Source of the DNA: Opitutia bacterium
GTDB taxonomy: Bacteria; Verrucomicrobiota; Verrucomicrobiia; Opitutales; UBA953
Reading direction: 5' to 3'
DNA: 64,000 bases
Assembly: GCA_003569165.1 (NCBI GenBank)
Contig: BGOI01000006.1
Location: 1-64,000 of the forward strand
Every line of letters begins with the position of its first letter. Position 1 is the first letter of the stretch. The position numbers were made by a program, and so were the translations under genes. Below, piece after piece: positions 1 through 64,000 of the stretch. The notes under the pieces were generated by a model. The model had not been told where the DNA came from and made no database searches. It saw only the letters and a program-made list of their open reading frames with translations.

Positions 1-1732
1 CCGAAAAACACCGAGGACACCTTCCTCGATTCTCCGCCTGGACGAGCATCAATGAACTTGCCCGCCCTTGGCTTGAAGACGTCGCCGCTCAACCTTCGAA
101 GGTCGAAGGTCAGGAAAGCCGCGCTCGACGCCATCGTGAAGGCGATCGACCCGGGCATCGCCACGCCCTACGTGCAGCGTCTCTTCGTGGGTCGCAAGAT
201 CGACGCCGCCGGCACCGGTCCGTGGGTCGAGCTCATTGGTAAGGGCCGGTACGGCCGACGAAGCCACCCTACTCTATCAGGCACTCATCAACGACGCCTC
301 GCTCCAGCCTGCGACGCGCCAACGCGTTGCGCGTGCGCTCGCTGAAGCCGGTACCCGCAATGTCCGCCCGAAAGGCGATCTCTCCGGTCTGGGTGCTCTC
401 CTCGGCTATGAGACCCAGGCGCAGTTGCTCATCGAATGCGTCCGCCTCGCGGGTCAGTGGAAGTTGGTCCAGTTCGTCCCGAAGATCGGCGACTTCGCCG
501 GTCGCGAGAAAGAGGTCGCGCTCCGCCAAGTTGCGATTGGGGCGCTCCGTGCCATCGGCCAGCAGCCGTCGCTCAACGCGCTCCGTAGCCTCACCGCTGA
601 AGCGCGCCCGTCGGCCGTCCGTCGTGACGCCCTCCCTGCCCTCGCCGTCCACGCTCCGGGCGAAGCTTTCAAGGCCATCCCCTCGGTGTTCGCCCAAATC
701 AAGACGAAGCAAGAAGCCGCGGCCGTCTGGACTAATCTCTTCCAGGTCGGTGGCTTCTCTCAGCGACTCGCCAAGGAATTCCCTAAGGGCCTGAGCGCCG
801 AACACCTGGCCGCCGCCCTGCAATCCGCTCGCTCGCTCGGCCGCGGCGGCGTCGCGCTGGTCAAGACCATCGAACCTCTCACCGGACTCACGGCCGGACC
901 GCGCGACTACTCCGCGGAGATCGCAGGTATGATCGATACGATCAAGAAGGGTGCTGATCCCGCGGATGGCGAAATCCAATATCGCAAGAACGGCTGCGCG
1001 ATCTGCCACGCCATCGGCGGTGCCGGTGGCAAGCTCGGTCCTGATCTGAGCAGCATCGGCGCCAGCGCCCCGCTCGACTACATCATCGAAAGCGTCCTCA
1101 ATCCGGCCGCAAAGGTGAAGGAAGGCTACCATGGCTTCTCCTTCAAGATGAAGGACGGCAGCCAGATGGTCGGCATCCCGGCGCGCGAGAACGCGACCGA
1201 ACTCTTCATCCGTCCTGGCCCCGGCGTCGAACTGGCCATCCTCAAGGCCAACATCGTGAGCCGCGATAACATCGGCAGCATCATGCCCGCTGGCCTCGCC
1301 GACGGCATCACGGGCGTATCGCGTCGCAACTTCTATGCCTTCCTCGGAGAGATCGGTAAACCGGGCCCGTTCGACGCCAGCAAGGGCAACGTTGCCCGCC
1401 TCTGGGTCTTCGACGACCAGCCGCCCGGCGCCCTCGCCAAGTCCGCCGTCGCCACGCCGGTCTATACGCTCGTCAACGGACAGCTGACCAAGGAATTCAA
1501 CCCTGGCCGTCTCTACGCCACGGCGCGCTTTACGGCCGCCGCCGCGACGACCAAGCCCCTCCTGCTCACCGGCGTGAAGGCCGCGTGGCTCGACGGCAAG
1601 GCCCTCGACCTGAAGGCCGGAGTCTCGGCCGCCTCGATTCCTGCCGGCAACCACTCGCTGACGGTCGAAGTCGATGGCAACGCCCCTTACTTCAAGGCGC
1701 AGTGCGACGACGCCAGCTTCTTGGGCGACTAA
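1..1732 (+). CDS. PVC-type CxxCH heme-binding protein, 3' part, with frameshifts
   Basis: The C-terminal part of a large exported heme protein whose 5' end lies before the window. HEAT-like helical repeats are followed by a c-type heme site CAICH (bases 995-1009) and a GPDLSSIG block typical of the PVC heme-binding family. About 130 further residues of unknown role follow the heme domain. The family is usually a membrane-associated dehydrogenase or electron-transfer protein of the periplasm. The reading frame is broken three times near the window start. A base seems missing near 30 (LDFSAWTSINELA resumes in another frame), one extra near 111, and one extra G near 243-246. Conserved protein continues across each break, so sequence error is likelier than decay. 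Downstream of 246 the frame is clean to the stop, which overlaps the next ATG. Confidence 0.8.
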
Positions 1733-2433
1733 TGTCCAGGAGCGCGCTCATCCTGTTAGCGATTCTTTCGGCGGGTTGCCGTGATGCCTCCCCGGCGGCC
1801 CCGGTCGCAGATGCGGAGACGTTACGCCAACGCGCGACGGCTAGCCGCAGCGCAGGTCGGGCGGAGGAGGCCGCTCAACTCCTCGCGCAGGCAATCACAC
1901 TTCAGCAGACAAAGACTCGCGATGAACGCGCCGCCTCCGCCGATCTCCGACGCGAACTCGCCGCCTTACGAATGTCCGCCGACGACTTAGCGGGAGCAGA
2001 AAAGCACTACAGGGAGGCGCTCGCCTTGCTCGAGACCGCCCCCCGCGGCTCCGAAGCTGCGATCATCAACCTACGCACCCAACTTGCGGGACTCTGCTAT
2101 CGCCAAGCCCGCCTCGACGAGGCCGCTGATTTCTACCGTTCCGTGCTGACGCTCGAAGTCGCCACCCTCGGCGAAGGCCACCCCGACCCACTTGGGACGA
2201 TGAGCATCCTGGGCGGACTCGAACTCAAACGCGACAAACTGACCGAAGCCGAAGCCCTTTTCCGCCGCCAACTCACCGGGGTCCAGAAACTCCACGGAGC
2301 CGAGAAGCGTGAAACCACCTCGGTCTTGGACAACCTGGCCGACGTCTTGGAGAAGGCTGGCCAGCCGGCCGAGGCCACCCGCCTGCGGGAAGAGGCCAAG
2401 CGGATCCGCCATAAGCTCTGCGACGAGTGCTAA
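1732..2433 (+). CDS. TPR-repeat lipoprotein
   Basis: A 233-residue protein with a lipoprotein signal (hydrophobic stretch, then LSAGC, lipidated Cys16). Tetratricopeptide-like helical pairs follow, of the kinesin-light-chain style: DLAGAEKHYREALALLE, then RLDEAADFYRSVLTLE, then KLTEAEALFRRQL. TPR lipoproteins of this kind normally act as scaffolds in envelope complexes; no specific partner is visible. The ATG at 1732 shares its A with the stop codon of the upstream heme protein, so the two are probably co-translated, and this lipoprotein may serve that protein. The start is chosen because it begins the signal peptide exactly; a longer upstream reading in the same frame is the shadow of the heme gene. 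Confidence 0.75.
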   Translation: MSRSALILLAILSAGCRDASPAAPVADAETLRQRATASRSAGRAEEAAQLLAQAITLQQTKTRDERAASADLRRELAALRMSADDLAGAEKHYREALALLETAPRGSEAAIINLRTQLAGLCYRQARLDEAADFYRSVLTLEVATLGEGHPDPLGTMSILGGLELKRDKLTEAEALFRRQLTGVQKLHGAEKRETTSVLDNLADVLEKAGQPAEATRLREEAKRIRHKLCDEC

Positions 2434-2552
2434 AGGGGCCCACCCCCTTGCGCGCGCCAACCCCCTAGGCATACCACGGAAGAACTCACTATCGTCGATT
2501 GGGAATTATTTACGTTTGCCCCGCCCCACTTGACAGACACCCCTTGACAGCC

Positions 2553-4418
2553 GTGGCCCGTATTTCCCGCAAATCCATCGACGAGCTCCGCCAACGGGCC
2601 GATATCGTCGCGCTCGCTGGGGACTACACCCAGATGAAGCAGCGCGGACGCGATTGGTGGGGCCTCAGTCCTTTCAAGTCCGAGAAAAGCCCCTCGTTCA
2701 AAGTCAACCCCGAGACCGGGCTCTGGTATTGCTTCTCCACCCAGCAAGGCGGCGACGCCTTCAAACTGGTCATGACCCGCGAAGGCCTCGACTTCCCGGA
2801 ATCCATCGAACGCGTCGCCACCCGCTTCGGCTTCAAACTCGACTACGAGACCGGCGGCGACGGCAAGAACGAGAAATCCTTCCGCGGTCAGCTCCTCGAG
2901 ATCCACGAACTCGTCACCGACTACTGGCGCCGCTGCTTCCTCGAGGACCCCGTGCACGGCGAATGGATCCGCGACTACTGGACGCAGAAGCGTAAGTTCT
3001 CCCTCGAGGTCGCGGATGACTTCGGCATCGGCTTCGCCCCCGTCGACGACTCCAAGCTCATCCCCGGACTGCTCGCCAAGGGCTACGGCAAAGATGCTCT
3101 GGCGCAGACCGGCCTATTCTTCGGCGTCGACCGCGTGCCTGACCCGCTCCGCTGGCGCTGCCGTTTCCGTGGCCGCCTCGTCATCCCGATCCGCGACATC
3201 CAGGGGCGAGTCATCGCGTTCACCGCGCGCACGCTCGACATCACCCCGCAGGACGACCCCTCACGCGAAGCGAAATACGTCAATTCGCCCGAGACCGAAC
3301 TGTTCAAGAAATCCCGGACGGTCTTCAACATCGACCGGGCGCGCATGACGCGCAAGGACGCCGATCCGTTCGTGCTCGTCGAAGGCCAGCTCGACGCCAT
3401 CCGCTGCCACTCGGCTGGCATTCCGGGCGCGATTGCCGCCCAAGGCACCGCCGTCACGGAGGAGCACATGCAGCAGCTCCGCCGCTTCACGCAGCGCCTC
3501 ATCGTCTTCCTCGATTCCGACGCCGCCGGCCAGAAGGCCGCCCTGCGCCTCCTGCCCATCGGCCTCCGCGAGGGCCTCGATATCCGCTTCCTCTCCCTCC
3601 CTGGCGGCAAAGACCCTGATGAGTATTTTTCGACGCATGACGCCGCTGGCTGGGCCGGGCTCGTCGCGGGCGCCCGGAGCGCGATGCAGTTCTGCGTCCA
3701 GTCCCTCGTCCCCGAAGGCTCAGTCAACCTGCCGCTCACCAGCCGCCTCAGCCTGCTGGAAACCATCTTCCCCATTGTCGAACAGGCTGGCGCCGAGGAA
3801 ATCGTCCGCGAGGCCCTCAACGAGGCTGCCCGCCATGCCGGCATTGGCATCCGCGAGATGCATATGGCCTACGAGCGCCACCGGGCCCAATCCCAGGCCC
3901 AACGCCCCGCCGCCCAGCTCAGTGGACCCAATGACCCACCCCCCACCCCGGTTGTCAAGGGGGGGGGCTTGACAACGTCGGAGGAGGATTTGATACTTTT
4001 TCTTCTGCGGCATGATTCCTACTTCGTCCCCATCGCCCAGTCGCTGCCGCTCGAGTGGATCGACCAGTCCGGCCGGAGTGGCCAACTCCTGATGGCCCTG
4101 CTCAACGAAGCCGCCCATGGCCATTTCGCCGGCCTGCGCGAAGCGATCAGCACCCTGGACGACGAACTGCGCACCGAAGCCGCCCGACTCTCCGCTGAGA
4201 CCTACGCCGGCCGCGACGACGAGAAGGACATCCTGCCTCGCGCCAACACGATTCTGAAGTCCTTCCACGGCCGCCATGTCCAGACCCTGATGCGCAGCCT
4301 CGACTCCCGCATCGCCTCCACTTCCCGCGACGACGTCGCCACGCTCAACCAGCTCCAGTCGGAAAAGATCGCCCTGCGCAAATCGCACGCGACGCCTCCC
4401 TCGCTCACCACCGCCTAA
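2553..4418 (+). CDS. dnaG: DNA primase DnaG with degenerate zinc-binding site
   Basis: Primase makes RNA primers for lagging-strand synthesis and works with the replicative helicase. This 621-residue protein has the usual order: N-terminal zinc-domain fold (about residues 30-90), catalytic core with TOPRIM motifs EGQLD (near 273) and DSDAAG (near 316), then a helicase-binding C-terminus. The zinc site is abnormal. Where the family has C-x2-H and C-x2-C, this protein has S39/K42 and C60/T63, so three of four ligands are gone, while the surrounding [10 protein letters not shown] and QQGGDAF blocks are conserved. The GTG at 2553 is preferred over an upstream TTG (2499) because [19 protein letters not shown] matches normal DnaG N-termini. 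A poly-G hairpin interrupts the linker at 3951-3976. rpoD follows after 10 bases, as in the classical macromolecular synthesis operon. Confidence 0.95.
3951..3976. repeat. Perfect inverted repeat with poly-G loop inside dnaG
   Basis: GTTGTCAAG (3951-3959) and CTTGACAAC (3968-3976) are perfect reverse complements around eight G residues; the G run totals nine. A C-rich tract (about 3937-3949) precedes it. It encodes the flexible [14 protein letters not shown] linker before the C-terminal domain, so the reading frame depends on the length of the G run. Confidence 0.85.
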
Positions 4419-4428
4419 ATTTCCCAAG

Positions 4429-6509
<2,081 letters not shown>

Positions 6510-6513
<4 letters not shown>

Positions 6514-6890
6514 ACCGCTTCCGCCCAGTCTGTCTGCTGCTCGCGCTGCTGACAGGCTGTGCCGGGACCAAGCCGAAGCCAGCCGAAGAGCCGAACCCGT
6601 TCGCCCTCCCGGCGGGTGCTCCGCGTAATATTCGAATAGGCTTCGTCCAAGGCTACCCGCTGACCAGCCTCTCGGTACCGGTGCACCTCCTGCCCGGGAC
6701 CCTGGTGGAGGACAAAATGATCGTCATCTCCCGCGACCCGCGCCTCAACCCCACGGCGGTCCTCGAGATCACCGGAGTGCGCGGTCGCATCGCCGTCGCC
6801 CGCATCGTCCGCGGACAGCCTCAGCCCCGGGACGAAGTCGTCCTGCCGTCGACGGACCTCAGCGAGCGTTCGCAGGAGCTACCGCCCTGA
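6510..6890 (+). CDS. Small lipoprotein of unknown function
   Basis: A 126-residue protein with a clear lipoprotein signal (LLLALLTGC, lipidated Cys17). A Pro/Lys-rich linker and a compact domain follow, with alternating hydrophobic residues that look beta-rich ([40 protein letters not shown]). I do not recognise the family. The phrasing around [10 protein letters not shown] resembles small OB- or barrel-like envelope domains, which is only an impression. The GTG start overlaps the rpoD stop by four bases (GTGA), so translation is probably coupled to rpoD. Confidence 0.7.
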
Positions 6891-6938
6891 GTTCCGACTC
6901 TTGACCTCGGCGGGACGGATGCCCACGGTGCACCTTCC

Positions 6939-8048
6939 ATGGCAAAGACTCAGGCAGGCATCGTCGGACTTCCCAATGTGGGCAAGTCGACCCTCTTCAA
7001 CGCCCTTACGCGCTCGCGCAAGGCCGAGGCGGCCAACTACCCTTTCTGCACGATCGAGCCCAACGTCGGCGTCGTCCTAGTCCCTGATGACCGCATGCTG
7101 AAACTACAGGTCATCGCCGGCACCAAGGTCGTCATCCCGGCCACCATCGACATCGTCGATATCGCGGGCCTCGTCGCCGGCGCCTCCAAGGGCGAAGGCA
7201 AAGGTAACGACTTCCTGTCCAACATCCGCGAGTGCGACGCGATTATCCACGTGGTGCGCTGCTTCGATAACGACGACATCGTCCACAGCATGGGCAAGGT
7301 CGACCCCATCCGGGACATCGAGGTCATCGAAACCGAGCTCATCCTCGCCGATATCCAGTCCGCCGAACAACAGCTCGACCGTAACCAGAAGAAGGTCCGG
7401 AGCCAGGACAAGGACGCTATCGCCAACGTCGAACTGCTCGCCCGTCTGGTGAAGCACCTCAACGAGAACCAGCCGGCCTCCGCCCTTGACGTCTCCGACG
7501 ACGAACGCTCCCGCCTGAAGACCTACAACCTGCTCTCTTCGAAGAAGGTCCTCTTCGCGTGCAATGTCGCCGAGGCTGATCTCGCCGACCCTTCCAAGAA
7601 TCCACACGTCGCCAATGTCGCCGCGCTCATCGGCAAACGCCATGGCTGCGAGCATGTCGTGATCTGCGCCCAGGTCGAAGCCGAGCTCTGCGACCTCTCG
7701 CCCGCCGAAGCCACGGAGTTCCTACAGTCCCTCGGCGTCACCGACTCCGGCGTCTCCTCGCTCATCCGCGGAGCCTATCACCTCCTCGGCCTGGCCACTT
7801 ACTTCACCGCCGGCGAAAAAGAAGTCCGCGCGTGGACCTTCCGCAGCGGCATGACCGCCCCCCAGTGTGCCGCGGTCATCCATACCGACTTCGAGAAGGG
7901 CTTCGTGAAGGCCGAAATCGTCTCCTACGAGGACCTGGTAAAGAATGGCTCAGTCGCCGCCGCCCGTGACGCCGGCCGCTACCGCCTCGAAGGCAAGTCG
8001 TACCTCTTCAAGGACGGCGACGTGGCCCTTTTCCGCTTCACGGACTAA
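6939..8048 (+). CDS. ychF: Ribosome-binding ATPase YchF
   Basis: A universally conserved Obg-family P-loop protein of 369 residues that binds the ribosome and, unlike its relatives, prefers ATP. G1 is GLPNVGKST near the N-terminus, the PFCTIEPNVGVV block is the family signature, and DIAGLVAGASKGEGKGN is the G3 region. A coiled-coil insertion follows near residues 130-165, and the C-terminal TGS-like domain is present (RAWTFRSGMTAPQCAAVIHTDFEKGF). Length is normal. A strong terminator begins 37 bases downstream, so this gene closes the operon. Confidence 0.97.
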   Translation: MAKTQAGIVGLPNVGKSTLFNALTRSRKAEAANYPFCTIEPNVGVVLVPDDRMLKLQVIAGTKVVIPATIDIVDIAGLVAGASKGEGKGNDFLSNIRECDAIIHVVRCFDNDDIVHSMGKVDPIRDIEVIETELILADIQSAEQQLDRNQKKVRSQDKDAIANVELLARLVKHLNENQPASALDVSDDERSRLKTYNLLSSKKVLFACNVAEADLADPSKNPHVANVAALIGKRHGCEHVVICAQVEAELCDLSPAEATEFLQSLGVTDSGVSSLIRGAYHLLGLATYFTAGEKEVRAWTFRSGMTAPQCAAVIHTDFEKGFVKAEIVSYEDLVKNGSVAAARDAGRYRLEGKSYLFKDGDVALFRFTD

Positions 8049-8085
8049 GGATCGGACCGTAGGCCGAACACCCTACCCCCCTCGA

Positions 8086-8114
8086 AAAGGACGCTAAAAG
8101 CGTCCTTTCTTTTT
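8086..8114 (+). terminator. Rho-independent terminator after ychF
   Basis: AAAGGACGC (8086-8094) and GCGTCCTTT (8100-8108) form a perfect 9-bp stem with loop TAAAA, followed by CTTTTT. It separates the dnaG-ychF group from the sulfatase. Confidence 0.9.
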
Positions 8115-8166
8115 GCTTTGGCCGATTACCCCGCAACCATTGGCCAAGGACCTTGTCCCACCCCCC

Positions 8167-9723
8167 ATGCCCCGCCGCCTACTCGCCCTGATCACCGTCT
8201 TGATGGCAGCCCTCGCCACCGCCGCGGACTCCCGCCCGAACATCGTCTTTGTGATCGGCGAAGATATGGGGCCCGACACTGGCGCTTACGGTTGCAAGGA
8301 CGCCATCACCCCGAACATGGACCGCCTCGCCAAGGAGGGCGCCCTGTTCACCCGCGCCTTCACCCACACCGGCGTCTGCGCCCCTTCACGCAGTGGCATG
8401 ATCACCGGCCAGTATCCGCTCAAGTATGGCGCGCAGAACATGCGCTCCAAAGTCGTGAACCCGCCTCACCCTTTCACCGAAAAACTCCAGTCCGCGGGCT
8501 ATCATGTGATGTGGCCTGGCAAGACCGACTTCCAAGGCGTGCCGGAAAAGAACCTCGCGAACGACCGCAAGAACTGGGTCAACCCGGCCAACCGCCCAGC
8601 CGGCCCGCTGACCGCCAAGCCAAAGGAACCGTTCTTCGCCTATTTCAACGACTCCGTAAGTCATGAGAGCCAGGTGCGCGCGTCGGACGAGGAACACGCC
8701 AAGAATACGGCTGCGCTCAAGCCTTCCGATCGTCGCGATCCGGCCAAGGTCGAACTCCCGCCCTTTTATCCTGACACCCCGGCCGTCCGTCGCGAAGTCG
8801 CCCACTACCATGAGCTCGTCACCGCCGTCGACTACTCCCTGGGCCGCGCGCTCGATTGGCTCAAGGCCCACGACCTCGAGAAAAATACCATTGTCATCTT
8901 CACCGGTGACCACGGTCGCGGTATGCCGCGCTTCAAGCGCTCCCCGAAGGATACTGGCACCCGCGTACCTCTCATCGTCCGCTGGCCCGGCCAGATTGCT
9001 CCGGGCACCATCCGCGAAGACTTCGCCAGCTGGATCGACTTCGCCCCGACGGCCCTGACCCTAGCTGGCGTGCCCGTGCCCGCGGAGTTCGACGGCCATT
9101 GCTTCCTGCCCACGGCCGCCAACCCGCCGAAATACGCCTACTCCTTCCGTGACTTCATGGATGAGAGCTTTGACAAGGTCCGTTCCGTCCGCGACGCCCG
9201 CTTTCGCTACGTCCGTAACCTCGCCCCCGGCGTCGACGAAGCTGGCGAGGTCGCCTACCAAGAAATCGGCCAGACGATGCACGAGCTCCGCCGCGTTCAG
9301 GCTGAGGGTAAGCTGACCCCAGTCCAAGCCCTCTACTTTAATCCCAACCGCGCCCAGGAAGAACTCTACGACACCCAGAGCGACCCTTGGGAAGTGAAGA
9401 ATATCGCCGGCGACCCAGCCAACGCCGCCAAGCTCGCTGAGCTGCGCGCCGAATGCGACGCCTGGCTCGCCCGTTGCGGCCCCCTCGCCGACCTGGACCC
9501 TGACGAACTCGTGAAGCGCGGAATCATCCTGCCCCGCGACGAGAAATACGAAGTGCGCCTCAAGACTGGCCAGCACGAGAGCAATAATCCCGCGAAGAAG
9601 AAAACTCCGGGAAGCCACCACCAAATAATTCCTTACCACCATGCGTCCCCCTCCTCCTGCTGTCCGCTTCGCTGCTCGTCTTCGGCTGCAAACCTGCCCC
9701 GCAGGTCGCCCGCTATGAAGTGA
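8167..9723 (+). CDS. Secreted sulfatase (Cys-type, formylglycine dependent)
   Basis: An arylsulfatase-family hydrolase that removes sulfate esters, most likely from polysaccharides. The start at 8167 gives a normal signal peptide (MPRRLLALITVLMAALATAA). Next comes the metal-site block NIVFVIGEDMG and the sulfatase signature CAPSRSG, whose Cys needs conversion to formylglycine by a separate enzyme. GDHGRG later supplies further metal-site residues, and LYDTQSDPWEVKNIA is the usual C-terminal block. The true C-terminus is uncertain. The frame runs on to 9723 through a basic, low-complexity end that overlaps the signal sequence of the next lipoprotein. A natural stop in another frame lies near 9626, so an indel near 9590-9620 is possible. 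No transporter or lyase lies beside it. Confidence 0.88.
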   Translation: MPRRLLALITVLMAALATAADSRPNIVFVIGEDMGPDTGAYGCKDAITPNMDRLAKEGALFTRAFTHTGVCAPSRSGMITGQYPLKYGAQNMRSKVVNPPHPFTEKLQSAGYHVMWPGKTDFQGVPEKNLANDRKNWVNPANRPAGPLTAKPKEPFFAYFNDSVSHESQVRASDEEHAKNTAALKPSDRRDPAKVELPPFYPDTPAVRREVAHYHELVTAVDYSLGRALDWLKAHDLEKNTIVIFTGDHGRGMPRFKRSPKDTGTRVPLIVRWPGQIAPGTIREDFASWIDFAPTALTLAGVPVPAEFDGHCFLPTAANPPKYAYSFRDFMDESFDKVRSVRDARFRYVRNLAPGVDEAGEVAYQEIGQTMHELRRVQAEGKLTPVQALYFNPNRAQEELYDTQSDPWEVKNIAGDPANAAKLAELRAECDAWLARCGPLADLDPDELVKRGIILPRDEKYEVRLKTGQHESNNPAKKKTPGSHHQIIPYHHASPSSCCPLRCSSSAANLPRRSPAMK

Positions 9724-10277
9724 AGTCCGACTCCGCTCCGGCCACCGCCGCGCCCGCGACTGCGCCCGCCGCGCCGGTCGCCGCCCAGCCGGCCCCCTCT
9801 CCGGCCGTGGCCGCCCCGATGGTCGCCCCCGCCTCGATGAAGGCCGAAGCTGCCGGCTTCGATGTGCCCAAGTGGGCGAAGCTACCCGCCGGCTGGTCCG
9901 TCGGTCCAGAAAACTCGATGCGCAAGGCCACCTGGATCGTCTTAGGCCCGAATGACAGCAAGGCCGAGATCGCCGTGACGGTCTTCCCGGGCAGCGTCGG
10001 CGGGCTTACCGCCAACGTGAATCGCTGGCGCGGCCAGATCGGCCTTCCTTCAGCCAGCCCCGATGAAATCTCCGGCTCTGCCAAGACGGTGAAAGTCGGC
10101 GGCCTCGATAGCCAGCGCTTCGTGATGACCTCCACCGACGGCAAGAAATCTGTCGACGCCGTGATGACTTCCAAGGATGGCGCCACCTGGTTCTTCAAGA
10201 TGAACGGCGAGACCGCCGCCGTCGAAGCTAACGCCACCGCCTTCATCGCCTTCCTCGCCGCCTCCCAACTCCCGTGA
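9641..10277 (+). CDS. Lipoprotein of unknown function upstream of ccsBA (probable 1-base frameshift)
   Basis: About 211 residues. From the ATG at 9641, removing one C from the five-C run at 9647-9651 gives MRPLLLLSASLLVFGC, an ideal lipoprotein signal (Cys16). It is in frame with the remaining protein: an Ala/Pro-rich linker and a C-terminal domain beginning GFDVPKWAKLPAGWSVGPENS and containing FPGSVGGLTANVNRWRGQIG. As sequenced, only the part from about 9720 is open in that frame without the signal. I do not recognise the domain by name. Its four-base overlap with ccsBA (GTGA at 10274) suggests a role linked to cytochrome c maturation or respiration. Confidence 0.7.
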
Positions 10278-13200
10278 ACAGCGAAGAACATCAAAAGAAG
10301 GCCGACAGCGGCCGGCGCCTCGTCGACACCCTAGCGTCGCTCAAACTGACGGTGCTCCTGCTCATCTTATCAATGATCCTCATCTTGTTGGGGACACTCG
10401 AACAAGTCCACTGGGGTATCTGGCATGTGCAGAAGGTCTACTTCAGTTCCTGGCTCTGCTTCTATCCGATGGACCCGACGGCGCCCTTACGCATCCCGCT
10501 GCCGGCCGGCTTCACGCTCGGGGCCCTGCTCATCATCAACCTAGCCTTCGCCCACGTCCGTCACTTCAAGGCGACCGCTGCCAAGGTCGGTAACCTGATG
10601 ATTCACGCAGGCCTGCTGCTCCTCCTGGGCGGTGGCTTCGTCACGGCAATCTACCAAGAGGAGTCCGCGATGATCATCCCCGAAGGCGAGCAGCGAAACT
10701 ACTCCGAGGCCTTCCGCGAATTCGAAATCGCGCTCGTCCAAAAATCCGCCACCGCCGAGACCGTCGTCGCCATCCCGGATTCGATCCTCCGCGACATCGC
10801 CGCCAAGAAGACTCCGGCCGACGTCGAGCTCCCGGCACTCCTTACACGCTCGTCGTCCAGACCTACCACCCGAACGCGATGATCCGGGCAAAATCGCAGA
10901 TGAGCGACGGCATCGACCTCAAGGCGACCCAAGGAATCGGCGCCCGTACTGAGCTGGCCTACAAGCCTCTCCCGGAAAGCTATGACGACAACAAGCCCAA
11001 CGCGCCTACCGCGATCGTCGAACTCAAGACGAAGGAAAAGTCGCTCGGCATCTGGGCCCTCAACCTCAACCTGACGGAATCTTCGATGCCCAGACCTTTG
11101 AGGACGCCGGCAAGACCCACGAGCTCTCGCTCCGCCGGACCCGCTACTACTACGTCCCTTTCACGGTGCAGCTGGATAGTTCACCCACGAGAAGTATCCG
11201 GGAACCGAGACTCCCAAGCGCTTCGCCAGCGACATCACGCTCAAGGAAGGTGCGAGCTCCTTCCCCTTCAACATCTCGATGAACCAACCGCTCCGCCATG
11301 CCGGCCTGACCTTCTTCCAGTCGAGTTTCGGGAGTACGAAGGACGGCAAGAGCCTCAGCGTACTTCAGGTCGTGCGCAATCCTGGCTGGCTCATCCCCTA
11401 CATCTCCGTCGCGCTAATGTCCCTCGGCCTCATCTGGCACTTCGGCGTTTCCCTGCTGCGTTTCCTCCGCGGTCGTGCCGCCAAGGCCGCCGCTGTGCTG
11501 ACCCTAGGTTTCCTGACCACCACGGCCGATGCGGCCGACGCCGGCTGGAACAGCCGTGAGTTTGGAACGATTCCCGTCCAAAGCGGGGGACGCGTCGTAC
11601 CGATCGAGACCCTCGCCACCGGGTCGTTGCTCCAGATGCGCTCGCGCACCTCGATCAGCCTCTCGAAGCTCGAACGCGTCGCCTTCGGCCAGCCTCCGTC
11701 GACCTGGACCGCAGAACAGCGTGCAGAAATCGCCAAGGAACTCCCAACCCTCTCGACCGAACTCCAAGCACTGCTCGAGAAGCGTCCCGTTCGACTCACT
11801 GGCGGTGCCATCAGCTCGGTCGACTGGCTCATCGAAGTGTGCTTCCGCGCGCCGATCGCCCGCCACCCTGCCGACCTTCCGCGTCGAACATCCCAATGTG
11901 CTCAAACGCGTCGGCGGCGACCCCGAGAAGAGCCTCTACGTCAGCTGGGATGGTATCCTGAAAAAACAGCGCCGAACTCAGCAAGGCGGCCGAGCAGGCG
12001 CGCAAACGCCCCCAGGCCGACCGCGACGTCGAAGACGTGCCCTCCTCACGCTCGAAAGCGCCGCCCGCCAGTATGCGACGCTCAGCATGACCTTCATCCC
12101 CGGAGACCTACCCCTCGACGTCACCCCGCGCCGCGAATACGGCGCATGGATCTCCGCACTTAACCGTGCGCTCGCCGAAATGAACGCGAGCGCCAGCGGC
12201 AAGGCCTTTGACCCCGAACTGCAGAAAACGGTCAAGACGTTCGTGGAACGCTATCAAGATTTTGAACGCGAAGGCGTCATCGGCCTGATGCCCCCCAAGG
12301 ACGAAACTTCGCTCGCCCGCTGGGATAATCTCGGCGCCTCCCTCCTCGGCATCATCAAGGACCAGAAGGCCCACCGGGCCGGTCTAGCCGAAGACGGCAT
12401 CATCACCCGTTACGCCGACTTCTCAATGGCGTGGCGTGAAGGCAAGGATGACGATTGCTCACGCCTGAGCTCAGCCATCGCCGCTTCGTTGAAAGGTCCT
12501 TGGACCGCCCGTGCGGAATCTGAAGCGAGCTTCGGTAGGCTCCAACCGTTTTACTGGCTCCTTATCGCCTATGTGGTGGTGGTGCTCATGGTCCTTGTCT
12601 CCTGGACGACCGGCTCCGAAGGCCTCCGCGTCTGGGGTTACCGCCTGCTGATAGTATCCTTCATCCTGCACACCGCCGCCCTCGGTTACCGCATGTGGCT
12701 GCACGGACGTCCGCCCGTGACGAACCTCTATTCAACGGGAATCTTCGTCGCCTGGGGTGCCGTCGGCATGGGCATCATGCTCGAGCGAGTCTGGAAGAAC
12801 GGCATCGGCGCCGTCGCGACAGGTATCACTGGCTTCGTCTCGCTGATTGTCGCCCATAACCTCGGCCTCTCCGGCGAAGATAACCTCGAAAGCGTCCGTG
12901 CGGTGCTTGATACGAACTTCTGGCTGGCGACGCACGTGACCATCGTGACGCTGGGCTACTCGGCGACCTTCGTCGCCGGCTTGCTCGGCGCCCTCCACCT
13001 TGTGCTCCGCGCCTTCAAGAAGGATTACAACTGGGGCGACAGCGTCGCCCGCGCCGCCTACGGCATCCTCGCCTTCGCCGTTATCGCCAGCTTCATCGGC
13101 ACGATGCTCGGGGGCATCTGGGCCGACCAGAGCTGGGGTCGCTTCTGGGGCTGGGATCCGAAAGAAAACGGCGCCATCCTTATTGTGCTCTGGTGCGCGC

Positions 13201-13448
13201 TCTGCCTCCACGCCCGCTGGGGTGGACTCGTCCGTCGCGAAGGGCTGATGCAGCTCCTCATCTTCGGTAACATCGTCACGGCCTGGTCATGGTTCGGCAC
13301 GAATCTACTCGGCGTCGGCCTCCATAGCTACGGCTTCACGGAGACAGGTGCGTTCTGGCTCTATTATGTATTCTGCCCTTCGCAGCTCGCGCTGATCGCC
13401 CTCGGTTGGCTGCCTGACCGGTCGAAGAGCGCCCTCAAGACCGCATGA
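10274..13448 (+). CDS. ccsBA: Fused cytochrome c synthetase CcsBA (ResB-CcsA), interrupted by about six frameshifts
   Basis: System II cytochrome c biogenesis: the ResB and CcsA halves carry heme across the membrane and attach it to CxxCH proteins. The ResB half has transmembrane segments near the start, the periplasmic YPGTETPKRFASDITL block and MNQPLRHAGLTFFQSSFG. It runs straight into the CcsA half, with many transmembrane segments and the heme-handling WWD motif (WADQSWGRFWGWDPKENGA, about 13110-13170). As sequenced the frame breaks at about 10832 (missing C), 11076 (missing G), 11177 (missing A), 11862 (missing base), 11956 (extra A in an A6 run) and 12036 (missing C). Conserved protein resumes after each break, so the intact gene would be one chain of about 1,050 residues. 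Sequence error is likelier than decay. Its natural clients include the two CxxCH proteins in this window. Confidence 0.85.
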
Positions 13449-13969
13449 CCGAAGCCGCCGGTCCGACCTGGTTCTGCATCAAGGCCAAACCTCGCCAAGA
13501 GGCCGTGGCAGTGCAGAACCTACGGGCCGTCGGCATCGGCGAGCTGGTCTTCCCGCGTCTGCGTCGTACCCGACGTGGCCACGACAAGAACAAGGTCGTC
13601 GTCGAACCGCTCTTCCCGGGGTACATCTTCGCACGCTTCGATCCGATGGAATTCCAGTCCACGATTCGTAGCACCCGCGGCGTCCTCCATCTCGTGAGCC
13701 GCGAAGGCCGGCCGGTCGACGTCGAGCAAGCGGTGATCGACGAGCTTAATGCACTCGGCCCCGATGCGACCCTCTCGATGCTCGATGAAGAGTTAAAGGT
13801 CGGCGCCAAAGCCCGCGTCATTCGGGGCATCTTCACTGGCTCCGAAGGAGAGGTCATCCGCCTGGAGTCTCCGCAGAAACGCATCGCGCTGCTGCTCTCC
13901 ATCCTCGGCTCCGACCAACCGGTCGAACTGCCGCTCGATGACGTCGAAGGCCTCCCCGACGAAGCCTGA
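13445..13969 (+). CDS. NusG-family transcription elongation factor (RfaH/NusG paralogue)
   Basis: A 174-residue protein with an N-terminal NusG (NGN) domain (WFCIKAKPRQEAVAVQNL, then LFPGYIFARFDP, then STRGVLHLV) and a C-terminal KOW-type domain (GIFTGSEGEVIRLESPQKRIALLLSILG). NusG proteins bind RNA polymerase and promote elongation; paralogues such as RfaH are operon-specific. I favour a specialised paralogue because the gene is not next to secE or ribosomal protein genes, where the housekeeping nusG usually lies. This is not proven. It overlaps the ccsBA stop by four bases. Confidence 0.85.
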   Translation: MTEAAGPTWFCIKAKPRQEAVAVQNLRAVGIGELVFPRLRRTRRGHDKNKVVVEPLFPGYIFARFDPMEFQSTIRSTRGVLHLVSREGRPVDVEQAVIDELNALGPDATLSMLDEELKVGAKARVIRGIFTGSEGEVIRLESPQKRIALLLSILGSDQPVELPLDDVEGLPDEA

Positions 13970-13994
13970 GTAGCCACCCCTACCCCTTTTTAGC

Positions 13995-14456
13995 ATGATC
14001 CTCGACCAACTTTCCGCCTCCGCTAATTACGAGTCACTCCACCCGCTCTTCCCCAAGGCGTTCGCCTACCTGCGCTCGTTCGACGTGAAGACGGAGGACG
14101 GTAAATATGAACTCCAAGGCCAGGACCTCGTGGCCATCGTGCAGCGCTACCAAACCGCCCCCTCTGTGGATAAGCTCTGGGAAGCCCATCAGATCTACGG
14201 AGACATTCAGGTGGTCTATCAAGGCCTAGAAAATTGCGGCCACGCGGACCAAAAGACCCTTGTCGTGACGAAGCCTTATATCACCGAAAAGGATGTTGAG
14301 AAATACGCTGCCCCTTCTTCGCCCACTGCCTTGCTCACTCTCGGACGCGGCAACTTCGCGATCTTCCACCCGCAGGACGGCCACCAGCCAGGCGTGCAGG
14401 TCGATGCACCCGCCGAAATCCTGAAGGTAGTCATCAAGTTCCGGCTCAAGGCCTGA
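13995..14456 (+). CDS. YhcH/YjgK/YiaL family protein
   Basis: A 153-residue cupin-like protein of the YhcH/YjgK/YiaL (DUF386) family. Typical features are LWEAHQIYGDIQVVYQG (metal-ligand His and Asp region), the FAIFHPQDGHQPGVQ block and the terminal KVVIKF strand. Members are found with sugar-acid or sialic acid catabolism genes and are thought to act on sugar anomers or derivatives. Here no such pathway lies beside it, so the substrate cannot be inferred. It starts 25 bases after the NusG paralogue. Confidence 0.88.
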   Translation: MILDQLSASANYESLHPLFPKAFAYLRSFDVKTEDGKYELQGQDLVAIVQRYQTAPSVDKLWEAHQIYGDIQVVYQGLENCGHADQKTLVVTKPYITEKDVEKYAAPSSPTALLTLGRGNFAIFHPQDGHQPGVQVDAPAEILKVVIKFRLKA

Positions 14457-14502
14457 GCGGCTTGCAACTTCGCTGGCTTTGCGGTGTCCTATGGTTAACC
14501 CC

Positions 14503-15438
14503 ATGACCTTCCGCGCCTGCCTACTCCTTGCCCTCACCTGCACCCTCGGCTTTGCTCAGGATGTCACCCGCATCTCCGACGTCATCTACGCGAAGCACGA
14601 CGGCGTGGCGCTGACGTTGGACGTCTTCACACCCGCTAAACCGAACGGCGCCGCGGTCATCAAAGTCATCAGCGGCGGCTGGAACTCCAATCATAACGGC
14701 ATCAGCGACGGCGGCTGGCCAAAGTACGGCTTCACGACCTTCGTTGTCGTCCACGGCACGCAGCCACGTTTCCACATCGACGAAATCGTCGGTGACCTTC
14801 AGCGCTCCGTGCGCTTTATCCGCGCCAACGCCGCCAAGTTCGGCATCGACCCGAATAAAATCGGCGTCACCGGCGGCAGCGCCGGCGGCCACCTCAGCCT
14901 GATGCTCGGCACCCGCGTCTTGGCGGCCAATCCGAAGTCAAAGGATCCGGTCGAGCAGGTGAGTTCCGAGGTCAACGCGGTCGCCTGCTATTACCCGCCG
15001 GTCGACTTCCTCAGCTGGGCCAAGGAAGGCGACAGCAAGGAAGGCGTCGGCCCCCTGACCACCCGCGCGCCGGCCTTCGGACCGATCGTGACCACTGCCG
15101 AAGGACGCGAACGTGCCGGTCGCGAACTCTCGCCGCTCTTCTGGATCAGCGATAAAACCCCGCCCACTTATATTGTCCAGGGCGACGCCGACCCACTCGT
15201 CCCTGACTCCCAGGCCCGTCGCTACCTCGCCCGCGCCAAGGAAGTCGGCGCCAAGGCCGAAATCCTGATTCGCCTTGGTGGCGCCCACGGCGGCTGGGTC
15301 GAGATGGCTGACGACAACGTCCGCATGGCCGAATGGTTCAGCCTCCATCTCCTCGGCCAGCAGCCGTCCAAGCCCTTTAATTTCGATATCTCGTCCTTAC
15401 CCAGCACGCCGGCGCCGAAGAAGGCTGCGAAGAAGTAA
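14503..15438 (+). CDS. Exported alpha/beta-hydrolase (esterase/lipase-like)
   Basis: About 311 residues with a signal peptide (MTFRACLLLALTCTLGFAQ). The alpha/beta-hydrolase fold has its nucleophile in GGSAGG and late acid and His elements (GDADPLV and LGGAHGG). The closest general group is the BD-FAE/acetyl-esterase type that removes acyl groups from carbohydrates or small esters, but the substrate is not determinable. The start at 14503 is chosen because it begins the signal peptide; an ATG at 14491 would add four residues. A short Pro/Lys tail ends the protein. Confidence 0.82.
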   Translation: MTFRACLLLALTCTLGFAQDVTRISDVIYAKHDGVALTLDVFTPAKPNGAAVIKVISGGWNSNHNGISDGGWPKYGFTTFVVVHGTQPRFHIDEIVGDLQRSVRFIRANAAKFGIDPNKIGVTGGSAGGHLSLMLGTRVLAANPKSKDPVEQVSSEVNAVACYYPPVDFLSWAKEGDSKEGVGPLTTRAPAFGPIVTTAEGRERAGRELSPLFWISDKTPPTYIVQGDADPLVPDSQARRYLARAKEVGAKAEILIRLGGAHGGWVEMADDNVRMAEWFSLHLLGQQPSKPFNFDISSLPSTPAPKKAAKK

Positions 15439-15497
15439 GCAAGGCCGAGGGACGATTTACGCTGGCAGGAAACCCCAGCCGTTTGCATAAAGACGGC

Positions 15498-16202
15498 ATG
15501 GCTTCGCCTTGCCGACTCATCCTCGCCCTCGATGTAGAGACCAAGGAGGAAGCCTTGGCACTCGCTCGCCCGCTCGCCGGCAACCTCGCTTGGGTGAAGC
15601 TCGGCCTGCAGCTCTTCACCCGCCACGGACCGGGCATCGTCGACGAATTCCATGCGCTGGGCTTCAAGGTCTTCCTCGACCTGAAGTTCCACGACATCCC
15701 CAACACGGTCTCCTCGGCAATCAAGAGCCTCAAGGGTCGCCCCTGCTCGCTGCTTACCATCCACGCCTGCGGTGGACCCGAGATGATCGCCCGCGCCGCC
15801 GAAGCCGCGAAGTCCACCCTGCCTGACTGCACGGTACTCGGCGTCACGGTGCTGACGTCAATGGATCACGCCCAGCTTTCGGCCACGGGTGTCGCCCGTA
15901 CACCCGAAGAACAGGTCCGCCTGCTCGGCCGCATGGCCATCGGCGCCGGCATTGGCGGACTGGTCTGCTCCCCTCTCGAACTCCCGATCCTCCGCCAAGA
16001 CCTCGGTGCTGGTCCCACCCTCGTGACTCCGGGCATCCGTTATCCCGACGCCGCGGGCGATGACCAGAATCGCGTCATGACGCCAGCCCAGGCTGCCGCC
16101 GCGGGCGCCAGCTTCATCGTCGTCGGCCGTCCGATTCTCAAGGCCAAGGACCCCGCCGCTGAAACGCTCCGTATCCGTCGTGACATCGGCGAGATCGCAT
16201 GA
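15498..16202 (+). CDS. pyrF: Orotidine 5'-phosphate decarboxylase
   Basis: This enzyme carries out the last step of UMP synthesis, decarboxylating OMP in the cytosol. The 234-residue protein has the TIM-barrel landmarks: LILALDVETKEEAL, WVKLGLQLFTRHGP, the catalytic DLKFHDIPNTV block, and TPGIRYPDAAGDDQNRVMTP followed by the phosphate-binding IVVGRPIL. Length is normal for the bacterial class. The start ATG at 15498 precedes the conserved first strand. Its stop overlaps the ispD start by four bases (ATGA at 16199). Confidence 0.97.
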   Translation: MASPCRLILALDVETKEEALALARPLAGNLAWVKLGLQLFTRHGPGIVDEFHALGFKVFLDLKFHDIPNTVSSAIKSLKGRPCSLLTIHACGGPEMIARAAEAAKSTLPDCTVLGVTVLTSMDHAQLSATGVARTPEEQVRLLGRMAIGAGIGGLVCSPLELPILRQDLGAGPTLVTPGIRYPDAAGDDQNRVMTPAQAAAAGASFIVVGRPILKAKDPAAETLRIRRDIGEIA

Positions 16203-16903
16203 GCGCGGCCGACGATATTCTCGTTCTTCTCGCCGCGGGTTCCGCGCGGCGCATGCAAGCGGTCGTCGACGATAAGATCACCGCGCTCCTCGCCGGCAAA
16301 CCGGTCTTCATCCACTCGCTACAGGCCTTCCTGAGCACGGGCCTCATTAGCCGTGTCGTCATGACCTATCGCGACGAAGCTCAGCTCACCAAATTGAAGG
16401 CCCAGCTCGCCGGTCATCTGCCCACGGCCACCCCAATCGATTTCGTGCCCGGCGGCGAATCCCGCCAAGATTCCGTCCTCGCCGCGCTCAATACCTGCGA
16501 AGGCCATACCGGCTTGGTGCACATCCATGATGGGGCCCGTCCGCTCGTCTCGCCCGAAGCCATCCGCAAGGTCCGCGACAGGGCCAAGGAAACTGGCGCC
16601 GCCATCCTGGCCGGACGTGCGGCCGACACGGTGAAGATCGCCAAGGTCGGTTCGGCTTCCGTCGAGACGTCCCCTGATCGCGGACTCGTCTGGACGGCCG
16701 AGACGCCTCAGGTCTTCCGCACCGCCATCGTACTCAAGGCCTATCGCAAGGTCGCTGAGCTGCAGCGCAAAGTGACCGACGATAGCTCCGCCGTGGAATT
16801 CGTCGGGCAAGACGTCTCTTTGGTCGAGAACCCTTCGGTGAACCTGAAGCTGACCCGTCCAGCGGACTTTGTCTTGGCGGAAGCAATCCTCAAGACGCGC
16901 TAA
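16199..16903 (+). CDS. ispD: 2-C-methyl-D-erythritol 4-phosphate cytidylyltransferase
   Basis: IspD makes CDP-methylerythritol from MEP and CTP in the non-mevalonate isoprenoid pathway. Visible motifs are the nucleotide-binding AAGSARRM loop, DKITALLAGKPV, GGESRQDSV, the IHDGARPLV metal-site block and WTAETPQVF. The length of 234 residues is standard. In the glycine-rich loop the usual second Gly is Ala (AAGSARRM), a small departure. Translational coupling to pyrF is likely. Confidence 0.94.
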   Translation: MSAADDILVLLAAGSARRMQAVVDDKITALLAGKPVFIHSLQAFLSTGLISRVVMTYRDEAQLTKLKAQLAGHLPTATPIDFVPGGESRQDSVLAALNTCEGHTGLVHIHDGARPLVSPEAIRKVRDRAKETGAAILAGRAADTVKIAKVGSASVETSPDRGLVWTAETPQVFRTAIVLKAYRKVAELQRKVTDDSSAVEFVGQDVSLVENPSVNLKLTRPADFVLAEAILKTR

Positions 16904-16907
16904 GCGC

Positions 16908-17375
16908 TCAGTAACCGGCCTGACGGAGCGCAGCATCCAACTTCGTCTGGAAGTCGGTGATGTCCTGCGGCGTCGGACGATATCCCGGCGTCCGTGCGGC
17001 CATACCGGGGCGGCCCTGATGATCGATATACCAATCGGCTTTTTCGCCGTCGGAGAAAGTGACGTGACCACTGACCATGGCATGTGGCTGGGCGATGGTG
17101 TCGACTTCGACCGTCACGACGCCGGCGCCCTGGGCGGTTTCAGCCGGAACGCCAGCCTCAGCGGGGGCGGCGTCGGCGACGGGCTCTTCCACCGGCTTGG
17201 GCTCTTCCTTCTCGACGAGAGCAAGGTTAAGGTCATCGACGAGGAAGCGGACGTCCATGTAGGTCATCGGGACCTCGAGCTGCGTCGAAAGGCGCTCTTG
17301 GATCTGAGAAAGTGTGGCGCCTTCGGCTACCCAGGCGGAAACCTTGGAAATCTGTTCGGGGGTCAGTCGGGCCAT
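16908..17375 (-). CDS. Conserved-looking hypothetical protein
   Basis: A 155-residue soluble protein without a signal peptide. The N-terminus looks like a small helix-turn-helix-like module (LTPEQISKVSAWVAEGATLSQIQERL). A Pro/Ala/Glu-rich linker near residues 57-85 leads to a C-terminal domain with HVTFSDGEKADWYIDHQGRPGM, whose strands suggest a compact beta-rich fold. I do not recognise the family. It is transcribed against its neighbours and ends four bases from ispD, so the two genes converge. Confidence 0.72.
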   Translation of the reverse strand: MARLTPEQISKVSAWVAEGATLSQIQERLSTQLEVPMTYMDVRFLVDDLNLALVEKEEPKPVEEPVADAAPAEAGVPAETAQGAGVVTVEVDTIAQPHAMVSGHVTFSDGEKADWYIDHQGRPGMAARTPGYRPTPQDITDFQTKLDAALRQAGY

Positions 17376-17466
17376 AGTCCGCTAAAGTGTGGGACCCTCC
17401 GCCGATTTTCAAGCGTCTCGTCGCTTATTCGTTGGAAAAAACGCCCCCGTCCACCAAGTTAAGCCC

Positions 17467-18312
17467 ATGCAGTCCGAGATCAGTTGGCAAAAGCAAGGAG
17501 CGTTCACCGACATCGTGTACGAGAAAGCCGATGGTATCGCCCGCGTGACCATCAACCGCCCCTCTCGCCGTAACGCCTTCACCCCGGAGACGATTGCCGA
17601 GATGCTGAAGGCCTTCTCCGATGCGCGTGACGACGCCTCCATCGGCGTGGTGCTCCTTCGCGGCGCCAACCCGCAGGACGACGGTAAGTTCGCCTTCTGC
17701 GCCGGCGGCGACCAAAAGATCCGCGGCGACAAAAAAGGCGGCTACGTGGGTAAGGATGGCGTCCCTCGCCTCAACGTCCTCGACCTCCAACGCCTCATCC
17801 GCTCGATGCCCAAGGTCGTCATCGCCCTCGTGGCCGGCTTCGCCATCGGTGGCGGTCACGTGCTCCATGTCATCTGCGACCTCACCATCGCCGCCGATAA
17901 CGCCGTCTTCGGCCAGACCGGCCCGACAGTCGGCAGTTTCGATGGCGGCTTCGGCGCCTCCTACCTCGCCCGCGTCGTCGGCCAGAAAAAGGCCCGCGAA
18001 ATCTGGTATCTCTGCCGCCAATACGACGCCAAGCAGGCCCTCGAAATGGGTCTGGTGAATACGGTCGTCCCCTACTCGCAGCTTGACGCCGAAGGCGTGA
18101 AGTGGGCGCAGGAAATCCTCACCAAGAGTCCGCTCGCCATCCGCTGCCTCAAGTCGGCCTTCAACGCCGAACTCGACGGCCAGGCCGGCATCCAAGAACT
18201 CTCCGGTAACGCCACCCTGCTCTATTATCTTTCGGAAGAGGGCGACGAAGGTCGCGCCGCTTGGAACGAGAAGCGCCCTCCTAATTTCCGAAAATTCCCT
18301 TGGCTCCCATAA
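17467..18312 (+). CDS. menB: 1,4-dihydroxy-2-naphthoyl-CoA synthase
   Basis: MenB, a crotonase-fold enzyme, cyclises O-succinylbenzoyl-CoA in menaquinone synthesis. Diagnostic pieces are [12 protein letters not shown], the active-site [12 protein letters not shown] loop and the C-terminal [17 protein letters not shown]. Length is 281 residues, as expected. The start at 17467 is chosen because [20 protein letters not shown] matches the normal N-terminus. No other men gene lies nearby, so the pathway is dispersed. The next gene starts inside its last codons. Confidence 0.96.
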
Positions 18313-18884
18313 ATCCGATCCGCGTCACCGAGCGCGCCCAAAAACTCGCCTCCGAGATCCTCCGTCCCGGCGACATCGCCGTCGACGGCACCGCTGGCAA
18401 AGGCCGCGATACCGCTTGCCTGGCCCAAGCCGTCGGCCCCTCGGGGCATGTGCACGCCTTCGACATTCAGCCGGAAGCCATCGCCTCCAGCCGCAACCTC
18501 CTCGAGGTCGCGGGCCTCCTCGACCGCGTCTCCTTGCACCTCCGCAGCCACGCGAAACTGGTCGACGTCCTGACGCCGGCGCAGCGCGGCAAGTTAGGTG
18601 TTGCGATCTTCAATCTGGGCTACCTACCCGGCGGCGACGCCTCCATCATCACGCAACCGGCTTCGACCGACCGAGCGCTCCGTGATGCCTATGATAACCT
18701 CCGACCCGGCGGTCGCCTCATCTGCGTCGCCTACACCGGACACCCTGGCGGACCCGAAGAATCTGACATCGTACTCAAGTTCGCCGAACAGCAGGCGTCC
18801 GCCGGCCTCCACGTCGAGAAAATCGGCTATTACCCCACCCCGGGTAAGCCTTGGATTCTCGTCGTGAACAAGCCATCGGCTTGA
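18300..18884 (+). CDS. SAM-dependent methyltransferase of the YtqB/MnmM family
   Basis: A 194-residue Rossmann methyltransferase. Motif I is [14 protein letters not shown], the acidic SAM ribose ligand is in [10 protein letters not shown], and the family signature [15 protein letters not shown] is clear. GHPGG and KPWILVVNK follow near the end. The family was long listed as rRNA methylases; characterised members methylate the wobble uridine of tRNA (MnmM), the likeliest role here. The TTG start at 18300 overlaps the menB end by 13 bases. I saw no better start, since the conserved N-terminus ([14 protein letters not shown]) begins just after it. Confidence 0.85.
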
Positions 18885-18915
18885 AGTCGGAAGCATTCCT
18901 TTCACTCTCTCTAGG

Positions 18916-19815
18916 ATGACCGCTCGACGTCGTATCATCCTGACAGGGGCCACGGGACTCATCGGTTCCGCATTGTCCCGACGACTGACCGAGCTTGGCT
19001 ACGAAGTCATCCCCTTCCGCTCCCGCCATGACGGGTCCGGTGGCTTTAATCACCTCACCGGCCACATCGATCACGCCGCCCTCGAAGGCGCCTATGCCGT
19101 GATCCACCTCGCCGGCGAATCTATCGCCCAACTCTGGTCCGATGCCGCCAAGGAACGCATCATGGCCAGCCGTCGCGATGGCACCCGCCTGCTCGCCGAG
19201 ACCCTCACCAGCGTGAGGCAAAAACCAGAAGTATTCATCTCTATGTCCGGTATCAACCGCTACGGACTGCATCGGTCCGAGACCCTCGACGAATCGTCGG
19301 CGGTCTCCGCCGCAGGCTTCCTGCCGGCCGTGACCGAAGCGTGGGAAAACGCGACCCTAGCGGCCAGCAAGGGAGGTATCCGTACGGTCTTGCTGCGGAC
19401 TTCGCTCGTTCTTTCCTCCACTGGCGGCGGCTTGAAGAAGATGCTCCCCGCCTTTCGCCTCGGCGTCGGTGGTCCCATCGGCGGCGGGCGGCAACGGTTG
19501 AGCTGGATCGGCCTCCCCGACCTCATCGAACTCATCGTCTGGTGCCTGGATAACCAAGCCATCCGCGGCCCGCTTAACGCCGTGGCACCCCAGACCGTCA
19601 CCCAAGCCGAATTTGCCCAAACGCTAGGCGCCGTCCTCCGCCGCCCCAGCTTCTTGCCGATGCCCGCCTGGGCCCTCTCCTTGCTCTTCGGACAGATGGG
19701 GCGCGAGACCATCCTCAGCGACCTCGCGGCCCGCCCGGCGGTGGCGCTCGACGGTGGTTTCCGCTTCGCGAAGCCCAACCTCGACTCGGCCCTCCGCCAA
19801 GCGATCGGCGAATGA
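18916..19815 (+). CDS. TIGR01777-family NAD(P)-dependent epimerase-like protein
   Basis: A 299-residue short-chain dehydrogenase-like protein. The NAD-binding loop is TGATGLIGSAL, VIHLAGESIAQLW is the family signature, and the C-terminal DUF1731-type segment includes VLRRPSFLPMPAWALSLLFGQMGRETILSD. The YfcH/SulA-like family is widespread but has no firmly assigned substrate. Nothing in the neighbourhood narrows it down. It begins 31 bases after the methyltransferase and is probably in the same transcript. Confidence 0.9.
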   Translation: MTARRRIILTGATGLIGSALSRRLTELGYEVIPFRSRHDGSGGFNHLTGHIDHAALEGAYAVIHLAGESIAQLWSDAAKERIMASRRDGTRLLAETLTSVRQKPEVFISMSGINRYGLHRSETLDESSAVSAAGFLPAVTEAWENATLAASKGGIRTVLLRTSLVLSSTGGGLKKMLPAFRLGVGGPIGGGRQRLSWIGLPDLIELIVWCLDNQAIRGPLNAVAPQTVTQAEFAQTLGAVLRRPSFLPMPAWALSLLFGQMGRETILSDLAARPAVALDGGFRFAKPNLDSALRQAIGE

Positions 19816-19857
19816 TTTTGGGTTGAAGGAACCGAGTCGGACAGAGATTGTCCGGCC

Positions 19858-20586
19858 ATGGTTCGCGCTGTCTTCGTCTTCATGGTCCTACTCCTCGCAG
19901 GTTGCGACGACGGCTCGCGCGCCGACTCCCGCACGCTCGACGTTGAAGACGAAGATTTCCGCCAAGGTCAGAACTTCTATAAGAGCGGCGAAGTCCGCAA
20001 GGCTCTCGAGTGCTACCTGAAGGTGATCGACAAACGTAAGGGCGCCGCTGAATCCAACCTCGAAGCTGGCCGCATGTACCTCGAACTGCAGGATCCGCTC
20101 CCGGCCATCTACCATTTCAACCAGTATATCCGGATGAAACCGACGTCCGAGCAATCGAACCTCGTCCGCCAGTTGATCAAGACAGCCGAGAAGCAGTTCA
20201 TGCAGCAGCTGCCCGGAAGACCGATGGAACCCGACGCCCTCGGCGGCTCTGACCTCAACGCCAAACTCCGTAACCTCCAGCTCGAGAACGAGAAACTGAA
20301 ACGCGAACTGGCCGATTACAATCGTACCCAGAAAGGTCTCATCCTACCGCCCAAGACGACGGGAGACAAACCGGCCGACAAGCCGGCCACGACCGAAGAC
20401 GGCAAGCCTCAGCGCTTCCGGCAATATACGGTCGCCAAGGGCGACACCCTCTCGGGCATAGCCCGCAAGATTTACGGCGATGCCAGTCCGACGCGGATCT
20501 CAGCAATCTATAACGCGAACCGGGACAAAATGACGTCGGTCAACAGCCTGCCGAAAATCGGCACAGTGATCCTCCTTCCGGAGTAA
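19858..20586 (+). CDS. LysM-domain lipoprotein with TPR and coiled-coil regions
   Basis: A 242-residue lipoprotein (VLLLAGC, lipidated Cys16). Order: signal, two TPR-like helical pairs (about 35-105), a short coiled coil (NAKLRNLQLENEKLKRELADY), a Lys/Pro linker, and a C-terminal LysM domain (YTVAKGDTLSGIARKIYGD through IGTVILLPE). LysM binds peptidoglycan glycan chains, so the protein probably tethers the envelope or organises a wall complex. recF follows after three bases, suggesting shared transcription without an obvious functional link. Confidence 0.85.
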   Translation: MVRAVFVFMVLLLAGCDDGSRADSRTLDVEDEDFRQGQNFYKSGEVRKALECYLKVIDKRKGAAESNLEAGRMYLELQDPLPAIYHFNQYIRMKPTSEQSNLVRQLIKTAEKQFMQQLPGRPMEPDALGGSDLNAKLRNLQLENEKLKRELADYNRTQKGLILPPKTTGDKPADKPATTEDGKPQRFRQYTVAKGDTLSGIARKIYGDASPTRISAIYNANRDKMTSVNSLPKIGTVILLPE

Positions 20587-20589
20587 GCC

Positions 20590-21651
20590 ATGCGCCTGAC
20601 GCGCATCCGAGCCGCCGACTTCCGTAACCTGAGCTTCGCGGACGTCTCCACAGACGCCCCTCGCGTCTTTCTGCTCGGCGATAACGGCCAAGGAAAGACG
20701 AACCTTCTCGAAGCCGCTGCGTTAGTGTCTTCGTTCCGCTCCTTCCGCACGACGGACATTGCTCCGCTTGTCCGCTCCGGCTGCGCCGAAGCCCGGCTGC
20801 GCCTCGATGTCCGCCTCTCGACCGAAGAGAACGCCGAGATCGAAATCCGCCTGGCCAAAGGCTCCCGTAAAGCCCTGCTCAACGGTACCCCTGTCGCCTC
20901 GGTCGCTCAGCACCTCGGGCAGTTCCCGACCATCGTCTTCTGCTCCGACGACCTTCGTCTCGTGCGCGGTTCGCCCTCTAACCGTCGTCGCTGGCTCGAT
21001 GCTGCCATCGGCGGCACGGATGCCGCTTACCTCACCGCGGTCCGCGACTACGGCCGCGCCCTCGACGGACGCAACGCGCTCCTGAAAGCTGCCGTCCGCT
21101 CGGATGAAGAACTCCGCGCCTTCGAGAAAGCGATGCTCGCGCCGGCCCAGCTCATCGCCGCGACCCGCGCCCGTATTTTGCCTGATCTCGCCGCGACTTT
21201 ACGCGATGCCTGCGCCCGCGCCGGCTTTCCTGATCAAGGTGCCGACTTGGTCTACCAACCCGACGTCGCCGCCGACCAACTCGTCGAGATCTGGGCGAAG
21301 ACGCGCGTCGCCGACCTCGCCACGGGCACAACCCTCCGCGGCCCGCAACGCGACGATTTCGGCATGCTCTTCGCCGGCAAGGATGCGTCCGACTACGCCT
21401 CCGAAGGCCAGCAACGCCTGCTCGTTCTCGCCCTCTGCCTCGCCCGTCTCCAGCGCGACACCCTGCTCGCCCCCACGCCGCCGGTCATCCTGGCCGACGA
21501 TGTCCTCGGCGAACTCGACGATACCCGCCGCCGAGCCTTCTGGAACGAAGTCGGTGAAAAGCATCAGGTTATCGCGACTGGCACCGTTCCCCCGCCCTCC
21601 GGCGAGTGGCTGACCTACCGGGTCTCCGGGGGCAGCTACCTTCAGGCCTGA
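20590..21651 (+). CDS. recF: DNA replication and repair protein RecF
   Basis: RecF, an SMC-like ATPase, loads RecA at gaps together with RecO and RecR. The 353-residue protein has a Walker A loop (GDNGQGKTN), a signature motif (YASEGQQRLLVLALCLA) and a Walker B with D-loop (VILADDVLGELD). The C-terminus HQVIATGTVPP is normal. recF often sits with dnaA, dnaN and gyrB, but here it lies between a LysM lipoprotein and secG. Confidence 0.96.
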   Translation: MRLTRIRAADFRNLSFADVSTDAPRVFLLGDNGQGKTNLLEAAALVSSFRSFRTTDIAPLVRSGCAEARLRLDVRLSTEENAEIEIRLAKGSRKALLNGTPVASVAQHLGQFPTIVFCSDDLRLVRGSPSNRRRWLDAAIGGTDAAYLTAVRDYGRALDGRNALLKAAVRSDEELRAFEKAMLAPAQLIAATRARILPDLAATLRDACARAGFPDQGADLVYQPDVAADQLVEIWAKTRVADLATGTTLRGPQRDDFGMLFAGKDASDYASEGQQRLLVLALCLARLQRDTLLAPTPPVILADDVLGELDDTRRRAFWNEVGEKHQVIATGTVPPPSGEWLTYRVSGGSYLQA

Positions 21652-21694
21652 TTTTGGCGTTGTTTTATGGGAAACTGACCCCTTGGATGGGGGC

Positions 21695-22153
21695 ATGTCG
21701 GACTTCCTTCTCTACGCCTCCGTGGTAGCCCTCTTCCTCGTTTGCATCCTCGTGGTCCTCGTGATCCTGATGCAACGCCCCAGCGCCAACGCTGGCATGG
21801 GCTCGGCCCTCGGCGGCGGCGCCGCTGAGACCGTCTTCGGTGGCGAATCCGCCAACGTCCTCTCGAAGATGACCACGACCCTCACGGTCATCCTCTTCGT
21901 TCTCAGCTTCGGCCTCTACCTCGGCTTCGTCGCTCGCGAAAAGCCGGTCTCAAAGGCCCTCGACGCCAAGGCCACCGCCCCCGTCGTTACCCCGGCTGCC
22001 CCCGTCGCCGCTCCGGCTGCTCCGGCTGCTCCTGCTGCCACTGCGCCCGCCGCCCCTTCCGTCCCTGCTCCTGCCGCCGCCAAGCCCCAGTCCACCCCGG
22101 CTCCGGCCGCGACGACTCCGGCGAAGCCCGCCGCTCCGGCTCCGGCCAAGTAA
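21695..22153 (+). CDS. secG: Preprotein translocase subunit SecG with Ala/Pro-rich tail
   Basis: SecG is the small accessory subunit of SecYEG. Two transmembrane segments are visible (LLYASVVALFLVCILVVLVILM and a second near residues 55-75), separated by the conserved cytosolic loop with GMGSALGGGAAETVFGG. The last 60 or so residues are almost only Ala, Pro, Val and Thr, a long tail not needed in typical SecG. The ATG at 21695 is preferred to a TTG at 21683, which would add an uncharacteristic MDGG. Confidence 0.92.
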   Translation: MSDFLLYASVVALFLVCILVVLVILMQRPSANAGMGSALGGGAAETVFGGESANVLSKMTTTLTVILFVLSFGLYLGFVAREKPVSKALDAKATAPVVTPAAPVAAPAAPAAPAATAPAAPSVPAPAAAKPQSTPAPAATTPAKPAAPAPAK

Positions 22154-22159
22154 GCCTGA

Positions 22160-22996
22160 GTGAGAACCCGACTGCTCAGCCTGTCTGTCCGCTGGGTAGC
22201 GTGTCTCATCGCACTCGGTTGCTTCGCGCAATCACGGGTCCCTTCCGCCCCGGCGCTCGATCAGCTGACGGCCGAGCAAGGCCTGGCCTTTCTCGCAGGC
22301 TTCCGCACCGCCCGTCTAAAGAGCGCTCTCTGCCTGCGCTTCGAGATCGTCCATAAGCCACGCAAAGGCGATTCGCTACCTGCGGTCAAAGGCACGCTCT
22401 GGGCAGCGACGCAGGGCGAAGCCCAGCTGCTTCGAGGCGAGATCAACGATGCCCAAGGCAAGCCAGCCTTGGCCTTCCTCACCGTGAAATCCGCGCAAGG
22501 CAGCCGCGTGTGGGTCTCCCGCCGCGGCGCCCCCGCTCAGGAACTCGACAACAAGACTCCGCTCATCCCCCTCGCGGAGGGACTCATCCTGACGCCGTTC
22601 GATCTGCAGCTGCCCTTCACGCATTGGCCCGCCACGGCCTACCTGACCACTGAGAAACGTCGACGTCCGGTGCACACCTTCGACGCGCTCAATCAAATCG
22701 GCCACGAACCCGCAAAGGTGAACTACGCAATCGACCATGTCTACGGCGTGCTCATCCAGGCGACCAGTTTCGATGCGAACGGAAAAAAGACGCGCACGCT
22801 GCAGGTTGAGGAATTCTCGAAGGTCGACGAGCAGTGGATGCTCGCCGCGTGCAGCCTGCTCGACGAAACCACGCGCGACGCCGACCTACTCCGCATCACC
22901 GAAGCCGCGCTCGGCGGAAGTTTCGCGCCTTCGACCTTCGAACCCGCCACGCTCGCCGAAGCTGCTGAACAACCAACCACCTTCAAAAAACTGTGA
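22160..22996 (+). CDS. Exported LolA-like (outer-membrane lipoprotein-sorting-like) protein
   Basis: A 278-residue protein with an N-terminal signal (LSVRWVACLIALGCFAQ; the Cys could be a lipoprotein or accidental Cys). The body resembles the LolA/LolB-like beta-sheet fold of the outer-membrane lipoprotein-sorting group: an early FEIVHKPRKGDS strand, ILTPFDLQLPFTHWP, VNYAIDHVYGVLIQATSFDANGK, and VEEFSKVDEQWML near the end. Such proteins carry or sense lipid-modified cargo in the periplasm; the cargo here is unknown. The GTG start follows secG by six bases, and the stop overlaps the next GTG. Confidence 0.7.
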   Translation: MRTRLLSLSVRWVACLIALGCFAQSRVPSAPALDQLTAEQGLAFLAGFRTARLKSALCLRFEIVHKPRKGDSLPAVKGTLWAATQGEAQLLRGEINDAQGKPALAFLTVKSAQGSRVWVSRRGAPAQELDNKTPLIPLAEGLILTPFDLQLPFTHWPATAYLTTEKRRRPVHTFDALNQIGHEPAKVNYAIDHVYGVLIQATSFDANGKKTRTLQVEEFSKVDEQWMLAACSLLDETTRDADLLRITEAALGGSFAPSTFEPATLAEAAEQPTTFKKL

Positions 22997-23754
22997 AGAC
23001 CAAAGTCACCGCCGCCCAAGTCGCCCGCTTCTGCGACCTGCTCACCAACGGCAAGAATATCGCCGACTTCGAGGGCTCCCGCAACGGCCTCCAACACAAG
23101 GGCACGCGTCCGGTGCGCAAGGTCGGCGCGGCCGTCGACGCCGGGGCCAAGGTCTTCGCCGAGGCCGCGCGCCGCGGCGTCGATTTCCTCATCGTCCACC
23201 ATGGGATGTATTGGCGGCCGGTCTCGCCTGAACGAGAAGTCCGTGCCTTGCGCAAGGCGGCCCTGAAGAAGGCTGGCCTTTCGCTTTACTCCAGCCACCT
23301 GCCGCTCGACGCGCATCCCGCCATCGGCAACAACGCGCTCATCGCCCAGGATCTTGGCCTCAAAGTCGTCGATTGGTTCGTAGACTACGAAGGCCTACCC
23401 ATCGCCTGCATCTGTAAGGGCATCTCGCGTGCGACCTTGCGCAAGCGCCTCAAGGCGTCGTATCCGCAGACCTTCAAGGGGATCGAGTTCGGGTCAGCGA
23501 ATCCGAAGAGGATCGCGATTCTCAGCGGTAGCGGCCGCAGCGCCCTTGATCACCTCAAGGCCGAAGGGTGCGACACGCTCATCACCGGCGAGCTCCGCGA
23601 AGAACATTTCAACGAAGCGCACGAGCAGGGTTGGAATCTCTATCCTTGCGGACACTACGCGACCGAAACCTGGGGCGTGAAGGCGTTGGCCGCCGCGGTG
23701 GCTGCGGAGTTTGGCGTGAAGTGGGAATTCATCCCCACGGGCAATCCGCTCTGA
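22993..23754 (+). CDS. Nif3-like dinuclear metal-centre protein
   Basis: A 253-residue member of the Nif3/YbgI family, which forms hexameric rings with a two-metal site. Metal ligands are visible in FLIVHHGMYW, YSSHLPLDAHP and the late ITGELREEHF and YPCGHYATE blocks. The biochemical role of the family is unsettled; GTP cyclohydrolase I-like and tRNA-related roles have been suggested. Its stop shares a base with the gluQ start (TGATG), so the pair is translationally coupled. Confidence 0.9.
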   Translation: MKTKVTAAQVARFCDLLTNGKNIADFEGSRNGLQHKGTRPVRKVGAAVDAGAKVFAEAARRGVDFLIVHHGMYWRPVSPEREVRALRKAALKKAGLSLYSSHLPLDAHPAIGNNALIAQDLGLKVVDWFVDYEGLPIACICKGISRATLRKRLKASYPQTFKGIEFGSANPKRIAILSGSGRSALDHLKAEGCDTLITGELREEHFNEAHEQGWNLYPCGHYATETWGVKALAAAVAAEFGVKWEFIPTGNPL

Positions 23755-24596
23755 TGACCCGCGGACGGCTAGCCCCGACCCCGACCGGCTACCTGCACGT
23801 CGGCCACGCCCGCACGTTCGCTCTCGCCGCCCAACGCGCCGCTGGCGGGACGCTGATTTACCGCACCGAAGATCTCGATGCGGGACGATGCCGACCCGAG
23901 TTCGCCGCCGCCGCCATCGAAGACCTGCGCTGGCTTGGGCTGAAATGGACGGAAGGACCCGACATCGGTGGCCCGCACGCCTCCTACGTGCAGTCGCAAC
24001 GCCTCCCTTGGTTCCGCGACGTATGGTCGCAATTACAGGCGACCGGCACGATCTATCCGTGCGACAAATCCCGCAAGGATGTTGAACGTAGTCTGACCGC
24101 CCCGCACGCCGAAGATGACGCCGAGCCAATTTTCCCGCCGGCCCTGCGCGCCCCCATCGGTGCCGGCAGCGAGGATCGTGAGCCTGGCCCGCTCAACTGG
24201 CGCTTCCGCGTGCCCGACGGCGAGACCATCGCCTTTATCGATGCGCTCCAAGGCCCGCAGACGTTCGTGGCTGGCCGAGATTTCGGCGACTTCCTCGTCT
24301 GGCGTAAGGACGGCTTCCCCGCCTACGAACTCGCCGTCGTCGCCGACGACCACGCCATGGGCATCACCGAAGTCGTCCGCGGCTCCGATCTGCTCCTTTC
24401 GACGGTTCGTCAGATTTTAATATATCGCGCGCTCGGCTGGATTGTACCCGCCTGGGCGCATGCGCCGCTGATTGTCGACGCCGACGGCAAGCGACTCGCC
24501 AAGCGTACCGCTGGGCTCTCGATTCGCGAGCTGCGCCAAAAAGGAAAGACGCCGGAGGAAGTCCTCACGGCGCCTATGAGCCAGCTGCTGAGCTGA
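23754..24596 (+). CDS. gluQ: Glutamyl-Q tRNA(Asp) synthetase
   Basis: GluQRS activates glutamate and attaches it to the queuosine base in tRNA(Asp). It is a truncated glutamyl-tRNA synthetase: only the catalytic Rossmann half is present (280 residues) and no anticodon domain follows. The N-terminal LAPTPTGYLHVGHAR carries the HIGH-type motif, RTEDLDAGR follows, and the KMSKS equivalent is KRLAKR near residue 246. Its presence implies that the organism makes queuosine. It ends four bases from a convergent thioredoxin-like gene. Confidence 0.93.
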   Translation: MTRGRLAPTPTGYLHVGHARTFALAAQRAAGGTLIYRTEDLDAGRCRPEFAAAAIEDLRWLGLKWTEGPDIGGPHASYVQSQRLPWFRDVWSQLQATGTIYPCDKSRKDVERSLTAPHAEDDAEPIFPPALRAPIGAGSEDREPGPLNWRFRVPDGETIAFIDALQGPQTFVAGRDFGDFLVWRKDGFPAYELAVVADDHAMGITEVVRGSDLLLSTVRQILIYRALGWIVPAWAHAPLIVDADGKRLAKRTAGLSIRELRQKGKTPEEVLTAPMSQLLS

Positions 24597-24600
24597 AGGC

Positions 24601-25434
24601 TTACGCGCCTTTTTTCGCGTCAGTCGAAGCCTTGGGCGCAGCACCCTTAGGTGCGGAGCCCGGAGCGCCCGCATCGCCCGAAGCGATCTTTTCGCGGAAG
24701 GCCTTGAAGGGCTTGCCGAGCGTCTCATCGCCAGCCGTGAGCGCGATGGCTTCGTCGATATACTTAAGCGCCTGTTCCTTGGCCGTCGGGTCGATCATGA
24801 TCAGGACACGGGCCTTATTGAAAGGTAGCACCGCTTTACGAGGTCCGGCGACGTCAGCGAACATCTCGTCGAGGGCGGCCTCCGCGGCCTTGAAGTCCTT
24901 GCCCTTGATGGCCGCGTCGATCTTCTGGCCGAGTATGCGGCTCTTGGCCGAACGGTCGGCCGTGGATTTTTGTTCCTGTTCGAGAGCGGCCTTACCTTCC
25001 GGGGTATTCTTGAACGAGGCTAGCTTATCGAGGTATTCCTTCGCGGTCTGTCCGCCGAAACCGACGGTCTTACCGAACACTTCGCCGGACTTGGCGTCGA
25101 TGAGCAATACCGTGGGGAAGCCCGAGATACCGAACTGTTTCGAGAGTTCCGCGTTCTTGGCCTTCAGTTCAGGAGCCTGCGGCGTCTTGCGCGGATAATC
25201 TAGTTCAACGAGCACATACTTGGACGCGACCGCGGCGAATTCGGCGGACTGGAACACTACCTTATGCAACTGAATGCAGGGTGGGCACCAGTCGCTGCCG
25301 GTGAAGTCGACGAGCACGGGCTTATTCTCCTTCACGCCCTGGGCCTTGGCGGCGTCGAGATCGGTCAACCAGGTGACTTTGGCCTGCGCCGTGACGGTCG
25401 CGAGGAATAGGAGAGTCAGGATGAGTTTCTTCAT
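24601..25434 (-). CDS. Exported thioredoxin-like protein (WCPPC)
   Basis: A 277-residue protein with a signal peptide (MKKLILTLLFLATVTAQA). A thioredoxin-fold domain follows with the redox motif WCPPC (VDFTGSDWCPPCIQLHKVVF) and the cis-Pro block FGISGFPTVLLID. A helical C-terminal region of about 120 residues ends in an Ala/Pro/Lys tail. It is probably periplasmic. It lies eight bases downstream of a paralogue with the same plan, so the pair likely arose by duplication and is co-transcribed. Role unproven: disulfide handling or reduction of cytochrome c cysteines before CcsBA action is plausible. Confidence 0.88.
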   Translation of the reverse strand: MKKLILTLLFLATVTAQAKVTWLTDLDAAKAQGVKENKPVLVDFTGSDWCPPCIQLHKVVFQSAEFAAVASKYVLVELDYPRKTPQAPELKAKNAELSKQFGISGFPTVLLIDAKSGEVFGKTVGFGGQTAKEYLDKLASFKNTPEGKAALEQEQKSTADRSAKSRILGQKIDAAIKGKDFKAAEAALDEMFADVAGPRKAVLPFNKARVLIMIDPTAKEQALKYIDEAIALTAGDETLGKPFKAFREKIASGDAGAPGSAPKGAAPKASTDAKKGA

Positions 25435-25442
25435 AAGAGAGA

Positions 25443-26237
25443 TTATTTCTTATCCTTGTCGGCGTCCTGGGCGGCGGCGACCTGAGCGCGGAACTGCTTC
25501 AGCTCGCCGGTGAGCTCGGCAGGATTGTCTGCGATGATTTCGTCGAGCACCTTGAGCACGGCGGCATGGTCGCCCGGCTTACAGGTCTGGACGCTGCCCA
25601 CGCGGGCGTTGACGGAAAGCGTCACCTTGGCGGCGCCGGTGACGGCCTTGTCCTTGATGAACTTGGCGATTGCGGCCTCGGCAGCAGCGAGGTCCTTCTT
25701 CTCGAGGAGAGGCGTGATGAGCTTTTCAAGTTCTTCGCCGTAGCCACGCACGAGACCTTCGTCCTTCTTGCCCTGGGCGAACTTGGCCTTTCCTTCGGCC
25801 GTATTGGCTTTCGAAAGGTCGGCGAGGTGGGCGAGATACTTCACCGGTCCGCCAGCCTCATAGCCCGTCTGGGCGAAAGGGACGCCGTTCGAGTCCAGCA
25901 GGAGGATCGTCGGGAAGCCTTCGATTCCGAACTTCTCAGCCAGCGCCTTGTTCTTCGCCTTCTCTTCGGCGGGCTGTTTCTTCTTCTGAGGGTAGTCGAG
26001 TTCCACGAGGACGAAATCCTTGGTGGCCACGGCGAACTCCTTCTGGTCGAAGACTTCCTTCTTCAGACGGATGCACCATCCGCACCAGTCGCTGCCGGTG
26101 AAGTCAACCAGGATGGCCTTCTTCTCGGCCTTGGCGACCTTGATGCCTTCGTCGAGGTCGGTGAGCCAACCATCAGCGGCGGTAAGGGAGAGGACGCTCA
26201 GGCACAGAGCGACAGCGGCGAGGAAAAGGCGGGGCAT
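25443..26237 (-). CDS. Exported thioredoxin-like protein (WCGWC)
   Basis: A 264-residue paralogue of its downstream neighbour. It has a signal peptide (LFLAAVALCLSVLSLTAA), a thioredoxin domain with the motif WCGWC in VDFTGSDWCGWCIRLKKEVF, FGIEGFPTILLLD as the cis-Pro block, and a helical C-terminal region. The different residues between the two active-site Cys (GW here, PP next door) should give different redox potentials, so the two may form an oxidant/reductant pair. That is inference. A C-terminal Lys/Asp tail ends the chain. Confidence 0.88.
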   Translation of the reverse strand: MPRLFLAAVALCLSVLSLTAADGWLTDLDEGIKVAKAEKKAILVDFTGSDWCGWCIRLKKEVFDQKEFAVATKDFVLVELDYPQKKKQPAEEKAKNKALAEKFGIEGFPTILLLDSNGVPFAQTGYEAGGPVKYLAHLADLSKANTAEGKAKFAQGKKDEGLVRGYGEELEKLITPLLEKKDLAAAEAAIAKFIKDKAVTGAAKVTLSVNARVGSVQTCKPGDHAAVLKVLDEIIADNPAELTGELKQFRAQVAAAQDADKDKK

Positions 26238-26301
26238 CCCCCAAGGATGCCCGACAGCCTAAACGAGGCAACCTGTAATCAGCCAACCCTGCGTTGCCAA
26301 T

Positions 26302-27300
26302 ATGAAGTTTATCCCTCACTTAAGCCCCATGGCCGGCACCCGTATCCTCCTCGTCGACAATGGTTCCTACGAACCTGCGGCAACGTTAGCCCTGCGCGGA
26401 CTAGCCCAAGAAGTCAGCAAGCTCATCGGCCAACCCGTTCTGCCGGTCTCGACGATGCACTCGACCAAGATCGACTCTGCCCTGCTCGGCGGCCAGCCCG
26501 CCGTCATATTCGAAGGCGCCGTACAACAGGCCAAACTCGACGGCATCGATGAGATTGTCATCATTCCTCTTTTCATCGGACCCAGCCGTGCGATCACCGA
26601 ATACCTGCCGAAGGTCTTCGCTGACGCCCAGCCTGGCGCGATGAAGCTCAGCATCCGCGAGCCGCTCTTCGGCCCCGAGCTGATCAGCATGCTGATCGAT
26701 AACTTGAAGTCGACCGGCTGGACCAAGGGTAGCGGCACGGTCTACCTTTGCGATCACGGCTCCCCCATTCCTGAAGTGACGCGTTGCCGCAACTTCTTCG
26801 CCGTCTCACTTCGGAATCAACTCGGCCTGAACGAGGACGAATTAATCGCCTGCTCGATGGAACGACGAGATGGTCCGGAATATGATTTCAACGAACCGCT
26901 GCTCGAACACGCGCTGCAACAGGCAAAGGGCGAGGCCATCATCCTGATGCTCTTCCTCCTGCCGGGCCGTCATGCCGGAGGGGACGGCGACGTCGCGACC
27001 ATCGCCAAGGAACACGCCCCCGACGGCCTGCGCTGGAAGCTCAGCCCGTTGCTCGGCACCCACCCCGTCCTGCCCGCGCTACTCTTCCGACGACACCTCT
27101 ACGCCCCGGGATTCAAGTCAGCCAAGATCGCCGTCATCGCGTCAGTGCTCTCGATGGGACTACTGCCCGTCTTGATCGGCGTCATTGCCCCGAAAAACCT
27201 AGGCCTAGGCGATCGCCTCATACTCTGGCTCGGCGGAGTGGCCCTGATTTGCGCCACCCTCATCTTTTTTCTGAAGGCTAAGGTCTGGAAGAAGGCCTGA
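26302..27300 (+). CDS. CbiX/SirB-type sirohydrochlorin chelatase with C-terminal membrane anchor
   Basis: A two-domain chelatase-like protein (332 residues) of the CbiX family, which inserts Fe or Co into sirohydrochlorin. The C-terminal half keeps the catalytic DHGSP motif; in the N-terminal half the equivalent motif reads DNGSYEP, so the His is replaced by Asn. MLFLLPGRHAGGDGDV supplies a further conserved metal-site His. About 55 terminal residues form two transmembrane segments, which is not usual for the family. Its place beside cobA and cysI argues for iron insertion to make siroheme. A start at 26329 (MAGTRILLVDNGS) would also be acceptable. Confidence 0.85.
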   Translation: MKFIPHLSPMAGTRILLVDNGSYEPAATLALRGLAQEVSKLIGQPVLPVSTMHSTKIDSALLGGQPAVIFEGAVQQAKLDGIDEIVIIPLFIGPSRAITEYLPKVFADAQPGAMKLSIREPLFGPELISMLIDNLKSTGWTKGSGTVYLCDHGSPIPEVTRCRNFFAVSLRNQLGLNEDELIACSMERRDGPEYDFNEPLLEHALQQAKGEAIILMLFLLPGRHAGGDGDVATIAKEHAPDGLRWKLSPLLGTHPVLPALLFRRHLYAPGFKSAKIAVIASVLSMGLLPVLIGVIAPKNLGLGDRLILWLGGVALICATLIFFLKAKVWKKA

Positions 27301-27302
27301 AC

Positions 27303-28070
27303 TCAGGCGAACGCCGCGATGCGGCCCATGAGGCCGGCATGACGAGGCGGAGCGACGACCGCGCCGACGACCGCGATGAGCGGTGTGGGCAACACTGAAA
27401 CGTCGATCTTTCCTGAGGCGAGATCGGTCAGCGTGGTGAGCACGTCCGACGCGCCATCCTGCGAGACCTTTGAAAGTAAACGAATCGGCAAATCAGCCTG
27501 AGCGCCCGCGGCGATGAGCTTCACGGCGACGGACGGCAGCGCCTTTGCGCCCATGTAAAGACAGAGCGTGGCGCCGGTCTCGATGTGAGCTTTCCAATTC
27601 TGATCAGTGCCATCGGCGCAGTGGCCGGTGAGGAATGTGACTGAAGCGGCCTTGCCGCGATGCGTCAGCGGGAACGCGGCGTCCGCGCCAGCGGCCGTCG
27701 CGGCGGTGATACCGGGAACGACTTCGAAAGGAATGCCATGGGCGGCGAGGTGATCCATCTCTTCGCCGAGACGACCAAAGATACCTGGGTCGCCACCTTT
27801 GAGCCGGACGATGAGACCACCCTGACGTGCTTCCCGCACGATCACGGCGTTGATCTCGTCCTGGGTCATCGAGTGGACCCCGCAGCGCTTGCCGACCGGC
27901 ACGATCTTGGTCGTCGCTGGAATCTCTTCCAAAAGGGCATCCCCCGGCAGGGCGTCATGGATGACGACATCCGCCTGCTTGAGCAGGCGCAGCCCCCTCA
28001 CGGTAATCAGGTCCGGGGCTCCGGGTCCTGCACCGACGAAGGCCACCCGGCCGATGTCACAATTTACCAT
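27303..28070 (-). CDS. cobA: Uroporphyrinogen-III C-methyltransferase
   Basis: This enzyme uses two SAM to turn uroporphyrinogen III into precorrin-2, the first step of siroheme synthesis. The 255-residue protein contains the family motifs VAFVGAGPGAPDLITVRG, VPVGKRCGVHSM, LKGGDPGIFGRLGEE and VPGITAATAAGADAAFPLTHRG. It is a stand-alone SumT without the dehydrogenase/ferrochelatase domain of CysG. Precorrin-2 dehydrogenase must come from elsewhere, and the CbiX-type chelatase is the probable last step. It converges on that gene (two bases apart) and diverges from cysI. Confidence 0.96.
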   Translation of the reverse strand: MVNCDIGRVAFVGAGPGAPDLITVRGLRLLKQADVVIHDALPGDALLEEIPATTKIVPVGKRCGVHSMTQDEINAVIVREARQGGLIVRLKGGDPGIFGRLGEEMDHLAAHGIPFEVVPGITAATAAGADAAFPLTHRGKAASVTFLTGHCADGTDQNWKAHIETGATLCLYMGAKALPSVAVKLIAAGAQADLPIRLLSKVSQDGASDVLTTLTDLASGKIDVSVLPTPLIAVVGAVVAPPRHAGLMGRIAAFA

Positions 28071-28128
28071 TTATTTAAACTTGACCCCTATTTATGTAAT
28101 CCTAACTCATCTTATCAAGTATTAAATC
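28071..28128. promoter_or_regulatory. AT-rich divergent promoter region between cobA and cysI
   Basis: This 58-base gap is strikingly AT-rich for this genome and separates two divergently read siroheme/sulfite genes. It contains TTGACC at 28081, a plausible -35 for cysI, but no convincing -10 at the usual distance. TATTTATGTAAT lies at 28089-28100, and ACTCATCTTATCAAGTATTAA (28105 onward) leads into the cysI start. The exact promoter cannot be fixed by eye. Confidence 0.4.
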
Positions 28129-29880
28129 ATGGACCCTATCTCCGGCAAGCCCCTAGCTAAGAACGAACTCATGAAGGCGGATAAACCCGACCTTTCGGGC
28201 AATATTCGCGAAACCCTCGCCAACCCGGAAGCCGATCGCTTCACCGGGGACGACGAGCAGTTTATCAAGTTCCACGGTATCTACCAGCAGGATGACCGCG
28301 ACAAGCGCAAGACGGGTAAAGAGTACTCCGTCATGGTGCGCACGCGCCAGACCGGTGGCATCGTCCCAGCCGCCCAGTACATCGTCTACGACGAGCTCTC
28401 TGGTCGCTTCGCCAACGGCACCCTCCGCATCACTTCCCGCCAGACTTTCCAGTTCCACGGTGTGTTGCAGCAAGGCATCGGCCCGCTGATCAAGTCGATC
28501 AACGAAGCCCTCTCTTCCACCCTCGCCACCTGTGGCGACGTGAACCGTAACGTGACCGCTCCGTCCAATCCGCCCGTCGACGCCGTCGCCGTGCAGGTCG
28601 ACGAAGACGCGTTCGCGATCACCCGCGCCCTGCTCCCTCGCACCACCGCCTACCACTCCATCTGGGTGGACGGCGTGCAGGTCGACCTCGGTCTCGGCGA
28701 CAAGATCGCCAAGGCCCGCGCTTCGGTCGACCAGGCCAATCCGTACATGCCGCCGCCCGCCGACACGGACGAATCCGGCGCGCCCTCCGATCCGCTCTAC
28801 GGCAAGACCTACCTGCCGCGTAAGTTCAAGACCGGCTTCGCCATCCCGCCGAACAACGACACCGACATCTTCACCAACGACATGGGCTTCGTGGCCATCG
28901 TCGAGAACGGCAAGCTCATCGGCTACAACCTGCTCGTCGGCGGCGGCCTCGGCACCTCCCACGGCAACAAAGCCACCTACCCTCGCCTCGCCGACGTCAT
29001 CGGTTTCATCACCCGCGAACAGGTCGTCGAAGTGGGCTCCGCCGTCGTCGCCATCCACCGCGATTGGGGCGATCGCACCGACCGCAAGCACGCCCGCATC
29101 AAGTATGTCCTCCAGGAAAAGGGCGTCGAATGGTTCCGCGCCGAACTCGGCAAGCGCCTCGGCGCCCCGCTCCCGGCCGCTAAGCCGTTCCTCTTCCGTG
29201 GCCAGGGCGACGCCTTCGGCTGGTTCAAGCAGCTCGACGGCAACTGGTTCCTCGGACTCTTCGTCGAGACCGGCCGCGTCAAGGACGCCGACAGCTATAA
29301 GCTGAAGACCGCGCTCCGGACGATCGCCGAGAAATTTGCTCCGACCTTCCGCCTCACCGCCACACAGAACCTCATCCTCTCCGACATCAAGGACGCCGAC
29401 AAGGCTGCCATCGAGAAGGTGCTGCATGACCATGGCTGCGCCATCGTCTTCAACCCCGGCCTGATCAAGGGACGCGGTATGGCCTGCCCGGCTCTCCCGA
29501 CCTGCGGTCTCGCCCTCGCCGAATCCGAACGCGTCTTCCCGAAGTTCCTCGCGAAACTCGAAGAAGGCCAAGCCGCCGCCGGCATCGCCAACGAAGAACT
29601 CGTCGTGCGCATGACTGGCTGCCCCAATGGTTGCGCTCGTCCTTACAACGCCGAGATCGGCCTCGTGGGCAAAGCCCCGGGCAAGTATAACATCATGCTC
29701 GGCGGCAACCGCGAAGGCACCCGCCTCGCTCGCCTCTGGAAGGAAGCCGCGCTCGCCGACGAAATCCCGGTGCTCATCGGCGAACTCTTCAAGCAGTACG
29801 CCAAGGAACGCACCACCGGCCAGGCCTTTGGTGATTGGGTCGACCAGGCTCCCGTCTGGCCCGCCGCTCCCGCTGCCTAA
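28129..29880 (+). CDS. cysI: Assimilatory sulfite reductase, hemoprotein subunit
   Basis: CysI reduces sulfite to sulfide with siroheme and a 4Fe-4S cluster. The 583-residue chain closely follows the CysI pattern: KFHGIYQQDDRD, TSRQTFQFHG, DVNRNVTAPSNP, TYLPRKFKTGFAIPPNNDTD and GDRTDRKHARIKY (written here as WGDRTDRKHARIKYV). The cluster ligands are C-x5-C in ACPALPTCG and C-x3-C in GCPNGCAR. It resembles the NADPH-linked type, whose partner is flavoprotein CysJ, but no cysJ lies in the window. The electron donor is therefore unknown; a ferredoxin or a distant flavoprotein is possible. cysH follows eight bases later. Confidence 0.96.
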   Translation: MDPISGKPLAKNELMKADKPDLSGNIRETLANPEADRFTGDDEQFIKFHGIYQQDDRDKRKTGKEYSVMVRTRQTGGIVPAAQYIVYDELSGRFANGTLRITSRQTFQFHGVLQQGIGPLIKSINEALSSTLATCGDVNRNVTAPSNPPVDAVAVQVDEDAFAITRALLPRTTAYHSIWVDGVQVDLGLGDKIAKARASVDQANPYMPPPADTDESGAPSDPLYGKTYLPRKFKTGFAIPPNNDTDIFTNDMGFVAIVENGKLIGYNLLVGGGLGTSHGNKATYPRLADVIGFITREQVVEVGSAVVAIHRDWGDRTDRKHARIKYVLQEKGVEWFRAELGKRLGAPLPAAKPFLFRGQGDAFGWFKQLDGNWFLGLFVETGRVKDADSYKLKTALRTIAEKFAPTFRLTATQNLILSDIKDADKAAIEKVLHDHGCAIVFNPGLIKGRGMACPALPTCGLALAESERVFPKFLAKLEEGQAAAGIANEELVVRMTGCPNGCARPYNAEIGLVGKAPGKYNIMLGGNREGTRLARLWKEAALADEIPVLIGELFKQYAKERTTGQAFGDWVDQAPVWPAAPAA

Positions 29881-29888
29881 TCTCGTCG

Positions 29889-30611
29889 ATGGCCGACCTC
29901 AACCCAGACCGCATCCCGGATCTCGACGCACGTCTCTCGACGTTGGCGCCGGTGGACCGTCTGCGCTGGGCCTACGAGACCTTCGGCGCCCGTGCTGGTA
30001 TCGGTACAAGCTTCCAGCCTGCCGGCATCGTTATCCTGCACCTCGCGAAGACCGCTGGTATTCCGCTCCAGGCCTTCACGCTCAACACTGGCCTACTCTT
30101 CCCGGAGACGCTGGAATTCAAGGCGAAGCTCGAAGCCCATCTCGGCATCAAGGTCGAGGAAGTGCACCCCGCGCAGACGGTCGAACAGCAGGCCGCCCAA
30201 TACGGCGCCGAACTCTGGAAGCGCGATCCGGAGAAGTGCTGCGAACTCCGCAAGGTCGACTCGCTCGGCAAGAAACTCTACGACCTCGACCTCTGGATCA
30301 CTGGCATGCGCCGCGACCAGAGCGCCGAGCGTTCCGTGACGCCGCTCCTCTCGCTCGCGGCCCGTCCCGACAACTCCGACGTCTGGAAGCTCAACCCGCT
30401 CGTCGACTGGAGCCGCGACCAAGTCTGGGCCTACCTTAAGGAACACGGCCTGCCGCACAACGTCCTGCACGACCGCGGCTACCGCTCCATCGGTTGCTTC
30501 CCTTGCACCCTGCCCACCTCCGGTGGCGACGAACGCGGCGGCCGCTGGCCTGGCTTCGATAAGAAAGAATGCGGCCTCCACACGCGCACGAAGAAAGGGC
30601 TGGGCGGTTAG
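29889..30611 (+). CDS. cysH: Iron-sulfur adenylylsulfate (APS) reductase, CysH family
   Basis: This enzyme reduces activated sulfate to sulfite using thioredoxin. The 240-residue protein has the PAPS/APS reductase fold (GIGTSFQPAGIVILHLA and LNTGLLFPET). It carries the extra cysteines CC (EKCCELRK) and C-x2-C (GCFPC) that bind a 4Fe-4S cluster in APS-using members, plus the redox-active KKECGLHTR near the C-terminus. Cluster-containing members generally accept APS directly. The ATG at 29889 gives the expected N-terminus. The stop codon lies inside a GCGGTTAG repeat, so the last residues (KKGLGG) may be repeat-derived. Confidence 0.93.
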   Translation: MADLNPDRIPDLDARLSTLAPVDRLRWAYETFGARAGIGTSFQPAGIVILHLAKTAGIPLQAFTLNTGLLFPETLEFKAKLEAHLGIKVEEVHPAQTVEQQAAQYGAELWKRDPEKCCELRKVDSLGKKLYDLDLWITGMRRDQSAERSVTPLLSLAARPDNSDVWKLNPLVDWSRDQVWAYLKEHGLPHNVLHDRGYRSIGCFPCTLPTSGGDERGGRWPGFDKKECGLHTRTKKGLGG

Positions 30612-30740
30612 CGGTTAGCGGATGGCGGACAGGATAACCTCCTCAATCCCCAAACCTCCCCTCCTCACCTTGCACCATCTTCCCCAACCGCCTCCACCTT
30701 TCTTTCATCCTCTCTGCGCTCCCAACCGCCAACCGCTAAC
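30604..30740. repeat. Inverted GCGGTTAG-type repeats between cysH and cysD
   Basis: A direct array of GCGGTTAG units (30604-30628) begins in the cysH stop region. A reverse-complement array of the same unit (CCAACCGCCAACCGCTAAC, 30722-30740) closes the gap just before cysD. The roughly 95 bases between them are pyrimidine-rich without other structure. The next gap, after cysNC, has a related arrangement. Confidence 0.7.
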
Positions 30741-30754
30741 ACCTTCCTTTCAGC

Positions 30755-31576
30755 ATGTCCCGCAACGCTCAAAACGACCACCTCACGCGCCTCGAACAGA
30801 CGTCGATCCACGTCTTCCGCGAAGCCTTCGCTAACTTCCGCTCGGTCTGCATGCCCTGGTCCATGGGCAAGGATTCCAACGTCCTCATCTGGCTCGCCCG
30901 GAAGGCCTTCTGCGGAAAAATCCCCTTCCCGCTCCTGCACATCGACACGACCTACGAGTTCCCGGAGATGTATGAGTTCCGCGAAAAGGCTAAGGTCATC
31001 CATGGCATCGACTTGATCGTTCGCGTCAACGAGGACGCCATCCGTCGCGGTATCGGCTACGCCACGCACGACCCCGTCACCGTCACGCACGAGCTTAAGA
31101 CCGTCCCGTTCAAGGCCGCGATCGACGAGTTCAAATGGGACGCCCTCGTCACCGGTATCCGTCGCGACGAAGACCCGACCCGCGCCAAAGAACGCTGGTT
31201 CTCTCCTCGCTCCGCTGAAGGCAACTGGGACTACAAGGACCAGCCGCCGGAATTCTGGGGCCAGTTCGCCAGCACCGCCCCCGAAGGCGGCCACGTTCGC
31301 GTGCAGCCGCTTCTGGAATGGACCGAACTCGACATCTGGGAATACATCCGCCGCGAGAACATCCCGAACCCGACCCTCTACTTCGCCCGTGATGGCAAGC
31401 GCTTCCGCTCCCTCGGCTGCCATCCGATCACGCACCCGGTCGACAGCCCGGCCAGCAACATCGACGAAGTCATCGAGGAACTGAAGTTGACCAAGACCAG
31501 CGAACGCGCTGGTCGCGCCCAGGACCACGTCGGTCGTAACTCCATGCAGGAACTCCGCGCCAAGGGCTTCATGTGA
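30755..31576 (+). CDS. cysD: Sulfate adenylyltransferase subunit 2
   Basis: CysD is the catalytic ATP sulfurylase subunit, making APS from ATP and sulfate with energy from the CysN GTPase. The 273-residue protein shows the PP-loop ([19 protein letters not shown], where the common SGGKDS is replaced), [36 protein letters not shown], and the C-terminal GCHPITHPV and [10 protein letters not shown] blocks. Length is slightly below the common 300 residues. Its stop overlaps the cysNC GTG by four bases. Confidence 0.96.
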
Positions 31577-33483
31577 GCCGCCCGATAAAAATGAACACCC
31601 AATCCCTTTCCCAACCTGTGAGCACCTCCCTTCCCTCCGTCGAAGACCATCGCAAGATGCACGTCGTCGTCGTCGGACACGTCGACCACGGCAAGTCCAC
31701 CTTTGTCGGCCGTCTCCTCAACGACACTGACTCCCTGCCTAACGGCAAGATCGAGCAGGTTCGTAAGAACTGTGCCATCGAAGGCATGGAGTTCGAATAC
31801 GCCTTCCTCCTCGACGCCCTGATCGAAGAGCAGGAACAGAACATCACCATCGATACCACACGCATCTTCTTCCGCACGAAGCAGCGCGCCTACGCGATCA
31901 TCGACGCCCCGGGCCACAAAGAATTCCTCAAGAACATGGTCACCGGCGCCGCCAGCGCCTCCGCTGCCCTCCTCCTCATCGACGCCAAGGAAGGCGTGAT
32001 GGACCAGTCCCGCCGCCACGCGTTCCTGCTCTCCCTCCTAGGCGTGAAGCAGCTCGTCGTGCTGGTGAACAAGATGGACCTCGTCGACCACTCGGAGTCC
32101 ACCTACCAGAAGATTGTCGCCGAATACTCGGCCTTCCTCAAGACGCTCGGCCTTACCGCCGTCCACTTCATCCCGATCGCCGCCAAGCATGGCGAGAACG
32201 TCGTCGACCGCTCCGCCAAGATGGCTTGGTGGAAGGGCCCGACAGTCACCGAAGCCCTCGATAACTTCGCCCACGAAGACGACCTCACCGGTCTACCCCT
32301 GCGCCTGCCGGTCTCCGACATCTATCGTTTCGACCACCGTCGCATCATCGCGGGTCGCGTCGAAGCCGGCGCCATCCGTCCCGGCGACGAGCTCATCTTC
32401 CAGCCTGGCGGCCGTCGCAGCACGGTCCGCACCTTCGAAGACTGGCCGGGCCCTGAATCCCGCTCCGTCGTCGGCACCGGCGGCTCCGCCAGCGTGACGC
32501 TCTCCGAGCAAATCTTCGTGGAACGAGGCCAGGTCGCATCCCACCCAGCCAACCAGCCCCGCGTCGGCCGTGAATTCCGCGCCCGCATCTTCTGGCTCGG
32601 CAAGGAACCCCTCGTCCAGAACAAGACCTACCGCCTGCGTCTGCTCACCCAGAACGTCGACGCGGTCATCGCCAAGATCATCAAGGTCACTGACGCCTCC
32701 ACGCTCGAATCCAAGGAGGCCGCCAGCGTCCCCCGCGACTCAATCTGCGAAGTGATCGTCCGCGCTACGCGTAACATTGCTTACGACCTGCACAGCGAAT
32801 GCCCCATCACGGGTCGCTTCGCCCTCGAAGAAGGCGGCCGCATCCATGGCGGCGGTATCATCCTCGACGCAGTTTCAAAGTCCGAAGGCCCTTCCGGCAA
32901 GGTCACCGCCTCCGAACGTGGCGCCCGCGCCGGCCACCCGCCAGCGGTTGTCTGGTTCACGGGCCTCTCCGGCTCGGGCAAGTCGACCATCGCCGAAGCC
33001 GTTGAGCGCCGCCTCTTCGATGCCGGCCGTAACGTCATCCGCGTCGATGGCGACGACCTCCGCGTCTCACTCAATCGCGACCTAGGCTTCTCGGCCGCCG
33101 ACCGCGCCGAAAGTGTGCGTCGTGCCTCCGCTGTCGCCGGACTCTTCGCTGGTACGGGTCACATCACGCTCGTCACCCTGATCGCTCCGTTGGCCGCCGA
33201 CCGCGCCAAGGCCCGTGCCGCCCTCGCGAACCACACGTTCATCGAGGTGTTTGTCGACGCCCCGCTCGCCGTCTGCGAATCCCGCGACGTCAAAGGACTC
33301 TACGCCAAGGCCCGCCGTGGCGAGATCGCCGAGTTCACCGGCATCTCCTCGCCGTACGAAGCCCCCGAATCTCCCGAGGTCCATATCAAGACCGACAAGA
33401 CCTCCCAGGAAGAAGCCGTCGACCTCGTGCTCAGCGCGATCGACAAGATCCTCCAGGGCAAGGGCGAAGACTGGGAGGTCTAA
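31573..33483 (+). CDS. cysNC: Bifunctional sulfate adenylyltransferase subunit 1 / APS kinase (CysNC)
   Basis: The N-terminal two thirds are the GTPase CysN that drives CysD ([10 protein letters not shown]1, DAPGHKEF G3, NKMDLVDH G4, then two beta-barrels). The C-terminal third is APS kinase CysC with its own P-loop GLSGSGKST and [16 protein letters not shown]. The length of 636 residues is typical of the fusion. The kinase makes PAPS, yet the neighbouring CysH is the type that uses APS, so PAPS may serve sulfation as well. The GTG at 31573 overlaps cysD; an ATG at 31591 is an alternative. Confidence 0.96.
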
Positions 33484-33499
33484 GCCCGCAAAGGGTGTC

Positions 33500-33604
33500 G
33501 CGGTTAGTAAGCATCAGGCGGCAGGGGGTTCACCCTTGTCGCCTGTTCTGTTTTACCCGTCAAAGGCCCCAACCGCTATCCGCCAGCCGCTTACCGCCAT
33601 CACC
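33500..33604. repeat. GCGGTTAG-related repeats between cysNC and a sulfatase
   Basis: GCGGTTAG occurs at 33500-33507. A longer array in the opposite sense (33569-33604, units CCAACCGCTATCCGCC and AGCCGCTTACCGCC) lies near the sulfatase start. It resembles the gap between cysH and cysD, so cysD-cysNC is bracketed by similar repeats. Confidence 0.6.
33516..33554 (+). terminator. Probable terminator after cysNC
   Basis: An imperfect stem of AGGCGGCAGGGGG against CCCTTGTCGCCT (33516-33544) has a short loop and is followed by GTTCTGTTTT. It would end the cysIHDNC transcript. Two internal mismatches lower the confidence. Confidence 0.5.
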
Positions 33605-33654
33605 TCCTTCGCTCCCCACTTGCCTCCATGCCCACTTGTCCCCTTGATAGCCTC

Positions 33655-35112
33655 ATGCGCCTCCTCATCGCCCTCGCTCTCCTCGCCTGCCTCTCCGTCT
33701 TCGCGGCCGAGACCCGTAAGAATGTCCTGCTACTCGTCTCCGACGATTGCGGCCCGCGCATGGGTACCTACGGCGGCGAGGCGCTGACGCCGAACATCGA
33801 CGCCCTCGCCCGCTCCGGCGTCCGCTTCGATCGCGCCTACTGCCAATATGCACTCTGCAACCCAAGCCGCACGTCCTTCCTCACTGGCCTTCGTCCCGAC
33901 ACCACCGGCGTCTACGACAACGCGAAGGAATTCCGTAAGGTGATCCCGGACATGGTGACGATGCCGCAGATGTTCAAGAACAACGGCTACACCGTCGGCC
34001 GCATCGGCAAGCTCTACCACTACGGCGTGCCGAAGGAAATCGGCACCAATGGCCTCGATGATCCGCAGTCGTGGGAACAGGTCTGGAATCCCCGCGGCCG
34101 CGATTGCGACGACGAGGACAAGATCTTTTCGATCGGCGTCGGCGCCGGCTCTTCCGCCGACAAGGCCAAGGGCAAGACGGGCCAGATTCTCGTGGGGTCG
34201 GGCAACTACGGTGGTACGCTCAGTTGGCTCGCCGCCGATGGCACCGATGCCGAGCAGACCGACGGTAAGATCGCCGCACAGGCCATCTCCTTCCTGCAGG
34301 AAAAGCGCACTAAGCCTTTCTTCCTAGCCGTGGGCTTCTTCCGCCCGCACACGCCCTACGTGGCCCCCAAGCCCTATTTCCAGTCCTACCCCAAGGATAA
34401 GGTCGAGCTCGTCCCCGACCCCGCCGCCGACCGCGCTTCCAAGCCCCAGGTGGCCCTTTCCAACACCGCGGTAGCCAACTACGACATGACCGAGGACACG
34501 CAGCGTACGGCCAAGCAGGCCTACCTAGCCTCAATGACCTTCATGGACGCCCAGTTCGGCCTCGTGCTCGCGGAACTGAAGAAGCAAGGCCTCGATAAGA
34601 ACACCATCGTGATCTTCATCAGCGACCACGGCTACAACCTCGGCGAACACGGCCTCTGGCAGAAACGCTCCCTCTACGAAGATTCCGCCCGCGTGCCGTT
34701 CATCATCCGCGATCCGGACAGCAAGGCCAACGGCCAGTCGAGCAAACGCGTCGCCGAACTGGTCGACCTCTACCCCACGATTGCCGACCTCTGCAGCCTG
34801 ACGCCCGACAAGCGCGCCGAAGGCAAGAGCCTCCGCGCCCTGCTCGAAGACCCGAATCGTCCGTGGGCTAACGCGGCCTACACGCAGGTCGACTTCGGCG
34901 CCGTGAACGGCAAGAAAGGTGGCGACCGCAAAGTCGGCCGTTCCGTGCGCACCGAACGCTTCCGCTACACCGAATGGAACGGCGGCGAGACCGCCGTCGA
35001 ACTCTACGACCACGAGAAGGATCCCAAGGAGATGACCAACGTCGCCAAGGACCCCGCTTACGCCCAGTTCGTCACCGAGCTCAAGGCGACCTTGGCTAAA
35101 GGCACGAATTAA
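33655..35112 (+). CDS. Secreted sulfatase (iduronate-2-sulfatase-like, Cys-type)
   Basis: A 485-residue exported sulfatase with a signal peptide (MRLLIALALLACLSVFAA). The first metal block is NVLLLVSDDCGPRMGTYGG and the signature is CNPSRTS. GFFRPHTPYVAPKPYF is typical of the iduronate-2-sulfatase-like branch, and SDHGYNLGEHGLWQKRSLYED supplies more active-site residues. It probably desulfates an extracellular polysaccharide. It follows the sulfate assimilation genes on the same strand, but a likely terminator intervenes. An ATG at 33628 would add nine residues before the signal and is less likely. Confidence 0.93.
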   Translation: MRLLIALALLACLSVFAAETRKNVLLLVSDDCGPRMGTYGGEALTPNIDALARSGVRFDRAYCQYALCNPSRTSFLTGLRPDTTGVYDNAKEFRKVIPDMVTMPQMFKNNGYTVGRIGKLYHYGVPKEIGTNGLDDPQSWEQVWNPRGRDCDDEDKIFSIGVGAGSSADKAKGKTGQILVGSGNYGGTLSWLAADGTDAEQTDGKIAAQAISFLQEKRTKPFFLAVGFFRPHTPYVAPKPYFQSYPKDKVELVPDPAADRASKPQVALSNTAVANYDMTEDTQRTAKQAYLASMTFMDAQFGLVLAELKKQGLDKNTIVIFISDHGYNLGEHGLWQKRSLYEDSARVPFIIRDPDSKANGQSSKRVAELVDLYPTIADLCSLTPDKRAEGKSLRALLEDPNRPWANAAYTQVDFGAVNGKKGGDRKVGRSVRTERFRYTEWNGGETAVELYDHEKDPKEMTNVAKDPAYAQFVTELKATLAKGTN

Positions 35113-35114
35113 GA

Positions 35115-35142
35115 GGTAGGGACAGCACCACGTGCTGTCCTA
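35115..35142. repeat. Single-hairpin palindromic repeat (copy R1)
   Basis: GGTAG, then a 9-3-9 hairpin (arms GGACAGCAC and GTGCTGTCC around CAC), then TAGG. It begins two bases after the sulfatase stop. Copy R4 at 37063 has the same layout with a changed arm base pair. Confidence 0.8.
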
Positions 35143-35151
35143 GGCATCCTA

Positions 35152-35195
35152 GGTAGGGTCGGGACCGCGGCCGAGCAGGGATGCTCGGCCCTACC
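35152..35195. repeat. Double-hairpin palindromic repeat with shortened first hairpin (copy R2)
   Basis: GGTAG, a collapsed first hairpin (GGTCGGGACC), GC, a full 9-4-9 hairpin (GGCCGAGCA and TGCTCGGCC around GGGA), then CTACC pairing with the opening GGTAG. It lies just upstream of azoR. Confidence 0.85.
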
Positions 35196-35231
35196 CGTTG
35201 ACTCCCCGCTACCAGCGGATACCCTGTGCGC

Positions 35232-35837
35232 ATGAAAGTCCTGCACATCGACGCTTCTCCTCGCTCGGTAAGATCGGTGACCCGGAAGCTTTCCGCCGGC
35301 TTCATCCAGAACCTACGCCTGAAAGTCCCGGGCTTGCAGGTCACGCATCGCGACGTCGGTCATCACCCGCCGCCCTTCATCTCCGATGCCTGGGTCGGCG
35401 CGGCTTTCGCCCCGGCAGACCATGACGATCCGTCGATGAAAGGCGTGCTGCATCATTCTGATGCCCTTACGGCCGAGCTGCTCGCTTGCGATACGCTGCT
35501 CATCGCGACGCCGATGCATAACTTTTCCATTCCGGCCTGCCTCAAGGCATGGATTGATCAAGTGGTGCGTACCGATATGACCTTCAAGCTGACCGAAGAA
35601 GGCGTCGAGCCCCTGGTCAAAGGCAAGAAGGCCCTCATCGTCACTTCCCGCGGCGGCTTCGTGGCCGGCACGGACTTTGATTTTCAGGAGCCCTACCTGC
35701 GTAAAATCTTCGGCTTCATCGGCATCACCGACGTCACATTCGTACACGCCGAAGGAGTGAACAGCGGCGAGAAGGAACGCGAAGCCGCCATGATTCAGGC
35801 CTCCGCCAAACTCATCGAGTTGGCGCAGGGTTGGTAA
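35232..35837 (+). CDS. azoR: FMN-dependent NADH:quinone reductase/azoreductase
   Basis: A 201-residue flavodoxin-like-fold protein of the AzoR group, which reduces quinones and azo compounds with NAD(P)H and FMN. The FMN phosphate loop is HIDASPRSVRSVTRKL, ATPMHNFSIPACLKAWID is the family signature (AzoR proteins usually have PMYNF there), and TSRGGF forms the second flavin contact. The probable cellular role is quinone detoxification. The ATG at 35232 is chosen over an upstream GTG at 35226. It converges on the Gfo/Idh gene across repeat R3. Confidence 0.88.
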   Translation: MKVLHIDASPRSVRSVTRKLSAGFIQNLRLKVPGLQVTHRDVGHHPPPFISDAWVGAAFAPADHDDPSMKGVLHHSDALTAELLACDTLLIATPMHNFSIPACLKAWIDQVVRTDMTFKLTEEGVEPLVKGKKALIVTSRGGFVAGTDFDFQEPYLRKIFGFIGITDVTFVHAEGVNSGEKEREAAMIQASAKLIELAQGW

Positions 35838-35857
35838 GGGACGAACCCACTGCATCG

Positions 35858-35913
35858 GGTAGGGTTGACCATCCTTGGTCGACCGCGGCCGAGCAAGGAT
35901 GCTCGGCCCTACC
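35858..35913. repeat. Double-hairpin palindromic repeat (copy R3)
   Basis: A complete 56-base element: GGTAG (35858-35862), hairpin one with arms GGTTGACCA and TGGTCGACC around TCCT, GC, hairpin two with arms GGCCGAGCA and TGCTCGGCC around AGGA, then CTACC. Loop two is the reverse complement of loop one. It separates the convergent azoR and Gfo/Idh genes. Confidence 0.9.
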
Positions 35914-35918
35914 TAGGG

Positions 35919-37016
35919 TTAGCTGTACTTCAACTCCACCTTCTTGCCCGTCTTGATAGACTCGTAGATACCGTCGATGATGACCATGTCGCGACGGCCG
36001 ACTTCGCCGGTGCAGGTGACCTCGGTGCCGTTACGGAAGGCCTGAGCGACGCCGTCCATGTGACGCTGTTGTTGGCGGAAGATACCGAAGTCCAGTTTCC
36101 CCTTGGCGGAGGTCGAGATGTTGAGGTTACGGTAGCTGAACACGGGCCTTTCGCCCTTGAACCAGCCCTTGGCAGCTTCGGCGAATATCTCCGCCCGGTT
36201 GGCATCGTAGCCCGACCAGACGTCGGCGACGGCACCATTGGCAAACTCGAGTCGGAACTCGAGGGCCTGTTCGACCTCGACAAAGAGTTCAGGCTGGGTC
36301 TTCGGCAGTTCCTTGGCGGTAACGGAGATGGGATTGGCGTCGGCCGCCATGCAGACCCCCTGGATGGAATAGATGCCCATGTCCGTCAGCGCTCCGCCGC
36401 CAGCGAGCTTCTTCTCGATGCGCCAAGACTTGCGACGGAGTGTGTAGCCGTTGGCGCTCTTAATCTTCATGAACGGACCAAACTCCTGGGTCTTGGCCAA
36501 GCGGATGAGTTCCAGGTGATACGGATCGAAATGAAGACGATAGCCGATGGCGAGGCGCTTGCCGGCCTTCTTGCCCGCAGCGATCATCGTGTCGCACTCG
36601 GCGGCCGAAATGGCCATCGGCTTCTCGCAGATGACATGCTTACCGGCGCCGAAGGCATCGATAACGTTCTGACGGTGAACCCCCGGGGGCGTTACCACAT
36701 AGACGATGTCGATCGCCTTATTGGCGGCGACCTTGTCCCACTCCTCATACGAATAGATATTGGCTTCGTCGAAGCCGTGGAGTTTTGCGAGCTTTACGCC
36801 CTTCTCGCGCGTACCCGTGATCACCGCCACGAGCTTCACGTTCTTGGTCTCGAGCAGCGCCGGCGAGAGCTCGCCGTTGGAATAATTACCCAAGCCACAG
36901 AGCGCGAGGCCGAGCGGCTTGCCGCTGGACTCCGCCGCGCGCAGCGCCGGAGCGAGGGCATAACCGGCGGCCAGGCCGCCAAGGGTACCGAGGAAGGAAC
37001 GACGAGTAGGGCTCAT
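35919..37016 (-). CDS. Tat-exported Gfo/Idh/MocA family oxidoreductase
   Basis: A 365-residue NAD(P)-dependent sugar oxidoreductase. A twin-arginine signal (PTRRSFLGTLGGLAAGYALAPAL) means it is exported folded, probably with its cofactor bound. The Rossmann fold shows GLALCGLGNYSNGELSP and the conserved CEKPMA motif; IGYRLHFDPYHLELIRL resembles glucose-fructose oxidoreductase-like proteins. Such proteins act on sugars or sugar derivatives. The downstream genes on this strand (heme protein, ceramidase-like hydrolase) suggest a shared set of exported catabolic functions, but repeat R4 and an 82-base gap lie between. Confidence 0.92.
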   Translation of the reverse strand: MSPTRRSFLGTLGGLAAGYALAPALRAAESSGKPLGLALCGLGNYSNGELSPALLETKNVKLVAVITGTREKGVKLAKLHGFDEANIYSYEEWDKVAANKAIDIVYVVTPPGVHRQNVIDAFGAGKHVICEKPMAISAAECDTMIAAGKKAGKRLAIGYRLHFDPYHLELIRLAKTQEFGPFMKIKSANGYTLRRKSWRIEKKLAGGGALTDMGIYSIQGVCMAADANPISVTAKELPKTQPELFVEVEQALEFRLEFANGAVADVWSGYDANRAEIFAEAAKGWFKGERPVFSYRNLNISTSAKGKLDFGIFRQQQRHMDGVAQAFRNGTEVTCTGEVGRRDMVIIDGIYESIKTGKKVELKYS

Positions 37017-37062
37017 AGGGGTATGCCTTTTCTACCCCGCCCTCACCGCCCCGCAAGTGCAA

Positions 37063-37091
37063 GGTAGGGGCCAGCACCGCGTGCTGCCCTA
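37063..37091. repeat. Single-hairpin palindromic repeat (copy R4)
   Basis: GGTAG, then arms GGGCCAGCAC and GTGCTGCCC around CGC (one bulged C), then TAGGC. Relative to R1, an A-T pair in the stem is replaced by G-C, so pairing is kept. It lies between two minus-strand genes. Confidence 0.75.
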
Positions 37092-37098
37092 GGCTGCA

Positions 37099-39612
37099 TC
37101 ACTTCTCTCCCTTAAGATAAGCCAACAGGTCGGCCAGCTGCTGCTTCGATAGGCCCGCTTCAAGGCCGGCAGGCATCAGCGAGCTGGGTAATGATTCAAG
37201 CTTGGCGAGGTCTGAACGCAGGAGGGTCGCTTCGACGCCTAAAGGACCACGCAGGGTGATCGAGGTAGACGTGTCACCGACCAAGATGCCGCTGAGGACT
37301 CGTCCATCCTTGGCCTCGGCGAGATAAGCGGTGAAAGCCGGCGCGATCTCGGCGTCGGGGTTCACGATATGGAACAGGATGTTCTCCTTGGTCTGACGAC
37401 GGATGTCGAAGAGGTCCGGCCCGACGGCGTGCCCTTCCCGATCCAAGCGGTGACAGGTGGCGCAGACGGCATTGAAGACGACCCGACCATTCGCAGGCAC
37501 GGACGTCAGCGCCAAGGCCTTGGTGGCTTCGGCCAAGGCCTCCGGACGTGCCGAGACGGTGAGCAGACGCTCGGCTAGGGCCTTTACGGCCGGATCTTTG
37601 GCAGCGAGCACCTGACGTCGGCGGACGCCGGTAAAGGCGCTGGCGGGCAGGCGCTTGGCCTCCACGGCGGCCAGGACGCCCTTCACATGGAAGGGAACGC
37701 CCAGCAAGGCACCCAAGACGGCATCGCGTCGAGCCGGGGCGTATTGCGACCAACCGGCGAGAAGTGAGGCCGAGACATCGGCCTTAGGATAAGCGACCAC
37801 GGCCTTGAGCGCCGTAGCGGCAAGATCGGGGGCGGATTCATCCAAGGAGAGTTTGAGTAAGGCCTCACCTGCACGTTCCCACGGCAGACGGGCCATAAGC
37901 TTAACGGCGATGCTCCGCTCTTCGATCGATTTGGACTTATCCGTCGCAACGGAAGGTGACGATTCCAACAGCGTCTGAAAAGATGCCGGTAGGCCCGTGG
38001 CCTTGCGGCCTGCAATTGAAAGATAACCGTTCAGCAAAGCGAGGCGTACGGATTCGGGCGCGCCGCTGGCGACTTCAAGGTCGGCAGGCTTCGTGAGGGA
38101 ACCTCCAAGATAACCGAAGACTTCTGCTAAACCCGCGCCGACCTTGGCGTCATGAGGCAGCCCCACGAGCAAGGCCTGTAGGAACGCAGCCTCACGTCCA
38201 CCGATGCCGCTGAGCACGGCGTTGCGCATCCACTTATCCTCGGACTCACGTTTAGCCGCCGAAACGAGGGCTTGGGTCGCCGCGGGCGAGGCATCGTGTC
38301 CATGTTCGATGATCTGACGGAAGCCCACGCGGGGATTAGTTAATGATTTCTGCGGCTGCTGATTAGGAGTTTTCTCCGCCCTCACTCGCCAGATACGCCC
38401 GAGGGCCTTGCCCGTCTCGAAGTCAGTATGCTTACGCACTTCTTCCGGCAGGTAATCAGGGTGCTCGATGACCTTGCGATACATATCCGCGATATACATG
38501 GCACCCTCCGGCCCCTTGGTCAGGAAGACCGGACGGAACCAGTCATCGCGCGAGGCGAGGAACTCGCGACCCTGATAGAGCGGAGAGGCGGCGAAGGTCG
38601 CGCCTTTGGCCGTGAGCCGATCAGCGTGGACGAGGTTGCCGGTCGGATCGCACGAGAAGACGGCACCCACGCACTCCGGGGTGAGCAGCGACTTACCCTG
38701 CCAGACCTTGACGCCGCAGGCTGCGCTGAACGAACCGGCATGGCCGTCGGCAGTCGTGATATTCGAGCTGATCGGGAAAAGCCGGACGCCGTCATGGCCG
38801 CCGTTGATGCCGTTGAAGGCGTCGCGCTCATTACAATCCTGCACGGTCTCGCTGAAAGCCAGGCGGGGATTCCGTTTCAGCCACTTGGAATCGAAAACGA
38901 CATGCTGGACCGGCACGCGGTTCATGCAGATGAAGCGATTCCCGAAGACATCGAAGCTCATGCCATACTGAGACTTTCCGTCGACAAGTTCGACCTCAAG
39001 GGTCTTGGGATGGAAACGAATGTCCGACGTCATCTTGAGCGCCGGACGCTCGGGATGGGATGGACAGGTGACCGTGCCGCCACTCAAGCCGGCTGCGAGG
39101 TAGATTAGGCCATCAGGTCCAATGGTTGGGGCGTTGACACGCAGCTGCGTGCTGCCCGTCGTGGCGAAACCGGTCAGTAGCACCTTACGCTCGTCGGCGA
39201 CGCCGTCGCCGTCGTTATCCTTCAGGAAGAGCACATCCGGAGCGCAGGTGACGATGAGTCCCCCGCTCCACGGTAGCACGCCGTTGGGGAAGGTCAGCCC
39301 ATCCGCATACACGGTGCGCTTGTCCATACGTCCGTCACCATCGGTATCCTCGAGCAACGCGATGACGCCCGCGGGCTTCCCCCCTTCTTTCGGGCCGATC
39401 GGGTAGCCGCGGTTCTCAGCCACGAAGAGTCGACCCTTGGAGTCGAAGGCAATCGCACACGGCGAAGCCACCAAGGGCTCCGCGGCGACAAGTTCGACAC
39501 GCAGGCCAGGCGCAGCCTCAAAAGCCTTCAAGGCGTCCGCCGGAGAGAGCGGACTCGGCAGCGGCGCCGCGACGAGCGCGCCGGCGAACAGGATGGCGGC
39601 GGCGCGGATCAT
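37099..39612 (-). CDS. PVC-type CxxCH heme-binding protein (membrane-bound dehydrogenase-like)
   Basis: An 837-residue exported protein. After a signal peptide (MIRAAAILFAGALVAAPLP) comes a six-bladed propeller-like dehydrogenase domain (CAIAFDSKGRLFVAENRGYP, LLEDTDGDGRMDKRTVYADG, NAPTIGPDGLIYLAAG, NGINGGHDGVRLF). HEAT-like repeats follow (about 440-690), and near residue 730 a cytochrome c site CATCH with VGPDLFDIRRQ. This architecture is a hallmark of Planctomycetes and Verrucomicrobia, where it is thought to oxidise sugars or alcohols in the periplasm. The Asp-rich DxDxDG motifs suggest calcium binding. It overlaps the ceramidase-like gene upstream by four bases, so the two are co-translated. 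Heme attachment would need CcsBA. Confidence 0.93.
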   Translation of the reverse strand: MIRAAAILFAGALVAAPLPSPLSPADALKAFEAAPGLRVELVAAEPLVASPCAIAFDSKGRLFVAENRGYPIGPKEGGKPAGVIALLEDTDGDGRMDKRTVYADGLTFPNGVLPWSGGLIVTCAPDVLFLKDNDGDGVADERKVLLTGFATTGSTQLRVNAPTIGPDGLIYLAAGLSGGTVTCPSHPERPALKMTSDIRFHPKTLEVELVDGKSQYGMSFDVFGNRFICMNRVPVQHVVFDSKWLKRNPRLAFSETVQDCNERDAFNGINGGHDGVRLFPISSNITTADGHAGSFSAACGVKVWQGKSLLTPECVGAVFSCDPTGNLVHADRLTAKGATFAASPLYQGREFLASRDDWFRPVFLTKGPEGAMYIADMYRKVIEHPDYLPEEVRKHTDFETGKALGRIWRVRAEKTPNQQPQKSLTNPRVGFRQIIEHGHDASPAATQALVSAAKRESEDKWMRNAVLSGIGGREAAFLQALLVGLPHDAKVGAGLAEVFGYLGGSLTKPADLEVASGAPESVRLALLNGYLSIAGRKATGLPASFQTLLESSPSVATDKSKSIEERSIAVKLMARLPWERAGEALLKLSLDESAPDLAATALKAVVAYPKADVSASLLAGWSQYAPARRDAVLGALLGVPFHVKGVLAAVEAKRLPASAFTGVRRRQVLAAKDPAVKALAERLLTVSARPEALAEATKALALTSVPANGRVVFNAVCATCHRLDREGHAVGPDLFDIRRQTKENILFHIVNPDAEIAPAFTAYLAEAKDGRVLSGILVGDTSTSITLRGPLGVEATLLRSDLAKLESLPSSLMPAGLEAGLSKQQLADLLAYLKGEK

Positions 39613-41117
39613 TTCAGCTGCGGAGGTTGGTCACCGTAAGCCCACGGCTTGCCGGCGGGACCATTCGGACGCTCCGGCAGTTTGGCCGGCTTCATCTTCG
39701 CGGCGAGCTCGAGTCCGACGTTCATGAACTGCGTACCGGCGGTGATCTCGAGATTACTGTAGCTCGTCAGGCGCGTCTCGTACCCGCCACCGTTCGGCCC
39801 GAAGGCCTCTTCGTCTGGGACGTAACCGACGCAACCGTTGGCGAGCTCAACCGGGAAGGTCATGGGGAATCCGCTACGCTTCTTGAGTTGGAGTCCATAG
39901 GAGACAAAATACTCCGCAGGATTGGAGAGGCAGACCACCGGGCCAACCTGGATCGCCTGCACCTCGATCTCGACGTCGCGCTTCTTGGCGATGAGAGCAT
40001 CAAGCAGGAGCGTCTCCTTGGCCCAGACCCAATCCTTGTGGGCGACCGGCCCCTTGATGCGTTCGCGGGCTTCGACGACGCGCTCCGGGGCCGGAATACG
40101 ACGCTTCACGTCCCAAACCTTATGATCAGCGGCCAGCGGTACTTCGGCCGTACGGGTCTGCGACATACTGAGGAGGACCTTCAAAGCTTCGGCGCCCACT
40201 CGTCCGCCGACGAACTGCGACCAGTCGTCGGACGCCGGATTGGCCTTGGGGTCGAGGTTGTTGACCTGGGTCACGTCGCCACAGGCTCCCTGCAGGAAGA
40301 CGACCTTGGTGTCGGCCCCGTAATAGCCGCGGATGACCTTCTCGGTGTAGTAGATCCAGTTCGCGCCGATGCCGTCGGAGTTCGTGGTGGCGTGGCAGGA
40401 GAAGTTGACGATGCATCCCGAGAGTTTTCCGTCCGCGCACCAGACGCCGATCACACCCACTTCGTCGTCAATCGGATTGGCGAACGCGACCACATCGGGA
40501 TTGTTCTTACCCGGATGCGAGAAGGTCAGGCCGTTCTTCATGCGGAGCCGGCGATTGAACGCCACCTGGCTCTCATGGCCGACGCCGTAACCGACCGTGA
40601 CCGCGGCCTTAGAATGATCGGCGGCGACGATGGCCTCGACCGTGGCGGCGATAACCTTCTTGAGATAGCCCGCATCTGCGCAGGAGGACTTCTGATAGGC
40701 CAATTCCTGGATCTCGGCGGAAGCGTGGTCGAACTCGCCGGGCAGGATCATCCCGATCGGTCCGGAAGAATGCGAATGCGAGGCGCCGATCATCACGTCG
40801 GCGATGCCCGTCGCGGCCTTCACCAAGGCGCGGATCTCCTGCACCGTCTCGCGCCGGATCATCAGGGCATCGATGCCGACGAGCGCCACGCGCTTCTGGC
40901 CATCGTCGAAGACGCTCGCACGCACCTTGCACGGGTCGTGGATCTTCTTCGAGTAGACCTTCCCATAGTTACCCGGGACTTCCATACCGATGTCGGGAGT
41001 GATGTCGCGATCGGCGAACCCCACGCGGACGCCGGGCTTGGCCGGCGGCGCGGCGAAGACCGTGACGGAAGCCAGGACCAGCAGGACATGGCAGAAACCG
41101 AGTCGGGGAGAACTCAT
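39609..41117 (-). CDS. Exported neutral ceramidase-like hydrolase
   Basis: A 502-residue exported protein resembling the N-terminal domain of neutral/alkaline ceramidases: VGFADRDITPDIGMEVPGNYG, LVGIDALMIRRET, IGASHSHSSGP (metal-binding His pair), NFSCHATTN and LQGACGDVTQVNNLD. True ceramidases are longer and have an extra immunoglobulin-like domain, so the substrate may be another amide or ester. The start at 41117 gives the signal peptide MSSPRLGFCHVLLVLASVTVFAA; an open reading extending back through the palindrome at 41167 is judged non-coding. Its stop overlaps the heme protein start. Confidence 0.85.
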   Translation of the reverse strand: MSSPRLGFCHVLLVLASVTVFAAPPAKPGVRVGFADRDITPDIGMEVPGNYGKVYSKKIHDPCKVRASVFDDGQKRVALVGIDALMIRRETVQEIRALVKAATGIADVMIGASHSHSSGPIGMILPGEFDHASAEIQELAYQKSSCADAGYLKKVIAATVEAIVAADHSKAAVTVGYGVGHESQVAFNRRLRMKNGLTFSHPGKNNPDVVAFANPIDDEVGVIGVWCADGKLSGCIVNFSCHATTNSDGIGANWIYYTEKVIRGYYGADTKVVFLQGACGDVTQVNNLDPKANPASDDWSQFVGGRVGAEALKVLLSMSQTRTAEVPLAADHKVWDVKRRIPAPERVVEARERIKGPVAHKDWVWAKETLLLDALIAKKRDVEIEVQAIQVGPVVCLSNPAEYFVSYGLQLKKRSGFPMTFPVELANGCVGYVPDEEAFGPNGGGYETRLTSYSNLEITAGTQFMNVGLELAAKMKPAKLPERPNGPAGKPWAYGDQPPQLK

Positions 41118-41166
41118 AGGGGTAAGAGCAGATATGTCGGGGGGAAGTTCCCGGGACAAGCCCACG

Positions 41167-41224
41167 AGTACGGGGTCAGACCGCTTCTGAAGGATATCGG
41201 TCAGAAGCGGTCTGACCCCGTACT
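41167..41224. repeat. Perfect inverted repeat, 24-base arms
   Basis: Arms 41167-41190 and 41201-41224 are perfect reverse complements around a 10-base loop. The core GGGGTCAGACC resembles palindromes I associate with REP/RAYT-type elements; that link is from memory. No transposase gene is in the window. Confidence 0.9.
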
Positions 41225-41241
41225 GTATCCTTGCATCGATG

Positions 41242-41258
41242 GGTAGGGTCGGGACCGC
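41242..41258. repeat. Truncated GGTAG-type repeat (copy R5)
   Basis: GGTAG, GGTCGGGACC, GC: identical to the first 17 bases of copy R2, after which the element is lost. Confidence 0.7.
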
Positions 41259-41426
41259 GTCACGACATAGTTGTTTCGATTCATGGGGCAGGGGCAGGGA
41301 CACGGACATGCCTCGACACGCGGGGGCAGACTCAGGGACTGTCTCGGCAGTTTCTTGCCCCAGCGTCTGACTCTGTCCCTAAGCATTGGAACCTGTCGCT
41401 GCCCCCGTCCCTGCCTCTTGAGCTCA

Positions 41427-41482
41427 GGTAGGGCTGACCACCCTTGGTCAGCCGCGGTTGAGCGGGGGCGCTCAACCCTACC
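41427..41482. repeat. Double-hairpin palindromic repeat (copy R6)
   Basis: A complete 56-base element with both stems perfect: arms GGCTGACCA/TGGTCAGCC around CCCT, GC, then arms GGTTGAGCG/CGCTCAACC around GGGG, closed by GGTAG and CTACC. Arm sequences differ from R3, but all pairs are kept. Confidence 0.9.
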
Positions 41483-41522
41483 TCAAACAGCCACAACCCT
41501 AGCTCTGGCCCTACCTCGGGCT

Positions 41523-42827
41523 CTATTCGTGAAACCTGATTCGCGGCTTGGGGCCGTCTTTCGCCTTCGGGAGTCGCTCGGGATCGGTCAGGGAGGCGCC
41601 AGACTGGAGCTCGGACTTACCCTTCCATTCTCGTTCGAAGCCGGTGCTAGCGAGGCGCACGGCATCTCGTCCGAGCTTATGATTCAAGGCGTCGACGGCC
41701 TTCATGAGCCGATCCTTGTTCGGGTCAGCCGCACCGCCCATGCCCGGCAAGGACGGCTGCACCACATCCGCTGGCGTCAGGCCATGGAGCATCACCCCTG
41801 CCCGCTTGTAAAGATAACCGTCGCGACGCACGCGCGCCAAGGCCCGCGAGGCCGCGGCGCAGATCGCGCGGGCATCATCGGTCGGCGGATCGAGCGGCTC
41901 AGCCTCGTCCCCGCGATACTGTTCCTGATCGATGCGATGCTGATTCGTGCGAATAAACACGACGATCGATGAAGCGACCAGGCCATCCTCACGTAGCTTC
42001 TCGGCCGCGCGGGCCGCGTGCGAAGCGATGGCTTCGGAGAGCTCATGCGCGTCGGAGATGGGTCGTCCGAAGGAACGGGAGACCAGCACGCTCTTTCGCG
42101 GGCCGGCGTCCTCGACGATATCATGGCAGGAGATGCCGCGTAACTCGAGGGCGAGACGTTCACCGACCACGCCAGCGATGCGACGGATGAAACCCGGATC
42201 GGCTTCGGCGAGGTCGATCGCGGAGAGGATGCCATGGGAACGGAGGCGCGACGCCAGTCCAGGGCCGACGCCCCAAACGTCTTCCGCTTCGACGCCACGC
42301 AGGAAGGCGTTGCGACCCTCCACCGAGGCCGGCACGACAATCACGCCGCCGCTGGCCTTGTCGGTCTTCGCCCGCTCATTGGCCAGTTTACAAAGTACCT
42401 TCGTCGGGGCCATTCCCAACGAAATCGGGATGCCCGTACGTTTGAGGACATCGGCGCGGATACGCAGCCCGAGGGCCTTCGCATCGGCATCCGGCATATC
42501 AGGGAAGCCCAGGAATGCTTCGTCGACCGAATAGACCTCGAGGTCGCGCGCCTGTTCGCCCAGCGCGGCCATCACGCGTTCGGAGAAATCGCCGTAGACC
42601 TCGAAGTTGGAAGAGAAGATCCGGACGCCATGGGCTTCGCAAGTACGACGGACTTCGAAATACGGCGCGCCCATCGGGATACCGAGCGCCTTGGCTTCGG
42701 ACGAACGCGCGACCACGCAGCCGTCGTTATTCGAGAGCACCACGATCGGCACGCCGATCAATGACGGATCCAGCGCGCGCTCGCACGAGGCGTAGAAATT
42801 ATTACAGTCGGCGAGGGCGCGGAGCAT
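41523..42827 (-). CDS. umuC: Y-family DNA polymerase V subunit UmuC
   Basis: UmuC is the catalytic subunit of error-prone translesion polymerase V, induced after DNA damage. The 434-residue chain starts with [16 protein letters not shown] (catalytic Asp and steric-gate region), then [25 protein letters not shown] with the second catalytic acidic residues, [17 protein letters not shown], helix-hairpin-helix [17 protein letters not shown] and a little-finger domain. The start at 42827 matches the UmuC N-terminus; a longer frame reaches into umuD and is rejected. It follows umuD by four bases. Confidence 0.96.
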
Positions 42828-42831
42828 GGCG

Positions 42832-43254
42832 TCAGCAGCGGCGCACGACGGCGACCACTGTTCCCCAGATACGGCATTCCGGCGTGAAAGGCAACGACCA
42901 GCCGGGCCAGCGCGGACTGTCGGCCCGCAGACTCCAGGCACCCGCAGCATCGCGTTCGAGATGCTTCACCGTGAATTCGCCACCGACCTCGGCGACCACG
43001 ATTGTCCCCGCACGAGCCGAGAGCGATTTATCCACCACGATGAGGTCACCGGTGAGGATGCCCGCGCCCGACATCGAATCGCCGTCGACCCGCAGGAAGA
43101 AGGTCGAGATCGGATTGCGCACCACGTGCTCGTTCAGATCGAGCCGACGCTCCATATGGTCATCAGCCGGCGACGGGAATCCCGCGACCGCGCGGGACCC
43201 GAGCAGCGGCAAGGCCAACGGCCGCCGGGCTTCGAACCCCTGCAAAGTACGCAT
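42832..43254 (-). CDS. umuD: SOS mutagenesis protein UmuD (S24-family autoprotease)
   Basis: UmuD cleaves itself when RecA filaments form, and the cleaved form joins UmuC to make polymerase V. With the ATG at 43254 the protein has 140 residues. The cleavage site is Ala24-Gly25 (SRAVAGF), the nucleophile Ser60 ([10 protein letters not shown]) and the general base Lys97 (FTVKHLE). These are the same positions as in E. coli UmuD, which supports this start over the GTG at 43281 or the ATG at 43263. A perfect 24-base palindrome ends seven bases upstream. Confidence 0.95.
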
Positions 43255-43261
43255 ATCCAAC

Positions 43262-43285
43262 ATAAGTGAACGGATGTTCACTTAT
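43262..43285 (-). promoter_or_regulatory. Putative LexA (SOS) operator upstream of umuDC
   Basis: ATAAGTGAAC and GTTCACTTAT are perfect 10-base arms around GGAT. The GAAC-N4-GTTC core resembles the Gram-positive type of SOS box. Position directly before umuD makes a LexA operator likely. No lexA lies in the window. Confidence 0.75.
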
Positions 43286-43340
43286 CAGGGAAAGGCTTCA
43301 AGGAGAAAGCATCAGATGCAGTCCTAACCCTGCATCTCAA

Positions 43341-43398
43341 GGTAGGGTCGAGCATCCCTGCTCGACCGCACGGCCGGCCAAGGATGGCCAGCCCTACC
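43341..43398. repeat. Double-hairpin palindromic repeat (copy R7)
   Basis: A 58-base element: GGTAG, arms GGTCGAGCA/TGCTCGACC around TCCC, linker GCAC, arms GGCCGGCCA/TGGCCAGCC around AGGA (one mismatch), CTACC. It sits between umuD and the cysK terminator. Confidence 0.88.
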
Positions 43399-43411
43399 CG
43401 AACGCCGCAAC

Positions 43412-43442
43412 AAAAAGGCCCGCATCTTACAACGCGGGCCTT
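43412..43442 (-). terminator. Rho-independent terminator after cysK
   Basis: Read on the minus strand, AAGGCCCGC pairs with GCGGGCCTT around a 10-base loop and is followed by a T-run (the A-run at 43412-43416). It lies 21 bases past the cysK stop. Confidence 0.88.
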
Positions 43443-43463
43443 CGGGACGAGCTGGACCTCGGC

Positions 43464-44441
43464 TTACGAGGCGGTCAGCGCGGTGACTTCGGCGCGCACC
43501 TTCTCGGCCAGGGCGGTCGAGAGGTAGCGTTCGCTCGGCGAGCAGGCGATCGTGACGATGCGCTTGCCGGCATATTCCGGACGCTTGGCCAGCTGGAGAG
43601 CGGCCCAGATATTGGCGCCCGCAGAGATGCCGACCGCGAGGCCTTCGCGGATGGAGACTTCCTGGGCCATGGCGAAGGCGTCTTCGTTGGTGACCAGGAT
43701 GACTTCGTCGATCAGGGAGACGTCGCAGTTCTTCGGAACGAAGCCGGCGCCGATGCCCTGGATCTTATGAGGAGCAGGTTGGACGGGCTGGCCGGCCATG
43801 GTCTGAGTGATGACCGGAGAAGCGGCGGGCTCGACGGCGATGGCGCGGAACTTCGGGTTCTTACCCTTGATCACGGAAGCGATGCCAGTGATGGTGCCGC
43901 CCGTGCCGACGCCGGAGACGATGGCGTCAACCTTACCTTCGGTGTCGTCCCAGATTTCAACCGCGGTGGTGCGACGATGCACTTCGGGGTTGGCCGGGTT
44001 GTCGAACTGCATCGGCATGAAAGCGTTCGCACCGATTTCGTCGCGGAGCTGCGTCGCACGCTCGATGGCGCCGCGCATGCCCTTGGCACCAGGAGTGAGG
44101 ACGATTTCGGCGCCGAGGAGGCGGAGGAGGACGCGGCGCTCGATGGACATCGTCTCCGGCATCGTGAGGATGCAGCGGTAACCGCGGGCGGCGGCGACGA
44201 AGGCGAGGGCGATGCCGGTGTTACCCGAGGTCGGCTCGACGATGGTGCCACCCGGCTTCAGGCGACCGTCGCGCTCAGCGGCGTCGATCATGGCGCGACC
44301 GATACGATCCTTGACGCTCGAGAGCGGGTTGAAGAATTCAAGCTTCACCAAGACTTCGGCATGAAGACCTTCGGTGACCTTGTTCAGTCGCACGAGGGGC
44401 GTGTGACCGATGGTGTCGAGGACGCTGTTGTAGATAGCCAT
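43464..44441 (-). CDS. cysK: Cysteine synthase (O-acetylserine sulfhydrylase)
   Basis: CysK joins sulfide to O-acetylserine to make cysteine, completing the pathway of the Cys block 10 kb away. The 325-residue PLP enzyme has TPLVRLNK, the PLP Lys in [11 protein letters not shown], the substrate loop [10 protein letters not shown], the phosphate-binding [10 protein letters not shown] and [10 protein letters not shown]. Length and motifs are typical of CysK. It is monocistronic: a terminator follows and an AT-rich promoter region precedes it. Confidence 0.97.
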
Positions 44442-44447
44442 GGGGGT

Positions 44448-44474
44448 TAATGATTAGTAGTTGAGTAATGATTA
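44448..44474 (-). promoter_or_regulatory. Tandem TAATGATTA sites upstream of cysK
   Basis: TAATGATTA occurs at 44448-44456 and again at 44466-44474, 18 bases apart on the same face of the helix. The unit is nearly palindromic. The first copy lies seven bases before the cysK start codon. This could be a repressor or activator site, or simply part of an AT-rich promoter. Confidence 0.4.
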
Positions 44475-44501
44475 ATGGATTACAGCCTATTCCCTTGCAA
44501 T

Positions 44502-44525
44502 AAAAAAACCCGTATGACCGGGTTT
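44502..44525 (-). terminator. Rho-independent terminator after infA
   Basis: On the minus strand, AAACCCG and CGGGTTT form a 7-bp stem around a 6-base loop, and a run of seven T follows. It lies nine bases past the infA stop. Confidence 0.85.
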
Positions 44526-44533
44526 CTCAGGGA

Positions 44534-44797
44534 TTAATAGCGGCGCTTGGGCGGGGGACCCGGGGGGCGCGGAGCGGTGTCACGCAGGCGGAAGATGATT
44601 CGAGCGGTCGTCAGATCCGAAGGGGTCATCTCGACCTTCACGCGGTCGCCCGGGTTGATCCGGATGAAGTTCTTACGAAGGCGGCCGGAGATACGTCCCA
44701 GCACCACGTGCTTATTGGGGAGCTCGATCCGGAACATGGTGCCAGGAAGCACTTGCAGGATTTTGCCTTCGAGTTCGATAACGGGTTCTTCAGCCAT
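44534..44797 (-). CDS. infA: Translation initiation factor IF-1
   Basis: IF-1 occupies the ribosomal A site during initiation. The 87-residue protein is a single OB-fold: [66 protein letters not shown] Pro/Arg/Lys tail of about 15 residues ([13 protein letters not shown]) extends beyond the usual length of about 72. It is not within a ribosomal protein operon here and has its own terminator. Confidence 0.96.
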
Positions 44798-44902
44798 GCC
44801 TTATGGGCGGCAGTGCATCCCGAACCATCGGGAGAGTCAATCACCGTAGTGAGGCCCTCCTCCCCTCTTGCCACGGGCCTTACAGGGGTAATCCTGCCCG
44901 CC

Positions 44903-45448
44903 ATGGAAGGAGACGCTTCGACCCCCCGCCCCGGGCTGATTTGCCCGTTCGAGAAGATGCGCCCTTCGCAGCTCAACCGGGACGACGCCTTCTACATGGC
45001 CTTGGCCTTCAACCTCGCTGTCGACGCGTGGCGCATCGATGAAGTCCCGATCGGGGCGATCATCGAACGTGGCGGCGAAATCATCGCGGCGGCCCACAAT
45101 GAAGTCGAACGTGCCAACGACCCGACTGCCCACGCCGAGATGCTGGCGATTACCCAAGCGGCGAAGAAGATCGGCGACTGGCGTCTCAACGAGTGCAACC
45201 TTTACGTCACCAAGGAGCCTTGCCCGATGTGCTCTGGTGCCACGATCATGAGCCGGCTCAACCGCGTTGTCTTCGCCTGGGGCGACCCGAAGATGGGCTG
45301 CATGGGCGGAGCGACCGAGCTCCACAGCCTCCCGAAGCTCAATCACCGCGTTTCAGTGACCTCTGGTGTCCTCGAAGAACCCTGCCGCGAGATTCTCCAG
45401 GCCTACTTTAACATGAAGCGTGGGCGCGATTCTTCCGCCCCGGCTTGA
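44903..45448 (+). CDS. tadA: tRNA adenosine(34) deaminase TadA-like nucleoside deaminase
   Basis: A zinc deaminase that converts the wobble adenosine of tRNA(Arg) to inosine. The 181-residue protein has the zinc motifs HAEMLAI (His ligand and catalytic Glu) and [28 protein letters not shown] (two Cys ligands). Features match TadA, though guanine-type deaminases share the fold. The start is uncertain: ATG at 44957 would give 163 residues, closer to E. coli TadA. It is divergent from infA. Confidence 0.9.
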
Positions 45449-45477
45449 CCCCTGTGCCAAATCATCAACCTATCCCC

Positions 45478-46212
45478 ATGCACCGACGCGATTTCATCAG
45501 CAAAGCCTCCCTCGCCGCCGCCGCGCTCAGTACCACTTCCCTCGTCGCCCAATCCTCTTCCACCAAAACCATGAGCTATACCCTCGCCCCCCTGCCCTAC
45601 GCCCACAACGCCCTCGAGCCGCACATCGACCAAGCGACCATGGAGATCCACCACGGCAAGCACCACAACGCTTACGTCACCAACGTGAACGCCGCCCTCG
45701 CCAAGGAAGCCGGCTTCGCTGCTCCGGCCGACGTCAACGCTCTCATCGCCGACCTCTCCAAGGTTCCTGAGTCCATCCGCACCGCCGTCCGCAACAACGC
45801 CGGTGGTCACGCCAACCACACCTTCTTCTGGAACATCATTTCCCCGAACGGCGGCGGCGAACCCGTCGGCGCTCTCGGCGAAGCCATCCAGAAGGCTTTC
45901 GGCGGACTCGAAGGTGAGAAGGGCCTTAAGGCTGCCTTCAAAGCCGCTGCGACCACCCGCTTCGGTTCCGGTTGGGCCTGGCTCATCGTCAAGGCCGACA
46001 AGTCCATCGCCGTGACCTCCACGCCTAACCAAGACAGCCCCCTCATGAAGGGCGTCGCCGACGTGAACGGCACCCCGGTGCTCGCGCTCGACGTCTGGGA
46101 GCACGCTTACTACCTCAAGTATCAGAACCGCCGCCCCGACTACGTGGACGCCTTCTGGAAGGTCGTCGACTGGAAGAAGGCCAACGAGCTCTACACTCAG
46201 GCCATCGCCTAA
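45478..46212 (+). CDS. sodA: Fe/Mn superoxide dismutase with Tat signal
   Basis: Superoxide dismutase of the Fe/Mn family (244 residues). The metal ligands are in [24 protein letters not shown] and [28 protein letters not shown] and the family start [18 protein letters not shown] are also present. Unusually the chain begins with [20 protein letters not shown], a twin-arginine-like signal, so the enzyme is probably exported folded with its metal. Mn or Fe preference is not decided here. A clear terminator follows. Confidence 0.94.
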
Positions 46213-46234
46213 GCGATTCAGTCATATCGGTCTT

Positions 46235-46265
46235 AAGAAGCGGCCCCTCGGCCGCTTCTTTGTTT
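46235..46265 (+). terminator. Rho-independent terminator after sodA
   Basis: AAGAAGCGGCC (46235-46245) and GGCCGCTTCTT (46250-46260) form a perfect 11-bp stem with loop CCTC, followed by TGTTT. Confidence 0.88.
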
Positions 46266-46304
46266 GGCACATCCCCCTAGGTGTGCTGTCTTATCGTTAC
46301 CCCG

Positions 46305-47177
46305 ATGCGCTTCCTCACGCTCTTCCTCCTAGCTTTGGCGACATCCGCCACCGCCGCTGAAACCGTCTTGCCCCTCTGGCCTGAAGGCGTCCCGGGCAAG
46401 CGCGTCGCGCCGTCGAAGACGGTCCTCGATCGCATCGGGCCGAAAGGTAACCAGCCGGGCCGTGAGACTTTCATCAACGATCCGTCGATTACGGTCTACC
46501 CGGCCGCCAACCCGAACGGCGCTGCGGTCATCGTCTGCCCGGGCGGCGGCTATTGGTTCCTCTCGACTAAGAACGAAGGGACCGGCGTCTGCGAATGGCT
46601 CAATAGCATCGGCATCACGGGCATCCTCTTGCGCTACCGCACCCCGACGGCCGACGAAACGCTTCCACATGACTATCCCGTCCAGGATCTGCAGCGCTCA
46701 CTCGGCCTCGTCCGCGCCCACGCCAAGGAATGGAACATCGACCCGAAGCGTGTCGGCGTGATCGGCTTCTCCGCCGGCGCCAACCTCGTCGGCCATGCCT
46801 CATGGGACCGCACGCCTCGCACCTACGAACAGAAGAAGGGCGTCGACGACCCGCGCGGACCGGACTTCACGATTTTCGTCTACGGCGGCGGCTTCCTCGA
46901 GAAGGAGGATAAGACCAAGTTCCGCGAAGGCTTCTCCGTCCCCGCCGACGCCCCGCCCTGCTTCTTCGTGGTCGCGCACAACGACGGCGCCAACCCGCTC
47001 GAAGCGGCCAAGCTCTACATCGAGTACAAGCGACAGAACATCCAGTCCGAGATCCACATCTACTCCAAGGGCGGCCACGGCTTCGGCACGCGCCAGACGA
47101 AGTTCCCGGTCGACGGCTGGACCAAGACCGCCGGCGAATGGATGGGTGCCGAAGGTTTCCTGAAGGCCCCCAAATAA
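46305..47177 (+). CDS. Exported alpha/beta-hydrolase (acetyl xylan esterase-like)
   Basis: A 290-residue secreted hydrolase with a signal peptide (MRFLTLFLLALATSATA). The oxyanion-hole block is VIVCPGGGYWFLS, the nucleophile elbow GFSAGANLV, and the late His lies in YSKGGHGFG. These features fit the esterase group that includes acetyl xylan esterases and related deacetylases. The next two genes also encode exported carbohydrate-directed proteins at close spacing, so the three probably work together on an acylated polysaccharide. Confidence 0.88.
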   Translation: MRFLTLFLLALATSATAAETVLPLWPEGVPGKRVAPSKTVLDRIGPKGNQPGRETFINDPSITVYPAANPNGAAVIVCPGGGYWFLSTKNEGTGVCEWLNSIGITGILLRYRTPTADETLPHDYPVQDLQRSLGLVRAHAKEWNIDPKRVGVIGFSAGANLVGHASWDRTPRTYEQKKGVDDPRGPDFTIFVYGGGFLEKEDKTKFREGFSVPADAPPCFFVVAHNDGANPLEAAKLYIEYKRQNIQSEIHIYSKGGHGFGTRQTKFPVDGWTKTAGEWMGAEGFLKAPK

Positions 47178-47181
47178 GCTG

Positions 47182-48228
47182 ATGCGATTCCTGTCCTTCA
47201 TTTTCCTCACCATGGCGGGCGGAGTATGCCACGCACAGACCACCACGGCCGACGCCAGCCGACCGGTACAAGTCTACATCTTGCTCGGGCAATCCAACAT
47301 GGTGGGACTGGGCAAGGTCACTGGCCCGGATGGGTCGCTGGATTTCGCCGTGAAGACGAAGAAGAAATACCCGTACCTCATCGACGCGGCAGGCAACTGG
47401 GCCGAGCGACCTGACGTGCGACATGTCCGGGTCATGGTCGGCCGCAACGGCGGGATGCAACTTTTCAACAATGAGTTCCTCAAGGTTGGCGGCAAAACGC
47501 TGGGACCTGAATACGGCATCGGCCATCCGCTCGGCGACGCCGTGGAAGCCCCGCTCATGCTCCTAAAGAGCTGTATTGGCAATCGTAGCCTCGGCTGGGA
47601 TTTGCTCCCACCCGGCAGCGAACGCTACGTCTTCGAAGGCAAAGTCTACGCCGGCTACAAGGATCGCCCCGACGCCTGGCCCGTCGATGCGGCCAAGGGT
47701 ACCGCCACGGTCCCCGCCGCGTGGGTCGACAAGGTGGGCAAACCCATCGATTGGTATGCTGGTAAACAATACGACGACGACATCGCGAACGCGAAGAAGG
47801 TCCTCGCGGAACCTGGCAAGTACTACCCCGGCGCGACCCGCTACGAGGTCGCCGGCTTCTTCTTCTGGCAGGGCGAAAAAGACGTCGGCAACGCCGGCCA
47901 CGCCGCTAAATACGAAGAAAACCTCGTGCGCTTCATCAAGTACCTCCGCAAGGACTTCGACGCCCCCAACGCCAAGTTCGTCCTCGCGACGCTCGGCGAG
48001 GCCACCAAAGGCAGCACTGGTAATGGCGGTAAAATCCTCGAAGCCCAACTTGCCGTCGACGGAGCCAGCGGTCGATACCCCGAATTCAAAGGCAACGTCG
48101 CAACGGTCTATGCGCACCCCCTCTCCAAAGGCGGTTCAGGCAACAGCCATTACAACGGCAACGCCGAGACCTACATGGCCGTGGGCGAGGCGATGGGCCA
48201 GGCCATGGTCGGACTTCTCAAGCAATGA
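47182..48228 (+). CDS. Exported sialate O-acetylesterase-like (SASA/CE6) esterase
   Basis: A 348-residue secreted SGNH-type esterase. After the signal (MRFLSFIFLTMAGGVCHA) comes the nucleophile block ILLGQSNMVGLG. KSCIGNRSLGWDLLPPGS and FFFWQGEKDVGN complete the usual SASA-domain pattern. Members remove acetyl groups from sialic acid or xylan-type sugars. It begins four bases after the previous esterase and overlaps the next gene by four bases, so it is the centre of a three-gene operon. Confidence 0.9.
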   Translation: MRFLSFIFLTMAGGVCHAQTTTADASRPVQVYILLGQSNMVGLGKVTGPDGSLDFAVKTKKKYPYLIDAAGNWAERPDVRHVRVMVGRNGGMQLFNNEFLKVGGKTLGPEYGIGHPLGDAVEAPLMLLKSCIGNRSLGWDLLPPGSERYVFEGKVYAGYKDRPDAWPVDAAKGTATVPAAWVDKVGKPIDWYAGKQYDDDIANAKKVLAEPGKYYPGATRYEVAGFFFWQGEKDVGNAGHAAKYEENLVRFIKYLRKDFDAPNAKFVLATLGEATKGSTGNGGKILEAQLAVDGASGRYPEFKGNVATVYAHPLSKGGSGNSHYNGNAETYMAVGEAMGQAMVGLLKQ

Positions 48229-49579
48229 ACTCGACCTTAACCCTTCTCGCCTACGCGCTGCTCACCACGCAGCTCATCGCCCAGACGCTCGTCGGCGACG
48301 GGCAGGCGGATGACTCCGCCGCGCTCCAGAAACTCGTCGACGCGGGCGGAAGCGTGCAACTACCCAAAGGACGCTACCGCTTAACTAAGACGGTCACGGT
48401 CGATCTCGCGAAACTCGGCGCCGCCAGCATCTCCTCCGACGGAACCGCTTCACTGATTATGGCAGGTCCCGGACCAGCCTTGAAAATCGTCGGCACACAC
48501 GGAGGCACCGCGGCGCCTAAATCCTTCAAGCCAGAGACCTGGGCCCAGCGTACACCCGTCGTCCAAGGGCTCGAGATCATCGGCGCGCACGTCGAGGCCG
48601 ACGGCATCGAAGCCACCGGCACGATGCAGCTCACCCTCTCTCGGCTGACCATCCGCGAGTGCCGTCACGGCATCCACCTCACCGAGCGCAACCGCAACGT
48701 CATCGTCTCGGAGTGCCACCTCTACCGCAACCGCGGCGTCGGCCTCTTTCTCGACCGCGTCAACCAGCACCAGACCAACGTCGTCGGCTGTCATATCAGC
48801 TACAATCTCGGCGGCGGCATCGTCGCCATCGGCGGCGAAGTCCGCAACCTGCACATCGGCACCTGCGACATCGAGGCCAACCATGACGAGAAGGGCCAGC
48901 CTTCGGCTAACATCTTGCTCGATTCCACCGGCGGCTCAATCGCGGAGGTCGCCGTCACTGGCTGCACCATCCAGCACACCCATAAGGCCCCTGGCGCCGC
49001 CAACATCCGCATCCTCGGTGCCGGCACGGACCCTTCCCTGCTCCGCCGTGAAGGCCGCGCGACCACCCGCGAAGGCCACGTCACCATCATCGGCAACGTC
49101 TTCAGCGACGTGATGGTCAACATCGAGCTCCGCCAGGCCCGCGGCGTCACCATCTCGGCCAACACTTTCTGGAAGGCTTCGAGCACGATCTCCTCGTGGA
49201 GGATAGCATGAACGTCGTCGTCACCGGTAATAACTTCGACCGCAACCCGCGCTATCTCGTCAATGGCTTCAACCTCGCCGAACAGAACGGCATCGTCTTC
49301 CGCCGCACCGACGACTCCGCCTTCACCGGCAACGTCGTGACCGGCGTCCGCCGCCACCCCGCCGCCGTGCGCTTCGAAGGCGGAAAGCGCCTGCGCGTGC
49401 AGGACAACAGCGTCCTCGACTCCGATGGCGAAGGCATCGCGCTCCGTGACGTCGCCGACAGCATCGTGACGGGCAATCTCATCCGGGACGCCCGCAAGGA
49501 CCGCCCAGGCGCCGCACCCGGCATCAGCGAACAAGGCTGCGCCGGCAACCTCGTGCAAGGCAACCTGACCGCGAAATAG
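48225..49579 (+). CDS. Exported right-handed beta-helix protein (single frameshift)
   Basis: About 451 residues when read through. A signal peptide (LTLLAYALLTTQLIAQ) and a pectate-lyase-3-like start (DGQADDSAALQKLVDAGGSVQLPKGRY) precede many beta-helix rungs (e.g. HLYRNRGVGLFLDRVNQHQTNVVGCHI). Such proteins include polysaccharide lyases and glycoside hydrolases of the uronic-acid type; no catalytic residues can be assigned. The frame breaks near 49175. Adding one G to GGAAGGC gives WKGFEHDLLVEDSMNVVVTGNNF, and the helix continues to the stop at 49579. Sequence error is likely, as everything on both sides is intact. Confidence 0.82.
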
Positions 49580-49581
49580 CC

Positions 49582-50784
49582 TCAGGCGCCGCCGCGGCGG
49601 ATCTCGGAACCTTCGAAGCGGATCGACACGCGCCAGACCTTCTTGACGCGCGTGATCACCTTGCCGGTGCCGGCGACGATGGTCTCAGGGATCTCGATAC
49701 GGTGCTGGTCGACCACGGCGTGGAAGCCACGCTCAGAGAAGATATCGATGAACATCGAAATCGCCAGAGGGTCGTCGAAGACCAGGGTCTCGATGTTGAC
49801 GTGCGCCTGGCCAGAAATAGCGTGCGCCTTGATGATCGGCAGGAACTTGTCCTGAATCAGTTCGATGACCTGACGGAAGGTCTCGGCGTTACGTTCGGCG
49901 TAGTCATCAAGACGGCGAACAAGGTCCTGACGGGCATGCTGGACGATCTGCGACGCCAGCGGAATCGGCGAGATAAGGTCATACGTGTCTTCCGACAGCT
50001 CCAGGGAGCTCTGGTACTGGAGTTCCTTGATGATGCGGGCCTGGACTTCGGCGAGCGAGCCCTGCGCATTAATGAAATGGTAGTGGAAGATGTCGCGGAG
50101 CGACTGCAGCGGCTCGTAAGTGCGCTCCTTGAAGACGCGGTAACGATTACGGGCGGCGTCGGCCGTCAGGTCGGTCTTGCGGACTTCAGCGAGCGGTCCG
50201 CCTTCGCGGGCGGCCTTCTCGTTCTGGGCGATGGCTTCCTGCCCGCGCTTCAGCTGACGGCGGACGGACTCATTCTCATCGACAAACAGGACGAGGATAT
50301 GGAAATGGGGTTTCGGGAAGCGGACGCCCGTCGAACCACGGAACTCGGTGCGGAGGTCGTTGAGTTTCGTAAAGAGGTGCTTGAGACACTCCACCTGGAC
50401 CATCGAGCGCGGGAAGCCGTCGACAATCGCACCACTGACGTATTCATCGGCGAGCAACTTGCGGAACAGGATCTCCACCACTTCGCGGTCGCCGACGAGC
50501 ATGCCCGCGTCGATACGCCTCTTGGCCTCGGGGCTCGAAAGCAGGTCACTGACCACAATCGGGTCGGCGGCGTAGTCGCGATACTGGAGGATGAACGCGG
50601 TGTTCGTACCCTTACCGGCGCCCGGGGCGCCGTTGAGCCAGAAGATCTCGCGAGGAAAAGCTAGCTTCTCGCGGCCGATTTCGCGTTCCAGACTGGACCA
50701 GACCGAGTCGAAGATGATCTGGCCATCCTTGACCTCAAGGTCGCTGATGCCGTTGCCGGCGGGTCTGGGCTGAGCGTCGCTCAT
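49582..50784 (-). CDS. Nucleoside monophosphate kinase-like protein with long C-terminal extension
   Basis: A 400-residue protein. The middle third is an adenylate-kinase-like domain: WLNGAPGAGKGTNTAF as P-loop, SDLLSSPEAKRRIDAG as the NMP-binding lid, VDGFPRSMVQVECL as the family signature, and a lid-like region with many Arg and Lys. The first 45 residues and the last 160 or so do not belong to adenylate kinase. The C-terminal part has a helical segment and a final beta-rich segment (IETLVFDDPLAISMFIDIFSERGFHAVVD). Function of the fused part is unknown. Convergent with the beta-helix gene. Confidence 0.85.
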   Translation of the reverse strand: MSDAQPRPAGNGISDLEVKDGQIIFDSVWSSLEREIGREKLAFPREIFWLNGAPGAGKGTNTAFILQYRDYAADPIVVSDLLSSPEAKRRIDAGMLVGDREVVEILFRKLLADEYVSGAIVDGFPRSMVQVECLKHLFTKLNDLRTEFRGSTGVRFPKPHFHILVLFVDENESVRRQLKRGQEAIAQNEKAAREGGPLAEVRKTDLTADAARNRYRVFKERTYEPLQSLRDIFHYHFINAQGSLAEVQARIIKELQYQSSLELSEDTYDLISPIPLASQIVQHARQDLVRRLDDYAERNAETFRQVIELIQDKFLPIIKAHAISGQAHVNIETLVFDDPLAISMFIDIFSERGFHAVVDQHRIEIPETIVAGTGKVITRVKKVWRVSIRFEGSEIRRGGA

Positions 50785-50864
50785 GAGGTTAAGGAACTAG
50801 GAGTAAATCAGCGTGCCTAACCTGCGAGGCAAAAAAGCGACGTCGTCGCTCCATTTTCGGGCAA

Positions 50865-51737
50865 TTACTTCTTAACGCCCTTAGTCTGCACCTCATCCGA
50901 CCCCGGCTTGACCACCGGCAGGCCGGGGTCACTGGAGCGATTCCGGCGGAACTGATAGCGATTGATGTCCTGCATCGAAAGCTGGTCGACCGTCTTCGGG
51001 GCGGGGTTGAGCCGGCCCTGCCAGTTAGATTTCACGCCGGTAAACTTGGCGTTGGTCTCGATGCCCATGCGCTCCTCCCAGTCCTTTACCTCGGCCTTCG
51101 TGCCGCTGACGGAAGACTTGATGCGATCGACGGACTTCACCTCGACGGTGTCCTTCGGACGGACTGGTGCGCCGAGCGTGTCCGTGAGTTCGATGTCGGA
51201 CTTCTTGCGGCCGATGGTGTCATAGCGGCCGTGCCAGGTGTCGAGGGTGATGAGATTGTTTCGGGAGTAGACCTGATCCTTGCCGATGGAAGACATGGCC
51301 GTGTCGAAGCGCTGCTCCATGAGTCCACTGGACTTGGATGCCTTCTTGAGGCCAGCGTTGAAATCCACGGCACCATCGACGCCCTTGCCGATACCCTTCC
51401 CTTCGACGGTAAACGGGACCGTGCGACCGTCGGCGGTCTTGATGGACTGCTTAGGCGCAGGAGCGGGCGAGGGAGCAACAGAAGCGGACCCGGCAGTGGC
51501 GGCAGGAGCGGAGCTGGCCGGGCGAGGCCCCGTCATCACGCGAGACTTGGTCGGAGTACCCTCCATCGGACGGCCGTCGGCATCGTAGCGATAGACTTGA
51601 GTTCCTTCGATACCCCCTTCGGCCGTAATGACCACGCCGGCCTTCATCGCGCCAGGCGGACGCTCGGCAGCTAACAGCGTCAAAGCAGACACGGCCAGCA
51701 GGACGGGGATGGAGATGCGGTGTCGCAAGGCACCCAT
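50865..51737 (-). CDS. Exported protein of unknown function
   Basis: A 290-residue protein with a signal peptide (ISIPVLLAVSALTLLAAE). An N-terminal segment mentions VYRYDADGRPMEGTP, and an Ala/Pro linker follows. The remaining 190 residues are rich in Lys, Asp and Ser and include DTWHGRYDTIGRKKSDIELTD and GVKSNWQGRLNPAPKTVDQLSMQDINRYQFRRN. I do not recognise any family. The start at 51737 is chosen because it begins the signal; upstream open frame is the shadow of glgP. It lies directly downstream of glgP on the same strand (34-base gap). Confidence 0.7.
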   Translation of the reverse strand: MGALRHRISIPVLLAVSALTLLAAERPPGAMKAGVVITAEGGIEGTQVYRYDADGRPMEGTPTKSRVMTGPRPASSAPAATAGSASVAPSPAPAPKQSIKTADGRTVPFTVEGKGIGKGVDGAVDFNAGLKKASKSSGLMEQRFDTAMSSIGKDQVYSRNNLITLDTWHGRYDTIGRKKSDIELTDTLGAPVRPKDTVEVKSVDRIKSSVSGTKAEVKDWEERMGIETNAKFTGVKSNWQGRLNPAPKTVDQLSMQDINRYQFRRNRSSDPGLPVVKPGSDEVQTKGVKK

Positions 51738-51771
51738 CTTGGGGACCTTGGCGACCGACCTCAACCCCTTC

Positions 51772-54312
51772 TTAGCGGGGAATCGGGTGGGATTTGGTCT
51801 TCCAGATGAGTTTGGCGTAGTCGCCGATCGAGCGATCGGACGAGAATTTGGCGCAGCGGGCGACGTTGCGGATGGCCATCGCGGCCCAGCGGCGGCGGTC
51901 AAGGAAGGCCTTCTCGGCCTTGGCCTGGGCGTCGACGTAGCTACGGAAGTCGGCCAGCACGAGATAGGGATCGCCGCCCGCCACGAGCGAATCGACCACG
52001 GGAGAGAGCGCCCCAGCTTGCTCAGGCGTGAAGGTATCAGAGCGAAGCCAGTCGAGCAGCGCGGCCAGTTCCGGATCGGCGGCGAGTACCGCATGCGGAT
52101 CATAACCGTCCGCCCAGAGTTTCTCGACCTCTTCGACCTGCAGGCCGAAGATGAAGATGTTCTCGTCGCCGACTTCTTCACCGATCTCGACGTTAGCGCC
52201 ATCGAGCGTACCGATGGTCACCGCGCCGTTGAGGGCGAGTTTCATGTTGCCGGTACCGGAAGCTTCCTTGCCGGCCGTGGAGATCTGTTCGGAAAGATCG
52301 GCAGCGGGGATGATGCGCTCGGCGAGCGAAACACGGTAGTCCGGTAGGAAGACTACCTTGAGCAGTCCGCGGACGCGCTCGTCGGAATTGATGACCGCGG
52401 CGACACGGTTGATCGCGTGGATGATGTGCTTCGCGAGGGCGTAACCCGGGGCGGCCTTGGCGCCGAAGATGCAGACACGTGGCGTGAATTGCCCGTTCGG
52501 CTCGTTCAGAATCCGGCGGTACAGGTGCAGGATGTGCAGCAGATTGAGGTGCTGGCGCTTGTATTCGTGTAGACGTTTGATTTGCACGTCGAAGAGCGCG
52601 TCGGGCGAGACTTCCACGCCGACGAGTTCCTTGATGCGGGCGGCCAGGCGGACCTTATTCGCACGCTTGATGGCCAGGAAACGGTCCTGGAACGCCGGGC
52701 GGTCAGCCAAGGCATCCAACTTACGCAGGCGGCCGAGGTCGGCCTCCCAGCCCTTGCCAGCGACTTCGTCGCACAGGGCGCCGAGCTCAGGGTTGCAGCC
52801 GCGGACCCAGCGGCGCGGCGTGACGCCGTTGGTGACGTTCACGAACTTGCCCTTCCAGAGATCGTTGAAGCCAGGGAACAGATTTGCACGGATGAGGCGG
52901 GTGTGCAGTTCGGCCACGCCGTTCACATGGTGCGAGCCGACGACGGCGAGGTGCGCCATGCGGATACGCTTCGGGAAACCTTCCTGCACGATCGAGAGCT
53001 CCGTCTTGCGGGCGTCATCGCCCGGCCAGCGCTTCTCGACGTCTTCGAGGTGGCGGCGGTTGATCTCGTAGATGATCTCGAGGTGGCGCGGCAGGACTTT
53101 CTCAAAGAGCGGCACGGACCAGGTCTCAAGGGCCTCTGGCAGCAAGGTGTGATTGGTATAGCTGAAGACCTGAGAGCAGAGCCCCCAGGCTTCGTCCCAA
53201 GTCAGGCGCTCGACGTCGACCAGCAGGCGCATCAATTCCGCTACAGCGATGGACGGGTGCGTATCATTGAGCTGCACGGCAGCCTTGGCCGGCAGGTTAT
53301 TGAAGTTGGCGTTGGTCCGGCGATGGCGGCGCAGGATATCCTGCAGGGAGCAGGACACGAAGAAGATCTGCTGGACGAGACGGAGCTCCTTGCCGCTCTC
53401 TGTGCTATCGTTCGGGTAGAGAACCTTCGAGACGATCTCACTCGAATCGCGCTCATGCACGGCCTCGACGTATCCGCCGCGATCGAAAGCGCGGAAGTCG
53501 AATTCGGAAGCGGCCTTGGATTCCCAGAGGCGGAGGAAATTGACGCTGCTGCCCGCGAAGCCGGCGATCGGGATATCCCAAGGCATACCGAGGAGGTTGC
53601 GGGTCTCGACGAGTTCAGCGCAGTGATTACCACGGTCGTCGGTGCTGTGCTTCACGCGGCCATAGAGCGGCACGCTGACGCGATAGTTGGGGCGGCGAAT
53701 CAACCAAGGGTTGTTGTTCGCCAGCCAGTTGTCGGCGACTTCAACCTGACGTCCCTGCGCGAAGGTCTGACGGAAGAGACCGAACTCATAGTGGATGCCA
53801 TAGCCGACAGCCGGGATGTCCATCGTGGCGAGGGAATCGAGAAAGCACGCGGCAAGGCGACCGAGGCCACCGTTGCCGAGGCCCATGTCAGCTTCTTCGT
53901 CAGCGACGGCTTCGAGGTCCTGACCGAGGTCGGCCAAGGCCGCCGTGGCGACGTCGCGCAGCTGCAGATTGACCAGGTTGTTAGTCAGCACGCGACCCAT
54001 CAGGTATTCCAAGGAGAGATAGTAGACGCGGCGGACGTTCTTGCTAGCGTGCTGGGCCTGCGTGTCGATGTAGCGCTCCAGCATCTGGTCGCGGGCCGCC
54101 ATGCAGGTGGCCATCCACCAGTCGTTGCGGGTCGCGGTGAGGCGATCGCGGGCGAAAGTGCTCTTTAAGTGGCGCAGGACGGCGTCGCGGAAAGCGGAAA
54201 CCTCTGAGTTGGCTGCGGGCTTCGCCGTCGGCTTCTTGGCCGGCTTCGGGGCGGGCTTGCGCGCCTTGACCACATGAGCGGACTTCTTCGCGGGCTTCTT
54301 CTTTTTAGGCAT
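51772..54312 (-). CDS. glgP: Glycogen/starch phosphorylase
   Basis: This PLP enzyme releases glucose 1-phosphate from glycogen. The 846-residue protein has the normal order: [63 protein letters not shown], and the PLP Lys in [20 protein letters not shown]. The first 38 or so residues form a Lys/Ala/Pro-rich tail ([20 protein letters not shown]) that ordinary phosphorylases lack and that resembles the tail on RpoD. glgA, the synthesis gene, begins 9.6 kb downstream on the other strand. Confidence 0.96.
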
Positions 54313-54363
54313 GATCGTCGGTTAGGACAATCGACCATAAGCCACAAGCGAGCCAAAACCGCG

Positions 54364-56775
54364 TCAGCCCTGTGCCAGCTCCCGCAACTTGTTCAAATCC
54401 AGCTTACCCGTGCCTAAAATCGGGATGGCGGGTACTTTCTTAAACACCTTGGGAATCCACAGGTTGGCGAGCCCTTCGGCCGCAAGCGCCGTGCGGATCG
54501 CCTCGGCATCAATATCATCGACATGCAGTACGACGAGCTGCTCGCCCTTGGCCGGATCCGCGGTACTGGCGACGGCGACCTTGACCTCCCCGGAATCGGT
54601 CAGCCCCATCACCTTGCGCAAAGCGTCCTCCACGGTGCCATGCGGGACCATCTCTCCGCCGATCTTGGAAAAGCGGGAAAGTCGACCGGCAAGGTGCAGG
54701 AAGCCGTCATCATCCATGCGGCCGAGGTCACCCGTACGATACCAGCCATCCGGCGTCATCGCCTTGGCGGACTGCTCGGTATCGAGATAGCCCATGAAGA
54801 TATTGGCGCCCTTAATTTCCAGGAGGCCCACCTGGCCGTTCGGCATGAGCTCGCCGGTCTCTGGGTCAAGAAAGCGGACGGCGACGCCGATGACCGGACG
54901 GCCGACGGAGCCGCGGACGTTGCCCAGCCAGACGCCATCGGGACCTTCGGGGTCGATCCGGTCAGGTACATTGAAGGCAAGCACGGGGCTGGTCTCGGTG
55001 ATGCCATAGCCTTCAAGGATCGGCGTCTCGAGTTGGGTGGCGAAAGCGTCCACGAGGTCGGCCGGGCACTTCTCGGCACCGACGACAGCCCATTCGAGCG
55101 TCGCGAAATCGGCGGCGGTACCGCGACGAAGATAGGGGCGCAGGAAAGTCGGCGTGCCGACGACGACCGTCACCTTCTCCTCCTTGATCGCCTTCACGGC
55201 GGCGACGGAATCCAGCGGCGACGGCAAAGTCACGAGGCGGGGCGAACGGGAAAGTGAATACCAAAGCCCGATCGTGAAACCGAAACTATGAAAGACCGGC
55301 AGGCTGCTGAGCAGGACCGCGTCGTCCGGCAGGATGTCAGCGTCGTCGATCTGCCGCAGGTTGGCCAGGATGTTACGGTGCGAGAGGCGCACGCCCTTAG
55401 GCTGCCCGGAACTGCCGCTCGTGAAGAGTAACGCCGCTTCGTCGTCGCCACCATGTTTCGGAAGCCCCATGCACGCCAGCACCCAGGAGGTCGGCAGGAA
55501 GCGGATTACACCGATGCGGAAAGCGAGGTCGGCGCGAGAATGGGCGGTCAGAAAATCGGCGACGTCGAGGACGTGATCGCCCCACGGGAAGTCCGGAGAC
55601 TTCTCGGAGAGCTTGCTGCGGAAAGCGCCGGCGGTGACGACGAGGTCGACCTCGGCCCGTTGGAGGCAGGAGAGCGCTTGCTCGCGACCGAGCGAGAAAT
55701 TAAGGTTCACCGGGACCTTGCCGGCAAACACACAGCCCAGATTAGCCACCGCCGCCGCAATGCCCGGAGGCAGCACGATCGCGACACGCTTGGACGTCGT
55801 CCGGCGCTTCAACTCACCCGCGAAAGCCCAGCCCAAGGCCAACAATGTCGCGCCCGTGAACTCGCGGCGGGCTGACGTGCGATCGACTAAAGCGATGGCG
55901 CCACCCTTCTTGACCAGACCCTCCGCAACCTCGCGGGCAAGATTCCCTTCAAGGGATTCGCGCATAGCGAAGGCCTCCGCGGCGAGCTCAAGAATACGCG
56001 AACGCGTCTTGGCATGCTCGCTGGCGGGAAACGGCTTGCCGATGACGACGCCGACCGGACGCGGAAAATGCTTGGGCAATTTCCAGAAAGACTTTCCGCC
56101 ACTGAAGCTAAGGATTGAACCCCACATGCCGTCGATCGCGACCGGTACGATGGGCGCGCCACCACGGCGAGCAATCAGCTCGAAGCCTTTGCGCAGCTGC
56201 ATCAGGCCGCCATTACGCGTGAGGCTGCCTTCGGGGAAGATGCAGACGACCTCGCCACGTGCGAGGGCTTCGCCCGACTTGATGATGGCCTCTTTGGCCT
56301 TCGTCTCCGAAACCGGAATCGTTCCCATCAAGCGGCACATAAAGCCGAGGAACTTGTGGCGTTCGAAACCTTCCCAGGAAAGAAAGCGCACTGGGCGACG
56401 GCACATCACGCCCATCACCAGCACGTCGGCATAGGCGACATGGTTCGCAATGAGGAGAACGCCACCTTCTGCCGGGATGTTCTCCAACCCGCGGACGCGG
56501 ATGGTATACCCGCACTTTAGGAGCAACCAGCAAAGGGTGTGCATGACGCAATACCCCAGCGACATCGACTTATGCCGGCGAGGCGCCCGCCAAGCAAAGG
56601 CCAGCAGGAAAATCGTGAGCAGGAGCAGGCCGAACGCGACGAACGCCAGGGCAATCATCAGCAGGAACCAGCCGAGGGAGGTAAGCAGGGGCACCCCGAG
56701 GAAAGTGGGGCGTCCAGCGTCGGGTGCAAGCCGAGTCCTTTCGAGGTTGACCCCTCCCCGCCCCTGATTGCCCAA
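54364..56775 (-). CDS. Acyltransferase / acyl-ACP (AMP-ligase) fusion, Aas-like
   Basis: An 803-residue fusion. Near the N-terminus lie one or two transmembrane segments and a PlsC acyltransferase domain (NHVAYADVLVMG with the HX4D motif, FPEGSLTRNGGL). From about residue 300 an AMP-dependent ligase follows (LLFTSGSSGQPKGVRLSHRN, GYGITETSPVLAFN, GWYRTGDLGRMDDDGFLHLAGRLSRF). The arrangement matches E. coli Aas, which re-acylates lysophospholipids with fatty acids activated on ACP. The start is uncertain: GTG at 56694 (PLLTSLGWFLLMIALAFV) would remove 27 dubious residues. It diverges from the ABC permease across 12 bases if the long start is used. Confidence 0.88.
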   Translation of the reverse strand: MGNQGRGGVNLERTRLAPDAGRPTFLGVPLLTSLGWFLLMIALAFVAFGLLLLTIFLLAFAWRAPRRHKSMSLGYCVMHTLCWLLLKCGYTIRVRGLENIPAEGGVLLIANHVAYADVLVMGVMCRRPVRFLSWEGFERHKFLGFMCRLMGTIPVSETKAKEAIIKSGEALARGEVVCIFPEGSLTRNGGLMQLRKGFELIARRGGAPIVPVAIDGMWGSILSFSGGKSFWKLPKHFPRPVGVVIGKPFPASEHAKTRSRILELAAEAFAMRESLEGNLAREVAEGLVKKGGAIALVDRTSARREFTGATLLALGWAFAGELKRRTTSKRVAIVLPPGIAAAVANLGCVFAGKVPVNLNFSLGREQALSCLQRAEVDLVVTAGAFRSKLSEKSPDFPWGDHVLDVADFLTAHSRADLAFRIGVIRFLPTSWVLACMGLPKHGGDDEAALLFTSGSSGQPKGVRLSHRNILANLRQIDDADILPDDAVLLSSLPVFHSFGFTIGLWYSLSRSPRLVTLPSPLDSVAAVKAIKEEKVTVVVGTPTFLRPYLRRGTAADFATLEWAVVGAEKCPADLVDAFATQLETPILEGYGITETSPVLAFNVPDRIDPEGPDGVWLGNVRGSVGRPVIGVAVRFLDPETGELMPNGQVGLLEIKGANIFMGYLDTEQSAKAMTPDGWYRTGDLGRMDDDGFLHLAGRLSRFSKIGGEMVPHGTVEDALRKVMGLTDSGEVKVAVASTADPAKGEQLVVLHVDDIDAEAIRTALAAEGLANLWIPKVFKKVPAIPILGTGKLDLNKLRELAQG

Positions 56776-56787
56776 TAGAGACCCGCG

Positions 56788-58035
56788 ATGCGCGACTACG
56801 TCCTCAGACGGTTGCTGCTAGTCCCACTGACCTTCGTGGGCATTACGTTCGTCGCGTTCTGCTTCACCCGTTTCGTCCCGGGTGGACCAATCGAACAAGC
56901 CCTCGCCGAGCGCCAGCAGGCCGACCGTAAGCGCAGCACGGCGGCCCGCCCCAGCGGCCCGGCCTCGCCCGAAGAGCTCGACAACCTCAAGCGACGCTAT
57001 GGTTTCGATCGTTCTATTTTAGAGGCCTATGCCATCTGGCTCGGTGCCCTCCCCGGCCCAGCGGACTGGATCACGGTACGCCTAGATAAGGAAGGCAAAG
57101 CCGAGGCGGAGGTTACGGACGACCTCAACCCGGGCAAATCCCTAAAACTGAACGTCAGCCAGACCGGAAGCTCCCTCACGGTGACCACGGCGGACGGTAA
57201 ACCTCGCGCCCACTGGTTCGCTTCACCGGCGCCCCTGCCCGACGACCCCGAGACAGCGTTGCGCGTGCTCGTCTATCGTCGTGCCTTCGCCGGCCTACTC
57301 CAAGCGGAGCTCGGCGACTCCACCACCAGCGATAAACCCGTCTGGGATGAGATCAAAGCGCGACTACCCATCTCGGCTTGGTTCGGCGGCTGGTCCTTGC
57401 TCCTCGCCTACGCCATCTCGATTCCCCTCGGCGTCGCCAAGGCCCTGAAGCGCGACGGCTGGTTCGACCGTGGATCCTCGCAGGTTCTTTTCATCCTCTA
57501 TTCCGTGCCAGGATTCATCCTCGCCGTCGCGATGCTGCACTTGCTCTGTTTCCATCTCGGATGGTTCCCGACTAAAGGGTTTGATTGGGCGAACCTCAGT
57601 TGGGCAGGTCGCGTCCACCACACCATCGTACCGCTCGCCTGCGAGATGGTGGGCGCCTTCACCGCGCTCACGCTCTTCACGCGCAACGGACTGCTCGACA
57701 ACCTCGCCGCCGACTACGTCCGCACCGCCAAAGCCAAAGGCCTCAGCCACAGGCGCATCGTCTTCGTCCACGCGCTCCGCAATTCGCTCATCCCCTTGGC
57801 CGCGACCTTCGGGGGCAATCTCGGCTTCTTCCTCACCGGCTCTTTCCTCATCGAAGTGACGTTTAATATCCCTGGCCTTGGCCTGCTGGGTTACGATTCA
57901 CTGGTCCACCGCAACTACCCCGTCTTCCTCGGCCTACTCACGCTCTCCAGCCTGGCGATGCTCATCGGCAACATCATCTCCGACCTCTGCGTCGCCGCCG
58001 TCGACCCGCGCATCCGGTTCGACAAATCCGCATGA
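56788..58035 (+). CDS. yejB: Peptide ABC transporter permease (YejB/OppB-like) with large periplasmic insert
   Basis: An inner-membrane permease of the peptide/opine/nickel family (415 residues). TM1 is at the start (RRLLLVPLTFVGITFVAFCFTRFVPGGP). After it comes an extra-cytoplasmic stretch of about 170 residues, longer than usual, containing a beta-rich insert (VRLDKEGKAEAEVTDDLNPGK). The cytosolic EAA loop (YVRTAKAKGLSHRRIVFVHALRNSLIPL) and the C-terminal PGLGLLGYDSLVHRNYP are normal. Its stop overlaps the second permease gene by four bases. Neighbours complete a binding-protein-dependent importer. YejABEF imports oligopeptides such as microcin C in E. coli. Confidence 0.93.
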   Translation: MRDYVLRRLLLVPLTFVGITFVAFCFTRFVPGGPIEQALAERQQADRKRSTAARPSGPASPEELDNLKRRYGFDRSILEAYAIWLGALPGPADWITVRLDKEGKAEAEVTDDLNPGKSLKLNVSQTGSSLTVTTADGKPRAHWFASPAPLPDDPETALRVLVYRRAFAGLLQAELGDSTTSDKPVWDEIKARLPISAWFGGWSLLLAYAISIPLGVAKALKRDGWFDRGSSQVLFILYSVPGFILAVAMLHLLCFHLGWFPTKGFDWANLSWAGRVHHTIVPLACEMVGAFTALTLFTRNGLLDNLAADYVRTAKAKGLSHRRIVFVHALRNSLIPLAATFGGNLGFFLTGSFLIEVTFNIPGLGLLGYDSLVHRNYPVFLGLLTLSSLAMLIGNIISDLCVAAVDPRIRFDKSA

Positions 58036-59321
58036 GCTTCTTCGACCCCATCACGCTGCAGCGATTCGATCGGTTCCGTCGCAACCGCATGGGCTGGTGG
58101 TCACTGCTCACGCTGTTAGTGATTTCTGCGCTCGCCTTACTGGGACCGCTGCTCGTCGGCAATCGCCCGCTCGTGCTCAAGGTCGATGGGGTCACGCACT
58201 TCCCGGTCTTCGCGGGCTTTATCTCGGGACGTGACCTCGGCCTAAAGATCGAAGGAGAACCCAACTATCGCTTGCTCGCCGAAGAGCTGAAGCAGAACGG
58301 ACGAGGCTGGCTCCTCATGCCACCTGTACCTTTCGCCCCAGGAGAAGTCTGCGAGGTGATGCCAGAGGCTTCCCGCGACGCCGAAGGACGGTGGTACGAC
58401 CCTCGCGGCATCATCTCCGAGGGGCGCATCTTCACACTTAATACGGACGGCACCCGCCGCCAGGCTTGGACGATCATCAACGGCCGGCCCGAAGGCGACG
58501 CCCGCCTGTTCGCGGAGGGCGTCGGCATCGCCCGCGCCAAGTTCGTCGACGGTAAGGTCGTCCAGCGCGTCCCTGCCGACGATCGCACCCAGTGGGAGCC
58601 GCAGGGCTCGCTCCGCACGCAGGTGCCCTCGCCCTGCCCGCCCGGACTCGACGGACACTGGCTCGGTACCGACGAATCCGGCCACGATATCGTCGCGCGG
58701 CTTTTCGGCGGCTTCCGCATCCTACTGCTCTCCGCCCTCATCTTTCTCCCATTGCGTCTATGGCGTCGGCCTGCTCCTGGGCGCTGCGATGGGCTACTCG
58801 GCGGCTGGTTCGACATGGTCTGCCAGCGACTCATGGAAGTTTGGTCCAATATCCCTTCCTCTACGCCATCATCTTCCTCGCCAGCCTGCTCGAGCCCTCG
58901 CTGGCGATTCTCATCTTCATCCTTGTCGCATTCTCGTGGATCGGGCTCGCCCAGCAGCTACGCGCCGCCGCCTATCAAATCTCCGCCCGCGACTACGTCA
59001 CCGCTTCCCGCGCGCTGGGGGCCGGCCACGCTCGTATCATCTGGCGGCACATCCTGCCTAACTGTGCGACCATCATCCTGACGACGCTCCCCTTCAGCCT
59101 GCACGGCCTGGTCTTCTCGCTCTCCGCCCTCGACTACCTCGGCTTCGGACTGCGCCCACCGAGCCCTCCTGGGGAAATCTGCTCCAACAAGCTAAAGAGA
59201 ACTGGGACGCCTGGTGGATTCTCGGTCCTACGCTTTCTGCCTCGTCGGCACCATGGTCATGATCAACTCCATCGGCGAAGCGCTTCAGGACGCCTTCGAC
59301 CTCCGTCGCGCCCAAAAATGA
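58032..59321 (+). CDS. yejE: Peptide ABC transporter permease (YejE/OppC-like), interrupted by about five frameshifts
   Basis: The second permease of the importer. The clean part has TM1, then a periplasmic insert of about 150 residues, then the conserved HWLGTDESGHDIVARLFGGFRILLL. Frame breaks follow near 58752 (to a frame reading VYGVGLLLGAAMGY), 58798 (missing T, GYFGGWFDM), 58854 (missing C, IPFLYAIIFLASLLEPSLAIL), 59155 (missing G, PPEPSWGNLLQQAKENWDAWW) and 59242 (missing T, FVGTMVMINSIGEALQDAFDLRRAQK). The EAA loop (ASRALGAGHARIIWRHILPN) lies in the fourth piece. All conserved blocks are present, so this is probably one intact gene with sequence errors; true decay cannot be excluded. 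Confidence 0.82.
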
Positions 59322-61204
59322 GAACCCTACTCGCCTTCCTCTTCGTCCTGACGACCGCCTCGGCCCAGACCTACGAGGACCCGAAGGCCACGGCTTACTA
59401 CGCCGAGCACAAGGACTTCTTCCATTTCGCCAAGCCGACCGACGTCCCCAAGGACCTCGTCTGGCACGATGGCTCGGAGCAGAAAGAATTCGCCGACCCT
59501 CGAGCGGTCCGCGGCGGCACGTTGCGCCAGTTCACCGGCTCCACCCCGCCCACTCTCCGACGCGTTGGACCTAACGCTAACAATGGTTTCCGCGGGGAGC
59601 TTTACGACAATAACGACTTCAGCCTAATCTCCTCGCACCCAAATACCGAAGAGACCATCCCCGCCCTAGCGACGAGCTGGGCGATGTCGCCCGACGGCAT
59701 GACGGCCTACTTCCGCCTTGATCCGAATGCCAAGTTCACGGACGGCCAGCCCATCACCGCGGACGACTACTTCTACACCTTCTATTTCAATCGTTCGCCT
59801 TGGGCAAAGGCCGACTGGTATGCCGACTTCTACACCCGCGAGTGGGGCAGCATCACGAAGTACGACGCGCACACGATTGCCATCAAGGCCCCGCGCAAGC
59901 GCCCGTATCAGCTCGAACGCCTGGGCCAACTGATCCCACTGCCGCGCAATTTCTTTAAGGATTTCGGCCCGAACTACGAAAAACTGTATATAACGACCGC
60001 TTCCAGCCGACGACCGGGCCCCTACTTCGTCGGCCACGACCGGCTTGCAAAGAGAAAAGTCCGTCACACTCACCCGGGTGCAGGACTGGTGGGGCGACCA
60101 TCGCAAGTTCTACCGCCACCGCTATAATCCTGACGTCATCGAATACGGCGTCATCCGCGAGATCGATAGCGCCTACGCCTCAATGCTCGCCGGCGAGATC
60201 GACTTCATGCAATCATGATGCCGCGCTACTGGTACGGCACCAACGAGAAGAAGGCCTACCAGAACGGCTACCTCACCAAAGCACAGTTCTTTAACGACAT
60301 CCCCCGTCCCCCCTACGGCCTCTACCTCAATACGCAGAAGCCCCTCCTCTCCGACCTCGACGTCCGCGTTGGCCTGCAGCACGCCACCGACTTCCAGCGC
60401 GTTATCGACGGCTTCTATCGTGGCGACTATGAGCGCCTTAACCAGTTCAGTGAAGGCCTCGGAAAATTCACCGAACCCTCGATCCGTCCCCGCCGCTACT
60501 CGCCGGAACTCGCCCGCGCGGCCTTCGCCAAGGCTGGCTTCACCCGCGTCGGCGTCGACGGCATCCTCATGAACGCGGCCGGCGAACGGCTTTCGTTCCG
60601 ACTCACCTTCGATACCTCCGACCGCCGTAAGTATCTCGCAACGCTCGTCGAATCAGCCCGCCGCTGTGGCGTGGAGTACCGCCCCGAAACGCTCGAACAC
60701 ACGACCATGTACCGCAAGGTAATGGAGAAGAACCATGACATCGTCTTCTGGGCGTGGTCCGTCTCGAGCCGCCTCCCCGCCCTCTGGGAGTCCCACCACA
60801 CCGACAACGCCGTCGAGAAGCTCGCAGACGGACGTAAGGTGCCGAAGCGCCAGACGAATAATATCACTGGTATCGACGACCCCGAGCTCTCCCAACTCAT
60901 CGACCGTTTCCGCGAGGCCACCGAAGAGGACGAGATGATCAAACTTTCCTTTGCGATGGAACGTCGTATCCATGACCTCGCCGACTTCATCCCGGGCTTC
61001 AAGGTCCCTGGCTACCGCATCGCCCACTGGAGTTGGGTGAAATTCCCCGAAGGCTTCGACGTGCGGGCAGCCGAAGATCCGGGTCAGTACGGCCTCTTCT
61101 GGCTCGACCCCAAGCAGCGCGAGGTCGACCTCAAGGATTTCCGCGACGGCAAGGTGCGCGGCACGCCGAAGACCGTCATCGAAGACCGCTGGCGGACCGA
61201 ATGA
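59318..61204 (+). CDS. yejA: Peptide ABC transporter solute-binding protein (YejA-like), interrupted by indels
   Basis: The periplasmic substrate-binding protein of the importer (about 628 residues), family 5. It has a signal peptide (MRTLLAFLFVLTTASA), RGGTLRQFTGSTPPTLR, the family block IPALATSWAMSPDGMTAYFRLD, and the C-terminal half from 60215 with RVGLQHATDFQRVIDGFYRGDYERLNQFSEG. The frame is disturbed near 59987 (extra AT), 60018 (extra C), 60056 (extra A in an A-run) and 60213 (missing base). The protein reads through sensibly as LYNDRFQPTTGPYFVG and LAGEIDFMQ. Start overlaps the yejE stop (ATGA). Confidence 0.85.
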
Positions 61205-61253
61205 CCGTCGTTCTTCCTTTCCCTTACCCCTCGCCCAACCTATGTTGCCGACC

Positions 61254-62099
61254 ATGTCCGCCGAGCCTCTCCTGAAAGTCCAGGACCTCAGCGTCACCTT
61301 CCGCACGGGTGACCGCGAGACCGTCGCCGCCCAAGGCGTCAGCTACGAACTCGCCGCCGGCGAAGTCCTCGCGGTGGTCGGCGAATCCGGCTCCGGGAAG
61401 TCGGTCTCGGCCCTCGCCCTGACCCGCCTGCTGCCGCCCGAGCCGTCTTGCGGCCTATCGGGATCCGTCAAATTGGCCGGCGTCGAGTTAATGGGACTTC
61501 CCGAGGATAAACTCGCCAAGATTCGCGGTGGCTCGATCGCCTACATTTTTCAGGAACCCGGCACTTCCCTAAATCCAGTTTACACCATCGGCTTCCAGAT
61601 TGGCGAAGCCGTCGCGTTACACCGACCGGACGTCAAAGACGTCAACGCCGAGGTCATTCGCTCCCTCGCCGAGGTCCACATCAACGACCCCGAACGCGTC
61701 GCAAATCAATACCCCCACGAACTCTCCGGCGGTATGCAGCAACGCGCGATGATCGCCATGGCGCTAGCGTGCAACCCGAAGATCCTCGTGGCCGACGAGC
61801 CGACCACCGCGCTCGACGTGACCATCCAAAAGGAGATCATGGACCTCCTCGCCCGCCTCCGTCGCGAACGGGGCATGAGCATCGTCCTAATCACCCATAA
61901 TTTCGGTATCATCGCGAACTTCGCCGATAAGGTCGCGGTGATGTGGAAAGGACGCATCGTCGAATCCGGCCCAGTCGAACAGATCATGCGGACGCAGTCG
62001 CACCCTTACACTAAGGCGCTAATCGCCTGCATCCCGCGCCTCGGTCAGCGACGCCGCCGCCTCACCACCCTGTCCGACGAACTCAAGGTCTCCCGATGA
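61254..62099 (+). CDS. Peptide ABC transporter ATP-binding protein (OppD/YejF N-half-like)
   Basis: The first ATPase of the importer (281 residues). Walker A is VVGESGSGKSVSALAL, the Q-loop FQEPGTSLNPV, the signature ELSGGMQQRAMIAMALA, and Walker B LVADEPTTALDVT, followed by the H-loop ITHNFGII. The C-terminal HPYTKALIACIPRLG is the usual OppD/DppD tail, though the Cys-containing iron-sulfur tail of some members is absent. In E. coli YejF the two ATPases are fused; here they are separate, overlapping by four bases. ATG at 61242 is an alternative start. Confidence 0.93.
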   Translation: MSAEPLLKVQDLSVTFRTGDRETVAAQGVSYELAAGEVLAVVGESGSGKSVSALALTRLLPPEPSCGLSGSVKLAGVELMGLPEDKLAKIRGGSIAYIFQEPGTSLNPVYTIGFQIGEAVALHRPDVKDVNAEVIRSLAEVHINDPERVANQYPHELSGGMQQRAMIAMALACNPKILVADEPTTALDVTIQKEIMDLLARLRRERGMSIVLITHNFGIIANFADKVAVMWKGRIVESGPVEQIMRTQSHPYTKALIACIPRLGQRRRRLTTLSDELKVSR

Positions 62100-62887
62100 G
62101 CGACAACCTTCTCGAAGTCAGCGACCTTTCCGTCCACTACCCTGGCCGGGCCAACTGGTTCTTCCAGAAAGCCGAACCCAAGAAGGCCGTGGACGGGATC
62201 TCCTTTGTCGTTCCGAAAGGTAAGACCGTCGGACTCGTCGGTGAATCCGGCTCAGGGAAGACCACGACCGGCCGCGCCATCGTGAAGCTCGCCCCATTGA
62301 CCGCTGGTAAGATCCTCTACCACGGCCAGGATATCGGCGTCCTCTCGAACTCGGACTTCCTCCCCTGGCGCAAGAAGATCCAGATGATCTTTCAGGATCC
62401 GTATAATTCACTCAACCCGCGGGCCGACATCCTGAGCATCCTCTCCGAGCCGCTCGAGATTCACTTCCCGCAGATGACCCGAGAGGACCGCGAAGCCCGC
62501 TGCGCCGAACTGCTCCGTAGCGTCCAACTCCCCGCCGAACACTTGCGCCGCCACCCGCATGAATTCTCCGGCGGCCAGCGCCAGCGTATCGGCATCGCGC
62601 GAGCCCTCGCTGTGCAGCCGGAGCTCATCATCTGCGACGAGCCCGTCTCGGCACTCGACGTCTCCGTGCAAGCCGAGGTCGTGAATCTGCTCCAGGACCT
62701 GCAGGAACAGCTTGGCCTCACCTACCTCTTCATCGCCCATGACCTCGCCGTCGTCGAACATGTCAGTGACCACATCCTCGTGATGTCCAAGGGTAAGATC
62801 GTCGAACAAGGCACCCCGGCTGAGATTCTCGGCAATCCGCAGCAGGCCTATACTAAGACGCTGCTGGCCGCGGTCCCCCGGTTCTGA
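62096..62887 (+). CDS. Peptide ABC transporter ATP-binding protein (OppF/YejF C-half-like)
   Basis: The second ATPase (263 residues), partner of the preceding gene. Walker A is LVGESGSGKTTTGRAIVKL, then the Q-loop FQDPYNSLNPR, the signature EFSGGQRQRIGIARALA, Walker B IICDEPVSALDVSVQ and the H-loop IAHDLAVVEHVSD. The insert WFFQKAEPKKAVDGISF is typical of OppF. It shares one base with the exosortase gene that follows, although that gene is functionally unrelated to transport. Confidence 0.94.
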   Translation: MSDNLLEVSDLSVHYPGRANWFFQKAEPKKAVDGISFVVPKGKTVGLVGESGSGKTTTGRAIVKLAPLTAGKILYHGQDIGVLSNSDFLPWRKKIQMIFQDPYNSLNPRADILSILSEPLEIHFPQMTREDREARCAELLRSVQLPAEHLRRHPHEFSGGQRQRIGIARALAVQPELIICDEPVSALDVSVQAEVVNLLQDLQEQLGLTYLFIAHDLAVVEHVSDHILVMSKGKIVEQGTPAEILGNPQQAYTKTLLAAVPRF

Positions 62888-63906
62888 TGTCCGCGGAAGC
62901 CCAGTCGAAGTTAGATGGCACGACGCGTGGCCTCGGCCTGCTACTCATTGGTATGGCCGCGTTCACGACCTGGGATCAGTGGGCCATCTGGAGCACCAAG
63001 GACGATTATACCTTCGGCTACCTTGTGCCGTTCTTCTCCGCTTACGTGCTCTGGGATCGCTGGGAAGACCTCCGCGCCCTGCTCACGGGCGAACGGTCCG
63101 ACGTCGCCGCGCCCACGTCAAAAGGCGTACTCACCCTCGCCCAACTATTGGCGTTCGCTTCCCTCGCGCTCTTCGGCTTCGGCGCCGCCGCCCGCGCCAT
63201 CTTCGGTACCGGCATCGGTCCCACCCTCGCCATCAGCTTCGGCCTCGCCGGCGCGGCGCTCGCCTTCGCCTTCCTCTCCGTCCGCGGACCGTCGGACGCC
63301 GTCGCGACATCAGCCTCCCGCTGGCGGGTCGTCGGACTCCTCCTCTTTCCTGCCTGCGTCTGGTTGATTTCCGGTCCGTTCCTCTACCTCGTCGATAACC
63401 AGATCAAAGGCGAGCTACTCACCAACGTCACCGAGATTGTCTCCGGGATTCTGCGTGCCAACGACCACGCCATCCGGGTCAGCGGCAACACGATCATCTT
63501 CCCTAACGGAGATGCAGTCGGGGTAGCGGAGGCCTGCTCGGGCATCCGTTCGCTCTCGGCCTGCGTCTTCGCTGGCGCCTTTCTCGGCGCGGTCTTCCTG
63601 GAAGGCGGCTTTCCAGGTGCGCTGCTCCGTCGCATCGCGCTGATCGGCCTCGCCGGTTTCACCGCCATCCTGCTCAACATCGGACGCAACACTTACCTCA
63701 CCTTCCACGCGCTGCACCACGGCTCAAAGTCACTGGAACGTGACCTCGCCGGCATCGAACACGGGCAGGTCGGTTTCTCGTCGCTCGGCACCGTCCATGA
63801 TTTGGCTGGCAATGTCGCCATGGTCGCCGCCTTGATTATCCTCGTGGCCTTCGTCCCGTTACTCAACCGACTCGGACGCCCCCGCGACAACCGACCTTCC
63901 GCATGA
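62887..63906 (+). CDS. Exosortase (archaeosortase/exosortase family)
   Basis: An integral-membrane transpeptidase of 339 residues that cuts and anchors proteins with PEP-CTERM-like tails. The catalytic triad is in the expected order: Cys217 in EACSGIRS, Arg267 in IGRNTYL and His304 in VHDLAG. Multiple transmembrane segments surround these, and the N-terminal WDQWAIWSTKDDYTFGYLVPFFSAYVLW block is standard. It is separate from any EPS cluster in this window, and no recognisable PEP-CTERM-type substrate occurs here, so substrates must be elsewhere. Its stop overlaps glgA by four bases (ATGA). Confidence 0.92.
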   Translation: MSAEAQSKLDGTTRGLGLLLIGMAAFTTWDQWAIWSTKDDYTFGYLVPFFSAYVLWDRWEDLRALLTGERSDVAAPTSKGVLTLAQLLAFASLALFGFGAAARAIFGTGIGPTLAISFGLAGAALAFAFLSVRGPSDAVATSASRWRVVGLLLFPACVWLISGPFLYLVDNQIKGELLTNVTEIVSGILRANDHAIRVSGNTIIFPNGDAVGVAEACSGIRSLSACVFAGAFLGAVFLEGGFPGALLRRIALIGLAGFTAILLNIGRNTYLTFHALHHGSKSLERDLAGIEHGQVGFSSLGTVHDLAGNVAMVAALIILVAFVPLLNRLGRPRDNRPSA

Positions 63907-64000
63907 GAATCCTTTTCGTGACTCCCGAGTTGGCGCCTTGGTCCAAGGCCGGCGGACTCGGCGACGCCACCGTGGCGCTGGGTAAAGCCTTGGCGGCCAT
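63903..64000 (+). CDS. glgA: Glycogen synthase GlgA, 5' end only
   Basis: The first 32 residues (MRILFVTPELAPWSKAGGLGD and onward) match the N-terminus of ADP-glucose-dependent glycogen synthase, including the KAGGLGD nucleotide-binding motif. The rest lies beyond the window. It overlaps the exosortase stop by four bases. Together with glgP at 51.8-54.3 kb it points to glycogen storage. Confidence 0.93.
   Translation, partial: MRILFVTPELAPWSKAGGLGDATVALGKALAA

Follow-up and report, generated by a model that had tools for sequence, protein, structure and literature searches.

The window analyzed here, 64 kb of DNA from an Opitutia bacterium, carries seven palindromic elements, marked by GGTAGGG matches on the forward strand at positions 35115, 35152, 35858, 37063, 41242, 41427, and 43341 (R1 to R7), and all seven are located between genes. 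Three of them, R3 (35858 to 35913), R6 (41427 to 41482), and R7 (43341 to 43398), have exactly the coordinates and layout given in a preliminary description: GGTAG, a hairpin with 9-bp arms and a 4-nt loop, a spacer (GC, or GCAC in R7), a second such hairpin, and CTACC. In these three, the first loop is pyrimidine and the second purine, with the second loop the exact reverse complement of the first in R3 and one base off in R6 and R7, also as described. Such exact complementarity is present in only 6 of 43 copies across the genome, and near-complementary loops follow simply from the presence of one REP in two inverted copies.

R3, on the forward strand, is a class I REP doublet, or REPIN, with a left half at 35858 to 35885 and an inverted right half at 35886 to 35913; the two halves match the left and right REPs of a RAYT gene on contig C1 of the same genome (C1:465330). 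R7 is a second class I doublet in the opposite orientation, on the reverse strand, with its left half at 43371 to 43398 and its right half at 43341 to 43368, separated by a 4-nt spacer. R6 (forward strand) is a class II doublet composed of GGTTGAGCGCCCTCGCTCAACC and GGCTGACCACCCTTGGTCAGCC. Its cognate RAYT lineage (beta) is present in congeners only (G028, G008, G024, G004, G064, and G001), and was not found in the metagenome-assembled genome that holds the window, which is 86.6% complete.

R1 and R4 had been considered single-hairpin relatives of these doublets. Both are indeed single REPs, but they belong to two other RAYTs, both on contig C3, and not to the same family. R1 (35115 to 35144, forward strand) consists of GGTAG, a 9-3-9 hairpin, and TAGG, and its hairpin, GGACAGCACCACGTGCTGTCC, is identical at either end of the RAYT at C3:76288 and of the orthologues of that gene. 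R4 (37063 to 37093, forward strand) is of the class that flanks the RAYT at C3:71723, with one additional C in the left arm; in G013 and G015, the orthologous REPs match the class sequence exactly. R5 (41242 to 41270, forward strand; GGTAGGGTCGGGACCGCGTCACGACATAG), previously taken for a truncated copy, is a full single REP of another class, with 15 exact matches in about 0.6 Mb of its own genome (stretches around copies, of which a few loci overlap). It folds into a weak hairpin with one mismatch, and the class is an orphan for which we found no RAYT. The collapsed first hairpin once ascribed to R2 (35152 to 35195, forward strand) is instead the first 18 nt of an R5-type REP, with GGTAGGGTCGGGACCGCG common to R2 and R5, and the remainder is a class I right half. 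Since R5-type REPs also occupy the orthologous site in two relatives (GGTAGGGTCGGGACCGCGTCACGACCTA in G008 and GGTAGGGCCGGAAGCGCGTCACGACATAG in G004), R2 is best read as a chimeric doublet joined at CCGCG. Rather than a single family, the seven elements represent five or more REP classes, and different RAYTs serve most of these. A search of the window against Rfam gave no match above the gathering threshold.

Folded as single-stranded DNA, R3, R6, and R7 adopt the described structure, a closing 5-bp stem around two 9-bp hairpins, with far better stability than shuffled sequences (z scores of -6.7, -5.8, and -4.7, respectively). RNA folding is also strong; as RNA, R3 is almost balanced between the two-hairpin form and a single long hairpin, which is the behavior predicted when a hairpin is repeated in inverted orientation. 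The proposal that changes in the arms preserve pairing was borne out in 29 distinct 56-nt copies from three genomes, where 98.7% of pair cells hold standard pairs, compared with 92.2% after shuffling. Two-sided changes occur in 12 of 23 pairs (4.3 +/- 1.1 in shuffles), and pairing drops to 18 to 42% when partners are slid by one to three columns; these column shuffles and slid controls only partly remove relatedness among copies. The conserved pairing shows that the hairpins are under constraint and is compatible with either DNA or RNA as the constrained strand. On the left-to-right strand of the 56-nt copies, 18 cells hold G-T and 2 hold A-C, which hints, weakly because many copies are related, that this strand is the one that folds.

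Further copies are abundant across the genome. We counted doublets with an exact pattern and a reversed control instead of a covariance model: GGTAGGG-N14-44-CCCTACC matches 62 doublets in the genome of the window (2.03 Mb in 37 contigs), and the reversed pattern matches none. With a similar pattern, 33 of the 37 genomes of the genus yield 3 to 71 doublets each, whereas 20 genomes from other families of the order yield almost none. GGTAG is invariant in all 29 distinct copies, in part by construction, as the collecting pattern fixes GGTAGGG; the same foot is also seen in REPs that flank RAYTs.

Each doublet consists of two inverted GTAG-type REPs placed head-to-head, 2 to 4 bp apart, with their GTAG feet facing outward. 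Read from the foot inward, the halves are two versions of one REP, GGTAGGGNNGACCATCCTTGGTCNNCCG on the left and GGTAGGGNNGAGCATCCCTGCTCNNCCG on the right. Among 65 doublets typed in about 0.6 Mb of the genome, 52 are left-right, 2 are left-left, and none is right-right; the remainder are of other or mixed classes. A co-occurring RAYT, suggested as something to look for, is present as well, in the form of four genes. The class I RAYT (C1:465330-465704) sits between two 56-bp class I copies (C1:465250-465305 and 465914-465969); its upstream REP, GGCCAACCATCCTTGGTCGGCC, is the left half of the doublet, and its outward-facing downstream REP, GGCCGAGCATCCCTGCTCGGCC, is the right half. The relative in G004 has the same arrangement of left and right flanking REPs. 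The class I protein scores 82.2 bits against NF047646 (curated cutoff, 80), and the other three RAYTs of the genome score slightly below the cutoff (69.5 to 78.1 bits). Its HLH motif and tyrosine are intact, and an HLH/HVH-type motif and the Tyr are kept across the aligned RAYT set. The closest named relative of a RAYT from this genome, 83% identical, is in a metagenome-assembled genome labeled "uncultured Opitutae bacterium." Adjacent to the class I RAYT gene on its downstream side (locus L038, approximately C1:465050-465300) lies a tandem array of about seven units of roughly 40 bp, in which every unit combines a class I right-half REP with a CGAGGCAGCTTG-like linker.

These results identify the double hairpins, with a probability of about 0.93, as REPINs, or BIME units: nonautonomous mobile elements of RAYT/TnpA-REP, a Y1-type HUH enzyme. 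They share several features that define such units, namely, a GTAG foot, many intergenic copies, an inverted pair as the unit, and a cognate RAYT with the same REPs. The decisive evidence is the class I RAYT between two class I copies, as one of its flanking REPs corresponds to the left half of the element and the other to the differing right half. Most simply, the doublet can be seen as a RAYT element (REPtron) of which only the ends remain: the RAYT gene lies between a left-end and a right-end REP, and the doublet looks like those ends joined without the gene. This origin has been proposed for REPINs (PMC3116915). TnpA-REP recognizes GTAG plus a hairpin in single-stranded DNA and cuts at a nearby CT (PMC8266576). 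By analogy, binding of the RAYT to the folded single-stranded DNA would rely on GTAG and the hairpin, cleavage would occur at CT beside the foot, and the excised strand would be transferred to a new intergenic site. The flanks of the copies share a loose CTGYMTYR consensus on both sides, beside the foot and including CT; it is compatible with a cut site or a target preference, but this is only suggestive. The doublets have very probably been copied around the genome in this manner by matching RAYTs encoded in the same genome or genus, although we infer the movement, the cut site, and the single-stranded route from the likeness to characterized systems.

RAYT lineage and REP class correspond across the genus. 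We compared 43 RAYTs, almost all of which come from the genus; both flanking REPs were recovered for 33 of them. Protein similarity correlates with the similarity of flanking-REP hairpins (Mantel rho, 0.51; 0 of 2,000 permutations; null maximum, 0.22), where several RAYTs are orthologues at one locus and so are not independent. They form about ten clusters, each with its own REP pair, and the mapping of cluster to class is clean. In class I copy number, first and third place among 55 genomes go to the two in which a close class I RAYT was found. The link is not strict, as six other genomes hold 9 to 28 class I left REPs although their assemblies show no such RAYT, possibly through gene loss or assembly breaks at REP arrays. 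We suggest only tentatively, as a doubtful extension, that many RAYTs of the genus use two different end hairpins and that a doublet must be left plus right with one active strand (the RAYT coding strand, on which drift in class I stems leaves G-T rather than A-C mismatches, 18 versus 2 cells). If so, the roughly ten lineages, taken with their end pairs, would amount to a code, open to reading, by which transposase and hairpin recognize each other.

The presence of copies varies between close species. Between the same two genes as R3, G021 and G013 have an orthologous copy whereas G008 and G004 have none, and a copy at C9:40659 of the window's genome is missing in G012 and G015. Copies near each other are more often identical (34% of pairs less than 50 kb apart versus 5% of other pairs; 0 of 5,000 permutations), which points to local spread or gene conversion. 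REPs are likewise concentrated close to their gene in Marinomonas (PMC8266576). Dense clusters of class I doublets with common arm variants lie at C9:25612-47500 and C1:437035-465969; the C9 cluster yielded no RAYT.

The preliminary description listed a REP-like mobile element together with an attenuator, an mRNA 3'-end stabilizer, and a DNA-binding site, and only the first of these found support, given the many unrelated contexts of the copies and their even orientation. The strongest competing explanation is that these are RNA elements selected by the host at gene ends (terminator, attenuator, or 3'-end stabilizer), with pairing kept for RNA function. All 49 copies examined with a simple gene caller are intergenic, with 27 in tandem, 18 in convergent, and 3 in divergent gaps (space-weighted shares, approximately 59, 23, and 17%), so that copies are scarce where promoters lie. 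This placement would suit an RNA element, as would the strong RNA folding and the 18 retained G-T cells, but a tolerated parasite is likewise expected to avoid promoters and genes. Moreover, the copies have no bias in orientation relative to flanking genes (15 versus 12), the element includes no T-tract, its presence differs between close species, and its sequence is itself explained by the RAYT flanks. Left-to-right orientation relative to local GC skew is also exactly even (12/12 and 14/14). The placement and absent orientation bias are easier to reconcile with a mobile element that the host tolerates than with an RNA signal of fixed orientation, and we consider the RNA explanation improbable.

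Still less probable, at a very low level, is an origin as MITEs of a conventional DDE insertion sequence, with GGTAGGG as the terminal inverted repeat. Small size and terminal inverted repeats are in keeping with such elements. However, the cognate gene between the ends encodes a Y1/HUH RAYT, both halves form hairpins of their own with a GTAG foot, and inspection by eye of the sequence flanking 53 copies revealed no evident target-site duplication. Neither clean empty sites nor insertion junctions were obtained at the orthologous gaps compared, because the intergenic regions are reshuffled mosaics. Chance palindromes or an assembly artifact, conceivable in a high-GC genome assembled from a metagenome, have a negligible probability and are already refuted by the controls, with no match to the reversed pattern in the same genome, recurrence of the family in 33 of the 37 genomes from the genus, and covariation far above the slid controls.

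The REPIN/RAYT system identified here resembles that of Pseudomonas fluorescens SBW25 (PMC3116915), where inverted REP doublets are the replicating unit, several REP groups each lie beside their own RAYT, and ordered tandem clusters occur. It differs in that the halves of a doublet are distinct from each other (left end versus right end) and in its spacers, which are 2 to 4 bp here, whereas SBW25 doublets lie 71 to 110 bp apart; with spacers this short, each half can fold separately inside the closing GGTAG/CTACC stem. GTAG REP heterodimers and REPtrons have been described (PMC3733652), and GTAG-17 of Opitutus terrae, a member of the same bacterial class by name, shares, as far as its description goes, the tag, the head-to-head arrangement, and a very short spacer (1 to 2 bp). 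As with the y-z1 and y-z2 BIMEs and TnpA-REP of E. coli (PMC8266576), there is a GTAG foot, pairs are heterotypic and inverted, and the RAYT is mostly single copy and beside its REPs, but stems here are without the internal AA/GC bulge, and many RAYT/REP systems coexist. REPs of Pseudomonas and Stenotrophomonas (PMC3686654) similarly follow in class the RAYT that they flank, with copy number tending to follow the presence of the cognate RAYT; in the genus studied here, the left and right REPs of a RAYT differ and match the two doublet halves.

GTAG REPs, head-to-head heterodimers, the short-spacer dimers of O. terrae, RAYT-flanking REPs, several REPtrons per genome, and local clusters have thus all been described (PMC3733652, PMC3116915, PMC3686654, PMC8266576), and the elements in the window are a clean, fresh example of this known system and not a new type of element. 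With them, a mobile system that is well described but has been sampled little now reaches an uncultured genus of the Opitutae type, whose many coexisting RAYT/REP pairs provide natural material for learning how RAYTs distinguish their hairpins. The elements also support the published view of REPINs as RAYT elements reduced to their ends and help explain the strong reshuffling of intergenic gaps between these species. For the window, a regulatory puzzle is replaced by a tested, ordinary explanation.

Other repeats and sites were noticed in the course of the analysis. Positions 41167 to 41224 of the window form a near-perfect 58-bp palindrome (AGTACGGGGTCAGACCGCTTCTGAAGGAT/ATC...), with a second copy at L027:15713. 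Its GGGGTCAG motif agrees with GGGGWSAS, a motif of the TIR-flanked relatives of RAYTs (TIRYTs), and larger transposases (approximately 310 to 330 aa) in relatives (L052, L057, L058, and L060) are flanked by GGGGTCAGGCCG repeats. At 43262 to 43283, directly upstream of an umuDC-like pair (Peptidase_S24 and IMS genes), is a palindrome, TAAGTGAAC-GGAT-GTTCACTTA, that looks like a putative SOS operator of the GAAC-N4-GTTC kind. A nonpalindromic repeat, AAAGGGAGACCGG(AAACCGG), occurs beside many REP copies, for example at L027 and L029, with 26 matches, some overlapping, in about 0.6 Mb of the window's genome. A further hairpin class, GATGCGATGACATCGCATCCG, has 17 matches in the DNA examined from this genome.
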